Shown here: piece after piece, positions 1 to 64,000 of the stretch
How the letters are laid out: each line of letters begins with the position of its first letter
How positions within the stretch are numbered: position 1 is the stretch's first letter
From: Echinicola soli
GTDB lineage: Bacteria; Bacteroidota; Bacteroidia; Cytophagales; Cyclobacteriaceae
Reading direction: 5' to 3'
Length of the DNA: 64,000 nucleotides
NCBI RefSeq assembly: GCF_006575665.1
Contig: NZ_CP041253.1
Coordinates: 1,679,501-1,743,500 of the forward strand
The notes under the pieces: generated by a model
Seen by the model: the letters and a program-made list of their open reading frames with translations, nothing else
Database searches by the model: none
Told to the model about the DNA's origin: nothing
Translations under genes and position numbers: made by a program

Positions 1-1294
1 CGTCTACACGTGAGGTCTGGCCTACACCGCTGGCAAATAATTGATCCTTGTTACTTAGTACGATGGTGTTGGATTTGGTATGCTTACACACTTTGGCGGC
101 AAATACCAGGGCATCTTTTTGCTCTTCGGTAGGTGCTACTTTGGTAGCTACTTTGAAATCTTCCTTGGTTTCTGTGGACAGGTCCTTGTCTTGCTCTATA
201 ATGCCGTTTAATAAGGTTTTGATCTGCTTGGTACCACCTACTTTGGTTTTCTGGAGCAGGAGGATCCTGTTTTTCTTGCCTTTCAGTACTTCCAGGGCAT
301 CTTGGTCAAATGCAGGGGCGATCAGCACCTCAAAGAACAGGCCGTGCATTTCTTCCGCAGCTGCCCTGTCCACGGTTTGGTTGGTGATCAGGACGCCACC
401 AAATGCAGAAAGGGTGTCTGCTTCAAAGGCTTTTTGATACGCTTCTTTTACTGAGGTTCCTTTTGCCACGCCACAGGCATTGTTGTGCTTTAGGATGGCA
501 AAGGCTGTTTCTCCATCAAATTCGGCCATTAAGGCTACTGCGGCATCCACGTCTACGAGGTTGTTATAAGAGAGCTCTTTACCGTTCAGTTGGTCAAAAA
601 GATCGTCCAGCTTGCCATAGAAATGGGCTTTTTGGTGCGGGTTTTCGCCGTAACGTAAAGCTTTTGAATTGTTTTCGCTTACTTTCAGTGCTGGAATTTC
701 TTCGGTTTGGTTAAAGTAGTTGAAAATATGGGTATCGTAATGTGATGACACTTGGAATGCCTTGGCGGCAAAGTATTTTCTGTCTTCCAAGGTAGTGCCC
801 CCTTGGTTGTTTTTCAATCGCTCTTCCAGTTCGCCATATTGGTCGCGGGAAGCGATGATGGTAACATCTTTAAAGTTTTTGGCCGCGGCCCTGATCAGGG
901 AAATGCCTCCGATATCGATCTTTTCGATAATATCCTGCTCTGAAGCACCGGAGGCTACTGTTTCCTCAAAAGGATACAGGTCCACGATCACGAGGTCAAT
1001 GGCAGGTATTTCAAATTCCTGAGCCTGGGAAAGGTCTCCTTTATCTTCTCTTCTGTGGAGGATACCTCCAAAAACTTTTGGGTGGAGGGTTTTTACTCTT
1101 CCCCCAAAGATGGAAGGATAGCCTGTTAGGTCTTCTACAGCAGTTACTTCCGCTCCTTGTTCTTCAATGAACTTTTGTGTACCTCCTGTGGAGTAGATCT
1201 TTACGCCTTGTTCTTTTAGCTGGGCGATGATCGGTTCAAGATTGTCTTTATAAAAGACCGAGATAAGGGCAGATTCTATTTTCTTAACAGCCAT
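1..1294 (-). CDS. purH: Bifunctional AICAR transformylase / IMP cyclohydrolase, C-terminus cut by window edge
   Basis: Catalyses the last two steps of purine synthesis: formylation of AICAR, then ring closure to IMP, in the cytoplasm. The frame is open from an ATG at 1294 to position 2 with no stop, giving 431 codons of a family usually about 510 long. The N-terminal part reads as the MGS-like cyclohydrolase domain (STGGT near residue 36, GRVKTLHP near 65). The transformylase part shows LRYGENPHQ, KHNNACG and, at the window edge, ASGVGQTSR. It lies 71 bp downstream of purN on the same strand and has its own -7 promoter motif in that gap. The last ~80 residues are outside the window. Confidence 0.96.
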   Translation of the reverse strand, partial: MAVKKIESALISVFYKDNLEPIIAQLKEQGVKIYSTGGTQKFIEEQGAEVTAVEDLTGYPSIFGGRVKTLHPKVFGGILHRREDKGDLSQAQEFEIPAIDLVIVDLYPFEETVASGASEQDIIEKIDIGGISLIRAAAKNFKDVTIIASRDQYGELEERLKNNQGGTTLEDRKYFAAKAFQVSSHYDTHIFNYFNQTEEIPALKVSENNSKALRYGENPHQKAHFYGKLDDLFDQLNGKELSYNNLVDVDAAVALMAEFDGETAFAILKHNNACGVAKGTSVKEAYQKAFEADTLSAFGGVLITNQTVDRAAAEEMHGLFFEVLIAPAFDQDALEVLKGKKNRILLLQKTKVGGTKQIKTLLNGIIEQDKDLSTETKEDFKVATKVAPTEEQKDALVFAAKVCKHTKSNTIVLSNKDQLFASGVGQTSRVD

Positions 1295-1343
1295 TTTTTG
1301 AAGTATTGAATGAAATAGGTTTGCGTAATTTTGTTTTAAACTG

Positions 1344-1351
1344 CAAAGGTA
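1344..1351 (-). promoter_or_regulatory. Putative purH promoter -7 element
   Basis: On the minus strand this reads TACCTTTG, an exact match to the Bacteroidota -7 consensus TAnnTTTG, about 50 bp before the purH ATG. The -33 part is not clear. It would let purH be transcribed independently of purN. Confidence 0.5.
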
Positions 1352-1365
1352 GGAAAATCAGTCTA

Positions 1366-1923
1366 TTAAAGCAGGCTTTCGATGACTTTTGGAAAATATT
1401 TGTGTTCTAAAGCATGCACCTTGTTGGCAATATCCTCAGGACTGTCTGTTTCTTCCACTTTTACGCTTTCTTGGAAAATCACCCGGCCATCATCGTATTT
1501 TTCATTCACATAGTGGATGGTGATGCCTGTTTCCTTTTCGCCTTTATCTTTGACCGCTTCATGTACACGCATGCCGTACATCCCTTTGCCCCCAAATTTT
1601 GGCAGCAAGGCAGGATGGATGTTGATGATCCTTTCGGGAAACTGTTGGATCAGTCCATCTGGTACTTTTAGCAGAAAGCCAGCCAAAACTACTAAGTCAA
1701 TTTCCAGTTCTTCGAAGGTCTTTTCGAGCACTTCCTCATCCATTTCTTTTCTGGTGAAGGAGATAAAGGGAATGTTATGGTTTTTTGCTCTTTCCAGCAC
1801 ATAAGCATCTTTTCTATTGGATGCGATGATGGCAACTTTTCCTTTGGTGGAGCCATCAAAGTGCTTGATGATTTCTTCAGCATTGCTGCCGTTTCCCGAG
1901 GCGAGTATGGCGATTTTTTTCAA
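1366..1923 (-). CDS. purN: Phosphoribosylglycinamide formyltransferase
   Basis: Transfers the formyl group of 10-formyl-THF to GAR, the third step of purine synthesis. The 185-aa length is normal. Visible are the N-terminal ILASGNGSN loop that binds the substrate phosphate, NIHPALLPKF near residue 101-110 with the catalytic Asn and His, and the downstream region ending in DDGR that carries the catalytic Asp. The gene directly precedes purH on the minus strand, so the two form a purine pair. The ATG start fits the usual MKKIAILASG beginning. Confidence 0.95.
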   Translation of the reverse strand: MKKIAILASGNGSNAEEIIKHFDGSTKGKVAIIASNRKDAYVLERAKNHNIPFISFTRKEMDEEVLEKTFEELEIDLVVLAGFLLKVPDGLIQQFPERIINIHPALLPKFGGKGMYGMRVHEAVKDKGEKETGITIHYVNEKYDDGRVIFQESVKVEETDSPEDIANKVHALEHKYFPKVIESLL

Positions 1924-2190
1924 TTGAAAACCAGGTTTATGTACGTTGAACTACGTTTTGTGGACAATAATAATGTTAAATTATGATTGACCCGAAATAT
2001 GTATTTGCCGATCTATGTCACCGTGTATTTTAGGGCGTACTACATCGACGGGCTTTGGTGGTCAATATAACCTGTCCATCCCAAAAGTACAAAAGCTACT
2101 TTACCAGTGGATGAGTAGCCTGATATTTTTCTTTGGACGGATTGGCCAACGGTATTGCGTAAACCAAGTGGTGCACCAGATTTTACGTTT

Positions 2191-3066
2191 CTATAAAAAA
2201 GCCATGCTGATCACTCCTGTCAACATCAGGAGCTTGGAGAGGTTGCTGAGCCTGGAGAAGTGCGTTTTGCGATCAGCATGGTAAATGAGGTACATAAAGT
2301 AAATGAATAATATGCCGATCAGCCCAAAGTAAAGGTAGAGCAAGTTTTCGTCTATTTTATATGCTACTACTAGAATGGAACCTACAAATATGGCCGCTAT
2401 GATAAAGATGATGTTTTTCGTAGCACGAAAGCCCAAGACTACCGGCAATGTCTTACAGCCATGTTTTCTGTCTCCTTCCCGGTCTTCTATGTCTTTGATG
2501 ATTTCACGGATGAGGTTGATAAAGAAGGCGAAAATAGCATAGGTGAGCACCAGCAGTTCTGACTTTTGATAATAATAACCTACGATCCAGATGGCCAGTG
2601 CGGTCAATAGAGCAACGGCCAAGTTGCCCACAAAGGGCAGCCGCTTTAGGGAGTTAGAATATATCCAAAGTAAAAAGGCCGCCATAAAATGAATACCTCC
2701 TGCTTTTAAACTGACCAAGCATGCCAATCCAATGCCGACAAGATTAAGAAAAGTGTGGAGAAACATCACCACTCTGCGGCGCATTCCCTTGCCGATGATG
2801 ACTTCATCTGGCTTGTTTATATAGTCGATCTTTACATCATAGTAGTCATTTATCAAGTAGCCAGAAGCGGCTATCAAGATAGTAGACGTGACCAGCAGAT
2901 AGATTTTAGGATCCAGAAGGGCAGGAATACCTGATAAGGTTTTTTCTACCAGAAAGTAGGCGGTCATCAGCTGTGCGAAAGCCATCATCAGCAGGTTATC
3001 TGCCCTGATGATCCTTAAAAAAGCAGCAAATGAAAAAGCTTTTTCAGCTGATGGAGAGTGATTCAT
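2191..3066 (-). CDS. UbiA-family prenyltransferase (geranylgeranylglycerol-phosphate synthase-like)
   Basis: Integral membrane prenyltransferase that attaches an isoprenoid chain to an acceptor. Both Asp-rich motifs for Mg and diphosphate are visible: NDYYDVKIDYINKPDE in the first third and DIEDREGDR in the second half, among about eight or nine hydrophobic helices. The acceptor cannot be read from sequence; Cytophagales members of this type are often annotated as geranylgeranylglycerol-phosphate geranylgeranyltransferases. An in-frame ATG at 3120 would add 18 unconvincing residues. I prefer the ATG at 3066, because the longer start lies at the foot of the galE terminator and a TAnnTTTG motif sits just before 3066. 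No partner gene adjoins it. Confidence 0.88.
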   Translation of the reverse strand: MNHSPSAEKAFSFAAFLRIIRADNLLMMAFAQLMTAYFLVEKTLSGIPALLDPKIYLLVTSTILIAASGYLINDYYDVKIDYINKPDEVIIGKGMRRRVVMFLHTFLNLVGIGLACLVSLKAGGIHFMAAFLLWIYSNSLKRLPFVGNLAVALLTALAIWIVGYYYQKSELLVLTYAIFAFFINLIREIIKDIEDREGDRKHGCKTLPVVLGFRATKNIIFIIAAIFVGSILVVAYKIDENLLYLYFGLIGILFIYFMYLIYHADRKTHFSRLSNLSKLLMLTGVISMAFL

Positions 3067-3070
3067 AACC

Positions 3071-3078
3071 CAAAAATA
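3071..3078 (-). promoter_or_regulatory. Putative -7 element immediately before the prenyltransferase ATG
   Basis: On the minus strand this reads TATTTTTG, matching TAnnTTTG, and ends five bases before the A of the ATG at 3066. If real, the transcript would be leaderless or nearly so. It may be a chance match in an AT-rich stretch. Confidence 0.3.
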
Positions 3079-3123
3079 CGCGAAAGTCTCATATAAGTTC
3101 CGTATCACACACCTTTTCATAAA

Positions 3124-3162
3124 AAAGAAAAAACCATTCGCTATTGAACGAATGGTTTTTTT
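3124..3162 (-). terminator. Rho-independent terminator downstream of galE
   Basis: Stem AAACCATTCG / CGAATGGTTT (3131-3140 with 3149-3158) around an 8-nt loop, flanked by A and T runs on both sides. It can work in both directions; it lies 108 bp past the galE stop and would end galE transcription before the prenyltransferase gene. Confidence 0.85.
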
Positions 3163-3269
3163 GATTAATAAACCCCTAATTAAAATTATAATTATGCCCT
3201 AAATTTAGGGAAATTACTTTATTATACCGTCCTGTACTGTCTTGTAAATTATAATGGTGTACGAAAGGG

Positions 3270-4283
3270 CTACTTTTCCAAACTTACTTGCCAGTTCCAG
3301 GCATCACGTAGTGCATCTTCTAGTCCGTACTGAGGTTCCCAGCCCAATATATTGGTGACTTTGTCTGTATTGGCCCACACTTTTTCGATATCGCCGGATC
3401 TTCGTGGGCCGATTTCGTAATTGAGCGGTTTTCCACTTACTTTTTCGAAGGCCTTGATCACCTCCATGACGGTATTGCCATTCCCTGTGCCCACATTAAA
3501 AAGGTCAAAGAAATTGTCTGGTTGGGCAGCAAGGTAGTGGATGGATTTAACGTGTGCATCTGCCAGGTCCATCACATGGATATAATCACGAATACAGGTG
3601 CCGTCTAGCGTATCGTAGTCGTCACCGAAGACCGTGATTTTTTCCCGGATGCCGGCACCAGTCTGTGTTATAAAAGGGATCAGGTTTGCCGGCACTCCCA
3701 GCGGAAGTTCCCCAATGAGTGAAGAGGGGTGGGCACCTACAGGGTTAAAATAGCGCAATGCTGCGACTCTCGTGGCGGCACCGCTTTTGATATGGTCTGT
3801 CAGGATATCTTCACAGATCTTCTTGGTATTTCCATATGGGCTTTCGGCATCTTTCCTTGGAGTGGATTCCTTTACCGGAAGCTCATCAGGTTGGCCATAT
3901 ACGGTACAGGAGGAAGAAAAAACGATGTCCTTTACGCTGTGGTCTTTCATGACTTCCAGCAGTATGATCAGGGAATTGATGTTATTGCTGTAATAGGTGA
4001 GCGGGATTTTGGTGCTTTCCCCTACTGCTTTGGAGGCAGCAAAGTGGATGACCCCTTGAATGTCATTTTCCCGGAAGACAGATTGCATGAATTCACGGTC
4101 GTTACAATCGCCCTCATGGCATTTTACAGGAGAGCCCAGAATTTTTTCTAGCCCAATAAGTACGTTTTTGTTGGAATTGGAAAAATTGTCAACGATGATG
4201 GGCTCATAGCCGGCATTAACGAGCGCTACAGCCGTATGGGATCCGATGTAACCTGCTCCGCCTGTGATTAAAATCTGTTTCAT
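3270..4283 (-). CDS. galE: UDP-glucose 4-epimerase
   Basis: Interconverts UDP-glucose and UDP-galactose with bound NAD, feeding galactose metabolism and envelope polysaccharides. The 337-aa length is typical. The sequence shows the Rossmann motif GGAGYIGSH at residues 7-15, SSSCTVYG near 125, and the catalytic YxxxK as YGNTK near 150, followed by ALRYFNPVGAHPS, typical of GalE. It has its own promoter and terminator, so it is probably monocistronic. Confidence 0.96.
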   Translation of the reverse strand: MKQILITGGAGYIGSHTAVALVNAGYEPIIVDNFSNSNKNVLIGLEKILGSPVKCHEGDCNDREFMQSVFRENDIQGVIHFAASKAVGESTKIPLTYYSNNINSLIILLEVMKDHSVKDIVFSSSCTVYGQPDELPVKESTPRKDAESPYGNTKKICEDILTDHIKSGAATRVAALRYFNPVGAHPSSLIGELPLGVPANLIPFITQTGAGIREKITVFGDDYDTLDGTCIRDYIHVMDLADAHVKSIHYLAAQPDNFFDLFNVGTGNGNTVMEVIKAFEKVSGKPLNYEIGPRRSGDIEKVWANTDKVTNILGWEPQYGLEDALRDAWNWQVSLEK

Positions 4284-4334
4284 GAAATGAAGTTGTTTTT
4301 ACTAGGGATAGTGAGTTGACAAATGATGTAGTGA

Positions 4335-4342
4335 CAAATATA
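4335..4342 (-). promoter_or_regulatory. Putative galE promoter -7 element
   Basis: Minus-strand TATATTTG, an exact TAnnTTTG match about 50 bp upstream of the galE ATG; TTTC about 19 bp further upstream is a weak -33 candidate. Confidence 0.45.
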
Positions 4343-4515
4343 ATTTAAACCCATCAGGCATGAAATTTTTCTTGGTTTTTAATGGCTGAAAACTAATTTT
4401 TTTAGTTGGAAGTTAATATCTTACAGGGGGCTGCTAGGGTCGAAAAATGGAAAAAGTAACTTTTTTCTATCCCTGTACCAAAAAAGAATACAACCCAAAT
4501 AATAACAACAGTAGT

Positions 4516-5658
4516 ATGATGAATTTTCAATTGACAGAAAACCAGTCCATGATTGCGCAGATGATCAGGGATTTTGGTGCAAAAGAAATCGCTCCTTTTC
4601 GAAAGGAATGGGACGATGACCAGATTTTTCCGCTTCCACTTTTTAAGAAATTGGGAGAACTGGGACTAATGGGAGTGCTCATTCCGACGGCGTATGGGGG
4701 AAGTGGTTTTGGATATTTGGAATATGTGACTGCGATCATGGAACTGGCCAAGTTGGATCCGGGAGTAGGACTGTCCATGGCGGCACACAATTCCCTCTGT
4801 TCAGGGCATATTATGCTCTTTGGCTCGGATGAGCAGAAGCAAAAATACTTGCCAAAATTGGCTTCATGCGAATTTTTAGGTGCTTGGGGGCTCACCGAAC
4901 CAAACACGGGTTCGGATGCTGCCAATATGAAAACTACCGCGAAAGAGGATGGCGATTATTTCATCCTCAACGGAGCCAAAAACTTTATTACTCACGGCGT
5001 GTCCGGAGATATAGCAGTAGTTATCGCCAGAACGGGTGAAGTGGGAGACAAGCATGGCATGACGGCCTTTGTTATTGAAAAGGGCACTGACGGATTCCGT
5101 GGTGGCCGAAAGGAGGATAAGCTAGGCATGAGAACTTCCGAAACGGCGGAGTTGATATTTGAGGATTGCAGGGTGCATAAATCACAAATATTGGGAGAAG
5201 TAGGAGAAGGATTTATCCAATCCATGAAGGTGTTGGATGGTGGCAGGATTTCCATCGCAGCACTTTCATTAGGAATTGCCGAAGGAGCTTTTGAGGCAGC
5301 AGTCAGCTATTCCAAAGAACGATATCAGTTCAATAAACCGATCAGCTCATATCAAGGAATTTCATTCAAGCTGGCAGATATGGCGACCAAGCTGGAGGCG
5401 GCCAAGTTGCTGACATTTAAGGCTGCTGACCTGAAAAACCGAGGTGAATACGTGACCTTGGCCAGTGCCAAAGCCAAGTACTATGCATCAGAAATAGCAG
5501 TGGAGCTGGCCAATGAGGCGGTTCAGATTTTTGGTGGCTATGGATTTACCAAGGATTATCCTGTGGAAAAATACTACAGGGATGTCAAGCTTTGCACCAT
5601 TGGTGAAGGAACTTCTGAAATCCAGAAAATAGTGATTGCCAGAGAGCTTTTAAAGTGA
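4516..5658 (+). CDS. Acyl-CoA dehydrogenase
   Basis: FAD enzyme that oxidises acyl-CoA to trans-2-enoyl-CoA and passes electrons to ETF; the chain-length class is uncertain. From the ATG at 4516 it has 380 residues, the family norm. Visible are WGLTEPNTGSDA in the middle beta domain, DGGRISIAALSLGIAEGAF, and the C-terminal GEGTSEIQ, whose first Glu aligns with the catalytic base of short- and medium-chain enzymes. A longer reading from 4447 adds 23 Asn-rich residues that do not look native. No ETF or other beta-oxidation gene adjoins it. Confidence 0.93.
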   Translation: MMNFQLTENQSMIAQMIRDFGAKEIAPFRKEWDDDQIFPLPLFKKLGELGLMGVLIPTAYGGSGFGYLEYVTAIMELAKLDPGVGLSMAAHNSLCSGHIMLFGSDEQKQKYLPKLASCEFLGAWGLTEPNTGSDAANMKTTAKEDGDYFILNGAKNFITHGVSGDIAVVIARTGEVGDKHGMTAFVIEKGTDGFRGGRKEDKLGMRTSETAELIFEDCRVHKSQILGEVGEGFIQSMKVLDGGRISIAALSLGIAEGAFEAAVSYSKERYQFNKPISSYQGISFKLADMATKLEAAKLLTFKAADLKNRGEYVTLASAKAKYYASEIAVELANEAVQIFGGYGFTKDYPVEKYYRDVKLCTIGEGTSEIQKIVIARELLK

Positions 5659-5767
5659 ATCTTACGTTTTGTCATTAATACGACGGGGCTCGATCAGGGG
5701 GAATCGCTTTTGGATGAGCGATTGCGTATTCCACTAGCTATACCATTCTAACAATGCCTTTGTCCCC

Positions 5768-5820
5768 GATATCCACCAGCCTGTCCTCCCGAAATCCTTC
5801 GGGACAGGCTGGTGGATATC
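5768..5820. repeat. REP-like perfect inverted repeat
   Basis: GATATCCACCAGCCTGTCC at 5768-5786 is repeated exactly in inverted form at 5802-5820. The 15-nt loop contains a second stem, CCCGAA/TTCGGG. There is no T run, so it is not an ordinary terminator. GCCTGTCC and CCCGA-type words recur in other gaps of the window (near 8280, 50955 and 58865). Confidence 0.8.
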
Positions 5821-5997
5821 GGGAGGGCAGGCTATTCCGATCCCGATACATTGGGAAGGAATCTCTTATTTAAAATTGAGATTCCTCCTCAAGTCGGGAT
5901 GACAACGCATTAGAAATTGTGGTTTATACAACATTTTTTTTAAAAGCGATTTCCCTGGTCTTGGCAGACGGCTATTTTTCCATATTAAAATATAGCG

Positions 5998-6005
5998 TAA
6001 CTTTG
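5998..6005 (+). promoter_or_regulatory. Putative apbE-ZIP promoter -7 element
   Basis: TAACTTTG followed by C, an exact TAnnTTTG match 22 bp upstream of the ATG at 6027. It supports the 6027 start over the upstream in-frame ATG at 5919. Confidence 0.55.
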
Positions 6006-6026
6006 CGGAAAATATTCCGCCTCTTC

Positions 6027-7091
6027 ATGCAAAAAAACGCCCGAAAAAACATCATCTACTCCATCATTCTACTTTTGGTGGTATTTCTAGTTTACCTTTA
6101 TAGACAAAATCAACAAGCACCCCAGGCTCCAGAACCTGAAAAGGATGGGAAAAAAACCATAACCGGCAAGACCATGGGGACGAGCTACCGGATTGTTTAC
6201 TTGGATGAGCAGGGTAGGGATTTTAAATCAGCAGTGGACTCCTTATTGGAGGTCTTTAACCAAGCTTTGTCTACATATATTCCTGATTCTGAACTAAGTA
6301 GATTTAATGACGGAGACACGTTGACCTTCGAATCGGTTTACCTTCCGACGGTACTAAAGACCAGCAGGGATATTTTCCAGCGCACGGACGGGGCGTTTGA
6401 TCCCACGGTAGGGCCGTTGGTAAATGCTTGGGGTTTTGGCCCAGAAGGGGCCCAGTTAAAAGACAGTGTGAATATCTTCAAGCTACTGCGACTGATAGGG
6501 TTCGAAAATATCGAGTTTGATACCGAAAAAGTTTGGAAAACACAGCCTGACACATACCTGGATTTCAGTGCTATCGCCAAAGGTTACGGAGTGGACGTGG
6601 TAGCCGGATACCTACAGGATGAGGGTGTCGAAGATATGTTGGTTGAGATCGGGGGGGAATTGGTCGCCCGGGGTACCAATGAAAACGGGGAACTCTGGAA
6701 AGTCGGGGTGAACCAGCCCAGTGAGGATGTCAGCTCCAATGAAATTTTCAGCATCATAGGCCTGGATAATAAAGGTATGGCCACTTCAGGAAACTACCGT
6801 AATTTCTACTATAAAGATAGCGTGCGGTATTCCCATACCATCGATCCCAAGACCGGTCAACCTGTCAATCACAGCTTGCTCAGCGCCACGGTAGTAGCAG
6901 AAGACTGTATGACGGCAGATGCCTTCGCTACTGCTATGATGGTATTGGGCACAGAAGAGGCCATTGACCTTCAGAAATCCCAAGATAATATCGACGTTTT
7001 TTTGATTTATAGTGATAGCTTGGGAATGCAAACGTATATCAGTGAAAAACTCAAGCCTTTTGTTTCTTATATCAAAGGGGAAAAAGAATAA
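6027..7091 (+). CDS. apbE: FAD:protein FMN transferase (ApbE family)
   Basis: Attaches FMN covalently to a Thr or Ser of target flavoproteins such as Na+-NQR or Rnf subunits, outside the cytoplasmic membrane. From 6027 it has 354 residues: an N-terminal hydrophobic anchor (about residues 10-27), then the ApbE fold with TGKTMGTSYRIVY, DPTVGPLVNAWGF, DFSAIAKGYGVD and ATSGNYRNF. The frame extends upstream to 5919, but those 36 residues overlap the promoter. The ZIP transporter begins two bases after the stop, so they share a transcript. The target flavoprotein is not in the window. Confidence 0.93.
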   Translation: MQKNARKNIIYSIILLLVVFLVYLYRQNQQAPQAPEPEKDGKKTITGKTMGTSYRIVYLDEQGRDFKSAVDSLLEVFNQALSTYIPDSELSRFNDGDTLTFESVYLPTVLKTSRDIFQRTDGAFDPTVGPLVNAWGFGPEGAQLKDSVNIFKLLRLIGFENIEFDTEKVWKTQPDTYLDFSAIAKGYGVDVVAGYLQDEGVEDMLVEIGGELVARGTNENGELWKVGVNQPSEDVSSNEIFSIIGLDNKGMATSGNYRNFYYKDSVRYSHTIDPKTGQPVNHSLLSATVVAEDCMTADAFATAMMVLGTEEAIDLQKSQDNIDVFLIYSDSLGMQTYISEKLKPFVSYIKGEKE

Positions 7092-7093
7092 GC

Positions 7094-7825
7094 ATGGCCA
7101 CAAAAATTTTGATACTTTTTTTATCGGCGTTCTTGTCAGGGCTTTTGGCAGTGGCGATACCCAGCTGGAAGGAGAAAAACTTCAAGATGATTTTGGTCTT
7201 TGCCGGATCGTATCTTTTTTCCATTACAGTGCTGCATATTCTTCCCGAGCTTTTTGCCAATCCAGCGTCTGCCTATTACATGGGGCTTTACGTGTTGATT
7301 GGTTTTTTGCTGCAGCAGGTGCTGGAATTTTTGTCATCAGGGATAGAGCATGGTCATATCCATCACCATGGCCATGGGAAAAATACCGTTTGGATGGTCA
7401 TGATCGGGCTGTCGTTGCATGCGTTTTTGGAAGGGACATTGCTAAGTCAGCAGCCTTCGTTGAGTGGCCATCATCATGGGACAGAAACATTGCTTTTTGG
7501 GATAGTGATGCACAAAGCTCCGGCAGCCTTTGCCTTGGTAGCGGTGCTTTCCGGTAGCTTGAAGCGAAGTTCGGTTTTAGTGCTGTTGGTTATTTTTGCC
7601 CTGGCCTCACCGATGGGGGTGCTAGTTTCAGATATAGCCTTTTCGCAGCAGTTCCTGGCAGCAGAGGCGATGGATGTGTTATTTGGCTTGGTAGCCGGAG
7701 GGTTTTTACACATTTCGACGACCATATTCTTTGAAAGTAGCCCTCACCATAAGTTTCATCTTACACGGTTGTTAGTGAGTTTATTCGCAGCAGCCCTCGC
7801 CATCGCTTCGGAATATTTGATTTGA
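7094..7825 (+). CDS. ZIP-family divalent metal transporter
   Basis: Membrane importer of zinc, iron or similar divalent ions; the metal cannot be told from sequence. The 243-aa protein has about seven or eight hydrophobic segments. A His-rich loop (HGHIHHHGHG) follows the third segment, as in ZIP proteins, and there are metal-site-like stretches SLHAFLEG and HKAPAAFAL. It starts two bases after apbE, implying co-transcription. A functional link with flavin transfer is not obvious. Confidence 0.9.
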   Translation: MATKILILFLSAFLSGLLAVAIPSWKEKNFKMILVFAGSYLFSITVLHILPELFANPASAYYMGLYVLIGFLLQQVLEFLSSGIEHGHIHHHGHGKNTVWMVMIGLSLHAFLEGTLLSQQPSLSGHHHGTETLLFGIVMHKAPAAFALVAVLSGSLKRSSVLVLLVIFALASPMGVLVSDIAFSQQFLAAEAMDVLFGLVAGGFLHISTTIFFESSPHHKFHLTRLLVSLFAAALAIASEYLI

Positions 7826-7944
7826 TATTATTTGGCTGGATTAAATAGAGGCTGTTTCGTAAATAAATAGGTTCTATATGATTTACGGTGGGCAACTTTT
7901 TACTTTGTTTGACCTGAGCTCGATTTTAAATACCGCCACTGCGA

Positions 7945-8088
7945 GCTTGTCTGGTGCCAAACAGGCTTGTCTGGTGCCAAACAGGCTTGTCTGGTGCCAA
8001 ACAGGCCTGTCTGAAGCCAAAGGCAGGCTTGTCTGGTGCCAAACAGGCTTGTCTGGTGCCAAAGGCAGGCGTGTCTGAAGCCAAACAG
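7945..8088. repeat. Seven-unit tandem repeat, 20-22 bp period
   Basis: Units start at 7945, 7965, 7985, 8005, 8027, 8047 and 8069. The basic unit is GCTTGTCTGGTGCCAAACAG. Variants carry CTGAAGCC in place of CTGGTGCC, or AAAGGCAG in place of AAACAG. There are no spacers. The same family occurs at 27848-27927. Confidence 0.9.
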
Positions 8089-8206
8089 GGCGTCGGATAG
8101 GATTTGCAGGAAGGAGCAGAGGCGAACTGCCACGCCCTTTCCCTACGCACTATCCATTACAAAAGGGCCTGCCTGGTGCTTGACGGCTCGTAACGTAGGA
8201 AAAACC

Positions 8207-8305
8207 GTCATCGCGAACGGAGTGAAGCGATCTCGTATCTGAAAACGAGATTGCCGCCTCGCAAGCTCCTCGCAATAGCCTGTCCCGATACTTTCGGGGA
8301 CGTTA
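8207..8305. repeat. Dispersed REP-like element
   Basis: Contains CGTCATCGCGAACGGAGTG, AAGCGATCTCGTATCTG and AAAACGAGATTGCCGC, followed by CCTGTCCCGA and a CCCGA/TCGGG hairpin. An inverted, nearly identical copy lies at 50948-51030, and degraded relatives lie near 5840-5905, 23470-23540 and 27940-28030. Confidence 0.65.
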
Positions 8306-8402
8306 TAACCGTTTTTAATCAAATGATATTAATCGAGTTATAATGCTTTCGATCCTTAGCGCCCTAAAGGATTTGGACTAAACCTGTCCAGCCCTTTCTA
8401 AC

Positions 8403-8485
8403 AAAAAAATCAGCACAAATCTTAATAATCAGCACCATCTGCGTTCTATCCGAACCAGCCACAATCCCCCAACTTTTCCACTTCT
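8403..8485. repeat. Dispersed ~85-bp repeat, copy 1
   Basis: Shares AAAAAAATCAGC, CAAATCTTA, GCACCAT.TGCGT and ATCCCCCAACTTTT, in the same order and spacing, with 23374-23462. Function unknown; not coding. Confidence 0.6.
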
Positions 8486-8593
8486 TCCAAAGCCTTAGCA
8501 TCTTGTGGCTAAACTAATTAACTACCAAAGTGGACAACTTGGTTCTTGAGAATGGATTTTTCTTGTGGTCTTAGTCATGTTATGATTGTCATT

Positions 8594-8668
8594 TTGTTTA
8601 ATAAATATAAAAATACATTAGACAAAAGTTTGTTTATTGTTTAAATAAAATTAATTTTGATTAAACAA
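8594..8668. promoter_or_regulatory. Putative operator: repeated TTGTTTA boxes at the carotenoid promoter
   Basis: TTGTTTA occurs at 8594-8600, 8630-8636 and 8637-8643, and as its reverse complement TAAACAA at 8662-8668. Two boxes cover the -33 element and the adjoining spacer, and the inverted one sits just past the -7 element. The outer pair extends to the 11-bp inverted repeat TTTTGTTTAAT/ATTAAACAAAA. A repressor that blocks polymerase would fit; which protein binds is unknown and no candidate gene is in the window. Confidence 0.5.
8629..8659 (+). promoter_or_regulatory. Carotenoid operon promoter
   Basis: TTTG at 8629-8632 and TAATTTTG at 8652-8659 with a 19-bp spacer exactly fit the Bacteroidota -33/-7 consensus TTTG-N19-TAnnTTTG. 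Transcription would begin near 8666, about 14 bp before the sigma-factor ATG, with AAAAAGG as ribosome-binding stretch. Confidence 0.7.
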
Positions 8669-8679
8669 AAAGGTGAAAT

Positions 8680-9189
8680 ATGACAACTTTAGAATTCAGT
8701 TATTCGATAAATGAGCATTCTAAGTCATTAAAGCCATTTGCGCTTCGGCTTACCAAAGACGCTGATGATGCCAATGATTTGCTGCAAGAAACCATGCTAA
8801 AAGCATATACGAACCGGGACAAGTTTTCGGATGGCACCAACCTTCGGGCATGGTTATACACCATTATGAAAAACACATTTTTTACACGTTACCAGCGGAT
8901 GATGAGGAGAGCCACTTTTGTGGATACTACCGATAATCTTCACTATATTAATTCAGGGGATATCTCCATAGAAAACCGGGCGCAAAGCAAATTTGCGATG
9001 GATGACATTAATTTTTGTATCAATCATCTTAATGCAGATTATAGAACGCCCTTTATGATGTATTTCAAAGGGTTTAAATACCAAGAGATAGCAGAAGACC
9101 TCAATTTGCCGATAGGTACCGTGAAAAACAGGATACACCTGGCCAGGAAGATTTTAAAAGATAACCTAAAAGTCTATAAGACGAATTAA
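8680..9189 (+). CDS. ECF-type RNA polymerase sigma factor
   Basis: A 169-aa sigma-70 family protein with region 2 (DADDANDLLQETMLKAY, residues ~27-45) and region 4 (YQEIAEDLNLPIGTVKNRI, ~130-148) and no region 3, as in the ECF group. It heads the carotenoid operon; its stop abuts the crtI ATG, so translation is probably coupled. No anti-sigma gene lies beside it, so control may be transcriptional, through the TTGTTTA boxes. The location suggests it directs carotenoid or photo-oxidative stress genes; that is inference. Confidence 0.92.
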   Translation: MTTLEFSYSINEHSKSLKPFALRLTKDADDANDLLQETMLKAYTNRDKFSDGTNLRAWLYTIMKNTFFTRYQRMMRRATFVDTTDNLHYINSGDISIENRAQSKFAMDDINFCINHLNADYRTPFMMYFKGFKYQEIAEDLNLPIGTVKNRIHLARKILKDNLKVYKTN

Positions 9190-10686
9190 ATGGGTAAAGA
9201 AGAGGCGATCGTCATTGGAGCTGGTTTTGCGGGTATAGCAGCAGCCACCACCTTGGCCCATCAAGGCTTTAGGGTCACTGTGCTGGAAAAAAACGACAGT
9301 GCAGGAGGAAGGGCACGCAAATTCAGTTCTGCTGGCTTTACTTTTGATATGGGGCCTAGTTGGTATTGGATGCCGGATATTTTTGAAAAATATTTTGCCC
9401 GTTTTGGTAAACACCCCAGTGACTATTATAATTTGGTACGTTTGGATCCCTCTTATAAGGTTGTTTTTGGTGAAAATGACGAATTGTTGATGCCTGCCAA
9501 TTACGAAGCACTTCAGGCACTTTTTGAATCGTTGGAGCCAGGGGCGGGAGAGCGTTTGCAGGTGTTTTTGGACCAGGCAGCGAGGAAATATAAAGTGGGC
9601 ATTCAAGATTGGGTATACAAGCCTTGTCAGAGTGTTTGGGAATTTGCCCAACCCGGAATATTCAATGACTTTATCAGGTTAGACCTGTTCCAGTCGATGC
9701 AAAAGCATGTTCGCAGTTTTTTTAAACATGAAAAGCTGGTACAGATCATGGAATTCCCAGTGCTGTTTTTGGGACAGACTGCCAAAAAAATTCCAGCCCT
9801 TTATAGCATGATGAACTATGCGGATTTGGTGCTGGGTACTTGGTATCCAATGGGAGGAATGCATGAAATCATCAAAGCCATGGTCATTCTTGCTGAGGAA
9901 AAAGGGGTACGCTTTGAATATAATGCTGATGTTTCCCACATCAATATCTTAAATGGGATGGCCACCTCTGTAGTATTAAAAGATGATCGGAAGTTTTATG
10001 CTGACGTGATTATTGCAGGGGCAGATTATCACCACGTGGAGACAAAGCTTCTGCCACCAGGAGCTAGCAATTATTCGGAAGGTTATTGGGATAAGCGAAC
10101 TCTTGCCCCTTCGAGTTTGATCTTTTACCTGGGGGTGGATGACCGGATAGACCATTTACAGCATCATAATTTGTTTTTCGACGAACCTTTGGCTCCTCAC
10201 GCATCAGCTATTTATGATAAGCCTGATTGGCCAGAGAAGCCATTATTCTATGTTTGTTGTCCTTCCAAAACTGACCCTTCCGTGGCACCAGCAGGTAAGG
10301 AAAACCTCTTTATCCTGATTCCGCTGGCGCCTGACCTGGAGGACACCGAAGAAAAAAGGGAGGCCTATTATAACCTGGTCATGAAGAGGCTCGAAAATCA
10401 TACTGGGCAGGCTATTCGCGAAAAAGTTTGCTACAAGCGCTCTTACGCCCACAGGGATTTTATCAATGACTATAATGCTTTTAAGGGAAATGCATATGGA
10501 TTGGCCAATACCCTTGGGCAGACGGCGATGCTCAAACCTAAAATACGAAATAAAAAGGTCAGCAACCTTTTCTATACAGGACAGCTTACCGTTCCTGGTC
10601 CCGGTGTGCCACCTTCCCTGATATCGGGTCAGGTGGTGGCCGATGAAGTTACCAAAGCGTATCTATCCACATCACTTCAACATTGA
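9190..10686 (+). CDS. crtI: Phytoene desaturase
   Basis: Membrane-associated FAD enzyme that converts colourless phytoene to lycopene by successive desaturations. The 498 residues start with the dinucleotide-binding GAGFAGIAAATTLAHQGFRV and VLEKN. They include GGRARKFSSAGFTFDMGPSW and end with the bacterial carotenoid desaturase signature GQLTVPGPGVPPSLISG. The gene lies directly between the sigma factor and crtB. How many desaturation steps it performs cannot be read from sequence, but the following lycopene cyclase implies lycopene. Confidence 0.95.
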   Translation: MGKEEAIVIGAGFAGIAAATTLAHQGFRVTVLEKNDSAGGRARKFSSAGFTFDMGPSWYWMPDIFEKYFARFGKHPSDYYNLVRLDPSYKVVFGENDELLMPANYEALQALFESLEPGAGERLQVFLDQAARKYKVGIQDWVYKPCQSVWEFAQPGIFNDFIRLDLFQSMQKHVRSFFKHEKLVQIMEFPVLFLGQTAKKIPALYSMMNYADLVLGTWYPMGGMHEIIKAMVILAEEKGVRFEYNADVSHINILNGMATSVVLKDDRKFYADVIIAGADYHHVETKLLPPGASNYSEGYWDKRTLAPSSLIFYLGVDDRIDHLQHHNLFFDEPLAPHASAIYDKPDWPEKPLFYVCCPSKTDPSVAPAGKENLFILIPLAPDLEDTEEKREAYYNLVMKRLENHTGQAIREKVCYKRSYAHRDFINDYNAFKGNAYGLANTLGQTAMLKPKIRNKKVSNLFYTGQLTVPGPGVPPSLISGQVVADEVTKAYLSTSLQH

Positions 10687-10689
10687 CAT

Positions 10690-11532
10690 ATGAATGCACT
10701 AAATCTATATCATCAGACCACGATGGAATGCAGTAAGCTGATTACCCAACGCTACAGCACTTCTTTCAGTTTGGGAATCAGGACTATGGATGTGAAATTT
10801 CACAAGCCGATTTATGGTATTTACGGCTTTGTGCGTTTCGCTGATGAGATCGTAGATACCTTCCATCACCAGGACAAGGAATTTCTGCTTCACAAATTCA
10901 GGCAGGATACTTATGAGGCCATAAAATTGGAGTTTTCCCTCAATCCGGTGCTTCATGCCTTTCAGATGGTAGTGCATATGTATGGCATCACAGTAGATTT
11001 AATAGATGCTTTTTTGGATAGTATGGCTATGGATCTGGATTTTAGCACCTATAGCGATAGCAAGTACAAGGAGTATATTTATGGATCGGCAGAAGTGGTG
11101 GGACTGATGTGTCTAAAGGTGTTCTGTGAAGGTGATCAGGAGACCTATGAAAAGCTTAAGGCACCCGCATGTAAATTGGGCTCAGCATTTCAAAAAGTGA
11201 ATTTTCTTCGGGACATTAAAAGTGATTATGAAGAAAGGGGAAGGGTATATTTTCCTGGAGTGGATTATTTGACTTTTGACCAGAAGACTAAGCAGGCAAT
11301 AGAAAGGGATATTCAGAAAGATTTTGATGAAGCTTGCATTGGCATTACGCAATTGCCTTCCGGGGCAAAGATGGGTGTGAAAATTGCCTACCTATATTAC
11401 CATAATCTTTTCACGAAAATAAAACGACTAAAACCCCAGACCATTACCGCCAAAAGAGTACGGATTCCCAATATCAAAAAGCTTTCAATGCTGATGGGTA
11501 TGTATTTCGGGACGAAGCTGGGATTTGAGTAG
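10690..11532 (+). CDS. crtB: Phytoene synthase
   Basis: Condenses two geranylgeranyl diphosphates into phytoene, the first committed carotenoid step. The 280-aa protein belongs to the trans-isoprenyl diphosphate synthase family: first Asp-rich motif DEIVDTF near residue 54, second NFLRDIKSDYEERGR near 174. YGFVRFADEIVD is characteristic. It starts three bases after the crtI stop. Confidence 0.95.
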   Translation: MNALNLYHQTTMECSKLITQRYSTSFSLGIRTMDVKFHKPIYGIYGFVRFADEIVDTFHHQDKEFLLHKFRQDTYEAIKLEFSLNPVLHAFQMVVHMYGITVDLIDAFLDSMAMDLDFSTYSDSKYKEYIYGSAEVVGLMCLKVFCEGDQETYEKLKAPACKLGSAFQKVNFLRDIKSDYEERGRVYFPGVDYLTFDQKTKQAIERDIQKDFDEACIGITQLPSGAKMGVKIAYLYYHNLFTKIKRLKPQTITAKRVRIPNIKKLSMLMGMYFGTKLGFE

Positions 11533-11534
11533 CC

Positions 11535-12248
11535 ATGATGATGGAGCACTATTTGTATTTAACTTTAAATATTGGCACGATACTTTTTCCGTTGCTTTGG
11601 TCATTTGAGCGGAAGGTTTCCTATTACAAAAAATGGAAATATCTCTTCCCTGCGATGATCATTACTGCGACGGTTTTTTTGGTTTGGGACCATTGGTTTA
11701 CCGAGATGGAAGTTTGGGGGTTTAATGACCGCTATCTGACGGGAATCCGTTTAGGGAACTTACCACTGGAGGAATACTTGTTTTTCGTGACCGTGCCATT
11801 TTCCTGCATTTTTATTTATGAAGTACTGCTGTATTATATGCCCCATGATCCTTTGTCACACTATGTCAAGCCCATTACTTTAGGATTTATCGTGCTGCTT
11901 ACGATACTGGCAGGAGTAAATTGGGACAAGTGGTACACTTCTGTTAACTTTTCCTTTGTGTCCATGGTTTTGGCTGTCCATTATTTTATGTTTCGTTCCA
12001 ATCTTTTGGGGCGATTTTATGTGTTTTATTTAATTCACCTGATCCCTTTATTATTGGTAAATGGTGTGCTGACCGGTGGGTTTACGCCTGAACCGGTGGT
12101 CTATTATGACAATACGGAAAACTTGGGAATCCGTGTTTTCACGATTCCCATTGAAGATTTTATTTATTCGATGGGCTTAATGCTGATGAATGTCTCGCTC
12201 TACGAATTTTTCCGCCAGCGGAAAACAATAGTAGCTTCAATTGGTTAG
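11535..12248 (+). CDS. crtYcd: Lycopene beta-cyclase, fused heterodimer type (CrtYcd)
   Basis: Cyclises lycopene to beta-carotene. The 237 residues form about seven membrane helices and contain two related halves: PLEEYLFFVTVPF near residue 75 and PIEDFIYSMGLMLMNVSLYE near 208. These correspond to the CrtYc and CrtYd subunits, here in one chain. Three ATG codons in a row (11535, 11538, 11541) leave the exact start open by two residues. It is unlike the flavin-dependent CrtY/CrtL type. Confidence 0.9.
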   Translation: MMMEHYLYLTLNIGTILFPLLWSFERKVSYYKKWKYLFPAMIITATVFLVWDHWFTEMEVWGFNDRYLTGIRLGNLPLEEYLFFVTVPFSCIFIYEVLLYYMPHDPLSHYVKPITLGFIVLLTILAGVNWDKWYTSVNFSFVSMVLAVHYFMFRSNLLGRFYVFYLIHLIPLLLVNGVLTGGFTPEPVVYYDNTENLGIRVFTIPIEDFIYSMGLMLMNVSLYEFFRQRKTIVASIG

Positions 12249-12254
12249 TAAGAT

Positions 12255-13100
12255 ATGAAGGATCTCACCGTTCATATCGATCAACATTCAGGCTTTTGCT
12301 TTGGGGTAGTGTATGCCATAGAAATGGCAGAGGACATCCTCGATGAGGAGGGGCGTCTCTATTGTCTGGGGGATATCGTCCATAACGACGAGGAGGTGAA
12401 GCGATTGGTCAACAAAGGCCTTAAAATCATCGATCATGGCAGCCTTCATGCCCTGCGTGGCGAAAAAGTATTAATCAGGGCGCACGGTGAGCCACCATCC
12501 ACCTATCAGTTGGCCATCAAAAATGACCTTACCTTGATCGATGCGAGCTGTCCCGTGGTGTTGAAACTTCAGCACAGAATCAAAAATGCCTATGATAAAA
12601 ATGAACCGATCTATATTTATGGAAAGCATGGACATGCCGAAGTAGCAGGCTTGCTAGGGCAAACCAGTAACGAGGCAGTGGTATTTCAAGATGTGGAAGA
12701 ATTGGATTTTGAATCGATGCCTCCTAAAATCACCTTGTTTAGCCAAACCACCAAAAGTACCGATAAGTTTTATGCCATCAATAAAATGCTTCGTGAAAAG
12801 GGAATAGAAGTCCAGACCAATGACACTATCTGCCGACAGGTATCCAATCGCGACAAAGAGCTCAGGAGCTTTGCATCCAAGTATAATAAAATAGTTTTTG
12901 TCAGCGGCAGTAAGTCCAGTAATGGAAAAGCGCTCTTTGAAGTCTGCAAACAGCAAAATGAATTTACATTTTTCGTGTCCCATGCAGATCAAATCGATCC
13001 GGGTTTATTCCTGCATGGAGATTCTGTGGGGATTTGTGGAGCCACATCCACGCCCATGTGGCTGATGGAGGATGTAAAGCAAAGACTGCTGACCTTTTGA
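12255..13100 (+). CDS. ispH: 4-hydroxy-3-methylbut-2-enyl diphosphate reductase
   Basis: Last enzyme of the MEP isoprenoid pathway; an iron-sulfur protein that makes IPP and DMAPP from HMBPP. The 281-aa length is normal. The three cluster-binding Cys lie in SGFCFGVVYA (near residue 15), DASCPVV (~98) and GICGATSTP (~257), with substrate His in HNDEEV, RAHGEPP and HGHAEVAGL. It sits inside the carotenoid operon between cyclase and ketolase, so precursor supply is co-expressed with pigment synthesis. Confidence 0.96.
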   Translation: MKDLTVHIDQHSGFCFGVVYAIEMAEDILDEEGRLYCLGDIVHNDEEVKRLVNKGLKIIDHGSLHALRGEKVLIRAHGEPPSTYQLAIKNDLTLIDASCPVVLKLQHRIKNAYDKNEPIYIYGKHGHAEVAGLLGQTSNEAVVFQDVEELDFESMPPKITLFSQTTKSTDKFYAINKMLREKGIEVQTNDTICRQVSNRDKELRSFASKYNKIVFVSGSKSSNGKALFEVCKQQNEFTFFVSHADQIDPGLFLHGDSVGICGATSTPMWLMEDVKQRLLTF

Positions 13101-13126
13101 TCTTTTTAAGTACCTTGTTACCTTAA

Positions 13127-13819
13127 ATGCCCTTATCTCGACCTACATATCGTCCGGTAGATCCAGTCGGAACCATGATTGCCCTTCTTATCATAGGACT
13201 TTGGGGGCTGTCCTTGATGCTATTGCTATATTGGGAGCTTGATTTTACCAATCCATTGGTTTATGTGGCGGTCCTGTTTCAGATGCACTTGTATACCGGT
13301 TTATTCATTACAGCGCACGATGCTATGCATGGCAGTGTCTCGAAACATCCTGCCATAAATAAGGTGATCGGTTGGCTTGCAGCGATCTTGTTTTCCTATA
13401 ATTTTTTCAATCGGTTATTGCCCAAACATCACCAGCATCACCGTTTTGTGGCCACAGGAGCGGATCCAGACTATCACCAATCGGACCATTTTTGGAAATG
13501 GTACTGGAGTTTTATCACGGCTTATTTATCTCCCCTTCAGCTGGGATTAATGGGAGCGACTTTCTGGGTGTTAGTGGTTTTCTTTCCCGTTCAGAATTTG
13601 ATTTTGTTTTGGATGCTGCCCGCCATCATGTCCACTTTCCAGTTATTTTACTTTGGTACTTATCAGCCTCATCGTGGAGTACACCAAAACAAGCATAAGT
13701 CAGGAACGCTGCCCAAAAACCATTTTTGGGCATTTTTGAGCTGCTACTTCTTTGGGTATCATTTTGAGCATCATGACTCTCCAGGGACGCCATGGTGGCA
13801 GCTGTGGCGGGTGAAATAG
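13127..13819 (+). CDS. crtW: Beta-carotene ketolase (fatty-acid desaturase-like)
   Basis: Non-heme di-iron membrane oxygenase that adds a keto group at C4/C4' of beta-ionone rings. The 230-aa protein has the three His clusters HDAMH (near residue 64), HHQHH (~103) and HFEHH (~213), and ends with the CrtW-typical HHDSPGTPWW. The position after crtYcd and ispH supports carotenoid ketolation over fatty-acid desaturation. No hydroxylase (crtZ) is in the operon, so echinenone or canthaxanthin is the simplest prediction for this operon alone. Confidence 0.88.
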   Translation: MPLSRPTYRPVDPVGTMIALLIIGLWGLSLMLLLYWELDFTNPLVYVAVLFQMHLYTGLFITAHDAMHGSVSKHPAINKVIGWLAAILFSYNFFNRLLPKHHQHHRFVATGADPDYHQSDHFWKWYWSFITAYLSPLQLGLMGATFWVLVVFFPVQNLILFWMLPAIMSTFQLFYFGTYQPHRGVHQNKHKSGTLPKNHFWAFLSCYFFGYHFEHHDSPGTPWWQLWRVK

Positions 13820-13901
13820 CCATGAGAAACTTGGTAGTGTATTCCTAAGGTTTCATCGTTTTGATGTACTTTTATGTCTTGATCTATATTTCTTCTTGCT
13901 G

Positions 13902-15071
13902 ATGATGCTTCGCAATACAATACGTTTGTCCAAGTTAGTATTTAGCTTGTTATTTTTTTTACCGGCTTTTTCAGCAATTGCCCAGAAAGCCGACACGGCG
14001 ATAGCCGATACATCCGATCCGGCGCTCCACGATAGGCTGCTTAACACCACAGATGATGTACTGGAATGGATGAGTACAGATACGTGGTCATTTATTCCCG
14101 TTGTGACTTATTCCCCGGAGACCAGTCTGGGATTAGGGGTAGGTGCCATCAAAGTGTTCCGCCCCAAAGAAGGTGCTTCTCCAGCACTACGGCCTTCTTC
14201 CATGCCTATCACGTTTATCTATACCTTAAAGAAACAGGCAGTATTGGAGATGGACCTGGATTTATGGAAGAACGATAACAAGGATTATTTCAATGCAAGC
14301 CTTGAACTGGCCAATTACCCTTTTGAGTTTTACGGAATCGGTAACGATATGCCTGCGGATAATCAAGAGCCCTACTCCAGCCGCTATCTTTATGTGCGTT
14401 TAAACTATATGAGGAGGCTGTTACCCAATGTGTACCTTGGCCCTTGGCTGGAATTCAGAACGGAGGATGTTTATGAAAAAGTGCCCGGAGGATTGCTGGC
14501 CAGTGGTGCCATTCCCGGCAGCGATAGCCCACAGGTAGCGGGGCTGGGGCTAAAGCTCAATTATGATTCCAGGAATGATATTTTTCAGCCCAGCAAGGGG
14601 TCTTTCCATCAAGTGTCCTGGATCACCAACGAATCTTTTTTGGGCAGCGATTATTCATATCGCCGTTATGAGGTAGATTTGAGGAAGTACTTTTCCGTTT
14701 GGGAAAATAAAGTTCTGGCAGTGCAGGGCTATTGGAGTTTTGTGGACGGAGTGGCCCCTTTTCAGCAGACATCCTTATTGGGAGGCAGCAAGCGGATGCG
14801 CGGATATTTTGAAGGCAGGTACAGGGATCAGCTGGCCATGATCTATCAAGCCGAACTACGGCTGCCCATTTACAGGAGCTTGGGCATGGTGTTTTTTGGC
14901 AGCACAGGCCAAGTGGCTGAAAAGACGTCCCAATACAGCGTTGACCGGTTTCACTATGGTGCCGGTTTTGGGTTTCGTTACCAGCTGATGGACGAAGGGA
15001 TCAATATCCGTATTGATTTTGGATTTGGAGATCAGACGGCTTTCTATTTTGGCTTAAACGAGGTTTTTTAA
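13902..15071 (+). CDS. Omp85 (BamA/TamA)-type outer-membrane barrel protein without POTRA domains
   Basis: About 389 residues with a Sec signal peptide (hydrophobic stretch ending AFSAIAQ) and then mostly alternating beta-barrel sequence. The Omp85 hallmark RGY motif appears as KRMRGYFEGRY near residue 305, and the chain ends in a barrel-type final Phe. There is no room for POTRA repeats. The frame extends to a TTG at 13896; ATG at 13902 (or 13905) is preferred. It follows crtW by 82 bp on the same strand; whether it is co-transcribed and what it transports are unknown. Confidence 0.82.
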   Translation: MMLRNTIRLSKLVFSLLFFLPAFSAIAQKADTAIADTSDPALHDRLLNTTDDVLEWMSTDTWSFIPVVTYSPETSLGLGVGAIKVFRPKEGASPALRPSSMPITFIYTLKKQAVLEMDLDLWKNDNKDYFNASLELANYPFEFYGIGNDMPADNQEPYSSRYLYVRLNYMRRLLPNVYLGPWLEFRTEDVYEKVPGGLLASGAIPGSDSPQVAGLGLKLNYDSRNDIFQPSKGSFHQVSWITNESFLGSDYSYRRYEVDLRKYFSVWENKVLAVQGYWSFVDGVAPFQQTSLLGGSKRMRGYFEGRYRDQLAMIYQAELRLPIYRSLGMVFFGSTGQVAEKTSQYSVDRFHYGAGFGFRYQLMDEGINIRIDFGFGDQTAFYFGLNEVF

Positions 15072-15091
15072 TTGGTCTTGCTTATCACCTA

Positions 15092-16003
15092 TCAAGGATA
15101 CATGAATTTCTGTTGGCTACTTAGGTAATTCACTAATGGACTTTTGATCAGCAGTCCATTTAGATCAAGAAATTCCAAATAGAGGGAGAAGATTTCCTTT
15201 TCAAGGTCTAAGCGTATTTGTTGTTTTTTGATAATGTTCTCCTTTACTTTCAGTAAGACCAAAGGGGAAATTCCTTCTATGGATCTATATTTTTTCAAAG
15301 ACTCTTTTTCATTGCTTTCCTTAAGAATGGTTGTTAATAACCTGTGTTTATCAAATAGTACATCTAACTGTAAAATGATTTCTCTTATGCTTTCGTTTAA
15401 TTCAAATTTGAGCTCATCAAGTTCATTTTTTTCTTTTACTATTTTGATAACCCGTTCATTAAGGCTTCCTTTGGCCGCCAATCCGATTGGGATTTTTATC
15501 CCCATGCCCACACTGAAGTCTTTTCTGAATGTGTCATTCAGGTCATCTCTGTAGGAAGCCTCGAAAAATTTTATGGGATTTTTGGCCGAAGCTTTCTTTT
15601 GCTGGTACTCTAGTTCAGCTAAGTTTACATTTAGGCTTTGTTGTTCATAATAAAAATTAGTGTTATCTATCCCTCCGCTATAGGACTTTACGAATACCAT
15701 AATGTCATCCACTGATATCAGGTCCTTTTCTTCTAATTCAAGTGTCCCTTGGATTCTTAACAGTCTCCCAATCTCTCTGGAGGATTGCATAACGTTGTTT
15801 TCGAGATCAACTAGATCTATCTGTAGTTTGTGAAAATCATTTTCGGCTTCTAAGAGTTCTTGATAATCAAAATCAAGATTATTGGCTAGTTTTTTTAAGG
15901 TATTGATTCGGTCTTCCAATAGATCCCTTAATTCCAATTTCCCTTGCAAAACCCGCTGGTTCTTTAGTAGGGATATGATTAATTTATATCGGTTTTTAAT
16001 CAA
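15092..16003 (-). pseudogene. TolC-like outer-membrane efflux protein fragment lacking its N-terminus
   Basis: The 303-codon frame begins directly after a stop, at a TTG rather than an ATG, and has no signal peptide. The rest resembles TolC-family channels: long alpha-helical coiled-coil stretches (residues ~20-90 and ~165-290) and a central beta segment DFSVGMGIKIPIG. Family members are usually 400-480 aa. Upstream, a different frame encodes 33 codons ending KPKPEWLVD, which might be joined by a one-base shift at about 16003. This suggests a decayed gene, but a TTG-started cytoplasmic protein cannot be excluded. The Wzi gene lies 117 bp upstream. Confidence 0.5.
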
Positions 16004-16120
16004 CTAACCACTCTGGTTTTGGTTTTAGCAATAGATTGTTATCGGTCAAGGACAAAGTGTCTTTGCAATGCTTTATTCCAAAGCATGTATAGTTCAATGG
16101 CTAAACGTTTTGATTCTCGC

Positions 16121-17836
16121 TTATTCAAATAAATACATCAAGCTCACTTGTGCTAAAAAATTGGTACGGTCCCATCCTGCCACAAAATACTGGCTGGGGC
16201 TGTTTTCCAGGTACCATTTGTAATTGAGCGTATGGATATATTGGAGCTTTCCAGAAAGCAAGAAATTATCCAATTTCCAGTCAGCGACCAAAGAAGGTGT
16301 CAAGTCGATGTATTTGCGTCTCCAGTCTTTGATGATCTCGTAGGTTTTATAGTAATAGTCGTTGTTATAGACAATACGCTCTACTTGAAGGCCTATTTTG
16401 TTATAATTATGTACATAACTTGCTTCGACGAAAATCACATTGCTTCCAGGGCCATTTCCTGCTCCCAATACTTGGCCCAAGTGGGTATAGCCGTGTCTCA
16501 CATAAGGGTGGGTATACCAGGAATTATAAGATATGATGGCGTCGCGAACGGTCTGTCCGGTTTGGGTCATCTCCGAACTGATCTGGATATAGGCATCTTC
16601 TTTTCTAAGGGGAATAAGGTTACTAAAGCCAAAGGTAAAGGCACGGTTCAGGTCAGGATTAACCAAAAAATCCCTTAATTGCCTGCTGTTGCCATTGGAA
16701 CCATATTCGCCATAAAATTCAAACAGTCCACCATGGCTCATCCAGCGGAAATAGCCGGAACTAAATTGATTGCGCTGATCACGGTCCGGATTCTCGATAT
16801 TCTTAGGCCCTTTTTCACCATTAAAAATAGGCAGGTAATCTCCAAAGCTGTCCATATCATTATGGTACATTTGGGAAACGCTGCTATAGCCTACACTTAG
16901 TCCAGGCACCCACTTGGGTTGGTAGCTGACCGTGATCCCTGAAAGGTACCTCCAGTCTTCATCCCTTTTGGGGATATAAGCAGGGGTGTTTTTGTATATC
17001 AAGCCAGCATTTGGAGGGAGGTATCCTGAGTTCTGTAATCGACCCGAGATAAGTTGTCCCTCAAAATGGCCAATGTTCGTTTTTATTGGTTTTTTTGTTT
17101 CAATGGTTGCATGGAAAAAGCCTGGAGCATTATTGCTCATCAATAATGAATTGCGCTTGCCTGGTCCCCACCAAATATTTTCCGTAGATATTCCCGCTGA
17201 AAACCCACGATAGGAATACTTAATGCTGGATTGGCCGGGAAGAAATTTGGTATATGATCCTGTGCCAAATCGCTCAGGAATGTCACTGGTATTCAGCCAC
17301 TCATAATAATCCATATAATGATAGCCGTTGGTTTTGTCGGGGAATCCGATGAAGTCCTTGTTTTGTGCACTTATCAATTCCGGTTGGAACTGTACCGTAA
17401 GGCCTCCATATTTTAGGTATACACCACCACTCAGTAACACTTGAAGTCCCTTGTTTGGAATCATGGCGCCATCATTGATGCCAAATGCGTACTTGGAATT
17501 GAACTGGGATTTAAAAAATATCGGCATTGGTTTAACTACTAATTTCCCATTATCAAAAACCTGCCTATCATTATAGCCATACAGTTTGCCATAGATACTG
17601 CCGTTTTTGGTGAGTGCTTCATCCAAGTCATCCATATTGGGCGTCAGGGGACGAAGGTTAAACGAAAAATGTTTGTCAAATTTCCCGATCAACTGCTGTC
17701 TTCTCAAGTAATCTTCCAGGAAAGGGGCATTTAGGTTAGCCGTCTGGGCCAATGCCGCTATGGGCAAGGTGGCCAAGAGCAAGAAGAAAATCGCTTTGAT
17801 ACGGAATGGCATTATAATGTATTTTGATAGCTTCAT
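16121..17836 (-). CDS. Capsule assembly Wzi family protein
   Basis: A 571-aa outer-membrane protein with a clear signal peptide (about residues 10-30, ending ALAQ) and beta-barrel character. Stretches such as GISTENIWWGPGKRNSLLMSN are typical of Wzi-type proteins, which bind or organise surface polysaccharide. Its ATG directly follows the stop of the lipoprotein gene upstream with no gap, so the two are probably made together. An in-frame ATG at residue 9 is an alternative start. Confidence 0.85.
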   Translation of the reverse strand: MKLSKYIIMPFRIKAIFFLLLATLPIAALAQTANLNAPFLEDYLRRQQLIGKFDKHFSFNLRPLTPNMDDLDEALTKNGSIYGKLYGYNDRQVFDNGKLVVKPMPIFFKSQFNSKYAFGINDGAMIPNKGLQVLLSGGVYLKYGGLTVQFQPELISAQNKDFIGFPDKTNGYHYMDYYEWLNTSDIPERFGTGSYTKFLPGQSSIKYSYRGFSAGISTENIWWGPGKRNSLLMSNNAPGFFHATIETKKPIKTNIGHFEGQLISGRLQNSGYLPPNAGLIYKNTPAYIPKRDEDWRYLSGITVSYQPKWVPGLSVGYSSVSQMYHNDMDSFGDYLPIFNGEKGPKNIENPDRDQRNQFSSGYFRWMSHGGLFEFYGEYGSNGNSRQLRDFLVNPDLNRAFTFGFSNLIPLRKEDAYIQISSEMTQTGQTVRDAIISYNSWYTHPYVRHGYTHLGQVLGAGNGPGSNVIFVEASYVHNYNKIGLQVERIVYNNDYYYKTYEIIKDWRRKYIDLTPSLVADWKLDNFLLSGKLQYIHTLNYKWYLENSPSQYFVAGWDRTNFLAQVSLMYLFE

Positions 17837-18502
17837 TTACTTTACAGAAAGGGCACTCACTTCGATTTTTGATATGGACCAGCTTTCATCACAAAGGGGA
17901 TCAGGGGCATTTTCCTGTAGCAGTTGGTCTCCACACTTGATGGTAAGTGAAGGACCGGTATGGGAGACCAGCTTGCTGATCCTGTACTTGGTGGTCCAGT
18001 TTGGCGTATCGGCGTATTGGCAAAGGCCAGGCAGGTCTGTCTCCAAGGCTCCTGTTTTTGGGTCATTGTGCCGACCATATTGATCAGGATAAGACTGAAA
18101 TAAACAATAAGATGAGGAGCAGGGAGAGTTGGAGAAGGTAGTGTTTAGAATTTGCACGCCGCCTACTTCCATGAACCAATAGTCTGGTCCGCTGACCCCT
18201 GTGTTGTTTCCATCCCAGCTGTCATGTGTCAAAAGTTCGATGACCACGCGAACAGTATTATGGCCTGGCAAACCGCTGACAGCGATGTTTACCTCTTCAC
18301 TGTTATAATTTCCCAAAACGGTATCTTCCTCGAATACCATCAATTTGCCATTTTCTATGCCCGAAAGGCTGGCAGGCGAAGAGAAATTATTTTCATATAC
18401 CAATACCTCGTTCATCAACTCCTCCTGATGGCAGGAACTGGTCAAGGTAAAGACGGTTATGAGCGAAAAAAATACTACAAACTTGGGTGTAATATACTGC
18501 AT
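17837..18502 (-). CDS. Putative lipoprotein of unknown function, paired with Wzi
   Basis: 221 residues with a lipoprotein signal: hydrophobic stretch then TSSC, with Cys24 as the lipidated residue. The mature part carries three closely spaced Cys (PCSSSYC and nearby) and further Cys pairs, suggesting disulfides, and a DSWDGNNTG stretch that looks like a ligand or metal loop. I do not recognise a family. The direct junction with the Wzi gene suggests work at the cell surface, perhaps with polysaccharide. Confidence 0.75.
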   Translation of the reverse strand: MQYITPKFVVFFSLITVFTLTSSCHQEELMNEVLVYENNFSSPASLSGIENGKLMVFEEDTVLGNYNSEEVNIAVSGLPGHNTVRVVIELLTHDSWDGNNTGVSGPDYWFMEVGGVQILNTTFSNSPCSSSYCLFQSYPDQYGRHNDPKTGALETDLPGLCQYADTPNWTTKYRISKLVSHTGPSLTIKCGDQLLQENAPDPLCDESWSISKIEVSALSVK

Positions 18503-18586
18503 GAGGTAATATAACTGGAATTAATTATTCATTTACTGATTTTATCCATTGAAGGACAGTTAATTGCTCTATTTATTATAAGCACA

Positions 18587-18594
18587 CAAATATA
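18587..18594 (-). promoter_or_regulatory. Putative promoter -7 element for the lipoprotein-wzi pair
   Basis: Minus-strand TATATTTG, an exact TAnnTTTG match 85 bp before the lipoprotein ATG, in an AT-rich gap. No clear -33 element. Confidence 0.35.
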
Positions 18595-18755
18595 AGGGAA
18601 TTTCAAAGAATGTTTTCGATCTCTCCTTTGTAAATCCGTTGATTTAGGAAAAGGAGGAATTTGGCAACCCATTATATGCCCCGCCAAAGACAGATTGCGT
18701 ATATTCGCAGGCATGTACAGACCAGTTTTTCCCTATACCCCCAAATGCCATTGAT

Positions 18756-19850
18756 ATGCTCCAAATCACGCTGATCGCTGGTGCTCGACCAAACTTCATG
18801 AAAATAGCTCCCCTAATTCATGCCATTCATGATTTACAAAATTCAGGTCATGCTATAAAGTACAGGCTGGTGCATACCGGGCAGCACTATGACCATAAAA
18901 TGTCAGGGGATTTTTTTGAGCAACTGGAAATTCCCGATCCTGATGCCAACCTTGGCGCTGGAGGAGGATCACAGGCCGAACAAACGGCGGCGATCATGAT
19001 TGGTTTCGAAAAGGAATTGACAGCCAACAGGCCCGATGTGGTGCTGGTGGTAGGAGATGTGACTTCTACCTTGGCATGCAGCATTACGGCAAAGAAGCTT
19101 CTGGTCCCGGTGGTACATGTGGAGGGGGGAATTCGTTCCGGTGATATGGGCATGCCTGAAGAAATCAATAGAATCGTCACCGATAGTATTACCGACCACT
19201 TTTTCACTACTTCTGAATTGGCCAATGATAACCTGAAAAAGGTGGGTGTGGAGGATCATAGGATCCATTTTGTGGGGAATACCATGATTGATACCTTGCT
19301 GAAGCAAAAGCCGAGGTTTCAAAGGCCAAAAGGAGGGGTATTCGATGGGCTGGATAAGGGGGATTATTTTGTGCTTACACTCCACCGGCCGGCTAATGTT
19401 GACGAAGAGGCAAAGCTAAAGGCTACCATAGAAGCAATTTTAGCAGGAACAGGAAGCCATCCGGTGCTATTTCCCGTTCATCCCAGAACGGCCAAAATCC
19501 TCAAAAATCTTGGAATTAAGCATCCAAGGCTTCACTATTTGGAGCCGTTATCTTATTTGGCATTTAACTATTTGGTACAGCATGCCAAAGGAGTCATCAC
19601 CGATTCGGGAGGGATTACGGAAGAGGCATCTGTGATGAATGTGCCCTGTCTCACCCTTCGTGACAATACCGAGCGGCCCGAAACCATCCATCAAGGAACC
19701 AACGAGCTGGTAGGAACAGATCCTGATCGGCTAAAGCCCTTTCTCGAAAAAATCCTGGCAGGTGATTGGAAGCAGTATCAGGGGATACCCATGTGGGATG
19801 GGCACGCTGCCGAGCGAATTGTGAAGGTGCTATATGAAATTTACCATTGA
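18756..19850 (+). CDS. wecB: UDP-N-acetylglucosamine 2-epimerase (non-hydrolysing)
   Basis: Interconverts UDP-GlcNAc and UDP-ManNAc for surface polysaccharide synthesis. 364 aa, GT-B-like fold. Visible motifs are GARPNFMKIAPL at the N-terminus, HTGQHYD, HVEGGIRSGD near residue 123-132, LTLHRPANVD and DSGGITEEA near 287, all characteristic of the WecB/MnaA group. It is divergent from the lipoprotein-wzi pair, in keeping with a small envelope polysaccharide neighbourhood. Confidence 0.94.
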   Translation: MLQITLIAGARPNFMKIAPLIHAIHDLQNSGHAIKYRLVHTGQHYDHKMSGDFFEQLEIPDPDANLGAGGGSQAEQTAAIMIGFEKELTANRPDVVLVVGDVTSTLACSITAKKLLVPVVHVEGGIRSGDMGMPEEINRIVTDSITDHFFTTSELANDNLKKVGVEDHRIHFVGNTMIDTLLKQKPRFQRPKGGVFDGLDKGDYFVLTLHRPANVDEEAKLKATIEAILAGTGSHPVLFPVHPRTAKILKNLGIKHPRLHYLEPLSYLAFNYLVQHAKGVITDSGGITEEASVMNVPCLTLRDNTERPETIHQGTNELVGTDPDRLKPFLEKILAGDWKQYQGIPMWDGHAAERIVKVLYEIYH

Positions 19851-19893
19851 CAGGCAAGCTAATGAAGGCTTGACATCGATTTCCTGCATCTGG

Positions 19894-22356
19894 TCAGTCC
19901 AGGTAATACACCCGTTTGACACGACTGCTGATATTGGTAAGGAGCTCATAGGGAATGGTGCCAATTGCCGCAGCTTGTTCTTTTAACGATAGCCCTTCTC
20001 CATAAATGATGACTTCATCTCCCTCATGCACATCCATTCCGGTGACATCGATCATGGTCATGTCCATGCAGATATTGCCGATCACCGCGGCTTTCTGACC
20101 ATGTATGAGTACTTTTCCGGTGCCATTGCTGAACCTCCTGTCATATCCATCCGCATAGCCTATGGCGATGGTGGCGATTTTGCCATCATGGGCCAGGGTT
20201 CCTTTGCGACTGTACCCGATTGTTTCTCCTTTTTTAAGGAGCTTGATTTGGGAGATGGTCGTTTTAAGAACGCTTACGGGCTGGAGGGCATTTTCATGGA
20301 GGCCGTTTACCTCTACGCCATACAGGCCAATTCCCAGCCTTACCATGTCCATTTGATATGCTGGGTAACGAACGATTCCAGCAGAATTTAGAGCGTGCAT
20401 TAAAGGACTGTAGCTTAGAAAAGACTGGATGATGGAGCACATGGACTTAAATAGGGATAACTGCCGCATGGAAAAATCCTCGTGTGCAGCATCATCTGCT
20501 CCTGCCAAATGGGTGTAAAGGCTTGCTATTTCCAGTTCTGGATAATGAAGGATCAGGGAACGGAGCTCTTCCACGTCCTCTTCTCCAAACCCCAACCGGT
20601 GCATACCTGTATCCAGGTCCAAGTGAATTCTGATGGAGGTGTTGTTTGACCGGCAGTATTCGCCGAGCTGTCGGAAAAAGGACAGGCTATAGACCACTGG
20701 CTCCAGGTGGTGCTTGATCAAATTCCCAAAGGATTCCTGTACTGGATTGAGCACCATGATGGGCAGGTTTATTTTTTCCTGTCGTAAGCTTACACCTTCG
20801 TCTGTATAGGCCACGGCCAGATAATCAGCATTTAGCTTCTCCAAATGATGTGCGATTTCAGTAGCACCACCACCATATGCAAAGGCCTTTACCATGATCA
20901 TGGTTTTGGTGGACGGTTTTAGCAGGCTTTTGTAAAAAGTGAAATTCTTTCTCAAGGCGTTCAGGTTGATCTCCAGGACTGTGCCATGAATACGCTCCTG
21001 AAGCGCATCGACAACACGTTCAAATTGGAATATTCTGGCACCTTTGACCAAGATGAGGTCATCTTGGAAGGATATTGTCGGTAATTCCTTCAGTAGATGG
21101 GCGGTGTCATGGAAGAAGTGGACTTCGCAGGGAGGATCCGCTTTTAGCTGACAGATGTCTGTGCCTACAGCCAGTAGCATATCCAGTTGATAATGGCTTA
21201 TCAGTTCGCTTACATTGCTGTAAACAGCGGCTTTGTCGCCTGCCTGAAGTAAATCTGAAAGAATAAGGATTTTCCGTTTTTTTGGGCGCTGGCTGTCCAT
21301 GAACTCCAGTGCGATATCAAGCCCTGCCAAATCGTTATTGTAAGTGTCATCGATAAGGAGGCACTGGTGAATCCCTGTTTTGAGGGTTAATCGCATATCC
21401 ACGGTATCCAGCGCTGGAATGGATTGTTGGATTTGGGCTTCTGATAGCCCCAATACTAAACTGGCTACAATCGTATGGCGAAGGTTTTCCAGTGAAGCTT
21501 CATCAGAGAAGCGACTGTGGAAGGTGTAGAGTCCCAGGTCTGGTTTGATAAGGGTGATCTTGCTGCCTTCCTTTTCTTTTTTGGTGGATAAGGTATAGTC
21601 TCCACCGGGCTGTTCTGACCATGCCACCAGCCGGTCAGCCGGAAAGTGATTTCGTAAAAAGCGATGGATGGCCTCATGATTCTTCCGGTAGATGATCAGC
21701 TGTGCATCCTTAAAGAGCAGCAATTTCTCTTTTAGTTTTTCCTCTTGGTCGTAAAAGCCATCTGCATGTGCGGTTCCGATATTGGTCATAATGCCGATAT
21801 TCGGCTGGATGATGGCTTGAAGGTTGGCCATCTCGCCTGGTTGGGAAATGCCTGCCTCTATGATGGCTGCCTTATGATGCTGTTCGATACCGAAAACTGA
21901 TAAGGGGACGCCTGTTTGGCTGTTATAGCTTTTTGGGCTTTTGGCAATGTCAAAATGGTTTGCCAATACTTGACCGAGCCATTCTTTGATGATGGTTTTG
22001 CCGTTACTGCCCGCGATGCCGACCACGATGCCTTTAAATTGAAGTCTGTTCCATCTGGCCAAGGACTGTAATGCTGCCAAGGCACTTTTGACCACAATTA
22101 CGCTGCTAGCGCTCAAGGTGGTGTCAGCGTCCTTGTGCTCTACGATAAATGTCCGAACACCTTTTGTATAGGCATCCGTCAGAAAATCATGTCCATCTAC
22201 TTTAAAACCTTTTAATGCGACAAAAAGGGTCTGGTTCCCATGGATGATCTTTCTGGAATCCGTACTGATATGATTTACCAAGGAGGGCTGCCCCTGCTGA
22301 AGGATTTCCCCTTGGGTGATTTGAAGCAGTTCGTTGAGCGAAAGCGTATTTACCAT
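19894..22356 (-). CDS. murF-alr: Fused UDP-MurNAc-tripeptide:D-Ala-D-Ala ligase / alanine racemase
   Basis: An 820-aa fusion of two cell-wall enzymes, common in Bacteroidota. The first half (to ~445) is MurF, with the ATP loop GIAGSNGKTIIKEW near residue 110 and the ligase-type IDDTYNND near 335. The second half (~455-820) is alanine racemase, with the PLP lysine in MVKAFAYG near 484 and the HRLGFG and GRKGT-like YSRKGTLAHDG regions. The racemase supplies the D-alanine that becomes the D-Ala-D-Ala added by MurF. Single gene with no close partner. Confidence 0.95.
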   Translation of the reverse strand: MVNTLSLNELLQITQGEILQQGQPSLVNHISTDSRKIIHGNQTLFVALKGFKVDGHDFLTDAYTKGVRTFIVEHKDADTTLSASSVIVVKSALAALQSLARWNRLQFKGIVVGIAGSNGKTIIKEWLGQVLANHFDIAKSPKSYNSQTGVPLSVFGIEQHHKAAIIEAGISQPGEMANLQAIIQPNIGIMTNIGTAHADGFYDQEEKLKEKLLLFKDAQLIIYRKNHEAIHRFLRNHFPADRLVAWSEQPGGDYTLSTKKEKEGSKITLIKPDLGLYTFHSRFSDEASLENLRHTIVASLVLGLSEAQIQQSIPALDTVDMRLTLKTGIHQCLLIDDTYNNDLAGLDIALEFMDSQRPKKRKILILSDLLQAGDKAAVYSNVSELISHYQLDMLLAVGTDICQLKADPPCEVHFFHDTAHLLKELPTISFQDDLILVKGARIFQFERVVDALQERIHGTVLEINLNALRKNFTFYKSLLKPSTKTMIMVKAFAYGGGATEIAHHLEKLNADYLAVAYTDEGVSLRQEKINLPIMVLNPVQESFGNLIKHHLEPVVYSLSFFRQLGEYCRSNNTSIRIHLDLDTGMHRLGFGEEDVEELRSLILHYPELEIASLYTHLAGADDAAHEDFSMRQLSLFKSMCSIIQSFLSYSPLMHALNSAGIVRYPAYQMDMVRLGIGLYGVEVNGLHENALQPVSVLKTTISQIKLLKKGETIGYSRKGTLAHDGKIATIAIGYADGYDRRFSNGTGKVLIHGQKAAVIGNICMDMTMIDVTGMDVHEGDEVIIYGEGLSLKEQAAAIGTIPYELLTNISSRVKRVYYLD

Positions 22357-22407
22357 AATTTATAAACGAGGGTGATCATCAAAATTGGATCGTGAACTGT
22401 GTGAACT

Positions 22408-22743
22408 TTAGGAAAGTTTTGCCCCGTTGGGAACTGGCAGGTCTACCGTGGCCAGGACCACATGGCCATGTTCGTTATGGAAACCGGTTACCAGGATTTC
22501 TGACATGATATTGGCAATCTGTTTTGGCGGAAAATTGCAAATACATACCACTTGTTTTCCTATGATGTCTTCAGCTTTATAGTTTTCGGTAATTTGTGCG
22601 GAGGATTTTTTTATCCCTAAATCACCTAAGTCCACCTGTAATTTATAGGCTGGTCTTCTGGCTTCTTTAAAGATTTCGGCACTGACAATGGTTCCAATTC
22701 TGATATCAACCTTTTGAAAATCAGAGAACTGAATTGTTTGCAT
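22408..22743 (-). CDS. csaA: tRNA-binding protein (CsaA-like)
   Basis: A 111-aa OB-fold protein of the EMAP II/MetRS C-terminal type. It begins QFSDFQKVDIRIGTIVSAE and contains GKQVVCICNFPPKQI and SEILVTGF, as in CsaA. Such proteins bind tRNA and have been linked to chaperone or export functions; the role here is not known. It lies 51 bp upstream of the murF-alr start on the same strand, so co-transcription is possible. Confidence 0.9.
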   Translation of the reverse strand: MQTIQFSDFQKVDIRIGTIVSAEIFKEARRPAYKLQVDLGDLGIKKSSAQITENYKAEDIIGKQVVCICNFPPKQIANIMSEILVTGFHNEHGHVVLATVDLPVPNGAKLS

Positions 22744-22767
22744 ATTATTTAATAATTTGTATATTTG
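22737..22767 (+). promoter_or_regulatory. Promoter for the small exported protein gene
   Basis: TTTG at 22737-22740 and TATATTTG at 22760-22767 with a 19-bp spacer give a perfect -33/-7 pair. It overlaps the first codons of the divergent csaA gene. The transcript would have a leader of about 47 nt before the ATG at 22821. Confidence 0.6.
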
Positions 22768-22820
22768 GAAACCTCGAATTCTATAAGAATAATAAAATAT
22801 TGTTAAAATTATATTTTACG

Positions 22821-23174
22821 ATGTTCAAAACTAACCAAATTCTATCTAATTACTACAAGGTTATCCTTTTGGGGATAGGTTTTGTGGTTTTTTATTCCTC
22901 AGAGGTTAGTGCACAAGAGGTGAGGGACTGTGATCGCGACAGAAATTTTGAAGAAGAAGCAAGGGCACAGGAGAGTGAATTTGCGGAAGCCCCTTTTGAA
23001 GAGTATAAACCTGAAAAAGTTACTTCCTCCCAACCAGCCAAATCTTCTGTAAAGAAGAGAAAGGAAAACCCAATCTATAAAGCGGGTGGTGAGCAGGAAG
23101 CGAAGAAAGAAGAAATGTCCACATTATCATTCAATCTTTTTCTGTACATCGTGGATCGTTTCAAAGAAGATTAA
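22821..23174 (+). CDS. Small exported protein of unknown function
   Basis: 117 residues with a signal peptide (hydrophobic stretch about residues 13-27, ending EVSAQ). The mature part is highly charged: Glu-rich first (NFEEEARAQESEFAEAPFEEY), then Lys-rich (KRKENPIYKAGGEQEAKKEE), ending in a short amphipathic segment LSFNLFLYIVDRF. A strong promoter and terminator frame it as a single gene, which supports it being real. An in-frame ATG at 22734 lies before the promoter and is rejected. Family not recognised. Confidence 0.75.
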   Translation: MFKTNQILSNYYKVILLGIGFVVFYSSEVSAQEVRDCDRDRNFEEEARAQESEFAEAPFEEYKPEKVTSSQPAKSSVKKRKENPIYKAGGEQEAKKEEMSTLSFNLFLYIVDRFKED

Positions 23175-23208
23175 ACAAGAACCCATTTTACAATTAACAA
23201 TAACCCAA

Positions 23209-23244
23209 GGCGAGGAGGCTTTTATCGGCCTCCTCGCTTTTTTT
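23209..23244 (+). terminator. Rho-independent terminator
   Basis: Stem GCGAGGAGGC (23210-23219) with GCCTCCTCGC (23228-23237), 8-nt loop, then seven T. It closes the small exported protein gene 35 bp after its stop. Confidence 0.92.
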
Positions 23245-23287
23245 AGGTACCACTGTCTTTCCACGAAAGAAGGGCAGGCTATGAACC

Positions 23288-23367
23288 AAGTAATATTTCT
23301 GTGGGATGAGAGATTTCTAGGTGGCTATGGTAAGCATATTTCTCTTTAATTTAGCAATAGGAATGCG
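23288..23367. repeat. Dispersed ~80-bp repeat, copy 1 (inverted copy at 51053-51135)
   Basis: The words AAGTAATATTTCTG, GATGAGAGATTTC, GGTAAGCATATTTCTCTTTA and GTAGCAATAGGAATG or close variants occur in the same order on the opposite strand at 51053-51135. No open frame is conserved. Confidence 0.7.
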
Positions 23368-23373
23368 TGCTCC

Positions 23374-23462
23374 AGAAAAAAATCAGCGTAAATCTTATTA
23401 ATCTGCACCATTTGCGTGCTGTCGAAACCAACCCTAATCCCCCCAACTTTTCACTTGCCCCC
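23374..23462. repeat. Dispersed ~85-bp repeat, copy 2
   Basis: Same orientation and order of words as 8403-8485 (AAAAAATCAGC, GCACCAT.TGCGT, CCCCCAACTTTTC). Confidence 0.6.
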
Positions 23463-23583
23463 AGGCTATCACGAGCGAAGCGAAGTGATCTCGATTGCAG
23501 GTATAAGAAGATTATTTACTGCGTTCACCATGACGGATTACTTATGATACAGCTCTTTTTTTGGATAAGATTGCTTGTGGTGA

Positions 23584-25914
23584 TTACTTGTTCTTTTTGG
23601 CTTCCTTCATAGGATTGCTGCCGCTGGCAGCTCCACGAGGGCCACTTTCTCTCTTGAAGAGCTCGAATCGGGAAGGAATATTCCTTCTGGGGAAATAGTT
23701 GTTTTCTTCGTCGATGTCGGCAGTTTCCCTATATGGATCCAAGACGATGCTGTCCACTTCTTTTTTGGTAGGGAAAACTTTGGTTATTTCTGATTCGTTT
23801 TTTCTCCAGATATAAGCAGGTATGCGCTGTACTTCGGAAGATCCATCGGTATAATTAAACTGAATGATCAGGGGCATGACTAGACCGCCAATATTTTTAA
23901 AGGTCAGTTCGTAGTAGTTCAGCCCATTGTTAAAGAGTTTTTTTTCCTTTTCATTAAGGCTGGAAATGAAATCCTTGTAAGCTCTTTCATCACTTGGGCT
24001 TACTGAGAACCTGTCGTAACTGCTGTAGAAGTCTCTAGTGGAAGGATCTTTTTCCAGTACGGTTTCAGGAACATCTTTTTCGTTTCGGGTTTTGGTCAGG
24101 TAGCTTTCATATTTTTCGTATTCTTCGGCATCAGCTTTTTTCTTTTCCTCAGGGGTTCTGTTGTCCAGCTTGTACCACTTTACATCAGCAAGGGAAATGT
24201 CCACCGGCTCTGTGCCGAAGAACCAGCCTCTCCAGAACCAGTCCAGGTCTACCCCGGATGCATCTTCCATCGTACGGAAGAAGTCGGCTGGGGTGGGGTG
24301 TTTGAATTTCCATCGCTGGGAATATTGCTTAAAGGCAAAGTCAAACAATTCACGGCCCATCACTGTTTCCCGCAGGATATTAAGGGCAGTGGCCGGTTTG
24401 GCGTAGGCATTTGCACCAAACTGAATGATATTTTCAGAATTTGTCATGATCGGCTCTAGGTATTGCTTTTCGCCTTTCATGTAATCTACGATTTTATGCG
24501 CTGGGCCTCTTCTGGAAGGGTAGTTACGATCCCATTCCTGTTCGGCAAGGAACTGCATAAAGGTGTTCAAGCCTTCGTCCATCCATGTCCATTGGCGTTC
24601 GTCGGAATTGACGATCATGGGGAAGAAGTTATGGCCCACTTCATGGATGATGACAGATATCATACCGTTTTTGATGGCTTCGGAATACGTGCCGTCCTTG
24701 TCAGGCCGTCCGTAGTTAAAGCAGATCATGGGGTATTCCATGCCGTTTGAAGCTTCTACCGAAATGGCCGTAGGGTAAGGGTAGTCAAATGTCCTGGCAG
24801 AATAAGACTTTAAGGTATGAGCCACTACTTTGGTAGAATATTGCTCCCAAAGTGGGTTGGCCTCTTTGGCATAATAGGACATGGCCATGACGTTCTTGTT
24901 GCCTACATCCACCGCCATGGCATCCCAGATAAACTTACGCGAGGAGGTCCAGGCGAAGTCCCGGACGTTCTCCGCTTCGAACACCCAGGTTTTGGTGTCG
25001 GAAGCTTTTCCTTTTTCGAGTTTCTCGGCCTCATTCTGAGTACGGATGATCACAGGCTTGTCAAAAGTCTCCTTGGCCTGATTCCATCGGTCCAGCTCTG
25101 TGTCGTTCAGTACCTGATCTGGGTTTTGGAGTACGCCAGTGGCGCCCACCATATGGTCAGCAGGTACGGTGATGCTTACTTTGTAGTTGCCGAAGGTAAG
25201 GGCAAACTCTCCACTACCATAGAATTGTTTGTTTTGCCAGCCTTGGAAGTCAGAATAGACCGCCATTCTGGGAAACCACTCTGCCATCGTGTAGAGGTAG
25301 TTGCCATCCTCTTCAAAATACTCATAGCCGGGGCGGCCACCGATGAAGCTGGTTCTGTCGTGGATGTTAAAGCTCCAGTCCACGGTAAATTCTATTCGGT
25401 CGCCAGCTGTAAGCGGTTCGGGCAGGTCCACGCGCATCATGGTTTTGTTGATTGCTACGGGGATGTCATTGCCTTGGGAATCTTTTACGCTGTGGATTTT
25501 GTACCCCAGGTCCTGGTCGTGCCAAAGGATGGATTCCAACTGGCGCATGGACATTCTGTCTTGAATTTTGCTAGTAGATGCTTTGTGGCTGTCGGCGTCC
25601 TTGGCACGCTGGTTTTGGTCCAGCTGGATCCAAAGGTAGCTGAGAGCATCAGGGGAATTGTTTATATAGGTGACGGTTTCCGTGCCTTTGATGGTTTGGT
25701 TTTCGTCATCTAACGCTACACTGATGTCATAGTTGGCCTGTTGCTGCCAATACAAATGACCTGGAGCACCAGAGGCTGTCCGGTAAACATTCGGAGAGCG
25801 GAGCATTGGGCCAAGCTGTTCGAAGCGCTCAGCGTGATTTTGCTCACTATGCTGTGCCATGGCCTGGGTAATGAGCACCAGGGAGGCAGCAAGGATGTGA
25901 ATAAATCTTTTCAT
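23584..25914 (-). CDS. M1-family zinc metallopeptidase
   Basis: A 776-aa exported aminopeptidase-like enzyme with a signal peptide (residues 1-20, ending AMAQ). The zinc site is complete: HEVGHNFFP followed about 18 residues later by the third ligand Glu in WTWMDEGLNTF. The exopeptidase GxMEN motif appears in altered form as ASNGMEYPMICF, so true aminopeptidase activity is uncertain; related Bacteroidota proteins share this form. The C-terminal ~200 residues are a charged domain ending in Lys-rich sequence. HupE-like and DUF6702 genes follow upstream, an arrangement that suggests a conserved group. Confidence 0.92.
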   Translation of the reverse strand: MKRFIHILAASLVLITQAMAQHSEQNHAERFEQLGPMLRSPNVYRTASGAPGHLYWQQQANYDISVALDDENQTIKGTETVTYINNSPDALSYLWIQLDQNQRAKDADSHKASTSKIQDRMSMRQLESILWHDQDLGYKIHSVKDSQGNDIPVAINKTMMRVDLPEPLTAGDRIEFTVDWSFNIHDRTSFIGGRPGYEYFEEDGNYLYTMAEWFPRMAVYSDFQGWQNKQFYGSGEFALTFGNYKVSITVPADHMVGATGVLQNPDQVLNDTELDRWNQAKETFDKPVIIRTQNEAEKLEKGKASDTKTWVFEAENVRDFAWTSSRKFIWDAMAVDVGNKNVMAMSYYAKEANPLWEQYSTKVVAHTLKSYSARTFDYPYPTAISVEASNGMEYPMICFNYGRPDKDGTYSEAIKNGMISVIIHEVGHNFFPMIVNSDERQWTWMDEGLNTFMQFLAEQEWDRNYPSRRGPAHKIVDYMKGEKQYLEPIMTNSENIIQFGANAYAKPATALNILRETVMGRELFDFAFKQYSQRWKFKHPTPADFFRTMEDASGVDLDWFWRGWFFGTEPVDISLADVKWYKLDNRTPEEKKKADAEEYEKYESYLTKTRNEKDVPETVLEKDPSTRDFYSSYDRFSVSPSDERAYKDFISSLNEKEKKLFNNGLNYYELTFKNIGGLVMPLIIQFNYTDGSSEVQRIPAYIWRKNESEITKVFPTKKEVDSIVLDPYRETADIDEENNYFPRRNIPSRFELFKRESGPRGAASGSNPMKEAKKNK

Positions 25915-26170
25915 ATCTCTCTTATAATTTGGGTTCTCGGATTAAAGGTTCTTCTAAAATTTAAAGAATGTAAAATTCGCTTGTCCGAAATCTTTGTTTC
26001 GGACATCAGGGGCATTTCCTGCCTTGACTGCCCACTGGAAGATACCAATTTCGATGCTACCTTACGGCAGAAGCCTTTATTCAAACTTACCGGTTCTTCG
26101 TACCTCGTACTTCTCTCTTCGTACTTTATCACTTACTTCCCTCTTCGGACACGATGCATCCAACACTTAT

Positions 26171-26752
26171 CTACCAATATACTTTATCCAGCATCATCAT
26201 AATGGACATTCCCAACACGATGGAGGAAATGACCAGTGCCCATTCTTTTCTATTGGTACCAAATATACCAATAGTAATTGAAGAGATCACAATGAAGATA
26301 CCTACGATGATGAGCTGGCCGGCTTCCAGACCAAGGTTAAAAGCTAGCAAAGGCTCCCAGATGGAGCGCTCTCTGCCCAATAGGGACCGTAGGTAGTTCG
26401 AAAATCCAAGGCCATGGATAAGTCCAAAGAAGAGAGCAAAGGCATAATTCGCCTGGATGCCACTTCCGCTGGACGGGCGAGGCTTTAGGATATTGAAGAA
26501 AGCAGTAACGGCAATGGTCACGGGAATGAGGAATTCGATCAAGTTGGAATTTACATTGAAAATCCTGAGCGTGGCCAGGGCCAAAGTGATGGAATGACCA
26601 ATGGTAAAGGCCGTTACCAAAATGAGGATTTTCTTCCAATCACGAAGCAAATAGATGGCACATAGGGCGATCACAAACAGAATGTGATCAAAACCATTAA
26701 GGTCAAGGATATGTTCTATACCGAGCTTGAAATATGCTTGAAACTGACTCAT
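26171..26752 (-). CDS. HupE/UreJ-family membrane protein
   Basis: About 193 aa from the ATG at 26752, with roughly six hydrophobic helices. GIEHILDLNGFDHILFVIAL at the N-terminus and FTIGHSITLALA are the conserved His-containing motifs of HupE/UreJ proteins, some of which are nickel or cobalt permeases. No hydrogenase or urease gene is near, so the metal role is only a family-level guess. An upstream in-frame ATG at 26824 would add 24 polar residues and is less likely. Confidence 0.85.
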   Translation of the reverse strand: MSQFQAYFKLGIEHILDLNGFDHILFVIALCAIYLLRDWKKILILVTAFTIGHSITLALATLRIFNVNSNLIEFLIPVTIAVTAFFNILKPRPSSGSGIQANYAFALFFGLIHGLGFSNYLRSLLGRERSIWEPLLAFNLGLEAGQLIIVGIFIVISSITIGIFGTNRKEWALVISSIVLGMSIMMMLDKVYW

Positions 26753-26924
26753 GTAATAATTTGTTTGTCCTCTTGCATGATGATTATCCGACCGGTGATC
26801 TTGCCGTAGTGTGCGCCAAATCACGTTCGTAATACAAGAAGGGCTTAGTATTTAATTTGGGTTTGGAAAAACTGGATGTAATATTAATGTTAAATTCGCA
26901 TAAAAAATAACAATCAAAGCGTAA

Positions 26925-27413
26925 ATGTTCTATAATTATATATTCTCATTCATGATAGGATGGGTGGCGTATTTTCATCCTTTTTATATCAGTGTTACCG
27001 ATATAAACTATAATGAAGCATCCCAAAGCCTGGAAATTGCCCAGAAAATTTTTTGGGACGATCTTGAAGTGGCCTTGGGAAATGAAGCTGGTAAATCAGT
27101 GGATTTTATGGATCCCCAGGATCCCGATGAGTTATCCCTGATGATCAAAAACTATTTACTGAAGCACAATATGATATCTGTCAATGGGAAAAAAGCCTCG
27201 CTGGAGTATTTGGGCTTCGAAGTGGAGGAAGATGCTGCCTGGTTTTACTTGGAGGCAAAAGGCATCAGCAAACCTGGGGAAGTCGAAATTTCCAATGAAA
27301 TTTTGATCAGTGATTACCCAGATCAGCGGAATATGGTAAATTTTTATGTGGATGGAGAGCCAAAGACCTTGATATTGTATGGGGATAATGAAAGCGGAAG
27401 GCTGGAGTTTTGA
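26925..27413 (+). CDS. DUF6702-type protein of unknown function
   Basis: 162 aa with an N-terminal hydrophobic segment (residues ~3-17) that may act as signal or anchor, followed by HPFYISVTDINYN, typical of the DUF6702 family as I recall it, and a beta-rich remainder ending DGEPKTLILYGD. It is divergent from the HupE-like gene across 172 bp. Family members often sit beside M1 peptidase and HupE genes, as here, which hints at a joint envelope function that is not known. Confidence 0.75.
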   Translation: MFYNYIFSFMIGWVAYFHPFYISVTDINYNEASQSLEIAQKIFWDDLEVALGNEAGKSVDFMDPQDPDELSLMIKNYLLKHNMISVNGKKASLEYLGFEVEEDAAWFYLEAKGISKPGEVEISNEILISDYPDQRNMVNFYVDGEPKTLILYGDNESGRLEF

Positions 27414-28143
27414 TAGTGGTTTGAGAGGTTGTAAGTTTATAAGTTGTAGTAGCAATTGACCGTTCTCGGATCAAGTGGAAAAGTTGGGATAAATGCAATT
27501 CAAGTGGCCATCACCTAAAACATAGGGTGAGCAGCTAAGTCGATTGGGGAAGTATATTCCTATTTGGTTAACCTAAAGACATTCTCCCAGAAATATGCTT
27601 TGATCCCCGTTCCCTGAGCGGATCTGTTTAGCCGGATAGAGCCGAAGGGCAATGTACATTTTGTCTTATAATGATCAATGTACTTACCTGATTATAGTTG
27701 ATCGGATTAATTATTAGATTTCATTGTCAAACATAGTAATAACTGATTCATCCCTAGATGGGATTTTAGACCAATTCCTTTCAAACTCCTCCGGACTTTT
27801 GCTCATTTTCGCTATAACGAGGGCTACAACCACCCATAACGAATTGTGCCTGTCTGAAGCCAAGCAGGCCTGTCTGGTGCAAAACAGGCTTGTCTGAAGC
27901 CAAGCAGGCTTGTCTGAAGCCAGGCAGGGAGGGACAGCTTGTCCCGGAGGCTATCGGGAACGAGGCAGGCTCGTCTAAAGAGAAGGAGATTGCTTCACTC
28001 CGTTGCTCTGCGTTCTCAATGACGTTGCCGACAAGAGGAATTTTGTCTCAGGTCTCGCATCTCAAGACTTACGTCTAGACACTGGCTACTTGCATCTAGC
28101 CAATGCCCAGTATCCGGTAGTTAATATCTCACATCAGATGATA
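27414..28143. other. 730-bp intergenic repeat region
   Basis: Contains CCCAGAAATATGCTTTGATC at 27587-27606, a relative of AGAAATATTGCTTGAT at 51350-51365; the four-unit 20-bp tandem repeat at 27848-27927; and a degraded REP-like element at about 27940-28030. The remainder (27414-27586 and 27607-27847) shows no signal I can interpret. Short open frames here are in repeat sequence. Confidence 0.55.
27848..27927. repeat. Four-unit tandem repeat, 20-bp period
   Basis: Units start at 27848, 27868, 27888 and 27908, for example GCTTGTCTGAAGCCAAGCAG. It is the same family as 7945-8088, but here the GAAGCC variant dominates and the third-last base is often G. As at the first locus, a REP-like element follows on the right. 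Confidence 0.88.
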
Positions 28144-29553
28144 CTACCCTCTCATCACCCACTTCATAAAGGCCTTGATGATCCCAGAGGTTTTAAGCCC
28201 ATAAGGAGGGTAAAGTAATTTTGGTAAGGTCTTGCCCGTTCGCTGTTTCAGAATTGATTTTTCATTGCTAAATGCCAGGAATCCCGCATGTCCGTGTGAA
28301 CGGCCCATGCCACTGGGACCTATTCCACCAAAGGGCAGCTCGGAATGAAGAAACTGGATCGCACAGTCATTGACTACCAAGGCCCCACTACTGGTGGTTT
28401 TCCTGACCTGTTCGGTAACCAGGTCCTCTGTTGTGAATAAATAGACGGCAAGAGGTTTGGGCTTTAGTTGGATCAGCTGAATGACATCATCTATCTGGTG
28501 ATATGTGATGATAGGCAGGATAGGACCAAAGATTTCCTCTTTCATCAAGTCCATTTCTTCAGAGACTTGGCTCACCACTGTAGGTTCCATGAATTGGTGG
28601 TCAAGAGAGTTTTTACCGCCAAATTCCACATGTGCGCCCTTAGTTTGGGCATCTTTAAGGAGGTTTTGGAGTCGGACGATGTGTTGTGCATTGATGACTC
28701 TGCCATAGTCAGCGTTGCGGTCAAAGCCTTTGCCGTTGGTATTATACATGTGGTTTACTTGCTGTTTGAGGGCTGCTATGAAGTCATCTTTTTGGGATTC
28801 ATGTACAAAAAGGTAATCAGGAGCGATGCAGGTCTGTCCGCTATTGATAAATCTGCCGATGGCTATTTTTTTGGCGGCATCCTGCAAATCAAATCCCTGA
28901 TCGATGATCACTGGAGACTTTCCGCCCAATTCCAGGGTGACACTGCTCAGGTTTTTAGCGGCCGCTTTCATGACGATTTTTCCTACACCAGTACTTCCGG
29001 TGAAGAAAATATGATCGAAAGGCTGTTCGAGAAGTTCTTCGGTGACGGGAATCCCTCCTTCAAAAATCGCCACATCTTCTACTGCAAATAGCTCGGTGAC
29101 CATTCTCCGGAGCAGTGCAGCAGTGTGTGGGCTGTGCTCTGAGGGCTTCAGGCAAACACTACATCCTGCGGCAATGGCAGATACCAAGGGGGCTACGGTG
29201 AGGTTAAAGGGATAATTCCAAGGAGAAATAATCAATACAGCTCCCTTTGGTTCAGCTTGGATATAGGCTTGGGTACCCAGCATGTGAATGGGTTGTTTTA
29301 CTTTTATCGGAGCAGACCATTTGGCCAGGCTTTTTAGCGCGGCATTGAGCTCCATCACCACAAAGCTGGTTTCGGTGACAGCTACTTCGGCAGTAGGTTT
29401 ATGGAGGTCCGCATAGAGTGCCTTTTCTATTTCCTTTTGATTTGATCTGATCCATTCTTTAAGCTGTTCCAGTTTTTTGATCCTGCTGGAAAGTGCTGAT
29501 TGTTGGTTTTTTATCGCTTTTTGCTTTTGGATATGAACGGTCTTTGGGATCAT
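28144..29553 (-). CDS. NAD(P)-dependent aldehyde dehydrogenase
   Basis: 469 aa. The nucleotide-binding region SPWNYPFNLTVAPLVSAIAAG, GSTGVGKIVMKAAA, the general base Glu in LELGGKSPV and the catalytic Cys in NSGQTCIAPDY are all present. The short class-3-like length and the IAPDY motif place it with the fatty-aldehyde/coniferyl-aldehyde branch, which tends to act on medium to long aldehydes; the substrate is not known. The C-terminus is slightly hydrophobic and basic. No adjacent pathway gene. Confidence 0.92.
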   Translation of the reverse strand: MIPKTVHIQKQKAIKNQQSALSSRIKKLEQLKEWIRSNQKEIEKALYADLHKPTAEVAVTETSFVVMELNAALKSLAKWSAPIKVKQPIHMLGTQAYIQAEPKGAVLIISPWNYPFNLTVAPLVSAIAAGCSVCLKPSEHSPHTAALLRRMVTELFAVEDVAIFEGGIPVTEELLEQPFDHIFFTGSTGVGKIVMKAAAKNLSSVTLELGGKSPVIIDQGFDLQDAAKKIAIGRFINSGQTCIAPDYLFVHESQKDDFIAALKQQVNHMYNTNGKGFDRNADYGRVINAQHIVRLQNLLKDAQTKGAHVEFGGKNSLDHQFMEPTVVSQVSEEMDLMKEEIFGPILPIITYHQIDDVIQLIQLKPKPLAVYLFTTEDLVTEQVRKTTSSGALVVNDCAIQFLHSELPFGGIGPSGMGRSHGHAGFLAFSNEKSILKQRTGKTLPKLLYPPYGLKTSGIIKAFMKWVMRG

Positions 29554-29920
29554 GGGATCAGATTTATTGGTTGAATTTCAGTGCTTTAGATACTTCCGTA
29601 CAAGATATAAAATAAAGTCTAAACAGATAATATCGGCGGTGATCATTGTGAAAAAATCCAACTATATAGTTTTTTAATTATGTTTTTTGAATACAGTCAT
29701 ATCCTTTATGTATATATAAAAATGTATTTTAATTTAAAATAAATGCTGTTTATTTTGCAAGGTATTACAATAAATAGCATATTTACATCACATAAATGTA
29801 TTTGAAATGCATAAACTTGTTGTGAAGGTGTTTTGAATGTGTTTACGATTGGAGGTTCCTTTTAGTATTACATTTTTGAACCTGACGATTTTAAAAGAAC
29901 TACGATAAACTCTACTAATT
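29554..29920. other. 367-bp AT-rich upstream region of the T9SS operon
   Basis: Strongly AT-rich, as expected for divergent promoters. It contains the 12-bp palindrome AACTATATAGTT at 29660-29671, set between an A run and a T run so that it forms a hairpin. I see no exact TAnnTTTG element; TTATTTTG near 29755 is one mismatch away. No gene. Confidence 0.5.
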
Positions 29921-31735
29921 ATGAAAGCACTTTTATCCAGCTTTTTATTTTGGGCTGCATGCTGTTTTGCTCATGCTGCTGTTGGTTTTGGCCATGAGTC
30001 CAGGGAAGAACCCATTTATCCCTTTGGAGAAGAGGTCCATCTCCTTTTGGAAAAGACAGGGCACTATGAAGATAGTAACGAGGATGGAGAATTTAGTGCC
30101 GGCGACACGATTTTTTATTCCTTTTTGATCAAGAACGTCTGTACTGGCACGATAGATCAGATCAGTGTGGAAGATCCGCAGGCCACTGTCGAAGGCGAGC
30201 CAATTACCTTGGCTCCTGGGGAAGAAGACAGTACGACTTTTTCAGCGTATTATGTACTTTCCCAAGAGGATGTGGATGCCGGAGTTTTTAAGAATACAGC
30301 AACCGTATCGGGAAAACTGCCTTCTGGAGAGGTGACGACGGCCAAGGATGAAGATATTCAGGATATTTATGTAAAGGGCTCCATCAAGCTGGAAAAGATC
30401 GGGACATATATAGACACCAATGGAGACGGTGTGCCCAATGTAGGCGACCATGTCCATTATTCATTTGTGGTGAAAAACAGCTGCCATGTCACCCTTAAAA
30501 ATGTCCATGTGCTGGATACTATGGTGGACGTTGCCGGAGGGCCGATTACCTTGGCTCCCGGTGAAAAGGATAAGACCACTTTTAAGGCTACATATGTCAT
30601 TACCCAAGAGGATGTGGATCGTGGAAAAGTGGTCAACAAGGCCACAGCAGAAGGGGAAAACCCACAAGGGGAGCTAATAACCGACTGTGATACCTATACG
30701 GTGATAGTAGAAGGGCCTGATGAGACTGTCATGTTTGAACTGACCAAAGCAGTGGATGTCACCGAGGCTGTGCTGGGCCAGCAACTGACCTATACCATTT
30801 CCATTACGAACAATAGCCAAGTGGAGATCAGGGATGTCACACTCACTGATCACTTGCCGGCAGTATTCACCTTGGTGTCTTCCTCTCTGGAACAAGAAGC
30901 CGATGGTGGCTGGATCATTGAATCCATGGAGCCTGATGAACAATTGGCAATAGAAATAATTGTGATGGCTACCCAAGTGGGGGAAGCCGTCAATGTCGTG
31001 GAACTAACAGTGGGGGATTACCAGATCGAAGCTGAGGCTGAAGCAGTAATCATTACCGACCATAATGTGGATATGGCCATTTCCAAAACATCTAATGCGG
31101 CCAGGATTTACCAAGGGGATGAATTCAGTTACACGATCACGGTGCAAAACAATGGCGAGGGTACAGCCACGGGCATCACGATCGTGGATGAACTTCCTGA
31201 CTTAGTGGGCTATGTCAGTAGTTCGTACCTGCTTTCATCAGAAGGGATGGAACCATTGTTGGAGCAGGAGGGCAATACACTACGATGGAATATCGCTGAA
31301 TTCCCGGCAGGTGAAAGCATGGTGATTACCCTTACGGTAAAAGCCAAAGCACTAGGAGAATTGCTGAACGAAGTGAGTGTAGAAAGCGCCCATGAGGATG
31401 TAAATCCTGCTGACAATACAGATAAAGACTATAATACCATTGCCGAATTTTTTATTCCCAATGTATTCACCCCCGGTACCAAGGATGATATCAATGATTA
31501 CTTTGTGATCAGGGGATTACAGCAATTTAGCCGTAACCATATCGTGATCATGAACCGCTTGGGAGACCATGTTTTCGAAAAGGAAAACTATCAAAATGAC
31601 TGGGATGCCCAAGGGCTCAATGGCGGGGCTTATTTCTACGTCTTAAAGGCGACCGACCCTCAAGGCGATTTCCATGTATTCAAGGGATGGGTGCAGGTAA
31701 TCAAGCATACCTCTTCCAACCAAACAGAACGATAA
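29921..31735 (+). CDS. Type IX-secreted repeat protein with type-B C-terminal sorting domain
   Basis: 604 aa. After a signal peptide (to ~residue 20) come two related ~115-residue repeats, each with KxGxYxDxNxDG near its start and TLAPGE...DxTTF in its middle. Two DUF11-type beta-sandwich repeats follow (~265-375 and ~380-490). The last ~85 residues (FIPNVFTPGTKDDIND to FKGWVQVIK) match the gliding-motility-associated type-B sorting domain. It is therefore expected to cross the outer membrane by the type IX system and act as a surface adhesin or filament. The PorP/SprF-like and PorE-like genes follow directly. Confidence 0.88.
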   Translation: MKALLSSFLFWAACCFAHAAVGFGHESREEPIYPFGEEVHLLLEKTGHYEDSNEDGEFSAGDTIFYSFLIKNVCTGTIDQISVEDPQATVEGEPITLAPGEEDSTTFSAYYVLSQEDVDAGVFKNTATVSGKLPSGEVTTAKDEDIQDIYVKGSIKLEKIGTYIDTNGDGVPNVGDHVHYSFVVKNSCHVTLKNVHVLDTMVDVAGGPITLAPGEKDKTTFKATYVITQEDVDRGKVVNKATAEGENPQGELITDCDTYTVIVEGPDETVMFELTKAVDVTEAVLGQQLTYTISITNNSQVEIRDVTLTDHLPAVFTLVSSSLEQEADGGWIIESMEPDEQLAIEIIVMATQVGEAVNVVELTVGDYQIEAEAEAVIITDHNVDMAISKTSNAARIYQGDEFSYTITVQNNGEGTATGITIVDELPDLVGYVSSSYLLSSEGMEPLLEQEGNTLRWNIAEFPAGESMVITLTVKAKALGELLNEVSVESAHEDVNPADNTDKDYNTIAEFFIPNVFTPGTKDDINDYFVIRGLQQFSRNHIVIMNRLGDHVFEKENYQNDWDAQGLNGGAYFYVLKATDPQGDFHVFKGWVQVIKHTSSNQTER

Positions 31736-31746
31736 CCATACCGATC

Positions 31747-32724
31747 ATGAGAAAAATTTTTACCGTTTATTGTCTATGTTTTTTTGCATGGACATTCCTT
31801 ATGGGAAGTGAAGGGCGCGCCCAGCAGCTTCCGCAGTTTAGCCAATATATTTTCAACGGCCTGAATATCAATCCTGCTTATGCAGGCTATAAGGGGGTTC
31901 CCTATATTCAGTCGACCTATCGTAGCCAATGGTCCAATTTTCCAGGCGCTCCCAAGACCTTTTCACTGTCCGCTGACTTAAGTGCCAATGAAGGTACCAT
32001 GGGATTTGGGGCATCCATTCTGTCAGATAAGCTGGGGCCTACGTCCACCTTCTCTGCACTGCTGACATATGCCTATAGGTTACAGACTGGCTACGATTCG
32101 TTTTTGAGTTTTGGACTTAGCGGAGGGCTGTCCGAATATGCCATAGATGGTACGATGCTGAGCCCTGACGAATATAATGATCCTGATATTCCGGAGGGAA
32201 AAGTAAATACCTTTACCCCAAATATGAATACGGGGATTTTCTTTCATACCGCCAGGTTCTATGCAGGATTCAGTATGTTTAATATGATTGGTAAAAAAGC
32301 GCTTGAAAGAGAGGATATTTCCCTGGCTTATCATGATTTCCACTATTATTTTACGGCAGGTACGATGATATTTGTTTCTGATGAAGTGCAGTTCAAGCCT
32401 TCCGTACTGGTCAAAGAGGCCAAGGGAGGCCCCACTAATTACGATATCAATGGCATGTTGCTGCTGATGGAGCGGCTGTGGCTGGGGGCATCCTATCGGT
32501 CAAACTTGGGGAATGGCAGTAAAAATTTGCAAGAAAACCTCAATAATCGAAATTCTATAGCAGCAATTGTGGAAATCTTTGCAACTAAACAGCTTAGAAT
32601 AGGGTATAGCTATGATCATAATGTAAATATTTTGAGTAACTTAAGGAATAATTCCCATGAAATTTCAGTGGGATATTATATTATTCCTGGAGATGTTAGA
32701 GTACATAACCCAAGATGGTTTTAA
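31747..32724 (+). CDS. PorP/SprF-family type IX secretion outer-membrane protein
   Basis: 325 aa with signal peptide (ending GRAQ) and the PorP/SprF start QLPQFSQYIFNGLNINPAYAGYKG, followed by a beta-barrel ending in GDVRVHNPRWF. It begins 11 bp after the cargo gene. In Flavobacterium, SprF is needed to secrete SprB and related genes accompany other type-B cargo, so this copy probably serves the protein encoded just upstream. A longer reading from 31687 overlaps the cargo gene and is rejected. Confidence 0.88.
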   Translation: MRKIFTVYCLCFFAWTFLMGSEGRAQQLPQFSQYIFNGLNINPAYAGYKGVPYIQSTYRSQWSNFPGAPKTFSLSADLSANEGTMGFGASILSDKLGPTSTFSALLTYAYRLQTGYDSFLSFGLSGGLSEYAIDGTMLSPDEYNDPDIPEGKVNTFTPNMNTGIFFHTARFYAGFSMFNMIGKKALEREDISLAYHDFHYYFTAGTMIFVSDEVQFKPSVLVKEAKGGPTNYDINGMLLLMERLWLGASYRSNLGNGSKNLQENLNNRNSIAAIVEIFATKQLRIGYSYDHNVNILSNLRNNSHEISVGYYIIPGDVRVHNPRWF

Positions 32725-32726
32725 GC

Positions 32727-35411
32727 ATGAACAAGATTTTTAAAGCAGCATTTGTTATCATTTTTGCGTTGCTGGTGTACGAAAGAAGCTATGGCCAGCA
32801 GGCACTTTTGCGGTATGCGGATAAAGAATATGGACTATTGCATTATCAAGAATCCGCTGAAGCGTATGAACGGGCTTATGAAAAGCGTGGGAAATATCGG
32901 GCTGCCAAAGGCGCCGCGATCAGCCATGAAAAGATGAACGATTATCAGTCCGCCTATGAGTGGTGGCAGAAGGTTATCGGCTTTGAGGAGGCTGTGACGG
33001 ATGATTATGTCCATTTTACGGCAGCAGCCAATTACGAAGGCAAACTCGAGGAGGTAAAGGCGGCACTGGACACATTGCCGGACCGTGAAGGTTTGGATCC
33101 TCTCAATTTGGATTCGCTTCAATACTGGTATGCCTCTTCCTCAAAAATGGCACTGGAACCTGTGCCGGGGATTAATAGCAATGCTTCCGACTATGGTTTG
33201 GTGAAGGATGCTCAAGGCAATATGTACTTCACTTCTGATCGGGGTAAAACAGGCAATGCGAAAAAATCCGCTGTGCGACTTGACCTGTCCGGAAGGATGA
33301 ATGAGGATATTTATGAATGGACGGGAAGGGATTTTTTGCATGTTTATAAAGCGGATAGCACAGGAGCCATTAGCTCCTTGGAAGTTCCTGTGCCGGATAG
33401 TTACCACTTTGCGGATCCTTTCTTCGTAAATGGGGGCAAAAAAGTATTCTATACCGTCACTAGAAAGGTGAAGCGTCAGAATGGAAAAAAAATTAAACCT
33501 GCCAATAGCGTAAACCCAGAGATGGACTATGGCCAGCGGGCCGATTCCTATATTGATTATCACTCTGAATTGTACTTCAGCCAGGTAGGCGAAGACGGGA
33601 AGTTTGCCGATTATAAACCTGTTCCTTGGAATGATGCCACAGGGTATTCGGTGATCACACCTTTTGTGGATGAAGAAGCAGGAAAGCTATACTTCGCCTC
33701 GGATATGCCAGGAGGTTTTGGGGGGTATGACATTTATGAAGTGAGCTTTGATGATGATTTTAACTTTGGCACCCCCGAGAATCTGGGAGAGCTGATCAAT
33801 AGCGCTGAAGATGAGCGGGATCCGTTTTTGATGGATGATACGTTTTATTTTTCATCCAATGGTCATTTTGGCTTAGGGGGATTTGATCTGTTTAGTGCAG
33901 GCTATCGGAGCGGGACATTTTCGGGACTGAAAAACCTCGGGATTCCCTATAATTCGCCGCGCGATGATTTTGGATTTCTGTTGGCTGATGGTGGCAAAAT
34001 GTACCTCTCTAGTGATCGCAGTGGTGGTGCAGGGCTGGACGATATTTATACCATGCAGACGATGTTGATGCGCTTTCTTGGCAGGGTGGTTGATTGTGAA
34101 GGAGGGCTGGTCAGTGATGGTTTTATGGCTGAGATGATCAAGAAAGATGAGCAGCGGGCATTAACGCTCGATCGGGAAACGGCAGGTGAAATCAAGCGTG
34201 ACTTGGAGCCTGGGGAAGATTATGCCTTAAAGATAAGCAAGCGAGGTTATTTCCCCGTTTATGATGACCAGATCAAGGCAGAAGCCGAAAATGGACTGGT
34301 TGAGCGAGAGTACACGCTAGTTCCCATACCCTATAGAAGGACAGTATTCGTGGATCTGGTGTACTACGACTTGGACAAAGCGGTCATTCGGTCTGATGCC
34401 ATGGCTGTGTTGGATAAGGTGGCTGAGTTGATGGTTTCCCAGTCTTACCTGGATTTACAGGTACGTTCCCATACTGATGCCCGGGCATCCAATGATTACA
34501 ATGAAAAGCTCAGCAACTCGAGGGCCGATGCTGTAGCAGCTTATTTGGAAGGTAAGGGTATTTCGTCAGAGCGGGTTCATGAGGCCTGGTACGGAGAGGA
34601 AGAATTGGTCAATAATTGTGGCGACGGTCAGCCCTGTCCAGAGTGGAAGCACCAGCTCAATCGCCGCAGTGAATTAGTGTTGATGGCATTTTCTGAGGAG
34701 GGCAAGGAGTACGAACTGCCTGCCGACCTGAAGGATTTGTGCGAGACGCCAAACCTCGGAGTTACGATGAATGTGCCGACTATTTATTTTGACTTTGACA
34801 AATACATCCTTCGTCCCGAGAGTGTTTCCCAATTGGACAGAGTGGCCCTGCTGCTAAAGGAACGACCTGAAATGGAGTTGGCATTGGCAGGTCATACCGA
34901 TATCCGGGGTTCTGAAAGCTATAATGAAGTGCTCTCTGAACAGCGTGCCGAGGTAGTCAGGGATTATCTGATCAGCTTAGGGATCGAGGAAGGCCGGATT
35001 AGTTATAAATGGTATGGCAAAACCCGTCCGGTACATGATTGCTCCGGTAGTCCGTGTACAGCGGCCGATCACCAACTTAACCGACGCACAGAGATCATGC
35101 TAATGCTGGATGGATTAAATATCAATGATACATCCAGTCCTGCTTCCACTGGTGAAGGAATGTCTGCCTTACCCAAGGCCACCGAAGAAATTTATCTCAT
35201 TTCAGGTGTATTTAGCTCCAAAGAAAATGCAGAGGAGTACCTGAAAGTACTTGACCAGAAAGGTTTTGACCAAGCAAAATACTTCTTTAATACAGACGAT
35301 CAGCTTTTTTATTGTTATGTGACCACCTTTGATAGTTTTTATGATGCTTCCAAAAGGCTGGAACATTACAAGTCCAAAGGCCTGGGAAATGCTTGGGTGA
35401 AGAAGATTTAG
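32727..35411 (+). CDS. PorE-like outer-membrane anchor: TPR, beta-propeller, two OmpA domains and SPOR
   Basis: 894 aa. After a signal peptide (ending ERSYGQ) there is a TPR-like region (~30-120), PD40/WD40-like propeller repeats such as MYFTSDRGKTG and LYFASDMPGGFGGYDIYE (~150-440), and a carboxypeptidase-regulatory-like domain (~450-535). Two complete OmpA C-terminal domains follow (~545-660 and ~690-795), each with the peptidoglycan-binding pattern HTDxRxSxxYN and LNRRxE. A C-terminal SPOR-like domain (~815-890) ends the chain. The first four parts match PorE of the type IX system; the second OmpA domain and SPOR are additions. It starts two bases after the PorP gene. Confidence 0.87.
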   Translation: MNKIFKAAFVIIFALLVYERSYGQQALLRYADKEYGLLHYQESAEAYERAYEKRGKYRAAKGAAISHEKMNDYQSAYEWWQKVIGFEEAVTDDYVHFTAAANYEGKLEEVKAALDTLPDREGLDPLNLDSLQYWYASSSKMALEPVPGINSNASDYGLVKDAQGNMYFTSDRGKTGNAKKSAVRLDLSGRMNEDIYEWTGRDFLHVYKADSTGAISSLEVPVPDSYHFADPFFVNGGKKVFYTVTRKVKRQNGKKIKPANSVNPEMDYGQRADSYIDYHSELYFSQVGEDGKFADYKPVPWNDATGYSVITPFVDEEAGKLYFASDMPGGFGGYDIYEVSFDDDFNFGTPENLGELINSAEDERDPFLMDDTFYFSSNGHFGLGGFDLFSAGYRSGTFSGLKNLGIPYNSPRDDFGFLLADGGKMYLSSDRSGGAGLDDIYTMQTMLMRFLGRVVDCEGGLVSDGFMAEMIKKDEQRALTLDRETAGEIKRDLEPGEDYALKISKRGYFPVYDDQIKAEAENGLVEREYTLVPIPYRRTVFVDLVYYDLDKAVIRSDAMAVLDKVAELMVSQSYLDLQVRSHTDARASNDYNEKLSNSRADAVAAYLEGKGISSERVHEAWYGEEELVNNCGDGQPCPEWKHQLNRRSELVLMAFSEEGKEYELPADLKDLCETPNLGVTMNVPTIYFDFDKYILRPESVSQLDRVALLLKERPEMELALAGHTDIRGSESYNEVLSEQRAEVVRDYLISLGIEEGRISYKWYGKTRPVHDCSGSPCTAADHQLNRRTEIMLMLDGLNINDTSSPASTGEGMSALPKATEEIYLISGVFSSKENAEEYLKVLDQKGFDQAKYFFNTDDQLFYCYVTTFDSFYDASKRLEHYKSKGLGNAWVKKI

Positions 35412-35558
35412 AGACGTCATACTTTTACCATAGCAAGAAAATCTTTTATAATGATAATAGGATAAATTAGCTCAAAAATCAGCATTTTGTCACTTTAGAC
35501 GTAGAAATGTCATAAAGTAGGCGCCTTTACGACATGATCAAAACGAAGGTATATCCAC

Positions 35559-35566
35559 TAATTTTG
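35559..35566 (+). promoter_or_regulatory. Putative promoter -7 element for the HTH membrane protein
   Basis: TAATTTTG, an exact TAnnTTTG match, 23 bp before the ATG at 35590. No clear -33 element. Confidence 0.45.
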
Positions 35567-35589
35567 GGGTAAACAAAATGCTATAGGCT

Positions 35590-36207
35590 ATGGAAGAAAA
35601 TAGTATTTCATCAAAACTAAAAGGGCTTAGGTCAAGTAAAGGGATTTCTCAGGAGTTGCTGGCAGAAGAGGCGGGAGTAAGCCTGCGGACAGTCCAGCGC
35701 ATAGAGAGTGGTACTTCAAAACCAAGTGGATCTACTTGCCAGCGTTTGGCCGAGGCATTAGGTATAAGTCCCGATGTTTTTATCGATCCCAATCTAATGG
35801 AGAACACGGATTTTCTAAAAAAGCTAAGCTTGTCGGCGCTATCATTTATCCTTTTCCCATTACTGGGAATTTTAGTACCTTCTGTACTTTGGGTGCTTTA
35901 CAAGGATAAAGTTAAAGGAATTGATGAGGTAGCAAGACCGCTCATTAATTTTCAAATTACCTGGACACTTTTATGCGTGTTGCTTCCTTTTTTGATAATG
36001 CCTCTGCTGTTTGTATTATTGGAGATAGCAATGGGGGTGTTTGGGCTGCACATTGATTTGTCTTTTATCAGTTTTTTTGAAGCTAAATTGATATGGTTTC
36101 TAATGTATGTTTACAATGCTACGGTGACAGTAGTCAATACATTTAATATCCATGACAATAAGGCGACCAGATACTTTCCCACAGTCAAATTTTTGAGGCT
36201 CAAGTAA
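35590..36207 (+). CDS. HTH (Xre-type) protein with C-terminal membrane domain
   Basis: 205 aa. Residues ~8-62 form a helix-turn-helix (LRSSKGISQELLAEEAGVS, then LRTVQRIESGTSKPS). The rest has three hydrophobic segments resembling DUF4870 (PLLGILVPSVLWVLYKDK, then RPLINFQITW, near residues 95-130). Such proteins may be membrane-bound regulators. Target genes are unknown; the gene stands alone between the T9SS operon and tspO. Confidence 0.82.
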   Translation: MEENSISSKLKGLRSSKGISQELLAEEAGVSLRTVQRIESGTSKPSGSTCQRLAEALGISPDVFIDPNLMENTDFLKKLSLSALSFILFPLLGILVPSVLWVLYKDKVKGIDEVARPLINFQITWTLLCVLLPFLIMPLLFVLLEIAMGVFGLHIDLSFISFFEAKLIWFLMYVYNATVTVVNTFNIHDNKATRYFPTVKFLRLK

Positions 36208-36293
36208 TAGAAACGAACACGATGGTCTAAGTCTAAAAAAGAGGTGCCCAAACAATTCTTTATTTTGGTAGTTACACTTTAAATAGAAGTAAT

Positions 36294-36794
36294 ATGGATA
36301 CCACCGGAAATGTTTCAAGCAAAAAGGTCAATTGGTTTTACCTATTGCTGTTTGTGACCGTAACGGTTTTGATGGGCAGTATTTCAGGAATTGCCAATGT
36401 GGGAAATATCACCACTTGGTACGCTGATCTGGAGAAACCTTCTTTCAATCCACCCAACAGCCTTTTTGGACCTGTTTGGTCGGTGTTGTACGCGTTGATG
36501 GGGCTAGGTTTTTACCTGATCTGGAATGCGCCGAAATCTGCGAGGAGAAAGCGTGCGATCCAGGTTTTTGCTGTGCAGTTTGTACTGAATTTCTGCTGGA
36601 GCTTTATCTTCTTCCATTTTCATTTGATCGGGTTGGCCGTTGTTGAAATCGTGGTGCTGCTAGGTATGATCATTTGGATGATCGTGTGCTTCAAGGCTGT
36701 CAGCAAGTGGGCGGCCTATTTGCAAATCCCTTACCTTCTCTGGGTCGGCTTTGCTACATTGCTCAATATCAGCATTTGGTGGCTTAATTCTTGA
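36294..36794 (+). CDS. tspO: TspO/MBR-family tryptophan-rich membrane protein
   Basis: 166 aa, five hydrophobic helices. The family signature WYADLEKPSFNPPNSLFGPVW near residue 45 is complete, followed by the Trp-rich NFCWSFIFFHF and WAAYLQIPYLLWVGFATLLN. TspO proteins bind porphyrins and have been linked to tetrapyrrole traffic, light and oxidative stress. A link with the carotenoid genes of this window is possible but speculative. Confidence 0.93.
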   Translation: MDTTGNVSSKKVNWFYLLLFVTVTVLMGSISGIANVGNITTWYADLEKPSFNPPNSLFGPVWSVLYALMGLGFYLIWNAPKSARRKRAIQVFAVQFVLNFCWSFIFFHFHLIGLAVVEIVVLLGMIIWMIVCFKAVSKWAAYLQIPYLLWVGFATLLNISIWWLNS

Positions 36795-36882
36795 TTAAAG
36801 AAAGGTATGTGATCCAACCTTCTAACCTCAGTTCGACGGTAAAATGAGGTTTGAAGCGTTGACTTTTATGGTGTTTTTAGAA

Positions 36883-36971
36883 CACCCCCTGAAAGGGTGC
36901 TTAATCCAGCCCAATGAAACGCATTGGGTTAAATACGTGGGGATGACACTACCCGCGGCCTGCAGGGGTAG
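36883..36971. repeat. Cluster of three consecutive hairpins (REP-like)
   Basis: Stems: CACCC/GGGTG (36883-36887, 36895-36899), CCCAATG/CATTGGG (36910-36916, 36922-36928) and CTACCC/GGGTAG (36949-36954, 36966-36971). The middle one has a GAAACG-type loop. There are no T runs, so these are not terminators. The style resembles multi-hairpin dispersed elements seen in many Bacteroidota. Confidence 0.55.
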
Positions 36972-37024
36972 CTAAATAAGTGCTTGCAGTGTTAAGAAAA
37001 GTAACAAATCAATAAACCGTATAC

Positions 37025-37492
37025 ATGGGACACCACCAGCTGTTTTCCGAGCAAAAAATTCCGGCCACTGTGGAAGAGGTATGGGATTTTATTTCTTCTC
37101 CACAAAACCTCAAAGTCATCACTCCCGATCATATGGGATTTGATATTACCTCCAAGCACCTGCCCGAAAAGATGCATCCGGGGATGATCATCAGCTATAA
37201 GGTAAGCCCAATACTGGGAATCAAAATGAACTGGGTGACAGAGATTACGCAAGTGAGGGAAAAGGAATTTTTTGTGGATGAGCAACGCATCGGGCCGTAT
37301 GCGATGTGGCACCATCAGCACCATCTAGAGCCGATAGAAGGTGGGGTGATAATGAAAGACATCGTTACTTATCAGCCACCATTTGGCCCTTTGGGGACTA
37401 TTGCCAATGTAGTTTTTATCCGAAAGCAACTGGCCTCCATTTTTGCCTACAGGTTTAAGGCCGTGGAGGAAAAATTCGGAAAGTTTGGATGA
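37025..37492 (+). CDS. SRPBCC (START/Bet v1-like) ligand-binding protein
   Basis: 155-aa soluble protein that begins with the usual pattern of the family (QKIPATVEEVWDFISSPQNL...ITP) and has the SRPBCC helix-grip layout, ending with a long C-terminal helix (AYRFKAVEEKFGKFG). Such proteins bind hydrophobic molecules; the ligand is unknown. The mnmD gene converges on it 8 bp downstream. Confidence 0.85.
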   Translation: MGHHQLFSEQKIPATVEEVWDFISSPQNLKVITPDHMGFDITSKHLPEKMHPGMIISYKVSPILGIKMNWVTEITQVREKEFFVDEQRIGPYAMWHHQHHLEPIEGGVIMKDIVTYQPPFGPLGTIANVVFIRKQLASIFAYRFKAVEEKFGKFG

Positions 37493-37500
37493 CCTTTTAC

Positions 37501-38184
37501 TTATAATTTAACGCCGCGAACCATTTCCTTTTTGCCTGGAGGGCCAGGAAGCGTTTCTACCTTCAGTCCCACTGCCGCAAGATCCCTTTTCACTTGACCT
37601 TTGGCGCAGTAGGTGACCAATACCCCTCCGGGGTTCATTGCGTCCACTACTTTTTGCAGGAGGTCTTTGGACCATAACTCAGGCTGCTTGCTTGGTGCAA
37701 AGGCATCAAAGAACACCACATCTGTAGGGTACAGCTGTACATCTTCTAAGGTGGTTTTGTCCTTTTTCATGTTGAAATATGGAGTGATGGCATCACCTTT
37801 ATTCCAAGCCGCCTCGTGTAGTTGGTCGAAAAATCCTTGGTAGTTGCTTATATCCTCGTCGATACTTTTATAGTTGAGTTTGGAGTATATATCTTCCCCA
37901 ATAGGAAAGGGCTCAATGGTGTGGTAAAGTAGTGGAACCTTGTTCTGTTCGGCCCAAACAAGTGCCAGCCAGGCATTCAGCCCCGTACCAAAACCTACCT
38001 CAAAGACCCGGATGGGTTTTTGATGAGGGTGGTGGGTAAACCAATAATCCAAGCCATAAAGAAAAAATACATGAATGGATTCCCGATATGCGCCATGAAA
38101 AGAGTGATACGTCTCATTGAGTTCAGGAACATAGAGGGAGTGGGATCCGTCTTCCGTTTCGATCAGTTTGATGTCTCTGTCCAT
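37501..38184 (-). CDS. mnmD: tRNA wobble-uridine methyltransferase domain protein (MnmD)
   Basis: 227 aa from the ATG at 38184. The SAM-binding motif VFEVGFGTGLNAWLAL and the DUF752-type VFFDAFAPSKQPELWS are diagnostic of the methyltransferase half of MnmC, which finishes mnm5s2U at tRNA position 34. The oxidase half is absent, as in stand-alone MnmD proteins. It begins one base after the ispF stop, so both are probably on one transcript. A longer reading from 38289 overlaps ispF and is rejected. Confidence 0.92.
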   Translation of the reverse strand: MDRDIKLIETEDGSHSLYVPELNETYHSFHGAYRESIHVFFLYGLDYWFTHHPHQKPIRVFEVGFGTGLNAWLALVWAEQNKVPLLYHTIEPFPIGEDIYSKLNYKSIDEDISNYQGFFDQLHEAAWNKGDAITPYFNMKKDKTTLEDVQLYPTDVVFFDAFAPSKQPELWSKDLLQKVVDAMNPGGVLVTYCAKGQVKRDLAAVGLKVETLPGPPGKKEMVRGVKL

Positions 38185-38185
38185 G

Positions 38186-38671
38186 TCAGTTATTTTTATA
38201 GATAAGTGCCACACAATACGCAGAAACCCCTTCCTGTCTTCCCACAAAACCGAGTTTCTCTGTTGTGGTGGCCTTAATGGAGATATCATCCTCAGCGATG
38301 GCCATGACTTCAGCCAGGCAGGTCTTCATGGTGTCAATATGCGGGTTTACTTTTGGGAGTTGGAGGCAGATGGTGGTGTCCAGATTACCGATTTCGTAAC
38401 CTTTTTCACGGATCATTTTCATTACATCGGCCAATAGGATTTTACTGTCAATGCCTTTGTATTCAGGGTCCTGATCCGAGAAGTGGTGGCCAATGTCCCT
38501 CAAATTGGCAGCCCCCAGTAGGGCATCGCAGATTACATGGATCAGGACATCAGCATCAGAGTGGCCTACAGCTCCTTTGCTGTGTTCGATTTTAATCCCT
38601 CCCAGCCAAAAATCGTAGCCTTCCTGTAGCTGGTGCACATCATAACCAAATCCAATTCTAAATTTATTCAT
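38186..38671 (-). CDS. ispF: 2-C-methyl-D-erythritol 2,4-cyclodiphosphate synthase
   Basis: MEP-pathway enzyme, 161 aa. Shows FRIGFGYDVHQL at residues 3-14 with metal-binding Asp and His, the GHSDADVLIHVICDALLGA motif with the third ligand, and the C-terminal KATTTEKLGFVGRQEG. The ATG at 38671 matches the family start; a longer ORF from 38698 adds nine residues. It is the first gene of an ispF-mnmD pair and the second MEP gene in the window. Confidence 0.96.
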   Translation of the reverse strand: MNKFRIGFGYDVHQLQEGYDFWLGGIKIEHSKGAVGHSDADVLIHVICDALLGAANLRDIGHHFSDQDPEYKGIDSKILLADVMKMIREKGYEIGNLDTTICLQLPKVNPHIDTMKTCLAEVMAIAEDDISIKATTTEKLGFVGRQEGVSAYCVALIYKNN

Positions 38672-38805
38672 GGGGTGAAGATAACGGATTTTGCCCAAAT
38701 TTTCGAAACGATTGGCATGGTAAATCAGGGAAGGTGTGAATGTTTAATTAACCCGAAAAGCAAAGAAGTTATAACTACAAGGATTTTGTGTTAAAAGCCA
38801 AGGAA
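38672..38805. other. Gap between ispF start and the 292-bp array
   Basis: About 130 bp, AT-rich, should hold the ispF promoter on the minus strand. I find no exact TAnnTTTG match. Confidence 0.4.
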
Positions 38806-41725
38806 TAAGATATGGGTAAGCCGCAAAGTCACCAAGGCACTAAGTTTTTTTGGAGAAACAAAGGAGCAGACTGCGCGACACTTCCCAACAAATCTACTTT
38901 GTGACTTCGAGCCTTCGTGGCGAAAAAGCAGGCCACATATTGTTCCGACGGCTGTACTGCGGAAAAATGAGCAGTGAGTTTTTAGCTCAACACGTGTTAA
39001 AGTATGGGCAGCATAGAGTGTTCGATCTTTTCTATTAAGTGGTAATCAACGCCAATTTGTCTGCCCCCGCAGTTAGGTGGGCTAGCTTGGTAACGAGTAA
39101 GATATGGGTAAGCCACAAAGTCACCAAGGCACTAAGTTTTTTTGGAGAAACAAAGGAGCAGACTGCGTGACACTTCCCAACAAATCTACTTTGTGACTTC
39201 GAGCCTTCGTGGCAAAACAAGCAGGCCACCTGTTGTTCCGGCAGCTGTACTGCGGAAAAATGAGCATTGAGTTTTTAGCTCAACACGTGTTAAAGTATGG
39301 GCAGCATAGAGTGTTCGATCTTTTCTATTAAGTGGTAATCAACGCCAATTTGTCTGCCCCCGCAGTTAGGTGGGCTAGCTTGGTAACGAGTAAGATATGG
39401 GTAAGCCACAAAGTCACCAAGGCACTAAGTTTTTTTGGAGAAACAAAGGAGCAGACTGCGCGACACTTCCCAACCAATCTACTTTGTGACTTCGAGCCTT
39501 CGTGGCAAAAAAAAGCAGGCCACCTGTTGTTCCGGCAGCTGTACTGCGGAAAAATGAGCAGTGAGTTTTTAGCTCAATACGTGTTAAATTACGGTCTTCA
39601 TAGAGTGTTCGATCTTTTCTATTAAGTGGTAATCAACGCCAATTTGTCTGCCCCCGCAGTTAGGTGGGCTAGCTTGGTAACGAGTAAGATATGGGTAAGC
39701 CACAAAGTCACCAAGGCACTAAGTTTTTTTGGAATACAAAGGAGCAGACTGCACGACACTTCCCAACCAATCTACTTTGTGACTTCGAGCCTTCGTGGCA
39801 AAAAAAAGCAGGCCTCCTGTTGTTCCGGCAGCTGTACTGCGGAAAAATGAGCAGTGAGTTTTTAGCTCAACACGTGTTAAAGTATGGGCAGCATAGAGTG
39901 TTCGATCTTTTCTATTAAGTGGTAATCAACGCCAATTGGTCTGCCCCGCCGTTAGGTGGGCTAGCTTGGTAACGAGTAAGATATGGGTAAGCCACAAAGT
40001 CACCAAGGCACTAAGTTTTTTTTTGGAATACAAAGGAGCAGAGTGCACGACACTTCCCAACAAATCTACTTTGTGACTTCGAGCCTTCGTGGCAAAACAA
40101 GCAGGCCACCTGTTGTTCCGGCAGCTGTACTGCGGAAAAATGAGCAGTGAGTTTTTAGCTCAATACTTGTCAAATTGCGGTCTTCATAGAGTGTTCGATC
40201 TTTTCTATTAAGTGGTAATCAACGCCAATTTGTCTGCCCCCGCAGTTAGGTGGGCTAGCTTGGTAACGAGTAAGATATGGGTAAGCCACAAAGTCACCAA
40301 GGCACTAAGTTTTTTTGGAATACAAAGGAGCAGACTGCACGACACTTCCCAACAAATCTACTTTGTGACTTCGAGCCTTCGTGGCAAAAAAAGCAGGCCT
40401 CCTGTTGTTCCGACAGCTGTGCTACGGAAAAATGAGCATAGAGTTTTTAGCTCAACACGTGTTAAAGTATGGGCAGCATAGAGTGTTCGATCTTTTCTAT
40501 TAAGAGGTAATCGACGCCAATTGGTCTGCCCTGCCGTTAGGTGGGCTAGCTTGGTAACGAGTAAGATATGGGTAAGCCACAAAGTCACCAAGGCACTAAG
40601 TTTTTTTGGAATACAAAGGAGCAGACTGCACGACACTTCCCAACAAATCTACTTTGTGACTTCGAGCCTTCGTGGCAAAAAAAGCAGGCCTCCTGTTGTT
40701 CCGGCAGCTGTACTGCGGAAAAATGAGCAGTGAGTTTTTAGCTCAACACGTGTTAAAGTATGGGCAGCATAGAGTGTTCGATCTTTTCTATTAAGAGGTA
40801 ATCGACGCCAATTGGTCTGCCCTGCCGTTAGGTGGGCTAGCTTGGTAACGAGTAAGATATGGGTAAGCCACAAAGTCACCAAGGCACTAAGTTTTTTTGG
40901 AATACAAAGGAGCAGACTGCACGACACTTCCCAACCAATTCACTTTGTGACTTCGAGCCTTCGTGGCAAAACAAGCAGGCCACCTGTTGTTCCGGCAGCT
41001 GTACTGCGGAAAAATGAGCAGTGAGTTTTTAGCTCAACACGTGTTAAAGTATGGGCAGCATAGAGTGTTCGATCTTTTCTATTAAGAGGTAATCGACGCC
41101 AATTGGTCTGCCCCGCCGTTAGGTGGGCTAGCTTGGTAACGAGTAAGATATGGGTAAGCCGCAAAGTCACCAAGGCACTAAGTTTTTTTGGAATACAAAG
41201 GAGCAGACTGCACCACACTTCCCAACCAATCTACTTTGTGACTTCGAGCCTTCGTGGCAAAAAAATCAGGCCTCCTGTTGTTCCGACAGCTGTACTGCGG
41301 AAAAATGAGCATTGAGTTTTTAGCTCAACACGTGTTAAAGTATGGGCAGCATAGAGTGTTCGATCTTTTCTATTAAGTGGTAATCAACGCCAATTGGTCT
41401 GCCCCGCCGTTAGGTGGGCTAGCTTGGTAACGAGTAAGATATGGGTAAGCCGCAAAGTCACCAAGGCACTAAGTTTTTTTGGAGAAACAAAGGAGCAGAC
41501 TGCGCGACACTTCCCAACAAATCTACTTTGTGACTTCGAGCCTTCGTGGCAAAAAAAAGCAGGCCACCTGTTGTTCCGGCAGCTGTACTGCGGAAAAATG
41601 AGCATTGAGTTTTTAGCTCAATACGTGTTAAATTACGGTCTTCATAGAGTGTTCGATCTTTTCTATTAAGTGGTAATCAACGCCAATTGGTCTGCCCCGC
41701 CGTTAGGTGGGCTAGCTTGGTAACG
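38806..41725. repeat. Ten tandem copies of a ~292-bp non-coding unit
   Basis: Units begin (TAAGATATGGGTAAGCC) at 38806, 39098, 39391, 39685, 39977, 40271, 40562, 40853, 41144 and 41435; spacings are 291-294 bp. Each unit contains in order a CCACAAAGTCACC box, a T7 run, an inverse-oriented CTTTGTGACTTCGAGCC..CGTGGC box, a variable A run, the hairpin TTCCG(G)CAG/CTGCGGAA, the palindrome AACACGTGTT, and a GCCC..GCC/GG.GGGC hairpin. Frames of up to 97 codons cross each unit, but A-run length changes and non-triplet unit lengths break them, so it is not coding. Units differ in a mosaic fashion. Function unknown. Confidence 0.95.
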
Positions 41726-41835
41726 GATTGACATCGAATTCATGGTCGAACTGAGGTTCATAGGACACGATAGGGGTAAATTCAGCTAGTCGGCTTTCCG
41801 GTCCCTTCACTATTTTAATAGCTGATTAATAGTAA

Positions 41836-41906
41836 GCCACAAAGATTCTCGAAGACGCAATGAATCGCTAAACTTTTAAAGGTGAAGCCTTAGTGTCTTG
41901 GCGGCT
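41836..41906. repeat. Solitary CACAAAG-type inverted-repeat element
   Basis: GCCACAAAGATTCTCGAAGA on the left and TTAGTGTCTTGGCGGCT on the right form an imperfect stem. It resembles both the array unit's CACAAAG/CGTGGC module and 51221-51313. It sits 110 bp beyond the array and 39 bp past the M16 stop codon. Confidence 0.6.
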
Positions 41907-41944
41907 CATGTAGATTCTGGAGACTGAAAACTGTTGGCATCTGC

Positions 41945-43186
41945 CTACTGCTTATTGCTTTTATAATATAGCACAGAAGCATTGGATTCTTTGATAGTGG
42001 TGCGTGCCATGTCGGAAATTTGGTCAGCAGCGATGGCTGTTTTTTGGTCATATTCTATCTGGTAGATATCCGGTGATCCCAGTTGGGTATAATAGGCAAG
42101 GGTCATGGCCCTATTGATCAGCTGAATGGATTCATAGGTTTTCATGGCTTCCGCCTGGTTTTTTACTTTGTTGAGGATTTCTTGGGATATGGTGTTTTCA
42201 ATGAATTCGTGGACCACTTCATCCAAGACCTTTTCGGCCTCCTCTGCCGTTTTTCCTTTTTCCATTTTGGCAGAAAAGATCATAAGCCCGGGATCCAAGG
42301 CTCCTAAAATATAACCGTTGCAGGAAGCAAAGATACCGGTGTTTTTGACCAGTTTTTGCTCCAGTAGGGAAGATCTGCCAAAACCTAGAATATCAGTAAT
42401 CAAGTCACATTCGAGGTAGCCTTTTTGCATTCGTCCGGGCATGTGATAGGCTTTGTATAATGCATCAGTAGGGACATCTGCAGAATGGAAAAGGCTTCTT
42501 TTTTGGGTTTGCTTAGGTTCTTCCGAAATGGCGACCGGCGATGTTTTGACTGGAGGAATAGGGCCAAACCATTTTTTTGCCATCTCTAGCACTTCTGTTT
42601 CTTTTACATCACCAGCGACCACAAGAATGGCATTGTTTGGTGCATAATGGTATTGATAAAAAGACCTGATATCTTCTTCATCAAATCCCTCGATGTCTTT
42701 GATATCCTTGCCAATGGTGGGCCATTGGTAAGGATGTAAGTCATAGCAAAGGCCCCTCATCAGGTGCATGGCATCACCATATGGCTGATTCAGGTACCGC
42801 TGCTTAAACTCCTCAATGACCACTTTTCGCTGGGTTTCGATGGTCTTCTTGCTTAGGTTTAGCTGTAACATCCGGTCCGATTCCAGCCAGAAGGCCGTTT
42901 CGATATTGTTCGCCGGCAAGGTGATGTAGTAATTGGTGATGTCGGTATTGGTGAAGGCATTGCATTCCCCTCCCACACGCTCCAGGGCACTGTCAAATTT
43001 GGGAACATTCTTGGACCCTCCAAACATCAGGTGCTCGAAATAATGGGCAAGGCCTGTTTTTCCAGAGACTTCGTTGCGAGAACCTACCTTATAGATGATA
43101 TTAGTGACGGCCATCTTGGTGCTGTGATCTGGATGGATCAGTACCTGTAGGCCATTATCTAATACGTAATGTTCGTAATTAATCAT
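41945..43186 (-). CDS. M16-family zinc peptidase
   Basis: 413 aa, one inverzincin unit (two homologous halves). The zinc motif HxxEH is present as HYFEHLMF near residue 48-55, with the downstream Glu region in the first ~130 residues. No signal peptide is evident, so it may be cytoplasmic or leave by another route. M16 proteins often occur as active/inactive pairs; no partner is next to it here. Its 3' side faces the 292-bp array. Confidence 0.92.
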   Translation of the reverse strand: MINYEHYVLDNGLQVLIHPDHSTKMAVTNIIYKVGSRNEVSGKTGLAHYFEHLMFGGSKNVPKFDSALERVGGECNAFTNTDITNYYITLPANNIETAFWLESDRMLQLNLSKKTIETQRKVVIEEFKQRYLNQPYGDAMHLMRGLCYDLHPYQWPTIGKDIKDIEGFDEEDIRSFYQYHYAPNNAILVVAGDVKETEVLEMAKKWFGPIPPVKTSPVAISEEPKQTQKRSLFHSADVPTDALYKAYHMPGRMQKGYLECDLITDILGFGRSSLLEQKLVKNTGIFASCNGYILGALDPGLMIFSAKMEKGKTAEEAEKVLDEVVHEFIENTISQEILNKVKNQAEAMKTYESIQLINRAMTLAYYTQLGSPDIYQIEYDQKTAIAADQISDMARTTIKESNASVLYYKSNKQ

Positions 43187-43206
43187 CGATTTGTATTGCG
43201 GATTTC

Positions 43207-43214
43207 CAAAAATA
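43207..43214 (-). promoter_or_regulatory. Putative M16 gene promoter -7 element
   Basis: Minus-strand TATTTTTG, an exact TAnnTTTG match 20 bp upstream of the ATG. Confidence 0.4.
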
Positions 43215-43286
43215 TCTACGACTTAAATAGTCTCCTAGACTGCTTTTTGAAAATGCTTGTGAATGAGTTTATACAAATAGCAAAAC

Positions 43287-43314
43287 AACGGCTAATATAT
43301 TTCTATTAGCCGTT
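43287..43314 (-). terminator. Terminator-like hairpin downstream of the copper chaperone gene
   Basis: AACGGCTAAT (43287-43296) pairs with ATTAGCCGTT (43305-43314) around an 8-nt loop. On the minus strand it is followed by GTTTTG, a weak T run. It lies about 50 bp past the 65-aa gene. Confidence 0.65.
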
Positions 43315-43362
43315 GGCTGTAACAAATCTAAGAAATTCCCCGAACATTAGTGCTTCAATGCC

Positions 43363-43560
43363 CTAAATCGCCTCACCTTGGTAGCCTGCCGCTTTCAGGG
43401 CAGCTTTTACCTGGGCTTCAGTAGCATTGCCCGTAACGGTTAGTTTTTTTTGTGGGTCATCGAGATCTACTTTCCATTCACTGTTTGGAAGGGCATCCAA
43501 TTTTGGGGTGATGGCTTCGATGCATCCTGCGCATTTGATATTCGTTTTTAGTTTGATCAT
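43363..43560 (-). CDS. Heavy-metal-associated domain protein (CopZ-like copper chaperone)
   Basis: 65-aa HMA domain. The metal-binding CxxC is CAGC at residues 10-13 in the variant form NIKCAGC (family norm GMTCxxC), followed by the ferredoxin-like beta-alpha-beta pattern ending AAGYQGE. It lies 107 bp downstream of the copper ATPase on the same strand, so it probably delivers Cu(I) to it. Confidence 0.92.
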   Translation of the reverse strand: MIKLKTNIKCAGCIEAITPKLDALPNSEWKVDLDDPQKKLTVTGNATEAQVKAALKAAGYQGEAI

Positions 43561-43667
43561 GAAATTATACGGTTTAAAGTTAAAATGTTAAATGTTGGAT
43601 AGTACTGTCAATAGCAAGTACAGACCTACGATTCGACAGCATCCCACGCCAGACAGCGCTCTACTAA

Positions 43668-45863
43668 TCATCCCTTTTTCAGTCGTAGGCTGTTGGTGAC
43701 CACAGAGACAGAGCTCAGTGCCATGGCGGCACCAGCGATCATGGGGTTCAGCAAGAAACCGAATGCAGGATAGAGTACTCCTGCGGCCACAGGGATACCG
43801 ATGGTGTTATAAATAAATGCCCAGAATAGGTTTTGACGAATGGTTTTGACCGTCTTTTTGGTGAGTGTAAGCATCTCGGGCACTTGTCTCAGGTCACCAT
43901 GTAGAAGAGTCACTTTTGCCACGTCCATGGCGATGTCTGTTCCTTTGCCCATGGCAATGCTGAGGTCGGCAATGGCGAGTGCTTCACTGTCATTGATGCC
44001 GTCTCCGATCATGGCTACCTTGTGTCCGGCAGATTGCAAAGCGCGGATATAATCGGCTTTTTCGGATGGGAGTAAGCCTGCTTTATAGTGTTTGATATTC
44101 ACCGCTTTGGCAATTATGGCAGCTGTCTTTGCCTGGTCTCCGGTAAGCATGTGTACATCCAATCCCATTTCTTGGAGCTCGGATATGGCGGCTTCCGAGC
44201 CAGGTTTGAGTTGGTCGGTAATGCGGATGACGGCAATGAGCTTATCTCCTTTTGCCATGTGGATGACAATTTCCCCATTGGAAAGGCCATTTTCTTCAGC
44301 TTCCGTGAGTGACGGGTCGGGTTTGAATCCATTTTCGAGCAACCAGCTTTTTTTACCGATTGCATAAGAAGTTCCTCCAACAATAGCAGTAACGCCATTG
44401 CCGGTATGGGACTGAAATTGGTCGATAGAGGCTTTTTCATCTCCTTTTAGGTGTTGGGTTACGGCCATTGCCAGCGGGTGTTCACTTTTGGCTTCCATGG
44501 CCAAGAGCACTTCCCGTTCCTTTTGTGGCTGGATAATGTCAGGGCTGAATTGAAGTGCTTTCACTTCCGGTTTGCCGGAGGTGATGGTGCCGGTTTTGTC
44601 CAAGATGATGGTGTCCACGGCTTGACCTGCCTGGAGGCTTTCGGCATCCTTGATGAGCATTCCCAGGGACGCTCCTTTGCCAATACCGGCCATGATAGCC
44701 GTGGGGGTGGCCAGTCCAAGGGCACAAGGGCACGCAATGACCAAGACAGTGATAAATGCCAGCATTCCATGTAACCAAGGGCTGTCTGCACCGCTAAATC
44801 CCCAAACCACAAGCGAGAGCAGTGCAATGGCAATGACCACTGGCACAAATACGGCCGTGATTTTATCCACCAGTCCCTGGACAGGAGCTTTGGAGCCTTG
44901 GGCTTCTTTGATCTTTTGGATAATCTGCGAAAGGACGGTCTCGTGACCTGCCTGCTCCACGACAAAGACAAAGCTGCCCTGCTGGTTGATCGTGCCTGCA
45001 AATACCTTTGATCCCCGCTCTTTTTCTGCCGGAAGAGGTTCTCCTGTAAGCATACTTTCGTCTACAAAACTACTGCCGTCCGTAATCTTCCCGTCCAATG
45101 GGATTTTCTGGCCAGGTTTTACCAGGACCATTTCGCCTGGAACTACTTCGCTAGCCTTTTTGGTCTGTTCTTGGCCATTGGCAAGAATGGTGACTTCGCT
45201 GGGCTGTAGACCTATTAGCTTTTTGAGGGCTTCAGTGGTGCCCGCTTTGGCTCCTGATTCCAACATTCTGCCCAACAGAATCAGAAAAATAATGACCCCA
45301 GCTGCTTCAAAGTACACATGCGGTTCAATTCCCCTTTGTGCCAGCCATTCTGGAAAAAATGTATTGAACGTGCTGTAAAGATAGGCCACGCCAGTACTGA
45401 TGGCTACCAAGGTGTCCATATTGGCCGCGCCGTGTTTGGCCTGGCGAAGCGCGTTGGTAAAAAACTGTCTGCCAAATACGAAGAGTACGGGAGTGGTCAA
45501 CAGCCACATGATCATATTGGCATAGGGAATAGTGGGGATAAACATACCAATGACGAATACCGGAACGACCAACCCGCCTGCAGCAAAGGTGTTTTTTCGG
45601 AGCTTTTGATACGCTTCCCGTTGAAGGACTTCAGGATCTTCTTCCTCGTTTTGCTGAATCAGGAGGTCGTAGCCAGCATCACGCACAGATTTTTGGAGGA
45701 GGCTTGGATCGAAATTTCCCTCCAATTCCAGAAGTGCGGTATGATTGGCAAAGTTGACACTGGCCTTTTTTACGCCCTTTTGCTTGTTCAATGTCTTTTC
45801 TACGGTATTGGCGCAGCCTGCACAGGTCATCCCTGTCACAGGCCATTCTATTTTATTGCTCAT
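43668..45863 (-). CDS. copA: Cu(I)-translocating P1B-type ATPase
   Basis: 731-aa copper exporter. It has one N-terminal HMA domain (GMTCAGC, residues 10-16), eight membrane segments, and the transport motif [10 protein letters not shown] in the sixth. It also has the phosphorylation site DKTGTIT, TGE in the actuator loop (LTGEPLP) and GDGINDSEA in the hinge. CPC together with the HMA type indicates Cu(I). The chaperone gene follows on the same strand and the promoter lies just upstream; no copper-responsive regulator is adjacent. Confidence 0.95.
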
Positions 45864-45908
45864 TTTATAATGTTCTAAATATATTTTTGGAATTCACATC
45901 TTCGGATA

Positions 45909-45916
45909 CAAAGTTA
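45909..45916 (-). promoter_or_regulatory. Putative copA promoter -7 element
   Basis: Minus-strand TAACTTTG, an exact TAnnTTTG match 45 bp before the copA ATG. No operator for a known copper regulator was recognised. Confidence 0.5.
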
Positions 45917-46073
45917 CAAGAGGGGGAGAAGGATGGGTTACATAATTTTTGATCAAATTAAACTGCGGCTGTAAGATTCCGGTTTTCAAGAAAAAAATCC
46001 CGAACTTTAAGGGGCTTATATCAGTTTAACCACCTAAAGCCCTTTTTCAGCGCATCAAAAACCTTCAAAATTT

Positions 46074-47639
46074 ATGTTGAAATCTACTGTAGAGCCCGAG
46101 TGTACCGGGCAGTTTTCACCATTGTTTATCGACTATATTCGGCAGCAAGAGAAGCTTGCACCTTTCTACAATGCTTTTCCGAAGTTGGAGAATTTCGGGT
46201 CAGTAATCCAAAACAGGCAATTTGATTCTTCCAAGCGAGCGGTGCTAGCGAAGGCATTGAAAGAGCAGTACGAGGGGGTCGAAATAAGTGAGAAGGTGGC
46301 GGAAAATGTCGCCGCATTGGAAAATGGCAAGACTTTTACGGTGACCACAGGGCACCAGCTCAACCTTTTTACCGGTCCGCTGTACTTTATTTACAAGATT
46401 GTGTCTACGATTAACCTTGCCAGGCAATTGGGAGAAGCTTATCCTGGATACCGCTTTGTGCCGGTGTATTGGATGGCGTCGGAAGACCATGATTTCGAAG
46501 AGATCAATTACTTCCATTACGATGGAAAGCAATACAGCTGGAAGACTGCCCAAAGGGGAGCAGTGGGGGATTTTGAATTGGATAAGTCTATGGAGGAGCT
46601 GCTAAAGGAGGTGAATTTCGTGCCTGAATTTTTCAAGGAGGCTTATCGTAAAAACACCACCTTGGCCGAGGCAGTGAGACAGTATGTCAATTACTTATTT
46701 GGTGACAAAGGTCTGGTGATCGTGGATGGCCATGATCGAAAGCTGAAGGAACTCTTTGCCCCAGTCATCAAGAAAGAATTGGTCTCGGGAAAAGCCAATG
46801 ACTTGGTTAATGCACAGACGCAAAAATTGAAAGATTTGGGTTATAAGAGTCAGATTTTTCCTCGAGAAATCAATTTTTTCTATCTTGACAAAGGTGTCCG
46901 CAGCCGGATCGTGAAATCGGAAGCAGGATTTGAAGTGCTGGATACCGAGAAGGTTTTTGCAGCCGAGGAGCTGCTGAAGTTGGTGGACGATGACCCTACT
47001 AAACTTAGCCCAAATGTAGTGTTACGCCCCCTTTATCAAGAGTATATTTTGCCCAACATCGCTTACCTTGGAGGGCCTGCAGAAGTGGCCTATTGGCTAC
47101 AGTTGAAGGGTGTTTTTGATCATTATCAGGTCGATTATCCAATGGTGATGCCACGGAATTTTGCCCTGATCAAAACGGTAAAGGCACAGCGGAAAGCAGC
47201 AGCTCTAGAGCTGTCCACTGAGCAGTTATTTGCGTCTTTTGACGACTTAAAAAAAGCATATGTAAAATCCCACGCCCATGCTGACTTGGATTTGGTGGAG
47301 GAAAAGAAAGCACTGGCGGCAGTTTTTGAGCAATTGGGAGGCGATGCTGCAGCGATTGATCCGACCTTGGAGCCGGCGGCAGAAGCAGCAAAAGTGCGGG
47401 CACTCAAAGTGTTGGAGCATTTTGGCAAGAAACTGCGGCAAGGAGAGGAAAGGAAGATGGATGTGGCCCTTCGAAGGATAAAGGAAGTCAAAGAAATCCT
47501 ATTCCCAGGAGGTACGCCTCAAGAGCGAAAGTGCAATTTTATGGAATTTTACCTTGCCGATGAGCAATTCATAGAGCGCCTCTATTCACTTTTTGACCCG
47601 TTGGATTACCAATACATTATTTTGGAACAGGATGAGTGA
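46074..47639 (+). CDS. bshC: Bacillithiol biosynthesis cysteine-adding enzyme
   Basis: 521 aa. Adds Cys to GlcN-malate, the last step of bacillithiol synthesis. Characteristic stretches are FTVTTGHQLNLFTGPLYFIYKI near residue 92-113, FVPVYWMASEDHDFEEIN near 135-152, and YLGGPAEVAYWLQL near 325. A coiled-coil region (~370-470) fits the known dimerisation helix. The stop overlaps the next start (ATGAGTGA), so translation is coupled. bshA and bshB are not in the window. Confidence 0.95.
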   Translation: MLKSTVEPECTGQFSPLFIDYIRQQEKLAPFYNAFPKLENFGSVIQNRQFDSSKRAVLAKALKEQYEGVEISEKVAENVAALENGKTFTVTTGHQLNLFTGPLYFIYKIVSTINLARQLGEAYPGYRFVPVYWMASEDHDFEEINYFHYDGKQYSWKTAQRGAVGDFELDKSMEELLKEVNFVPEFFKEAYRKNTTLAEAVRQYVNYLFGDKGLVIVDGHDRKLKELFAPVIKKELVSGKANDLVNAQTQKLKDLGYKSQIFPREINFFYLDKGVRSRIVKSEAGFEVLDTEKVFAAEELLKLVDDDPTKLSPNVVLRPLYQEYILPNIAYLGGPAEVAYWLQLKGVFDHYQVDYPMVMPRNFALIKTVKAQRKAAALELSTEQLFASFDDLKKAYVKSHAHADLDLVEEKKALAAVFEQLGGDAAAIDPTLEPAAEAAKVRALKVLEHFGKKLRQGEERKMDVALRRIKEVKEILFPGGTPQERKCNFMEFYLADEQFIERLYSLFDPLDYQYIILEQDE

Positions 47640-48204
47640 AAAAGGCCGGCTTAGGAGATACTATAAACAGAAAAGGAAAGCATTAGGTCCTGTTCGTAAA
47701 GCTGATCTGGATGCACAGGTAGCCGGTCAGGTACTGGATTATGTAAAAGCTCATCGGCGGTTTCAGCATTTTCATATATTTCTGCCTATTTCCAAATTGA
47801 CAGAGATCAATACGTTTCCCATTGTTCGTGAATTGTTGGCTGATGGTAAGCACGTGTATACCTCTGTCACCGATCATGTCAATGGGGGCATGAAGACGGT
47901 GGAAATTTTTAGTAATACCCAGTATATCAATGATAAATGGGGGATTCCTGTGCCCATAGAGGCGAAAGAGGTAATGGAAAAGTGGATAGAAATAGTTTTT
48001 ATCCCCCTTTTGGTATGCGATTTGAAGGGGAATAGGATTGGATATGGAAAGGGATTTTACGACCGATTTTTATCTCGCTTATCGCCCGAGGTGTTTAAGG
48101 TCGGTTTATCTTATTTTGTTCCTGAAATATCCATTGAGGCAGAACCACATGACATTTCATTGGATATTTGTATTTTGCCGAGTGGAATTATAGAATTCAA
48201 TTAA
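47632..48204 (+). CDS. 5-formyltetrahydrofolate cyclo-ligase
   Basis: 190-residue enzyme that converts 5-formyl-THF to 5,10-methenyl-THF with ATP. Begins with the basic helix RLRRYYKQKRKAL and carries the family signature GNRIGYGKGFYDRFL near residue 140-154. The ATG at 47632 overlaps the bshC stop by 8 bp; the upstream ORF start at 47593 is inside bshC and rejected. Followed by a small barrel protein gene 26 bp on. Confidence 0.93.
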   Translation: MSEKGRLRRYYKQKRKALGPVRKADLDAQVAGQVLDYVKAHRRFQHFHIFLPISKLTEINTFPIVRELLADGKHVYTSVTDHVNGGMKTVEIFSNTQYINDKWGIPVPIEAKEVMEKWIEIVFIPLLVCDLKGNRIGYGKGFYDRFLSRLSPEVFKVGLSYFVPEISIEAEPHDISLDICILPSGIIEFN

Positions 48205-48230
48205 ACCATCTATTATTAAATTATTCTTCT

Positions 48231-48716
48231 ATGTTTAAGAAAGCAATTATTGCAGCTTTTATGGTTGCGTGTATGGTCGTCAGTAATCAAGCTGAAGCCC
48301 AGACGTATTCTACTGGTGTCGGCTTAAGAGCAGGGGTTTCCAATGGCTTGACTGTAAAGCACTTTATTTCCTCCGATGAGGCGATAGAGGGAATGCTGCA
48401 CACCCGATGGAAGGGACTGATGATTACCGGACTTTATGAGAAACACAAGGATATCCGTGAAGTAAGGGGCCTAAAATGGTTTTATGGAGGAGGTGCCCAT
48501 ATCGGTACGTGGGGCGATCGCAGTGACCCTCCTTTTCGGGATTATGATGACAGCTATACGGTGTTTGGTATTGATGGAATCATCGGATTGGACTATAAGT
48601 TTGTCGATGCGCCGGTGAACCTATCGTTGGATTATAAGCCCGCCTTTAACATTACCAGTGACGTAGGCTGGTGGGGTGATGAGATAGCCCTGTCTATTCG
48701 CTTCACATTTCATTGA
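48231..48716 (+). CDS. Small outer-membrane beta-barrel-like protein
   Basis: 161 aa with a signal peptide (residues 1-23, ending AEAQ) and alternating hydrophobic strands: GVGLRAGVSNGLTVKHFI at the start and IALSIRFTFH at the end, a barrel-type terminus. Probably an eight-stranded outer-membrane protein; function unknown. It is 26 bp after the cyclo-ligase gene and may be in the bshC transcript. Confidence 0.75.
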   Translation: MFKKAIIAAFMVACMVVSNQAEAQTYSTGVGLRAGVSNGLTVKHFISSDEAIEGMLHTRWKGLMITGLYEKHKDIREVRGLKWFYGGGAHIGTWGDRSDPPFRDYDDSYTVFGIDGIIGLDYKFVDAPVNLSLDYKPAFNITSDVGWWGDEIALSIRFTFH

Positions 48717-48762
48717 TGCAGTGGTAGCGCAGTTTCCTATGTTGTAGAATTGGGGAATTGTT

Positions 48763-48837
48763 GAATTGTCGAACGGTAATTTATTGGAGACGTTATGGTG
48801 TAATGAACCGCCGACCCTTGTTACAGTTCGACAATTC
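48763..48837. repeat. Inverted repeat, 12-bp arms
   Basis: GAATTGTCGAAC at 48763-48774 is repeated exactly in inverted form as GTTCGACAATTC at 48826-48837, 51 bp apart. The left arm is preceded by related GAATTG words. No T run; not a standard terminator. Confidence 0.6.
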
Positions 48838-48903
48838 TATCAAACTTTAGAACATTATAACTTTTAAACCTTTTCCATCTTTGAACCTAAAACCTATAAC
48901 ACC

Positions 48904-50028
48904 ATGACCAATCCTATTTGGATAATGACTTCTGCATTTGATCAGCTTAGTCTGGATGAAGTGATCAAAAAGGCCAATGAAACAGGAGTTCAGGGACTTG
49001 ATGTGTGCGTATTCCGAAAAGATGGCACACGGGATGATTTTGTGGCGACACATTTGGATTATGATCATTTTACCCTTGATACTGCCAAGGAAATCGTGGA
49101 TAAATTTAACCGTGCCCAGCTGCGGCTCTCGATTGGGGCTTTTGACAACCTTATCGGTGGCGATCCTGCCCAGCGGATAAAAAACCAAAACCATTTGCTG
49201 AAGCTTATCCGAATGGCACACCTGATGGGGGGAGATGCCAATGATGTAAAAGTGGGGACTTTTGTGGGCTATAACCATGAACTGGGCAATCAGGAGAATG
49301 GTTTTGAGAAAAATCTGGAGGAGTACGTCAAGGTTTTCGGTCCCATCATCAAGTATGCGGAGGATTTGGGAGTGACGGTGTTATATGAAAACTGTCCCAT
49401 GGAAGGTTGGCGACCCGCGGGCTATACAGGGACCTTCAATAACCTCCCTGGTGTACTGGCGGCGCGAAAGCTGATGTATGCCATGATCCCCAGCAAGGCG
49501 CATGGTGAGATTTATGACCCTTCACACGATGTGTGGCAACATACCGACCCCGTAGAAGTGATCAACCATACGGACATGGATAGAGTTAAGCGCATCCATG
49601 TAAAGTCTACCCGAAACAATGCCGATCCTTTCTGGGGCAATATGTACCCGACCCAATTAGTGGACAAGTCCCTGGCTGATCGTGCTGGTGTGCCCACCGC
49701 CGGGCATGAATGGGATCGTCACCATTATGAAGCCACCTTACCGGGTTTTGGTGTAGGAGACAGCATGGATTGGAGACGATTTATCACTACGCTGCAAGAA
49801 AAAGGCTTTTCAGGGCCTTTTGAAATCGAAAATGAAGCTGGACTCTCCAAGGGAACAGGGAATATGGCCGCCATCATGCAGGGCTACAAGGCTACCGTGC
49901 TCAATCTCAGTCCACTGCTATGGCCGCTTACAGAAGCCGGATACCAGTATCCGATCGAGGATTTTAAGGAATTGAACGCTTTGGCTGGAAAAGATATCCC
50001 GGTGCTGACGATGGAGGATTTGGGGTAG
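48904..50028 (+). CDS. Sugar phosphate isomerase/epimerase-like TIM-barrel protein
   Basis: 374 aa with the AP-endonuclease-2-type TIM barrel. Metal-ligand regions VLYENCPMEG, YDPSHDVWQ, RIHVKSTRNN and FEIENEAG are spaced as in xylose-isomerase-like enzymes. The gene stands alone, with no sugar-uptake or dehydrogenase partner, so the substrate cannot be named. No signal peptide; cytoplasmic. Confidence 0.85.
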   Translation: MTNPIWIMTSAFDQLSLDEVIKKANETGVQGLDVCVFRKDGTRDDFVATHLDYDHFTLDTAKEIVDKFNRAQLRLSIGAFDNLIGGDPAQRIKNQNHLLKLIRMAHLMGGDANDVKVGTFVGYNHELGNQENGFEKNLEEYVKVFGPIIKYAEDLGVTVLYENCPMEGWRPAGYTGTFNNLPGVLAARKLMYAMIPSKAHGEIYDPSHDVWQHTDPVEVINHTDMDRVKRIHVKSTRNNADPFWGNMYPTQLVDKSLADRAGVPTAGHEWDRHHYEATLPGFGVGDSMDWRRFITTLQEKGFSGPFEIENEAGLSKGTGNMAAIMQGYKATVLNLSPLLWPLTEAGYQYPIEDFKELNALAGKDIPVLTMEDLG

Positions 50029-50077
50029 TTGGTGAAAGTGTTACGCTGATGTACGGGGTTTTGGCCTTCATCAATCG

Positions 50078-50939
50078 CTATTCTTTTTGCACTTTTAGAT
50101 GATAAAGAATTAATTGGTCGTATTCTGTTTCAGACTGGGAAGGATCTTTCATGACAATAACTTCACCTGTCTGATTTACCACGGAAGGGTAGTGGATTTC
50201 CCTAGGAAAAGAAACCCCAGGATTGAGTAAGTCCATGGAGTGGTTGTAGATGGCTGCAAAAAATGGATCCATTTTCTTCAGTTTTAACTCTTTTTCAGGA
50301 TCATTAGTACCGATGCTTTGGGTTTGGGCAGCAGTTATTCCTTTGCGATAAACGACGATAATGTTATCCTTGGTAAATAAGATATCACTTATATGGCCAG
50401 GTTGGATATGTTCATTCTTGTCAAAGAACTGCTCGCTCTCTGACATAGGGATACTTTTGTAGCTGACCATTTTTTTACTGGCACCGTAAAGGAAGTGTCC
50501 ATTATCAAATCATTTCCCTCTTCGCGGTAGACATAAATAGCATTTTCTAGCCAAAGGGATACGAACCATTTATCCCTAAATTTTCGAATGACAGGAATAT
50601 ATATACCATGATTCTTCCCGTCACGATAAATGGAATTATTGGGGGATTTCATGGTCGATTCGAGTTGGCTGCTTAGTGTATCATAAGTTTCAAGGAGGGG
50701 TGTTTTATAGAATTTTCTCCCATGCCATCTTCAAAAATGTCACTGGTAAGTGGTTTGAGATAGCGATAACCGTTTTTTTGAAGGAAAAATGTGCAGGTAG
50801 GAAAAGAAAAATAAGAAACTATGAGCATACGGAATTTCATATTCTTGGAGAATTTGTCCTTCTTTCCCAAATTGGACAAATCCTCTTTCCATGGCGTATA
50901 AACCTGAGTTCGACTCATAATTAGCATCAAAAACGTCAT
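50078..50939 (-). pseudogene. Frameshifted beta-propeller/DUF4221-like gene
   Basis: Protein-like segments lie in successive frames. YDVFDANYESNSGLYAMERG and FGKEGQILQEYEIPYAHS come from about 50940 to 50780, then KNGYRYLKPLTSDIFEDG to ~50690, then DTLSSQLESTMKSPNN to VPVKK at ~50472, then MVSYKSIPMSE to the stop at 50078. Junctions fall in or beside A runs (near 50778, 50692 and 50472), consistent with small deletions. The segments together resemble exported six-bladed propeller or DUF4221 proteins, tentatively. No signal peptide remains, because a REP-like element abuts the 5' end at about 50945. Confidence 0.7.
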
Positions 50940-50947
50940 AGCGAGGA

Positions 50948-51030
50948 AGTATAGCCTGTCCCGAGCTATCGGGAACGCGGCAATCTCGTTTTCAGATACG
51001 GGATCGCTTCACTCCGTTCGCGATGACGGA
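50948..51030. repeat. Dispersed REP-like element, inverted copy
   Basis: GCCTGTCCCGAGCTATCGGG hairpin, then GCGGCAATCTCGTTTTCAG, ATACGGGATCGCTTCACTC and CGTTCGCGATGACGG: the reverse complement, nearly base for base, of the core at 8207-8260. Confidence 0.75.
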
Positions 51031-51052
51031 TTTATATTGATTTTATAATCTA

Positions 51053-51135
51053 CACATTCCTATTGCTACATTAAAGAGAAATATGCTTACCAAAACTACC
51101 TGGAAATCTCTCATCTTCCAGAAATATTGCTTGGC
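51053..51135. repeat. Dispersed ~80-bp repeat, copy 2 (inverted relative to 23288)
   Basis: Reverse complement matches 23288-23367 closely, including TAAAGAGAAATATGCTTACC. Only scattered substitutions and a few indels. Confidence 0.7.
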
Positions 51136-51220
51136 CCTCAAAATGAGCTAAAAAGGAGGCAAGCGAAAAAGTTGAGGGCATGAATCCCTTTATTTTAATA
51201 GGATTTACTTTTTGTTTTTT

Positions 51221-51313
51221 TGTCACAAAGATTCTAAGACCCAAAGCTGTTTGTTTTCCATGAAATTTGGAATCCGCCTACAAAACACTTCGTGTCTTGG
51301 CGACTTCGTGGCG
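51221..51313. repeat. CACAAAG-type inverted-repeat element
   Basis: TGTCACAAAGATTCTAAGAC on the left; ACACTTCGTGTCTTGGCGAC and TTCGTGGCGACA on the right. Same style as 41836-41906 and as a module inside each 292-bp array unit. Confidence 0.6.
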
Positions 51314-51446
51314 ACATACCAAATGAATATAAATCTTCTCCCGTCCCCAGAAATATTGCTTGATCTCCGTTAGCGCTCAGTTTACCCATAGTAAATCATA
51401 TAGAACCATATTTTTTTCATTTATCAGAAATACTCCAAAAATAAAA

Positions 51447-51466
51447 AAGCCCCGCTGGGCGGGGCT
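51447..51466 (-). terminator. Rho-independent terminator of the 62-aa gene
   Basis: Minus strand: AGCCCCGC, loop CCA, GCGGGGCT, then TTTTTTA. It starts 8 bp past the stop codon of the 62-aa gene. Confidence 0.93.
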
Positions 51467-51473
51467 GATATGT

Positions 51474-51662
51474 TTAGGCGAGTTTTACGAAATATTTATT
51501 GAGTACTCCCAAGTAAATTTTTGAAAACGTTTTATAACACCAATCTTTAAATTCCTGAACCTCATTAGGCGTCAGCATGTTGAGGCCCTTTCTTAACTCT
51601 TTCTCGAAAAGTTTCTTGTCAAAACTCACCTTGAGCAAAATGGTTTTAACATATTCTATCAT
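51474..51662 (-). CDS. Small protein of unknown function, 62 aa
   Basis: Lys-rich, helical, no signal peptide: a first amphipathic helix MIEYVKTILLKVSF, then FEKELRKGLNMLTPNEVQEF, and a C-terminal helix with a single Cys. The short family-like phrase LTPNEVQEFKDW suggests a folded small protein. A strong terminator right behind it and an AT-rich divergent gap with batD in front argue that it is real. Function not recognised. Confidence 0.75.
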   Translation of the reverse strand: MIEYVKTILLKVSFDKKLFEKELRKGLNMLTPNEVQEFKDWCYKTFSKIYLGVLNKYFVKLA

Positions 51663-51776
51663 GGCTCATCTATTTTTATGTTAGTTAAACAATACTAAAA
51701 TTGATACGACAATACTTTGAATTTGTTGCGTTTAAAATATACTCGTTAATTTGCAACCTAAAGCATCTCGGTACCT

Positions 51777-53225
51777 ATGAAAAGAACGAAATTATACTTT
51801 ACTCTAGTATTCATCTGGACGATGGTTTTATCCTATGGCTATGCCCAGGAAATAAAAGTGAAACTGGGTCCTGATGAAATAGGGTTGAATGAAACGTTCA
51901 GTGTAAAAATAACCATTTCTAATGAAAAAATAAAGTCTTATGATCAGTTTCCGGAGATCCCCGGATTCCAGAAGCAAGGGGTGTCCCAGTCCTCTTCCAT
52001 GAACGTGATCAATGGCCAGGTGAGCAGCACCAATAGCATTGTCCAATACTATAGACCGCTTAAGAAAGGGGCGTTTACGCTGTCGGATTTCAGTGTGCAG
52101 ATCAATGGTGAAGCGGTGGAAGCCCAAGGCAAAATCATTAAGGTGACCGAGCCAAAGCAGTCCCGGCAAAGCCAGCGTCAGCGAACGGATCCTTTTGATG
52201 ATTTCTTCGGTGGAGGTGATCAGCAAGAACAAGAGTTTATTGAACTTGATGATGAGGCTTTCTTTGCCATGAGCGTCAATAAGGACAGTATTTACGTGGG
52301 AGAAGGCTTCAATGTCAGCCTTGCCTTTTACATGTCGGAGTCTAACCAGGCACCGTTTGATTTTCACGAACCGGGCAAACAACTGGAAGAGATTGTCAAC
52401 AAAATAAAGCCTACCAACGCCTGGGAAGAAAATTTCAATATCACCAATATCCAGCCAGAGCGAGTGACCATCGATGGGAAAAATTGGACACGCTTTAAAG
52501 TGTATGAATCGACCTATTATCCTTTTAATGAGGGGGAGGTAAACTTGCCTTCCATCGATTGGGAAATGATCAAATATAAGGTCGCCAAGAACCCTACCTT
52601 CTTTGGTAATAATCGCCAGCAGGATTTCAAGACTTTCCATGCTCCAGGCAAGACGGTTTATGTCAAACCGCTGCCTCCCCATCCACTTAAAAACGAGGTA
52701 AGTGTAGGGGTGTACAGGCTACGCGAAAACTTTGAAACCAAGAAAGTGGAAACAGGGGAAGGGGTGACCTATGATTTTGGGATTACCGGTGAAGGGAATA
52801 TCAGTACCATCAAGGCTCCCAAAAAGAAAAATATCCAAAAGCTCAACACCTACGATCCAAACGAACGCCAGCAGATCAACAGAGGCCGCGGGCGCGTGAC
52901 CGGTATCAAGCAGTTTGAGTATTACATCACCATCAATGAGCCGGGAGAAGTGAAATTGGCAGATCACTTTGAGTGGGTTTATTTTAACTCCGATAAGGCA
53001 GCATACGATACGTTAAGGCCCAAGGCGGTTTTGAACGTGGTGGGAGAGAGCAAAATCAACCAGTCCATTTCGAGCACCAGACTCGGCGGGATTTATGATT
53101 TAATAGAACTTGAAGACAATAAGCTTTTAAACGAACGATATAAGTATTATTTTTCGGCTTTTATCAACATACTATTGGCCGGAGCAGTGGTTTTGCTGGT
53201 CGTATTGATTATTAAAAAGAGGTAA
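51777..53225 (+). CDS. batD: BatD-family protein (aerotolerance)
   Basis: 482 aa: signal peptide (ending YGYAQ), then repeated beta-sandwich (BatD/oxygen-tolerance) domains, for example [18 protein letters not shown] and [19 protein letters not shown], and one C-terminal membrane helix (~455-478) ending in KKR. It should face the periplasm. BatD usually accompanies moxR, batA, batB and batC; here it stands away from them and its stop overlaps the aroC start (TAATG). Confidence 0.9.
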
Positions 53226-54307
53226 TGGGTAATTCATTTGGAAAAGTATTTAAGATAAGCACTTTCGGCGAATCGCATGGAAAGGGGCTAGGAGTGATTA
53301 TAGATGGCTGTCCGGCAGGTTTGCCGATTGATGAGGAGTTCCTCAGACAGGAGCTACAGCGCAGGAAGCCTGGCCAATCCAAAATTACCACCCAGCGGAA
53401 AGAGGAAGATGAATGCCAGATTCTTTCCGGTGTTTTTGAAGGAAAAAGCACAGGGACGCCTATTGCCATCGTGATCATGAACACCGATCAAAAAAGCAAG
53501 GACTACTCCCATATAGCCGATAAATATCGGCCATCCCACGCGGACTATACCTATCAGGAAAAATTCGGTGTCCGCGATTACCGTGGAGGGGGCAGAAGTA
53601 GTGCCCGTGAGACCGCCGCCCGTGTGGCAGCAGGTGCCGTCGCAAAGCTTTTCCTGAAGCATATAGGGGTAGAAATCAATGCCTATGTTTCACAGGCAGG
53701 TCAAATCAAATTGGAGAAGCCTTATCAAGATCTGGATTTTGCTGAAATAGAAAAGAACATTGTTCGCTGTCCTGATCCGGAGGTTGCGCAGGACATGATT
53801 GACTATATAGATGAGATCAGAAAAAACAGGGATACTGTCGGTGGTGTGGTCAGCTGTGTGGCGAAGAAAGTTCCTGTAGGACTTGGTGAGCCAGTGTTTG
53901 ACCGCCTACATGCGGAGCTTGGCAAGGCGATGCTGAGCATCAATGCGGTGAAAGGCTTTGAATATGGTAGCGGATTCGAAGGGGTGACCATGCTCGGTTC
54001 TGAGCACAATGATGCTTTTTACATGGAAGGCAATAACGTAAGAACAAAGACTAATCACTCAGGAGGTATCCAGGGTGGTATCTCCAACGGAGAAGATATT
54101 TATTTCCGTGTGGCGTTTAAGCCAGTGGCCACCATCATGAAGGATCAGGATAGTGTAAACCAGGCAGGAGATCAGGTGACGGTTTCCGGCAAAGGTCGTC
54201 ATGATCCATGTGTGGTTCCCAGGGCAGTACCAATCGTGGAAGCAATGGCCGCTTTGGTCCTAGCGGACTTCTTATTGTTAAAGCGATTGAATAAATTGGA
54301 TGTTTAG
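53225..54307 (+). CDS. aroC: Chorismate synthase
   Basis: 360 aa. Uses reduced FMN to convert EPSP to chorismate, the branch point of aromatic amino acid synthesis. All three signatures are present: [18 protein letters not shown] at residues ~15, [19 protein letters not shown] at ~120, and [14 protein letters not shown] near 280. The start shares a base with the batD stop, so translation is coupled even though the functions are unrelated. Confidence 0.97.
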
Positions 54308-54325
54308 GAATTTAACCCAAATAGT

Positions 54326-55660
54326 ATGCTAAAAAAGATACCCCTTCACACGCAAATCATCATTGGCCTGGTTTTAGGGTTGGTGTTTGGTTTGATCGTG
54401 ATCAAGACGCAGATGTCTCCGGATTTTACAATGGATTATATCAAGCCCATTGGCACTATTTTTATCAATGCGCTGAAAATGATCGCAGTTCCTTTGGTGC
54501 TGGCCTCACTGATCGTAGGGGTGTCCAATTTGGGGGATATTACCAAGTTGGGAAGAATTGGTGGTAAGACCATCGGCGCTTATATGATGACCACTGTCAT
54601 TGCGGTAACCGTTGGGTTGGTGTTGGTAAATGTCTTTGCCCCGGGCAAAAGCTTACCCATAGAGACCAGGGAAAGGCTGATGGAGCAGTTTGATGATGTG
54701 GTAGGAGATAAATCTTCCCAAGCCGCAGAACTGCAAGAGCAGACGCCTTTAAAACCATTGGTAGAGATGGTCCCTGAAAACGTTTTCCTCGCTGCTTCTG
54801 ACAATGGCAGCATGCTTCAGATCGTGTTTTTTGCGATTATCATGGGGATTGCCTTGCTGGAGATCCCCAAGTCTAAAGCGAGTCCTGTCATTGCCTTTTT
54901 TGACGGGCTGAACGATGTCATCATCAAGATCGTCGGCTACATCATGTTGATCGCTCCATATGGGGTGTTTGCCTTGATGGCTTCCCTAATTGTGGAGATT
55001 GCCGGGGATAATCCGGAATCAGCGATAGAGCTGTTGTTTGCCTTATTAAAATACAGCTTGCTGGTGGTGGCGGGGCTATTGTTGATGGTGGTATTGGTAT
55101 ACCCGACCATCCTGAAGCTCTTTACCAAGGTGAAATATAAGGACTTCTTCTCAGCACTTAGGCCAGCACAGTTATTGGCATTCTCTACAAGCTCCAGTTC
55201 TGCGACCTTGCCGGTAACGATGAAGCAGGTGGAAGAAGAGATCGGTGTTTCAGAGGAAGTCAGTAGTTTTGTCCTTCCCCTGGGCGCCACGATCAATATG
55301 GACGGGACTTGTCTTTATCAGGGTGTTGCGGCAGTATTCATTGCCCAGGCATTGGGACTGGACCTTAGCCTTACACAGCAATTGATGATCGTGCTGACCG
55401 CTACGCTGGCATCCATCGGCACGGCAGGCGTACCCGGTGCGGGCTTGATCATGCTTTTGATCGTATTGGAATCGATAGGGGTGCCCTCAGCAGGTTTGGC
55501 GCTGATCTTGGCACCTGACAGGATCTTGGATATGTTCAGGACAGTGGTGAATGTCACCGGTGATGCTACCGTCTGTACGGTGGTGGCCAGTACAGAAGGG
55601 GAGTTGCCCGACGGCCTGATCAGAGAGGCTAACCCATTGACATCTACATCAGATTCATAA
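54326..55660 (+). CDS. Dicarboxylate/amino acid:cation symporter (DAACS family)
   Basis: 444-aa membrane transporter of the glutamate/aspartate/C4-dicarboxylate family. Visible are the Ser-rich hairpin STSSSSATLPVTMK near residue 290 and the NMDGTCLYQGVAAVFIAQ motif near 330, which form the substrate and cation sites. Uptake of glutamate or aspartate with Na+ or H+ is likely. It begins 18 bp after aroC and is probably in the same transcript. Confidence 0.94.
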   Translation: MLKKIPLHTQIIIGLVLGLVFGLIVIKTQMSPDFTMDYIKPIGTIFINALKMIAVPLVLASLIVGVSNLGDITKLGRIGGKTIGAYMMTTVIAVTVGLVLVNVFAPGKSLPIETRERLMEQFDDVVGDKSSQAAELQEQTPLKPLVEMVPENVFLAASDNGSMLQIVFFAIIMGIALLEIPKSKASPVIAFFDGLNDVIIKIVGYIMLIAPYGVFALMASLIVEIAGDNPESAIELLFALLKYSLLVVAGLLLMVVLVYPTILKLFTKVKYKDFFSALRPAQLLAFSTSSSSATLPVTMKQVEEEIGVSEEVSSFVLPLGATINMDGTCLYQGVAAVFIAQALGLDLSLTQQLMIVLTATLASIGTAGVPGAGLIMLLIVLESIGVPSAGLALILAPDRILDMFRTVVNVTGDATVCTVVASTEGELPDGLIREANPLTSTSDS

Positions 55661-55820
55661 ATTTGCAGTAGATAAGGAACTTATCACCGGTTTTGCTGTT
55701 TGAATTGCTAGAAACCGTCACTAAAGAATCGTTACCATCTACTTTGGAGGTAACTGTGGTAGTTCCTGATGGCCAATTTGAAACAATAAGAATTTCGCAA
55801 GAAAGCTAAAAATAATAATC

Positions 55821-56405
55821 ATGTTACAAGCGCAGAAAAAGCCAGTACATATCTATCTGGAAGCAAATCCCAATCCGAATTCGCTGAAGTTTGTGGTAAA
55901 CTTCATGTTGACGGACGAGGGGGTGAGTTTTGACTATCCGGATGAAAAGAGCACAGAGAATTCCCAGTTAGCAAAAGAGCTGTTTAATTTTGCCACTGTG
56001 GAGCGGGTTTTTATCACGTCCAATTTTGTGACGGTGACCAAAAAGAACGATGTGGAGTGGCCGGAAGTACAGGACTTTATCCGCGACCACATCAGACAAT
56101 ATCTGGAGTCCGGTAAGCCGGCCATTGATGTGGTGCTGGACAAGGATCCCTTGTTTGATGAGAACGATAGTGAAGTAGTCAAAAAAATAAAGGGCATCCT
56201 TGATGAGTATATTCGTCCGGCTGTAGAGCAGGATGGTGGAGCCATTATTTTCCATAGTTTCCAAGATGGAGAGGTAAAGGTGCTTTTGCAAGGGGCCTGC
56301 TCGGGATGTCCTTCGAGTACCGTGACCCTAAAGGCGGGAATCGAAAACCTACTTACCAGGATGCTTCCCGATGATGTGAAGACTGTGGAGGCAGAGGGAA
56401 TTTAA
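55821..56405 (+). CDS. NifU-like (Nfu) iron-sulfur cluster scaffold protein
   Basis: 194 aa with an N-terminal Nfu_N domain (EANPNPNSLKFVVN, residues ~12-95) and a C-terminal NifU domain (~115-190) with the cluster-binding CxxC in GACSGCPSSTVTLK. It carries Fe-S clusters to target enzymes, perhaps including IspH in this window (inference). Closed by a terminator 20 bp on. Confidence 0.94.
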   Translation: MLQAQKKPVHIYLEANPNPNSLKFVVNFMLTDEGVSFDYPDEKSTENSQLAKELFNFATVERVFITSNFVTVTKKNDVEWPEVQDFIRDHIRQYLESGKPAIDVVLDKDPLFDENDSEVVKKIKGILDEYIRPAVEQDGGAIIFHSFQDGEVKVLLQGACSGCPSSTVTLKAGIENLLTRMLPDDVKTVEAEGI

Positions 56406-56424
56406 AGAAATAAATATATAGTTC

Positions 56425-56457
56425 AGGTCATTCACAATAGTGGATGGCCTTTTTTTT
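56425..56457 (+). terminator. Rho-independent terminator after nfu
   Basis: AGGTCATTCAC (56425-56435) pairs with GTGGATGGCCT (56440-56450), allowing two G-U pairs, followed by a run of T to 56457. Confidence 0.85.
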
Positions 56458-56489
56458 GCTAATAGCTTATAAATAACTTTTGGTAACGT

Positions 56490-57563
56490 ATGTTGAAGAA
56501 AAACTGGACTTGGGTGATTTTGGGAGTGTTATGCCTTGTCATTCGTTATTTTGCAGTCCGGTTTCCCGAGGCAACAGAGCGCATCTATTCTCGTGAATTT
56601 TTCCCAGCTATTCGTAATATCATAGATATTTCTATTTCCCGTTTGCCTTTTCCAACCGTTTACCTTTTCTTTTTGGGCGTATTGGCGTCGTTGGGGCTGT
56701 TCATTTGGAAGGTGGGAAAACGTGAGGGATGGAAGGGTAAATTGTTGTTCAGTGGTCGATGTGTGCTGAATTTTGCTGGTTTTCTGGTCTTTTTCTTTTT
56801 GGTACTCTGGGGATTTAATTATCAGCGGGTGCCTATTTTTCAGCAGTTGGGCCTTAAACCAGTGGCCTTAGAAAAAGAGACCTTGGTAAATGAATTGGTG
56901 CTGACCCGGGATTTGCTCCATCAGATTCGTCCTAATATTTCCGATGATACTTTGGCGATAGGGAAAACCTTGCCGTATGATGAACTGGAAAATGTGGTGC
57001 GGGCCAATATCCGTGAAAACCTATATATGATGGGGCTTAATTTTACAGGTCATCCAAGGACTAAGGAGCTTTATCCTGGCGGACTGCTGAGGAAGCTTGG
57101 GATTTTGGGCATTTACTTTCCTTTTGTGGGGGAAAGTTATATTGACCCTACTTTACACCCGTTGGAAAAGCCTTTTACGATTGCACATGAAATGGCCCAT
57201 AGCTATGGTGTTACCAATGAGGGCGAGGCTAATTTTATCGGCTGGGTGATTTGTAGCCATAGTGACAATCCGCTTTTGCAATATTCGGGACACTTGAGGC
57301 TGTTGAGCTATCAGCTGAATGACCTGTACCGCTTGGACCCTGCTGGATATCGGCAGTTTTTGACCACGATGGATAAGGGACTAAGAAATGACTTGATCGA
57401 TATTTCGGAAAACCACCGGCAAATCAAGGCCTTTTCGCTGGAGCTGAGTAGACGGTCAAATGACCTTTTTTTAAAAGCCCAAGGCGTCAAAGCAGGTGTG
57501 AAAAGCTATGCGCAATTACCTATGCTGGCCTATGCTTGGAGAAATAAGTTGAAGGGGAAGTAA
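56490..57563 (+). CDS. DUF3810-family membrane metallopeptidase-like protein
   Basis: 357 aa. Three hydrophobic helices in the first ~120 residues, then a soluble domain with a zincin motif HEMAHSYGV near residue 229-233 and a following Glu in NEGEANFIGW, the layout of a zinc peptidase. The family has no known substrate. It stands alone between nfu and the convergent EamA gene. Confidence 0.88.
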   Translation: MLKKNWTWVILGVLCLVIRYFAVRFPEATERIYSREFFPAIRNIIDISISRLPFPTVYLFFLGVLASLGLFIWKVGKREGWKGKLLFSGRCVLNFAGFLVFFFLVLWGFNYQRVPIFQQLGLKPVALEKETLVNELVLTRDLLHQIRPNISDDTLAIGKTLPYDELENVVRANIRENLYMMGLNFTGHPRTKELYPGGLLRKLGILGIYFPFVGESYIDPTLHPLEKPFTIAHEMAHSYGVTNEGEANFIGWVICSHSDNPLLQYSGHLRLLSYQLNDLYRLDPAGYRQFLTTMDKGLRNDLIDISENHRQIKAFSLELSRRSNDLFLKAQGVKAGVKSYAQLPMLAYAWRNKLKGK

Positions 57564-57651
57564 TTAGTATCAAGTACAGGGTTTTTTCCAGCGAATGATA
57601 AACCGGGCTTATAACAAAATCGATCATCATCAGTTCCTTTTTCTAAGTGGA

Positions 57652-58581
57652 TTAACCCGTAGCGACCAGCCGTTTCTTTTTTGGTTTTTTATTGCCGATC
57701 CACACACCGGCAATGACTGCTATCATGCCAATGAAATGCCCGGGGAGAAACATCTCCCCATCCAATACGCCCCAAGCAATGGCCACGATGGGGATCAGGT
57801 AGGTGACCGTGCTGGCAAATACAGGGCTGGCAATTTTGACAAGGCCATTGAACAGGATCAGGGAGACGGCCGTTCCCAGGACTCCGAGAATGGTCAGATA
57901 ACCTGCTGCCAGTGGTGCGCCTTCTCCATGGACCAGCGTATGTGTGAAATCGGTCTGAAAGAGAAGGTAAGCTAAGGCCACAGGAAGTGCTAACAACAAC
58001 GAAATAGCTGTGATTTCCACGGGCTTCAGTGCTTCAAACCAATGCTTGATAATGTTCAGATTGATACCATAGCATATGGTTGCTAAAATGACCAATAGTG
58101 CATAGGCATTGATAGCGGAGAAACTAGTGATGCTGCTGCCTTCTTTGACACTGATGAGAATGATGACACCGATGAAGGCAATGAGCAAGCCAAGGCCATT
58201 TCTGACGGTTATCTTTGCTCTAAAGAACAATGCCCCTATAACAACTACAAAAAGAGGAGTGAGGGCATTGAGGACTCCGGTGATGGAGCTGCTGAGCTGG
58301 GTCTGTGCCTTCGCGAAGAGAAATGCAGGTAGAAAACTACCTACCAGGCCCACTACCATGAGATTACCGATTTGCTTCCTGCTCAGCTTGAGGATCCTCG
58401 GCAGGGAAAGTGGGAGCAATACAGTAGCGGCCGACACAATGCGGTAGGCGCCCACTTCACCTGGGGAAAACACCATTAATCCCTTTTTGATCAGAATAAA
58501 CGAGCTTCCCCAAACCAGTGAAAGAAAACCTAAAAGCAGCCAACTTCTTAACGGTTGGTTTTCAGTAGTGTTTGATGTCAT
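57652..58581 (-). CDS. EamA/DMT-family exporter
   Basis: 309 aa, ten hydrophobic helices in two EamA halves (~14-145 and ~160-295). WGSSFILIKKGL near the start and APLFVVVIGALFF in the first half are typical. DMT exporters of this kind release amino acids or other small metabolites; the substrate is unknown. Basic C-terminus (KKPKKKR). Confidence 0.9.
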   Translation of the reverse strand: MTSNTTENQPLRSWLLLGFLSLVWGSSFILIKKGLMVFSPGEVGAYRIVSAATVLLPLSLPRILKLSRKQIGNLMVVGLVGSFLPAFLFAKAQTQLSSSITGVLNALTPLFVVVIGALFFRAKITVRNGLGLLIAFIGVIILISVKEGSSITSFSAINAYALLVILATICYGINLNIIKHWFEALKPVEITAISLLLALPVALAYLLFQTDFTHTLVHGEGAPLAAGYLTILGVLGTAVSLILFNGLVKIASPVFASTVTYLIPIVAIAWGVLDGEMFLPGHFIGMIAVIAGVWIGNKKPKKKRLVATG

Positions 58582-58987
58582 ATAGGGTTGAGTTTTTCAG
58601 GTTGAAAATCTGCCAAAAGTCAAGTTTCTCCATAACACTTCATTGAAATGGATAGTTGCAGCCTAAAGAAAGTTTTTTTGCTTTCCTGATGGAGTTGTAT
58701 TGGATCAATATGCCGCTAAACCCGGATTCAATGCTGTTTAGCTAAGAGCAGACCGTGACAAAGCTGTCATCTCGCCGCGGCGAGGGAATCTCGCTCATAC
58801 CACAATGATTGAAAAGATCCTTTCCCGATCTGTAGGAACAGGCTCTGTCGTCAGGATAGCCTGCCCCGCATGACTGTCGGGGACATCCGTTAACTAAACG
58901 GCATTGAGACCGAATTATGCATTAAACAAAGCAGGCTGTGAACGAATGCCCACAGCCTGCTTTTAACGATAAATAAGTTTCTATGCT
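58582..58987. other. 406-bp gap with REP-like elements and the glmS terminator
   Basis: Contains the perfect palindrome CTCGCCGCGGCGAG at 58771-58784, a CCCCG/CGGGG hairpin at 58864-58882 in a GCCTGCCCCG context like the other REP-like elements, and the glmS terminator. 58582-58740 shows no clear signal apart from AT-rich sequence upstream of the EamA gene. Confidence 0.6.
58928..58963 (-). terminator. Terminator of the glmS operon
   Basis: AAAGCAGGCTGTG (58928-58940) pairs exactly with CACAGCCTGCTTT (58951-58963), 10-nt loop. On the minus strand the stem ends in GCTTTGTTTAAT. It lies 25 bp past the glmS stop. Confidence 0.88.
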
Positions 58988-60829
58988 TTATTCCACCGTA
59001 ACTGATTTGGCCAAGTTTCTTGGCTGGTCCACATTGCAGCCGCGCATCACAGCAATGTGATAGGAAAGCTGCTGAAGCGGAACCACGGAGATCAGCGGGA
59101 CAAAGGCTTCATGGGCCCTTGGGATTTCGATAACGTGATCGGCCATTTTCTTCACTGATTGGTCTCCTTCCGTGACCACCGCGATGATCTTTCCTTTACG
59201 GGCTTTTACCTCCTGGATATTGCTCACCACCTTTTCATAAGAACTGTCCTGTGTGGCGATAAATACCACGGGCATTTCCTCATCGATCAGGGCGATAGGG
59301 CCGTGCTTCATTTCCGCTGCAGGATAGCCTTCCGCATGGATATAAGAGATTTCTTTCAGCTTTAGCGCCCCTTCCAGTGCCACCGGGAAGTTATAGCCCC
59401 TTCCCAGGTAAAGGAAGTTCCTGGCGTCTTTGTACTGTGCGGCGATCCGTTCTATTTGCTCATTGAGCTTCAGGGCTTTTTCGACTTTTGCAGGGATGGC
59501 TTCCAGTTCACTGAGAAGCTCCATGTACTTGCTTTCAGGAAGTGTGCCACGCTGATAGCCGAGCATCAGTGCCATCATCGAGAGCACAGAAATCTGTGCA
59601 GTAAAGGCTTTGGTAGATGCCACGCCGATTTCAGGACCTGCATGGGTGTAGGAACCGGCATGAGTCGAGCGGGCAATAGATGAGCCCACTACATTACACA
59701 CCCCAAAGATCGTTGCTCCTTTTTGCTTGGCCAGCTCGATGGCCGCCAGTGTATCTGCCGTTTCTCCTGATTGGGAGATGGCAATGACAAAGTCACGGCT
59801 GTTGATCACCGGATTTCTGTATCGGAATTCCGAAGCGTATTCTACTTCCACAGGGACACGGGCAAATTCCTCAAAGAGGTATTCTGCCACCAATCCTGCA
59901 TGCCAGCTGGTACCACAAGCCGTGATGATGATCCGGTCGGCATTTTGGAACTTGTTCATATAATCCCTTAAGCCGCCGAGAATCAGTCGGCCAGCCCTGG
60001 AGTCCAGCCTTCCCCGCATACAGTCTGCAATGGATCGTGGCTGCTCATTGATCTCCTTGAGCATGAAGTGTTCGTAGCCACCTTTTTCGATAGCTTCCAG
60101 CTCCATGTCCAGTTTGTTGATATAAGGGTGGGTTTCGATGTTTTCGATCGTTTTGATCTGCAGCTTGGCGTCACGGATGACCGCAATTTCATAATCGTCC
60201 AAGTAGACCACTTGATTGGTGTATTCCACGATTGGCGTGGCATCAGAAGCCAGGAAAAACTCGTCTTCACCTACACCGATGACCAGTGGAGACCCTTTTC
60301 TGGCAGCAATCAAGGTGTCAGGTTCCTCTTTGTTCATCAAAACAATGGCATATGCCCCTACAATCTTATGAAGAGCCAGTCTCACGGCCTCTTCCAGGCT
60401 ACAGTTGTTGTTTTGATGGATATCCTCAATAAAATTGATAAACACTTCCGAGTCAGTATCACTGTGGAAGGTGTATCCTTTATTGATAAGGTCGGTTTTA
60501 AGGACTTCGTAATTTTCGATGATGCCGTTATGGATCATGGCGAATTTTTCCGATGAGGAGTAATGCGGGTGGGCATTGACATCATTGGGTTCGCCATGGG
60601 TGGCCCATCGGGTGTGTCCTATCCCGATGTGAGAGTGAAGGTTAGGGTTGCTTTCGATGAAGTTTTCCAACTCGGAAACTTTCCCTTTCTTCTTGTAAAC
60701 ATTGAGTCCGGTGTCATTCAGTAAGGCCACACCGGCACTGTCATAGCCTCGGTATTCGAGGCGTTTTAGGCCTTTTATGATGACAGGCAGGGCTTCCTGC
60801 TTGCCAACATAGGCAACAATTCCACACAT
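58988..60829 (-). CDS. glmS: Glutamine--fructose-6-phosphate aminotransferase (isomerising)
   Basis: 613 aa. Makes glucosamine-6-phosphate, the entry to peptidoglycan and LPS amino sugars. N-terminal glutaminase starts with Cys2 (MCGIVAYVG) and carries HTRWATHGEPN; two SIS domains follow (ACGTSWHAG and SQSGETADT near 300-350, AEMKHGPIAL near 490). The C-terminus DQPRNLAKSVTVE is the family standard. Last gene of a minus-strand group that begins with the half-GT5 gene. No glmS ribozyme is visible in the 51-bp gap upstream. Confidence 0.97.
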   Translation of the reverse strand: MCGIVAYVGKQEALPVIIKGLKRLEYRGYDSAGVALLNDTGLNVYKKKGKVSELENFIESNPNLHSHIGIGHTRWATHGEPNDVNAHPHYSSSEKFAMIHNGIIENYEVLKTDLINKGYTFHSDTDSEVFINFIEDIHQNNNCSLEEAVRLALHKIVGAYAIVLMNKEEPDTLIAARKGSPLVIGVGEDEFFLASDATPIVEYTNQVVYLDDYEIAVIRDAKLQIKTIENIETHPYINKLDMELEAIEKGGYEHFMLKEINEQPRSIADCMRGRLDSRAGRLILGGLRDYMNKFQNADRIIITACGTSWHAGLVAEYLFEEFARVPVEVEYASEFRYRNPVINSRDFVIAISQSGETADTLAAIELAKQKGATIFGVCNVVGSSIARSTHAGSYTHAGPEIGVASTKAFTAQISVLSMMALMLGYQRGTLPESKYMELLSELEAIPAKVEKALKLNEQIERIAAQYKDARNFLYLGRGYNFPVALEGALKLKEISYIHAEGYPAAEMKHGPIALIDEEMPVVFIATQDSSYEKVVSNIQEVKARKGKIIAVVTEGDQSVKKMADHVIEIPRAHEAFVPLISVVPLQQLSYHIAVMRGCNVDQPRNLAKSVTVE

Positions 60830-60880
60830 AAAAATTACTTATTAGGGTCCGAATTTAATTTTAAATTATATCATGATCGA

Positions 60881-62353
60881 TTATCTAAGTTTAGAATAAT
60901 AGATTTTGAGTGTTATCGAGTTTTGGTTGACGATGTATTCTCGGAGAGACCTCGTGAAGTTACTGTTGGTAACCACATTGCTTCCAGATAAGCTAACTGT
61001 CCCAGGATAAAGCAGTAAGTCCGTCCGCATCACATCAGTTCTGTATAGCGCATCGACATAATCAGTGATACCACTACGGGGAAGAGGCGGTGGGCCATAG
61101 ATGTAATCTTCCGTATTAAAGGCAAGCGGATTGGTGCCGCCAGATGTGACCGCAGGGACTACATTTCCATTCTCGTCAGTGGTAGTTTGAGGTGCAATGC
61201 CTAATTGAATACTGTAAGGGGCACCATCTTCTTCTCGTCGAAGAATTTTATTGGTATCATCCGTAAAGTACTGAATGAGCCCTTGGATGGGCAGTTTACT
61301 GTCCGGGAAGTTTTCTGTCGGTCCCATGGAGAGGATGGCGCTGTTGAAGACTACATTATCCACAGTGTCCAGGAAGTTGGACAAGGGCTCCATGTCCAGC
61401 TTTACCATATGTCCAAGCAATGCTTTGCTTCCCACCAGAGTGCCTACATCGTAAGCCTTGTTTTTTTCCGTCACGATTTCGGTTGGTGTACCCGTTGGGT
61501 TATTGGTGACACCATTAAAATGCCTTGAAGAGCTGGTGAAAATGGTGTAAACACTGGATACAGTGTCTTCTTCACTGTTTCTGTAATACAGTTTGAAGCC
61601 AGTATCTGTCCCAGGGGTTACATGGATGGTTGTTTGTTGTGCTGGAGATCCTTTCAGGGCAAAACCCGGGAAATAGTCCCTGAACGAAAAGATATCGTCA
61701 AATACCGGGTCTTCATCTTTGATCTTGGTAAACAGGTCCGTGGCCAATGTCTCATCCAAGTTCATGAATACGATGGTGTCTGAATTCTCCTCAAGCATAA
61801 ATGAACCAGCCGCGAAAGGAGTTTCCCCAAATGCCAAATGGTCAAAATTATAATAGGTAGTATCCAGAATTGGTTCTGTCAGCTTGTGGGCGGAGAAGCT
61901 TTTGGCTTCGTCCAGGTCTTCAGCTGTGAGCGATCTGATGTCCAGGCTAAACTTGGCAGAATCCAAGATGGCATCACTTTCTGGTTTTGTGGCGGATGTG
62001 CTGAAGGCCATTCTACTATAGGCGGTTGCCTCCGTTTCGCCAAAGTAATCACTGATGTCACCACCTGCTACGAGTGTTCCCGGATTAGTGGTATTGAGTG
62101 AATCAGTAGATACCAAATAAGCAGAAAGGGGTATTTCTGCATAGAAAACCCCAATTCTGTTTGCTTCTGGATCAAGAGCCAATCCGATATCAGATGGATC
62201 GGTACATGCATTGATCAATGGCGTAGAAAGTAATAACAGTCCGGCGAGCTTAGCCTGCCAGGTCTGTATAGATGTTGTAATAACTTTCAAAAAGTTGTTC
62301 TTCTTCGTCTTCGTTGTTAATATCACACTTTTTGTCTTTAGAGCACTCTTCAA
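60881..62353 (-). CDS. DUF4270-family lipoprotein
   Basis: Up to 490 aa. A lipobox LINAC places the lipidated Cys at residue 50 from the ATG at 62353, an unusually long leader. A TTG at 62284 would give a 28-residue signal peptide and looks more natural, so the start is uncertain. The beta-rich remainder, with a repeated pattern of IxLxY strands, fits DUF4270 proteins, which are Bacteroidota cell-surface lipoproteins of unknown role. The 5' end overlaps the half-GT5 gene, and glmS follows 51 bp downstream. Confidence 0.85.
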   Translation of the reverse strand: MKSALKTKSVILTTKTKKNNFLKVITTSIQTWQAKLAGLLLLSTPLINACTDPSDIGLALDPEANRIGVFYAEIPLSAYLVSTDSLNTTNPGTLVAGGDISDYFGETEATAYSRMAFSTSATKPESDAILDSAKFSLDIRSLTAEDLDEAKSFSAHKLTEPILDTTYYNFDHLAFGETPFAAGSFMLEENSDTIVFMNLDETLATDLFTKIKDEDPVFDDIFSFRDYFPGFALKGSPAQQTTIHVTPGTDTGFKLYYRNSEEDTVSSVYTIFTSSSRHFNGVTNNPTGTPTEIVTEKNKAYDVGTLVGSKALLGHMVKLDMEPLSNFLDTVDNVVFNSAILSMGPTENFPDSKLPIQGLIQYFTDDTNKILRREEDGAPYSIQLGIAPQTTTDENGNVVPAVTSGGTNPLAFNTEDYIYGPPPLPRSGITDYVDALYRTDVMRTDLLLYPGTVSLSGSNVVTNSNFTRSLREYIVNQNSITLKIYYSKLR

Positions 62354-63065
62354 TAATTTTGTTCAGACTTTCGGAGATTTGGTCACCTTTGATCACCACG
62401 TCGGCATATTCCATACCGATTTTCAAGAAGCCTTCATAGTCTTTTGACTTCAATGGGGCCAATATGCTGTCATCAATGTCGACCATTTTGACCTTCTCCA
62501 ACAAATCATCATCAAATTTATGATTAAATCCGTTATTATAAATAGTGAACACTGATTTTGTGTTTTTAAATAACGGTTCATTTTTGTAAGTGGTTTTCAG
62601 GTACAAAGGAATCAAGCTGGTCATCCAGTCATTGCAGTGAACAATGTCAGGTGCCCATCCCAGTTTTTTGACCGTTTCGATAACGCCTTTGCAGAAGAAA
62701 ATGGCCCTTTCGTCATTGTCTTCATAGAATTTTTCCTGCTTATCATGGAAAACGCTTTTACGCTGGAAATAGTCTTCGTTATCAATAAAATATACCTGAA
62801 GCTTTGCGTTAGGAATGGAAGCGACCTTAATGATCAATGGTTTCTCCTCTTCCCCTACAGAAATGTTGATTCCTGAAAGCCTTACTACTTCATGCAACCT
62901 GTTCTTTCTTTCGTTGATCAAACCAAATCTCGGAACAAGAATACGGATTTCCATTCCTTTTTCCTGCATTGCCTGTGGCAAAGCCCTAACGAAGTTAGCT
63001 ACCTCTGAGGTTTGAAGAAATGGATTGATTTCACTTGCTACGTAGAGAATACGAAGTTTGGACAT
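62250..63065 (-). CDS. Half-length GT5 (starch/glycogen synthase N-terminal domain) protein
   Basis: 271 aa. Matches only the N-terminal Rossmann half of GlgA-type GT5 enzymes: KLRILYVASEINPF at the start, ALPQAMQEKGMEIRILVPRFG near residue 30, and PDIVHCNDWMTSLIPLYLK and FTIYNNGFNHKF near 145-200. The C-terminal nucleotide-sugar-binding domain is missing; the sequence ends in an acidic tail (NNEDEEEQLFES). The usual KxGGL motif is replaced by TSEVANFVRAL. It is therefore probably not a working synthase on its own. First gene of a group with DUF4270 and glmS, divergent from panC. Confidence 0.85.
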   Translation of the reverse strand: MSKLRILYVASEINPFLQTSEVANFVRALPQAMQEKGMEIRILVPRFGLINERKNRLHEVVRLSGINISVGEEEKPLIIKVASIPNAKLQVYFIDNEDYFQRKSVFHDKQEKFYEDNDERAIFFCKGVIETVKKLGWAPDIVHCNDWMTSLIPLYLKTTYKNEPLFKNTKSVFTIYNNGFNHKFDDDLLEKVKMVDIDDSILAPLKSKDYEGFLKIGMEYADVVIKGDQISESLNKIIEECSKDKKCDINNEDEEEQLFESYYNIYTDLAG

Positions 63066-63101
63066 ATCTTGTTTTTTTTGTTGAGGGATAATACGGGACT
63101 A

Positions 63102-63109
63102 CAAAGATA
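63102..63109 (-). promoter_or_regulatory. Putative promoter -7 element for the GT5-DUF4270-glmS group
   Basis: Minus-strand TATCTTTG, an exact TAnnTTTG match 36 bp before the ATG of the half-GT5 gene. Confidence 0.5.
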
Positions 63110-63131
63110 CAAAAAAAAATACAAAAACCCG

Positions 63132-63160
63132 TTGATATTGTCTAGAATAATTTACTTTTG
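63132..63160 (+). promoter_or_regulatory. panC promoter
   Basis: TTG at 63132-63134 and TACTTTTG at 63153-63160, spacer 18 bp, a good TAnnTTTG promoter. Transcription would start near 63167, about 25 bp before the GTG start of panC. Confidence 0.55.
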
Positions 63161-63191
63161 CTCCTATTTTGCTAAGTGTAAATGTATAGTC

Positions 63192-64000
63192 GTGAAAATT
63201 CTAAAGACCAAGCAAGAGGTAAAACAACAGTTAAATGGTTATCGAAAGGCAGCCCAGACGGTTGGCCTGGTGCCGACGATGGGAGCGCTACATGATGGTC
63301 ACTTAAATTTGGTGAAAAATGCCAAAAATATGACTGATGTAGTAGTGGTTTCCATATTTGTCAATCCCACCCAATTCAATAATCCAGAGGATTTGGAAAA
63401 ATACCCCAGAAGGGTAACAGGGGATTTGGCCTTGTTGGAGAAAGAGGAGGTTGATTATGTGTTTCTTCCTGAAGTGGAGGAGATGTATCCACGGCCCTCT
63501 GCATTGACATTTGATTTTGGGGATTTAGAACGGACCCTGGAAGGGGCTTTCAGGCCGGGACATTTTAATGGGGTAGGAGTAGTAGTGTCGAAGTTGTTTC
63601 ATATCATCTGTCCCGATAAGGCGTTTTTTGGGCAAAAAGACCTTCAACAGGTGGCCATTATCCGAAGAATGGTGGATGATCTGTCTTTTGACGTGGAGAT
63701 GGTGGTGGTGCCTACTTCGCGTGAACCGGATGGATTGGCCATGTCTTCCCGTAATGGGAGGCTGACATCGGCCGACCGCAAAAGAGCCCTGATCCTTTTC
63801 GAATCCCTGGTGCTGGCGCGAAAGGAACTTTTAGCAGGCAAGCCGTGGTTTGAGGTACAGGACAAAATATCACACAAATTTAATTTGGAGCAGGGAGTGG
63901 AGTTGGAATACTTTGAGCTGGTGAGGACAAAAAGCCTTGAATTGGTATCAGAGATAGATATTTCACAACAAAACGAGTCCCAAGAATACTCCATCTGCAC
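63192..64000 (+). CDS. panC: Pantothenate synthetase (pantoate--beta-alanine ligase), C-terminus cut by window edge
   Basis: ATP-dependent joining of pantoate and beta-alanine. The frame is open from a GTG at 63192 to the window end (269 codons of about 280). Motifs: PTMGALHDGHLNLV near residue 28-41 (HxGH site), VSIFVNPTQFN near 55-65, DKAFFGQKDLQQ near 140-150 and MSSRNGRL. No in-frame ATG is close, and the protein reads VKILKTKQEV from the GTG, so GTG initiation is favoured. Divergent from the half-GT5 gene with a separate promoter. Confidence 0.94.
   Translation, partial: MKILKTKQEVKQQLNGYRKAAQTVGLVPTMGALHDGHLNLVKNAKNMTDVVVVSIFVNPTQFNNPEDLEKYPRRVTGDLALLEKEEVDYVFLPEVEEMYPRPSALTFDFGDLERTLEGAFRPGHFNGVGVVVSKLFHIICPDKAFFGQKDLQQVAIIRRMVDDLSFDVEMVVVPTSREPDGLAMSSRNGRLTSADRKRALILFESLVLARKELLAGKPWFEVQDKISHKFNLEQGVELEYFELVRTKSLELVSEIDISQQNESQEYSIC

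Follow-up and report, generated by a model that had tools for sequence, protein, structure and literature searches.

In the BIMEs (bacterial interspersed mosaic elements) of enterobacteria, palindromic REPs and further short motifs succeed one another in a set order; these elements are intergenic, often arranged in tandem, and dispersed. In E. coli, BIMEs bind gyrase and IHF, and Pol I has also been named for them. The REP box in enterobacteria is GTAG/GTGG. How RAYTs (REP-associated tyrosine transposases) act on REPs is, to our knowledge, still open. Minisatellites (VNTRs) and MITEs are also compared with the locus described here. This locus, a tandem array in Echinicola soli, looks like a variant of a known bacterial repeat kind, and not like a gene or RNA of a new kind.

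The array is located at positions 38806-41725 of the window, which is the whole 64,000-nucleotide stretch of E. soli DNA that was analysed. Tandem Repeats Finder (TRF) resolved it into 10.0 copies with a period of 291, 95% matches, and a score of 5163, in agreement with an earlier note on this DNA that had claimed ten tandem units. The unit starts given in that note and the unit-to-unit spacings of 291-294 bp were likewise correct. The array occupies most of the 3246-bp intergenic gap between ispF and an M16-peptidase gene (both names are those of the earlier note). Within this gap, the order is a left border (module E), ten units each composed of modules A, B, and C, the 3' part of module D, and a degenerate A-like palindrome:

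38186-38698, minus strand: ispF
38777-38809, plus strand: module E, left border of the array (nhmmer E 2.7e-9)
38806-39097, plus strand: unit 1 (A 38819-38927, B 38940-38993, C 38996-39104)
39098-39390, plus strand: unit 2 (A 39111-39217, B 39229-39286, C 39289-39397)
39391-39684, plus strand: unit 3 (A 39404-39512, B 39523-39580, C 39583-39691)
39685-39976, plus strand: unit 4 (A 39698-39805, B 39816-39873, C 39876-39983)
39977-40270, plus strand: unit 5 (A 39990-40097, B 40109-40166, C 40169-40277)
40271-40561, plus strand: unit 6 (A 40284-40391, B 40401-40458, C 40461-40568)
40562-40852, plus strand: unit 7 (A 40575-40682, B 40692-40749, C 40752-40859)
40853-41143, plus strand: unit 8 (A 40866-40971, B 40983-41040, C 41043-41150)
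41144-41434, plus strand: unit 9 (A 41157-41264, B 41274-41331, C 41334-41441)
41435-41725, plus strand: unit 10 (A 41448-41556, B 41567-41624, C 41627-41727)
41748-41829, plus strand: right border, formed by the 3' part of module D (profile positions 42-115; nhmmer E 5.2e-15)
41834-41912, plus strand: degenerate A-like palindrome after D (recognized by eye; the A profile is silent here at E 1e-3)
41945-43186, minus strand: M16-peptidase gene

The five modules were derived from 33 fetched stretches of the E. soli genome together with the window, and the unit of the array is a composite of three of them, A-B-C. Module A (~107 nt) is a palindrome with octamer-periodic arms, the octamers being of the types CACNAAGN and CTTNGTGN. 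Module B is 58 nt in length and has two hairpins; its columns 4-7, at the foot of hairpin 1, read GTTG, each position in at least 90% of 39 copies. Module C (~109 nt) is followed by A, and in other copies its place is filled by module D (~115 nt). Module E is a short left border that directly precedes B at other loci, and its profile had eight matches in seven E. soli stretches and none in 14 stretches from relatives (nhmmer). The modules follow each other as E to B, A to B, B to C or D, and C or D to A. This order and the spacing are much alike in most units of the 34 E. soli stretches and the 14 relative stretches. In the ABC and ABD arrays of E. soli, the spacings are mostly 2 for B-C, 0 for B-D, 6 or 7 for C-A, 5 or 6 for D-A, and 8-12 for A-B. 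Exceptions are a B-C spacing of 10 in several units at L022, where B is shortened, an A-B spacing of 34 at L030, a B-A spacing of 29-32 at L038, a C-D spacing of 25 at L047, and the A-C arrays.

The earlier note had described the units as structured and non-coding, each with a run of seven T and the palindrome AACACGTGTT, and most of this description stands. The T run occurs ten times in the array, the array is tandem and its units are structured, and the products of four array ORFs (89-97 aa) matched no Pfam family at E ≤ 0.1. The palindrome is present and sits on the junction between B and C, but in only seven of the ten units; among the B copies listed outside the array, there is one other case of this reading.

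Provided that B is counted as a REP, the array resembles a BIME in being a tandem mosaic of B with other motifs in constant order. It differs from a BIME in its block, which is ~291 bp here and has three modules of 58 to ~110 nt, in its B copies, which are head-to-tail rather than alternating, in the octamer periodicity of the A arms, and in its phylum. Module B itself resembles a REP as a short hairpin element with many intergenic copies; its conserved box is GTTG, which is not the canonical one.

The two-hairpin form of B was evaluated in near and divergent copies. Across 39 near copies, 89.0% of cells are paired in the two-hairpin model. These copies had no covariation (one pair changed on both sides, with 482 of 500 shuffles as high), and RNAalifold did not recover the two hairpins from them. 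A MAFFT alignment of 17 divergent relatives, with rows of our own choosing (two E. soli B copies, 11 at RAYTs, and four dispersed in relatives), had changes on both sides in 14 of 17 pairs, which was reached by 0 of 500 shuffles. For 25 distinct model-fitted rows, 12 of 17 pairs changed on both sides (3 of 500 shuffles reached this), a count that leans towards structure, as does the former, because all rows except the two E. soli B copies came from a structure-aware search. The covariation score was 0.54-0.55 as compared with <0.1 in slid controls. The two-hairpin form of B-type elements, be it RNA or single-stranded DNA, thus persists across the depth of the genus and farther out.

A covariance model of B, built from the 39 copies, had relatives in eight of 118 family genomes, E. 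soli included, in a draw that omitted several congeners and used stricter filters. A pattern made from the B core had no match. The E. soli genome has four Y1-transposase loci. One of them holds a RAYT-like gene (185 aa) with B-like elements on both sides, two upstream (20.2 and 19.7 bits; E 0.0011 and 0.0015) and two downstream (12.9 and 10.2 bits; E 0.07 and 0.31). A blastn search with A, B, and C at the four Y1 loci yielded nothing better than E 0.06, and thus these distant B relatives were missed by blastn. IS200-type transposases were rejected as partners of B, as three of the four Y1 loci had no B match at E ≤ 1. The flanks of an IS200-type transposase at L072 (1220-1420 and 3220-3340) share similarity with portions of as many as five repeat stretches, and are none of modules A, B, and C.

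RAYT-like matches in the genus number 27, spread over 10 of 11 genomes; some are fragments and some share a place, and manual grouping gives 23 places. Ten of the 27 loci, that of the E. soli RAYT included, have B-model matches at E ≤ 0.1 in a search run without filters. All 33 of these matches lie within 0.8 kb of the RAYT frame in stretches that extend 1.5 kb. The other 17 loci have no B match at this threshold, and modules A, C, D, and E have no match at any of the 27. In NCBIfam, all eight RAYT products that were run score above the cut-off of NF047646 (the REP-associated tyrosine transposase family), and one IS200-type product fails it. The RAYT gene of the congener G005 has eleven B matches (33.7-45.9 bits) that alternate between plus and minus on both sides of the gene and lie in 238-bp tandem repeats as inverted pairs. 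A sequence-only profile of B also recovers ten of these eleven. At L204 (congener G006) and L210 (G005), RAYT-like genes are flanked by other hairpin repeats, around GTTGCAAACGAGGAC and CTCGTTGGAAACGAGG, and several REP-like families therefore seem to coexist in the genus.

The earlier note had described the array as having no transposase. This holds for its immediate surroundings, but the RAYT genes of the genus are flanked by relatives of B, a kinship that speaks for an origin among interspersed repeats and against an array built for a purpose. The likeness to REP/RAYT systems lies in these flanking relatives, which in G005 border the gene on either side as tandem inverted pairs. Unlike in such systems, the B subfamily of the window was found at none of the RAYTs, and the E. 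soli RAYT is flanked by a distant subfamily, so these matches do not point to a transposase that acts on window-type B. The array differs from REPINs as well, in that all ten of its B copies are on the plus strand and inverted pairs are absent, in contrast to the pairs at the G005 RAYT. Given the distant subfamily and the missing inverted pairs, membership in the REP/RAYT class falls short of proof.

One unit compared with the E. soli genome (one contig, 5,550,304 bases) had 108 matches. Ten of these are the array, and the remainder lie at 35 other places, many in tandem (places are a manual grouping of the 108 rows). Module B had 68 matches in 29 of 34 E. soli stretches, and module C had 38 matches at 17 places, also grouped manually. 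In the stretches, which were chosen by repeat match, 35 of 37 repeat blocks have an ORF of at least 100 aa on either side; one of the other two blocks has no left gene in its stretch, and the other overlaps a 100-aa ORF. The genes flanking the 35 blocks are co-directional in 18 cases, convergent in 11, and divergent in six (raw counts).

Several kinds of array are built from the modules, as determined by TRF on ten of 33 E. soli stretches and on all 14 relative stretches. E. soli has other ABC arrays of 6.5, 3.6, and 3.1 copies, an ABD array of 5.0 copies, an AB array of 8.9 copies, and an AC array of 2.6 copies, as well as A-only arrays of 12.8, 8.9, 4.4, and about 22 copies, the last at 78% matches. 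The congener G010 has ABD arrays of 3.9, 3.0, and 2.3 copies, and A arrays occur in G005 (9.0 copies), G003 (4.9 copies), and G059, which belongs to another genus (7.1 copies).

Copies of a module are more alike within a locus than between loci. The similarity within a locus was 0.939 for A, 0.925 for B, 0.944 for C, and 0.986 for D, versus 0.732, 0.832, 0.880, and 0.816 between loci, respectively (117, 59, 37, and 13 copies; 0 of 1000 label shuffles for each module). In the window array, 83 of 153 informative column pairs have all four combinations (four-gamete conflict), a sign of recombination between units. Units that lie farther apart were not clearly more divergent (Mantel r 0.198; 579 of 5000 permutations). 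The within-locus likeness and the column conflicts are the trace expected of in-place expansion with exchange between units, a mechanism that we infer from this trace.

The gap that holds the array is short in the congeners. The ispF and M16 frames are adjacent in all ten, with 42-233 bp between their tblastn matches, and modules A-E are absent from all ten 8.5-kb ispF-M16 stretches. A scan with the M16 protein, from which near records may be missing, yielded 51 loci in more distant Bacteroidota (51% at most over the full length and up to 55% over part of it). To the left of the array, the E. soli sequence matches that of congeners as far as 38708; on the right, the intergenic flank has no match in any of the ten. 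The exact insertion point and a target duplication are for this reason not visible. A second E. soli array site (852-854 kb) was similar, with a gap of 52-214 bp and no modules in the nine of ten congeners in which both flanking genes were found. For the L038 array, the relatives that were fetched lack a match to the left flanking gene, and this site gives no empty-gap comparison. At a third site, bounded by the same two genes, there are two A copies in G010 and nine in G005, and the arrangement in E. soli is different. A fourth orthologous site reads A-B-D-A-B-C in E. soli versus D-A-B-D-A-B-D in G010. The stretch L246 (G010:C1) has four D matches at 776-1468 in steps of ~219 bp, apparently a tandem array, on the downstream side of the ortholog of the gene that lies to the right of the E. 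soli AB array.

The earlier note would have counted it against its reading if no other genome had a related unit. This is not what was found, as congeners carry A, B, and D, and other genera carry relatives of A and B. Module C is confined to E. soli among the 11 genus genomes searched, being absent from all ten congeners. The array resembles minisatellites (VNTRs) in its tandem mosaic units and in the different numbers of copies that two species have at an orthologous site; unlike in these, the unit is a composite of dispersed modules rather than a unique local sequence. As regards an integron cassette array, which would have attC sites, cassette ORFs, and an IntI integrase, what is seen here is the repetition of whole units.

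The array probably arose by local tandem expansion of the composite A-B-C, drawn from a genus-wide set of modular, non-coding palindromic repeats comparable to BIMEs. REP-type B elements and A palindromes would have been scattered into intergenic gaps and chained as A-B-(C or D)-A, with RAYT activity perhaps having spread B. As A flanks B-C on both sides as a direct repeat, unequal exchange or slippage could have multiplied the block tenfold, and exchange or conversion between units would keep the units alike. The array may have no dedicated function, and it would work in the manner of a BIME.

A bolder form of this proposal is speculative, and we hold it to be doubtful. It takes A-B-(C or D)-A as a modular grammar in which modules are exchanged in place, with C in the slot of D at up to 17 places, and composites are amplified in tandem. 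The amplification could be the work of RAYT on B hairpins in single-stranded form, a role hinted at by the 238-bp tandem REP pairs that lie beside the RAYT of G005. If the proposal were true, RAYTs would be makers of long satellite-like arrays, beyond dispersed REPs. Irrespective of this proposal, one module ties long tandem arrays of Bacteroidota to the REP/RAYT world. The natural series of an empty gap and two, nine, and ten copies, along with the replacement of D by C, allows the birth and growth of satellite-like DNA to be traced. The G005 locus, with its RAYT between tandem REP pairs, could help test the action of RAYTs on REPs.

The local expansion of A-B-C has to be weighed against four other explanations. 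A MITE-like origin, with A-B-C as a non-autonomous element that moves as one and inserts beside itself, is unlikely. These repeats are, like MITEs, non-coding, palindromic, and dispersed in intergenic gaps, single A-B-C-A or A-B-D-A elements bounded by A occur at L034, L041, L048, and L049, and two array sites are without modules in congeners. However, constant ends of a whole element were not seen, and the modules recombine and also occur on their own (B alone at L044, L051, and L053, and the A-only arrays). Neither is a target duplication visible, as no alignment of the flanks spans the gap. Quite improbable in our estimate is a repeated small RNA, listed in the earlier note among other possible roles, or another functional structured RNA, the units of which would be transcribed and would set the dose by their number. 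The fold predicted for the consensus unit on the plus strand reaches -76.5 kcal/mol (a value without a shuffle control), the minus strand of the array has a -7-like box in six places, and the B hairpins have compensatory changes across genera, which fit single-stranded DNA equally. The claim nevertheless found no support in Rfam, of which no family reached its gathering score anywhere in the window, or in a search of either strand for a two-box promoter of the Bacteroidota type. It is also at odds with the free variation in module composition between arrays and with the lack of covariation in near copies of B.

By analogy with BIMEs, the array could instead bind protein or organize the chromosome, titrating a nucleoid or repair protein. 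The palindromic modules at mostly constant spacing, the many dispersed sites, and the octamer periodicity of the A arms would suit such an array, but the absence of C from the congeners and the free change in copy number argue against a conserved number of sites, and we assign this role a low probability. An assembly artefact in copy number is very improbable. Long, near-identical repeats are hard to assemble, and a genome in one contig makes a copy-number error less likely without ruling it out; the units are distinct variants in mosaic arrangement, though, and like arrays occur in independent assemblies of congeners. Local expansion of A-B-C from dispersed repeats remains our preferred explanation.

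Module A also occurs outside of composite arrays. Its arm motif CTTNGTGNCTTNGTGGC was found in 40 of 296 genomes drawn from the phylum, E. soli included, and a backwards control of the motif matched once in some genomes and 25 times in G223. The 25 control matches in G223 are all on one strand and probably belong to an unrelated repeat. Four-helix-bundle genes (TIGR02436), known as neighbours of A-type repeats, were rejected as partners of A here, since the stretches fetched around the seven genome matches have no A-E module or arm motif. Broken or stop-containing TIGR02436 frames are located at G000:C1 161713-161907, 1238324-1238645, 3001078-3001392, and 4627249-4627569. The window itself has a solo A-type palindrome outside the array, at 51215-51316 (nhmmer E 2.6e-16 on the minus strand and 7e-14 on the plus strand). 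A long degenerate run of A, with about 20 copies in steps of about 101-108 bp, occurs at L025 (G000:C1 1061608-1063953) and is split into two blocks ~480 bp apart.
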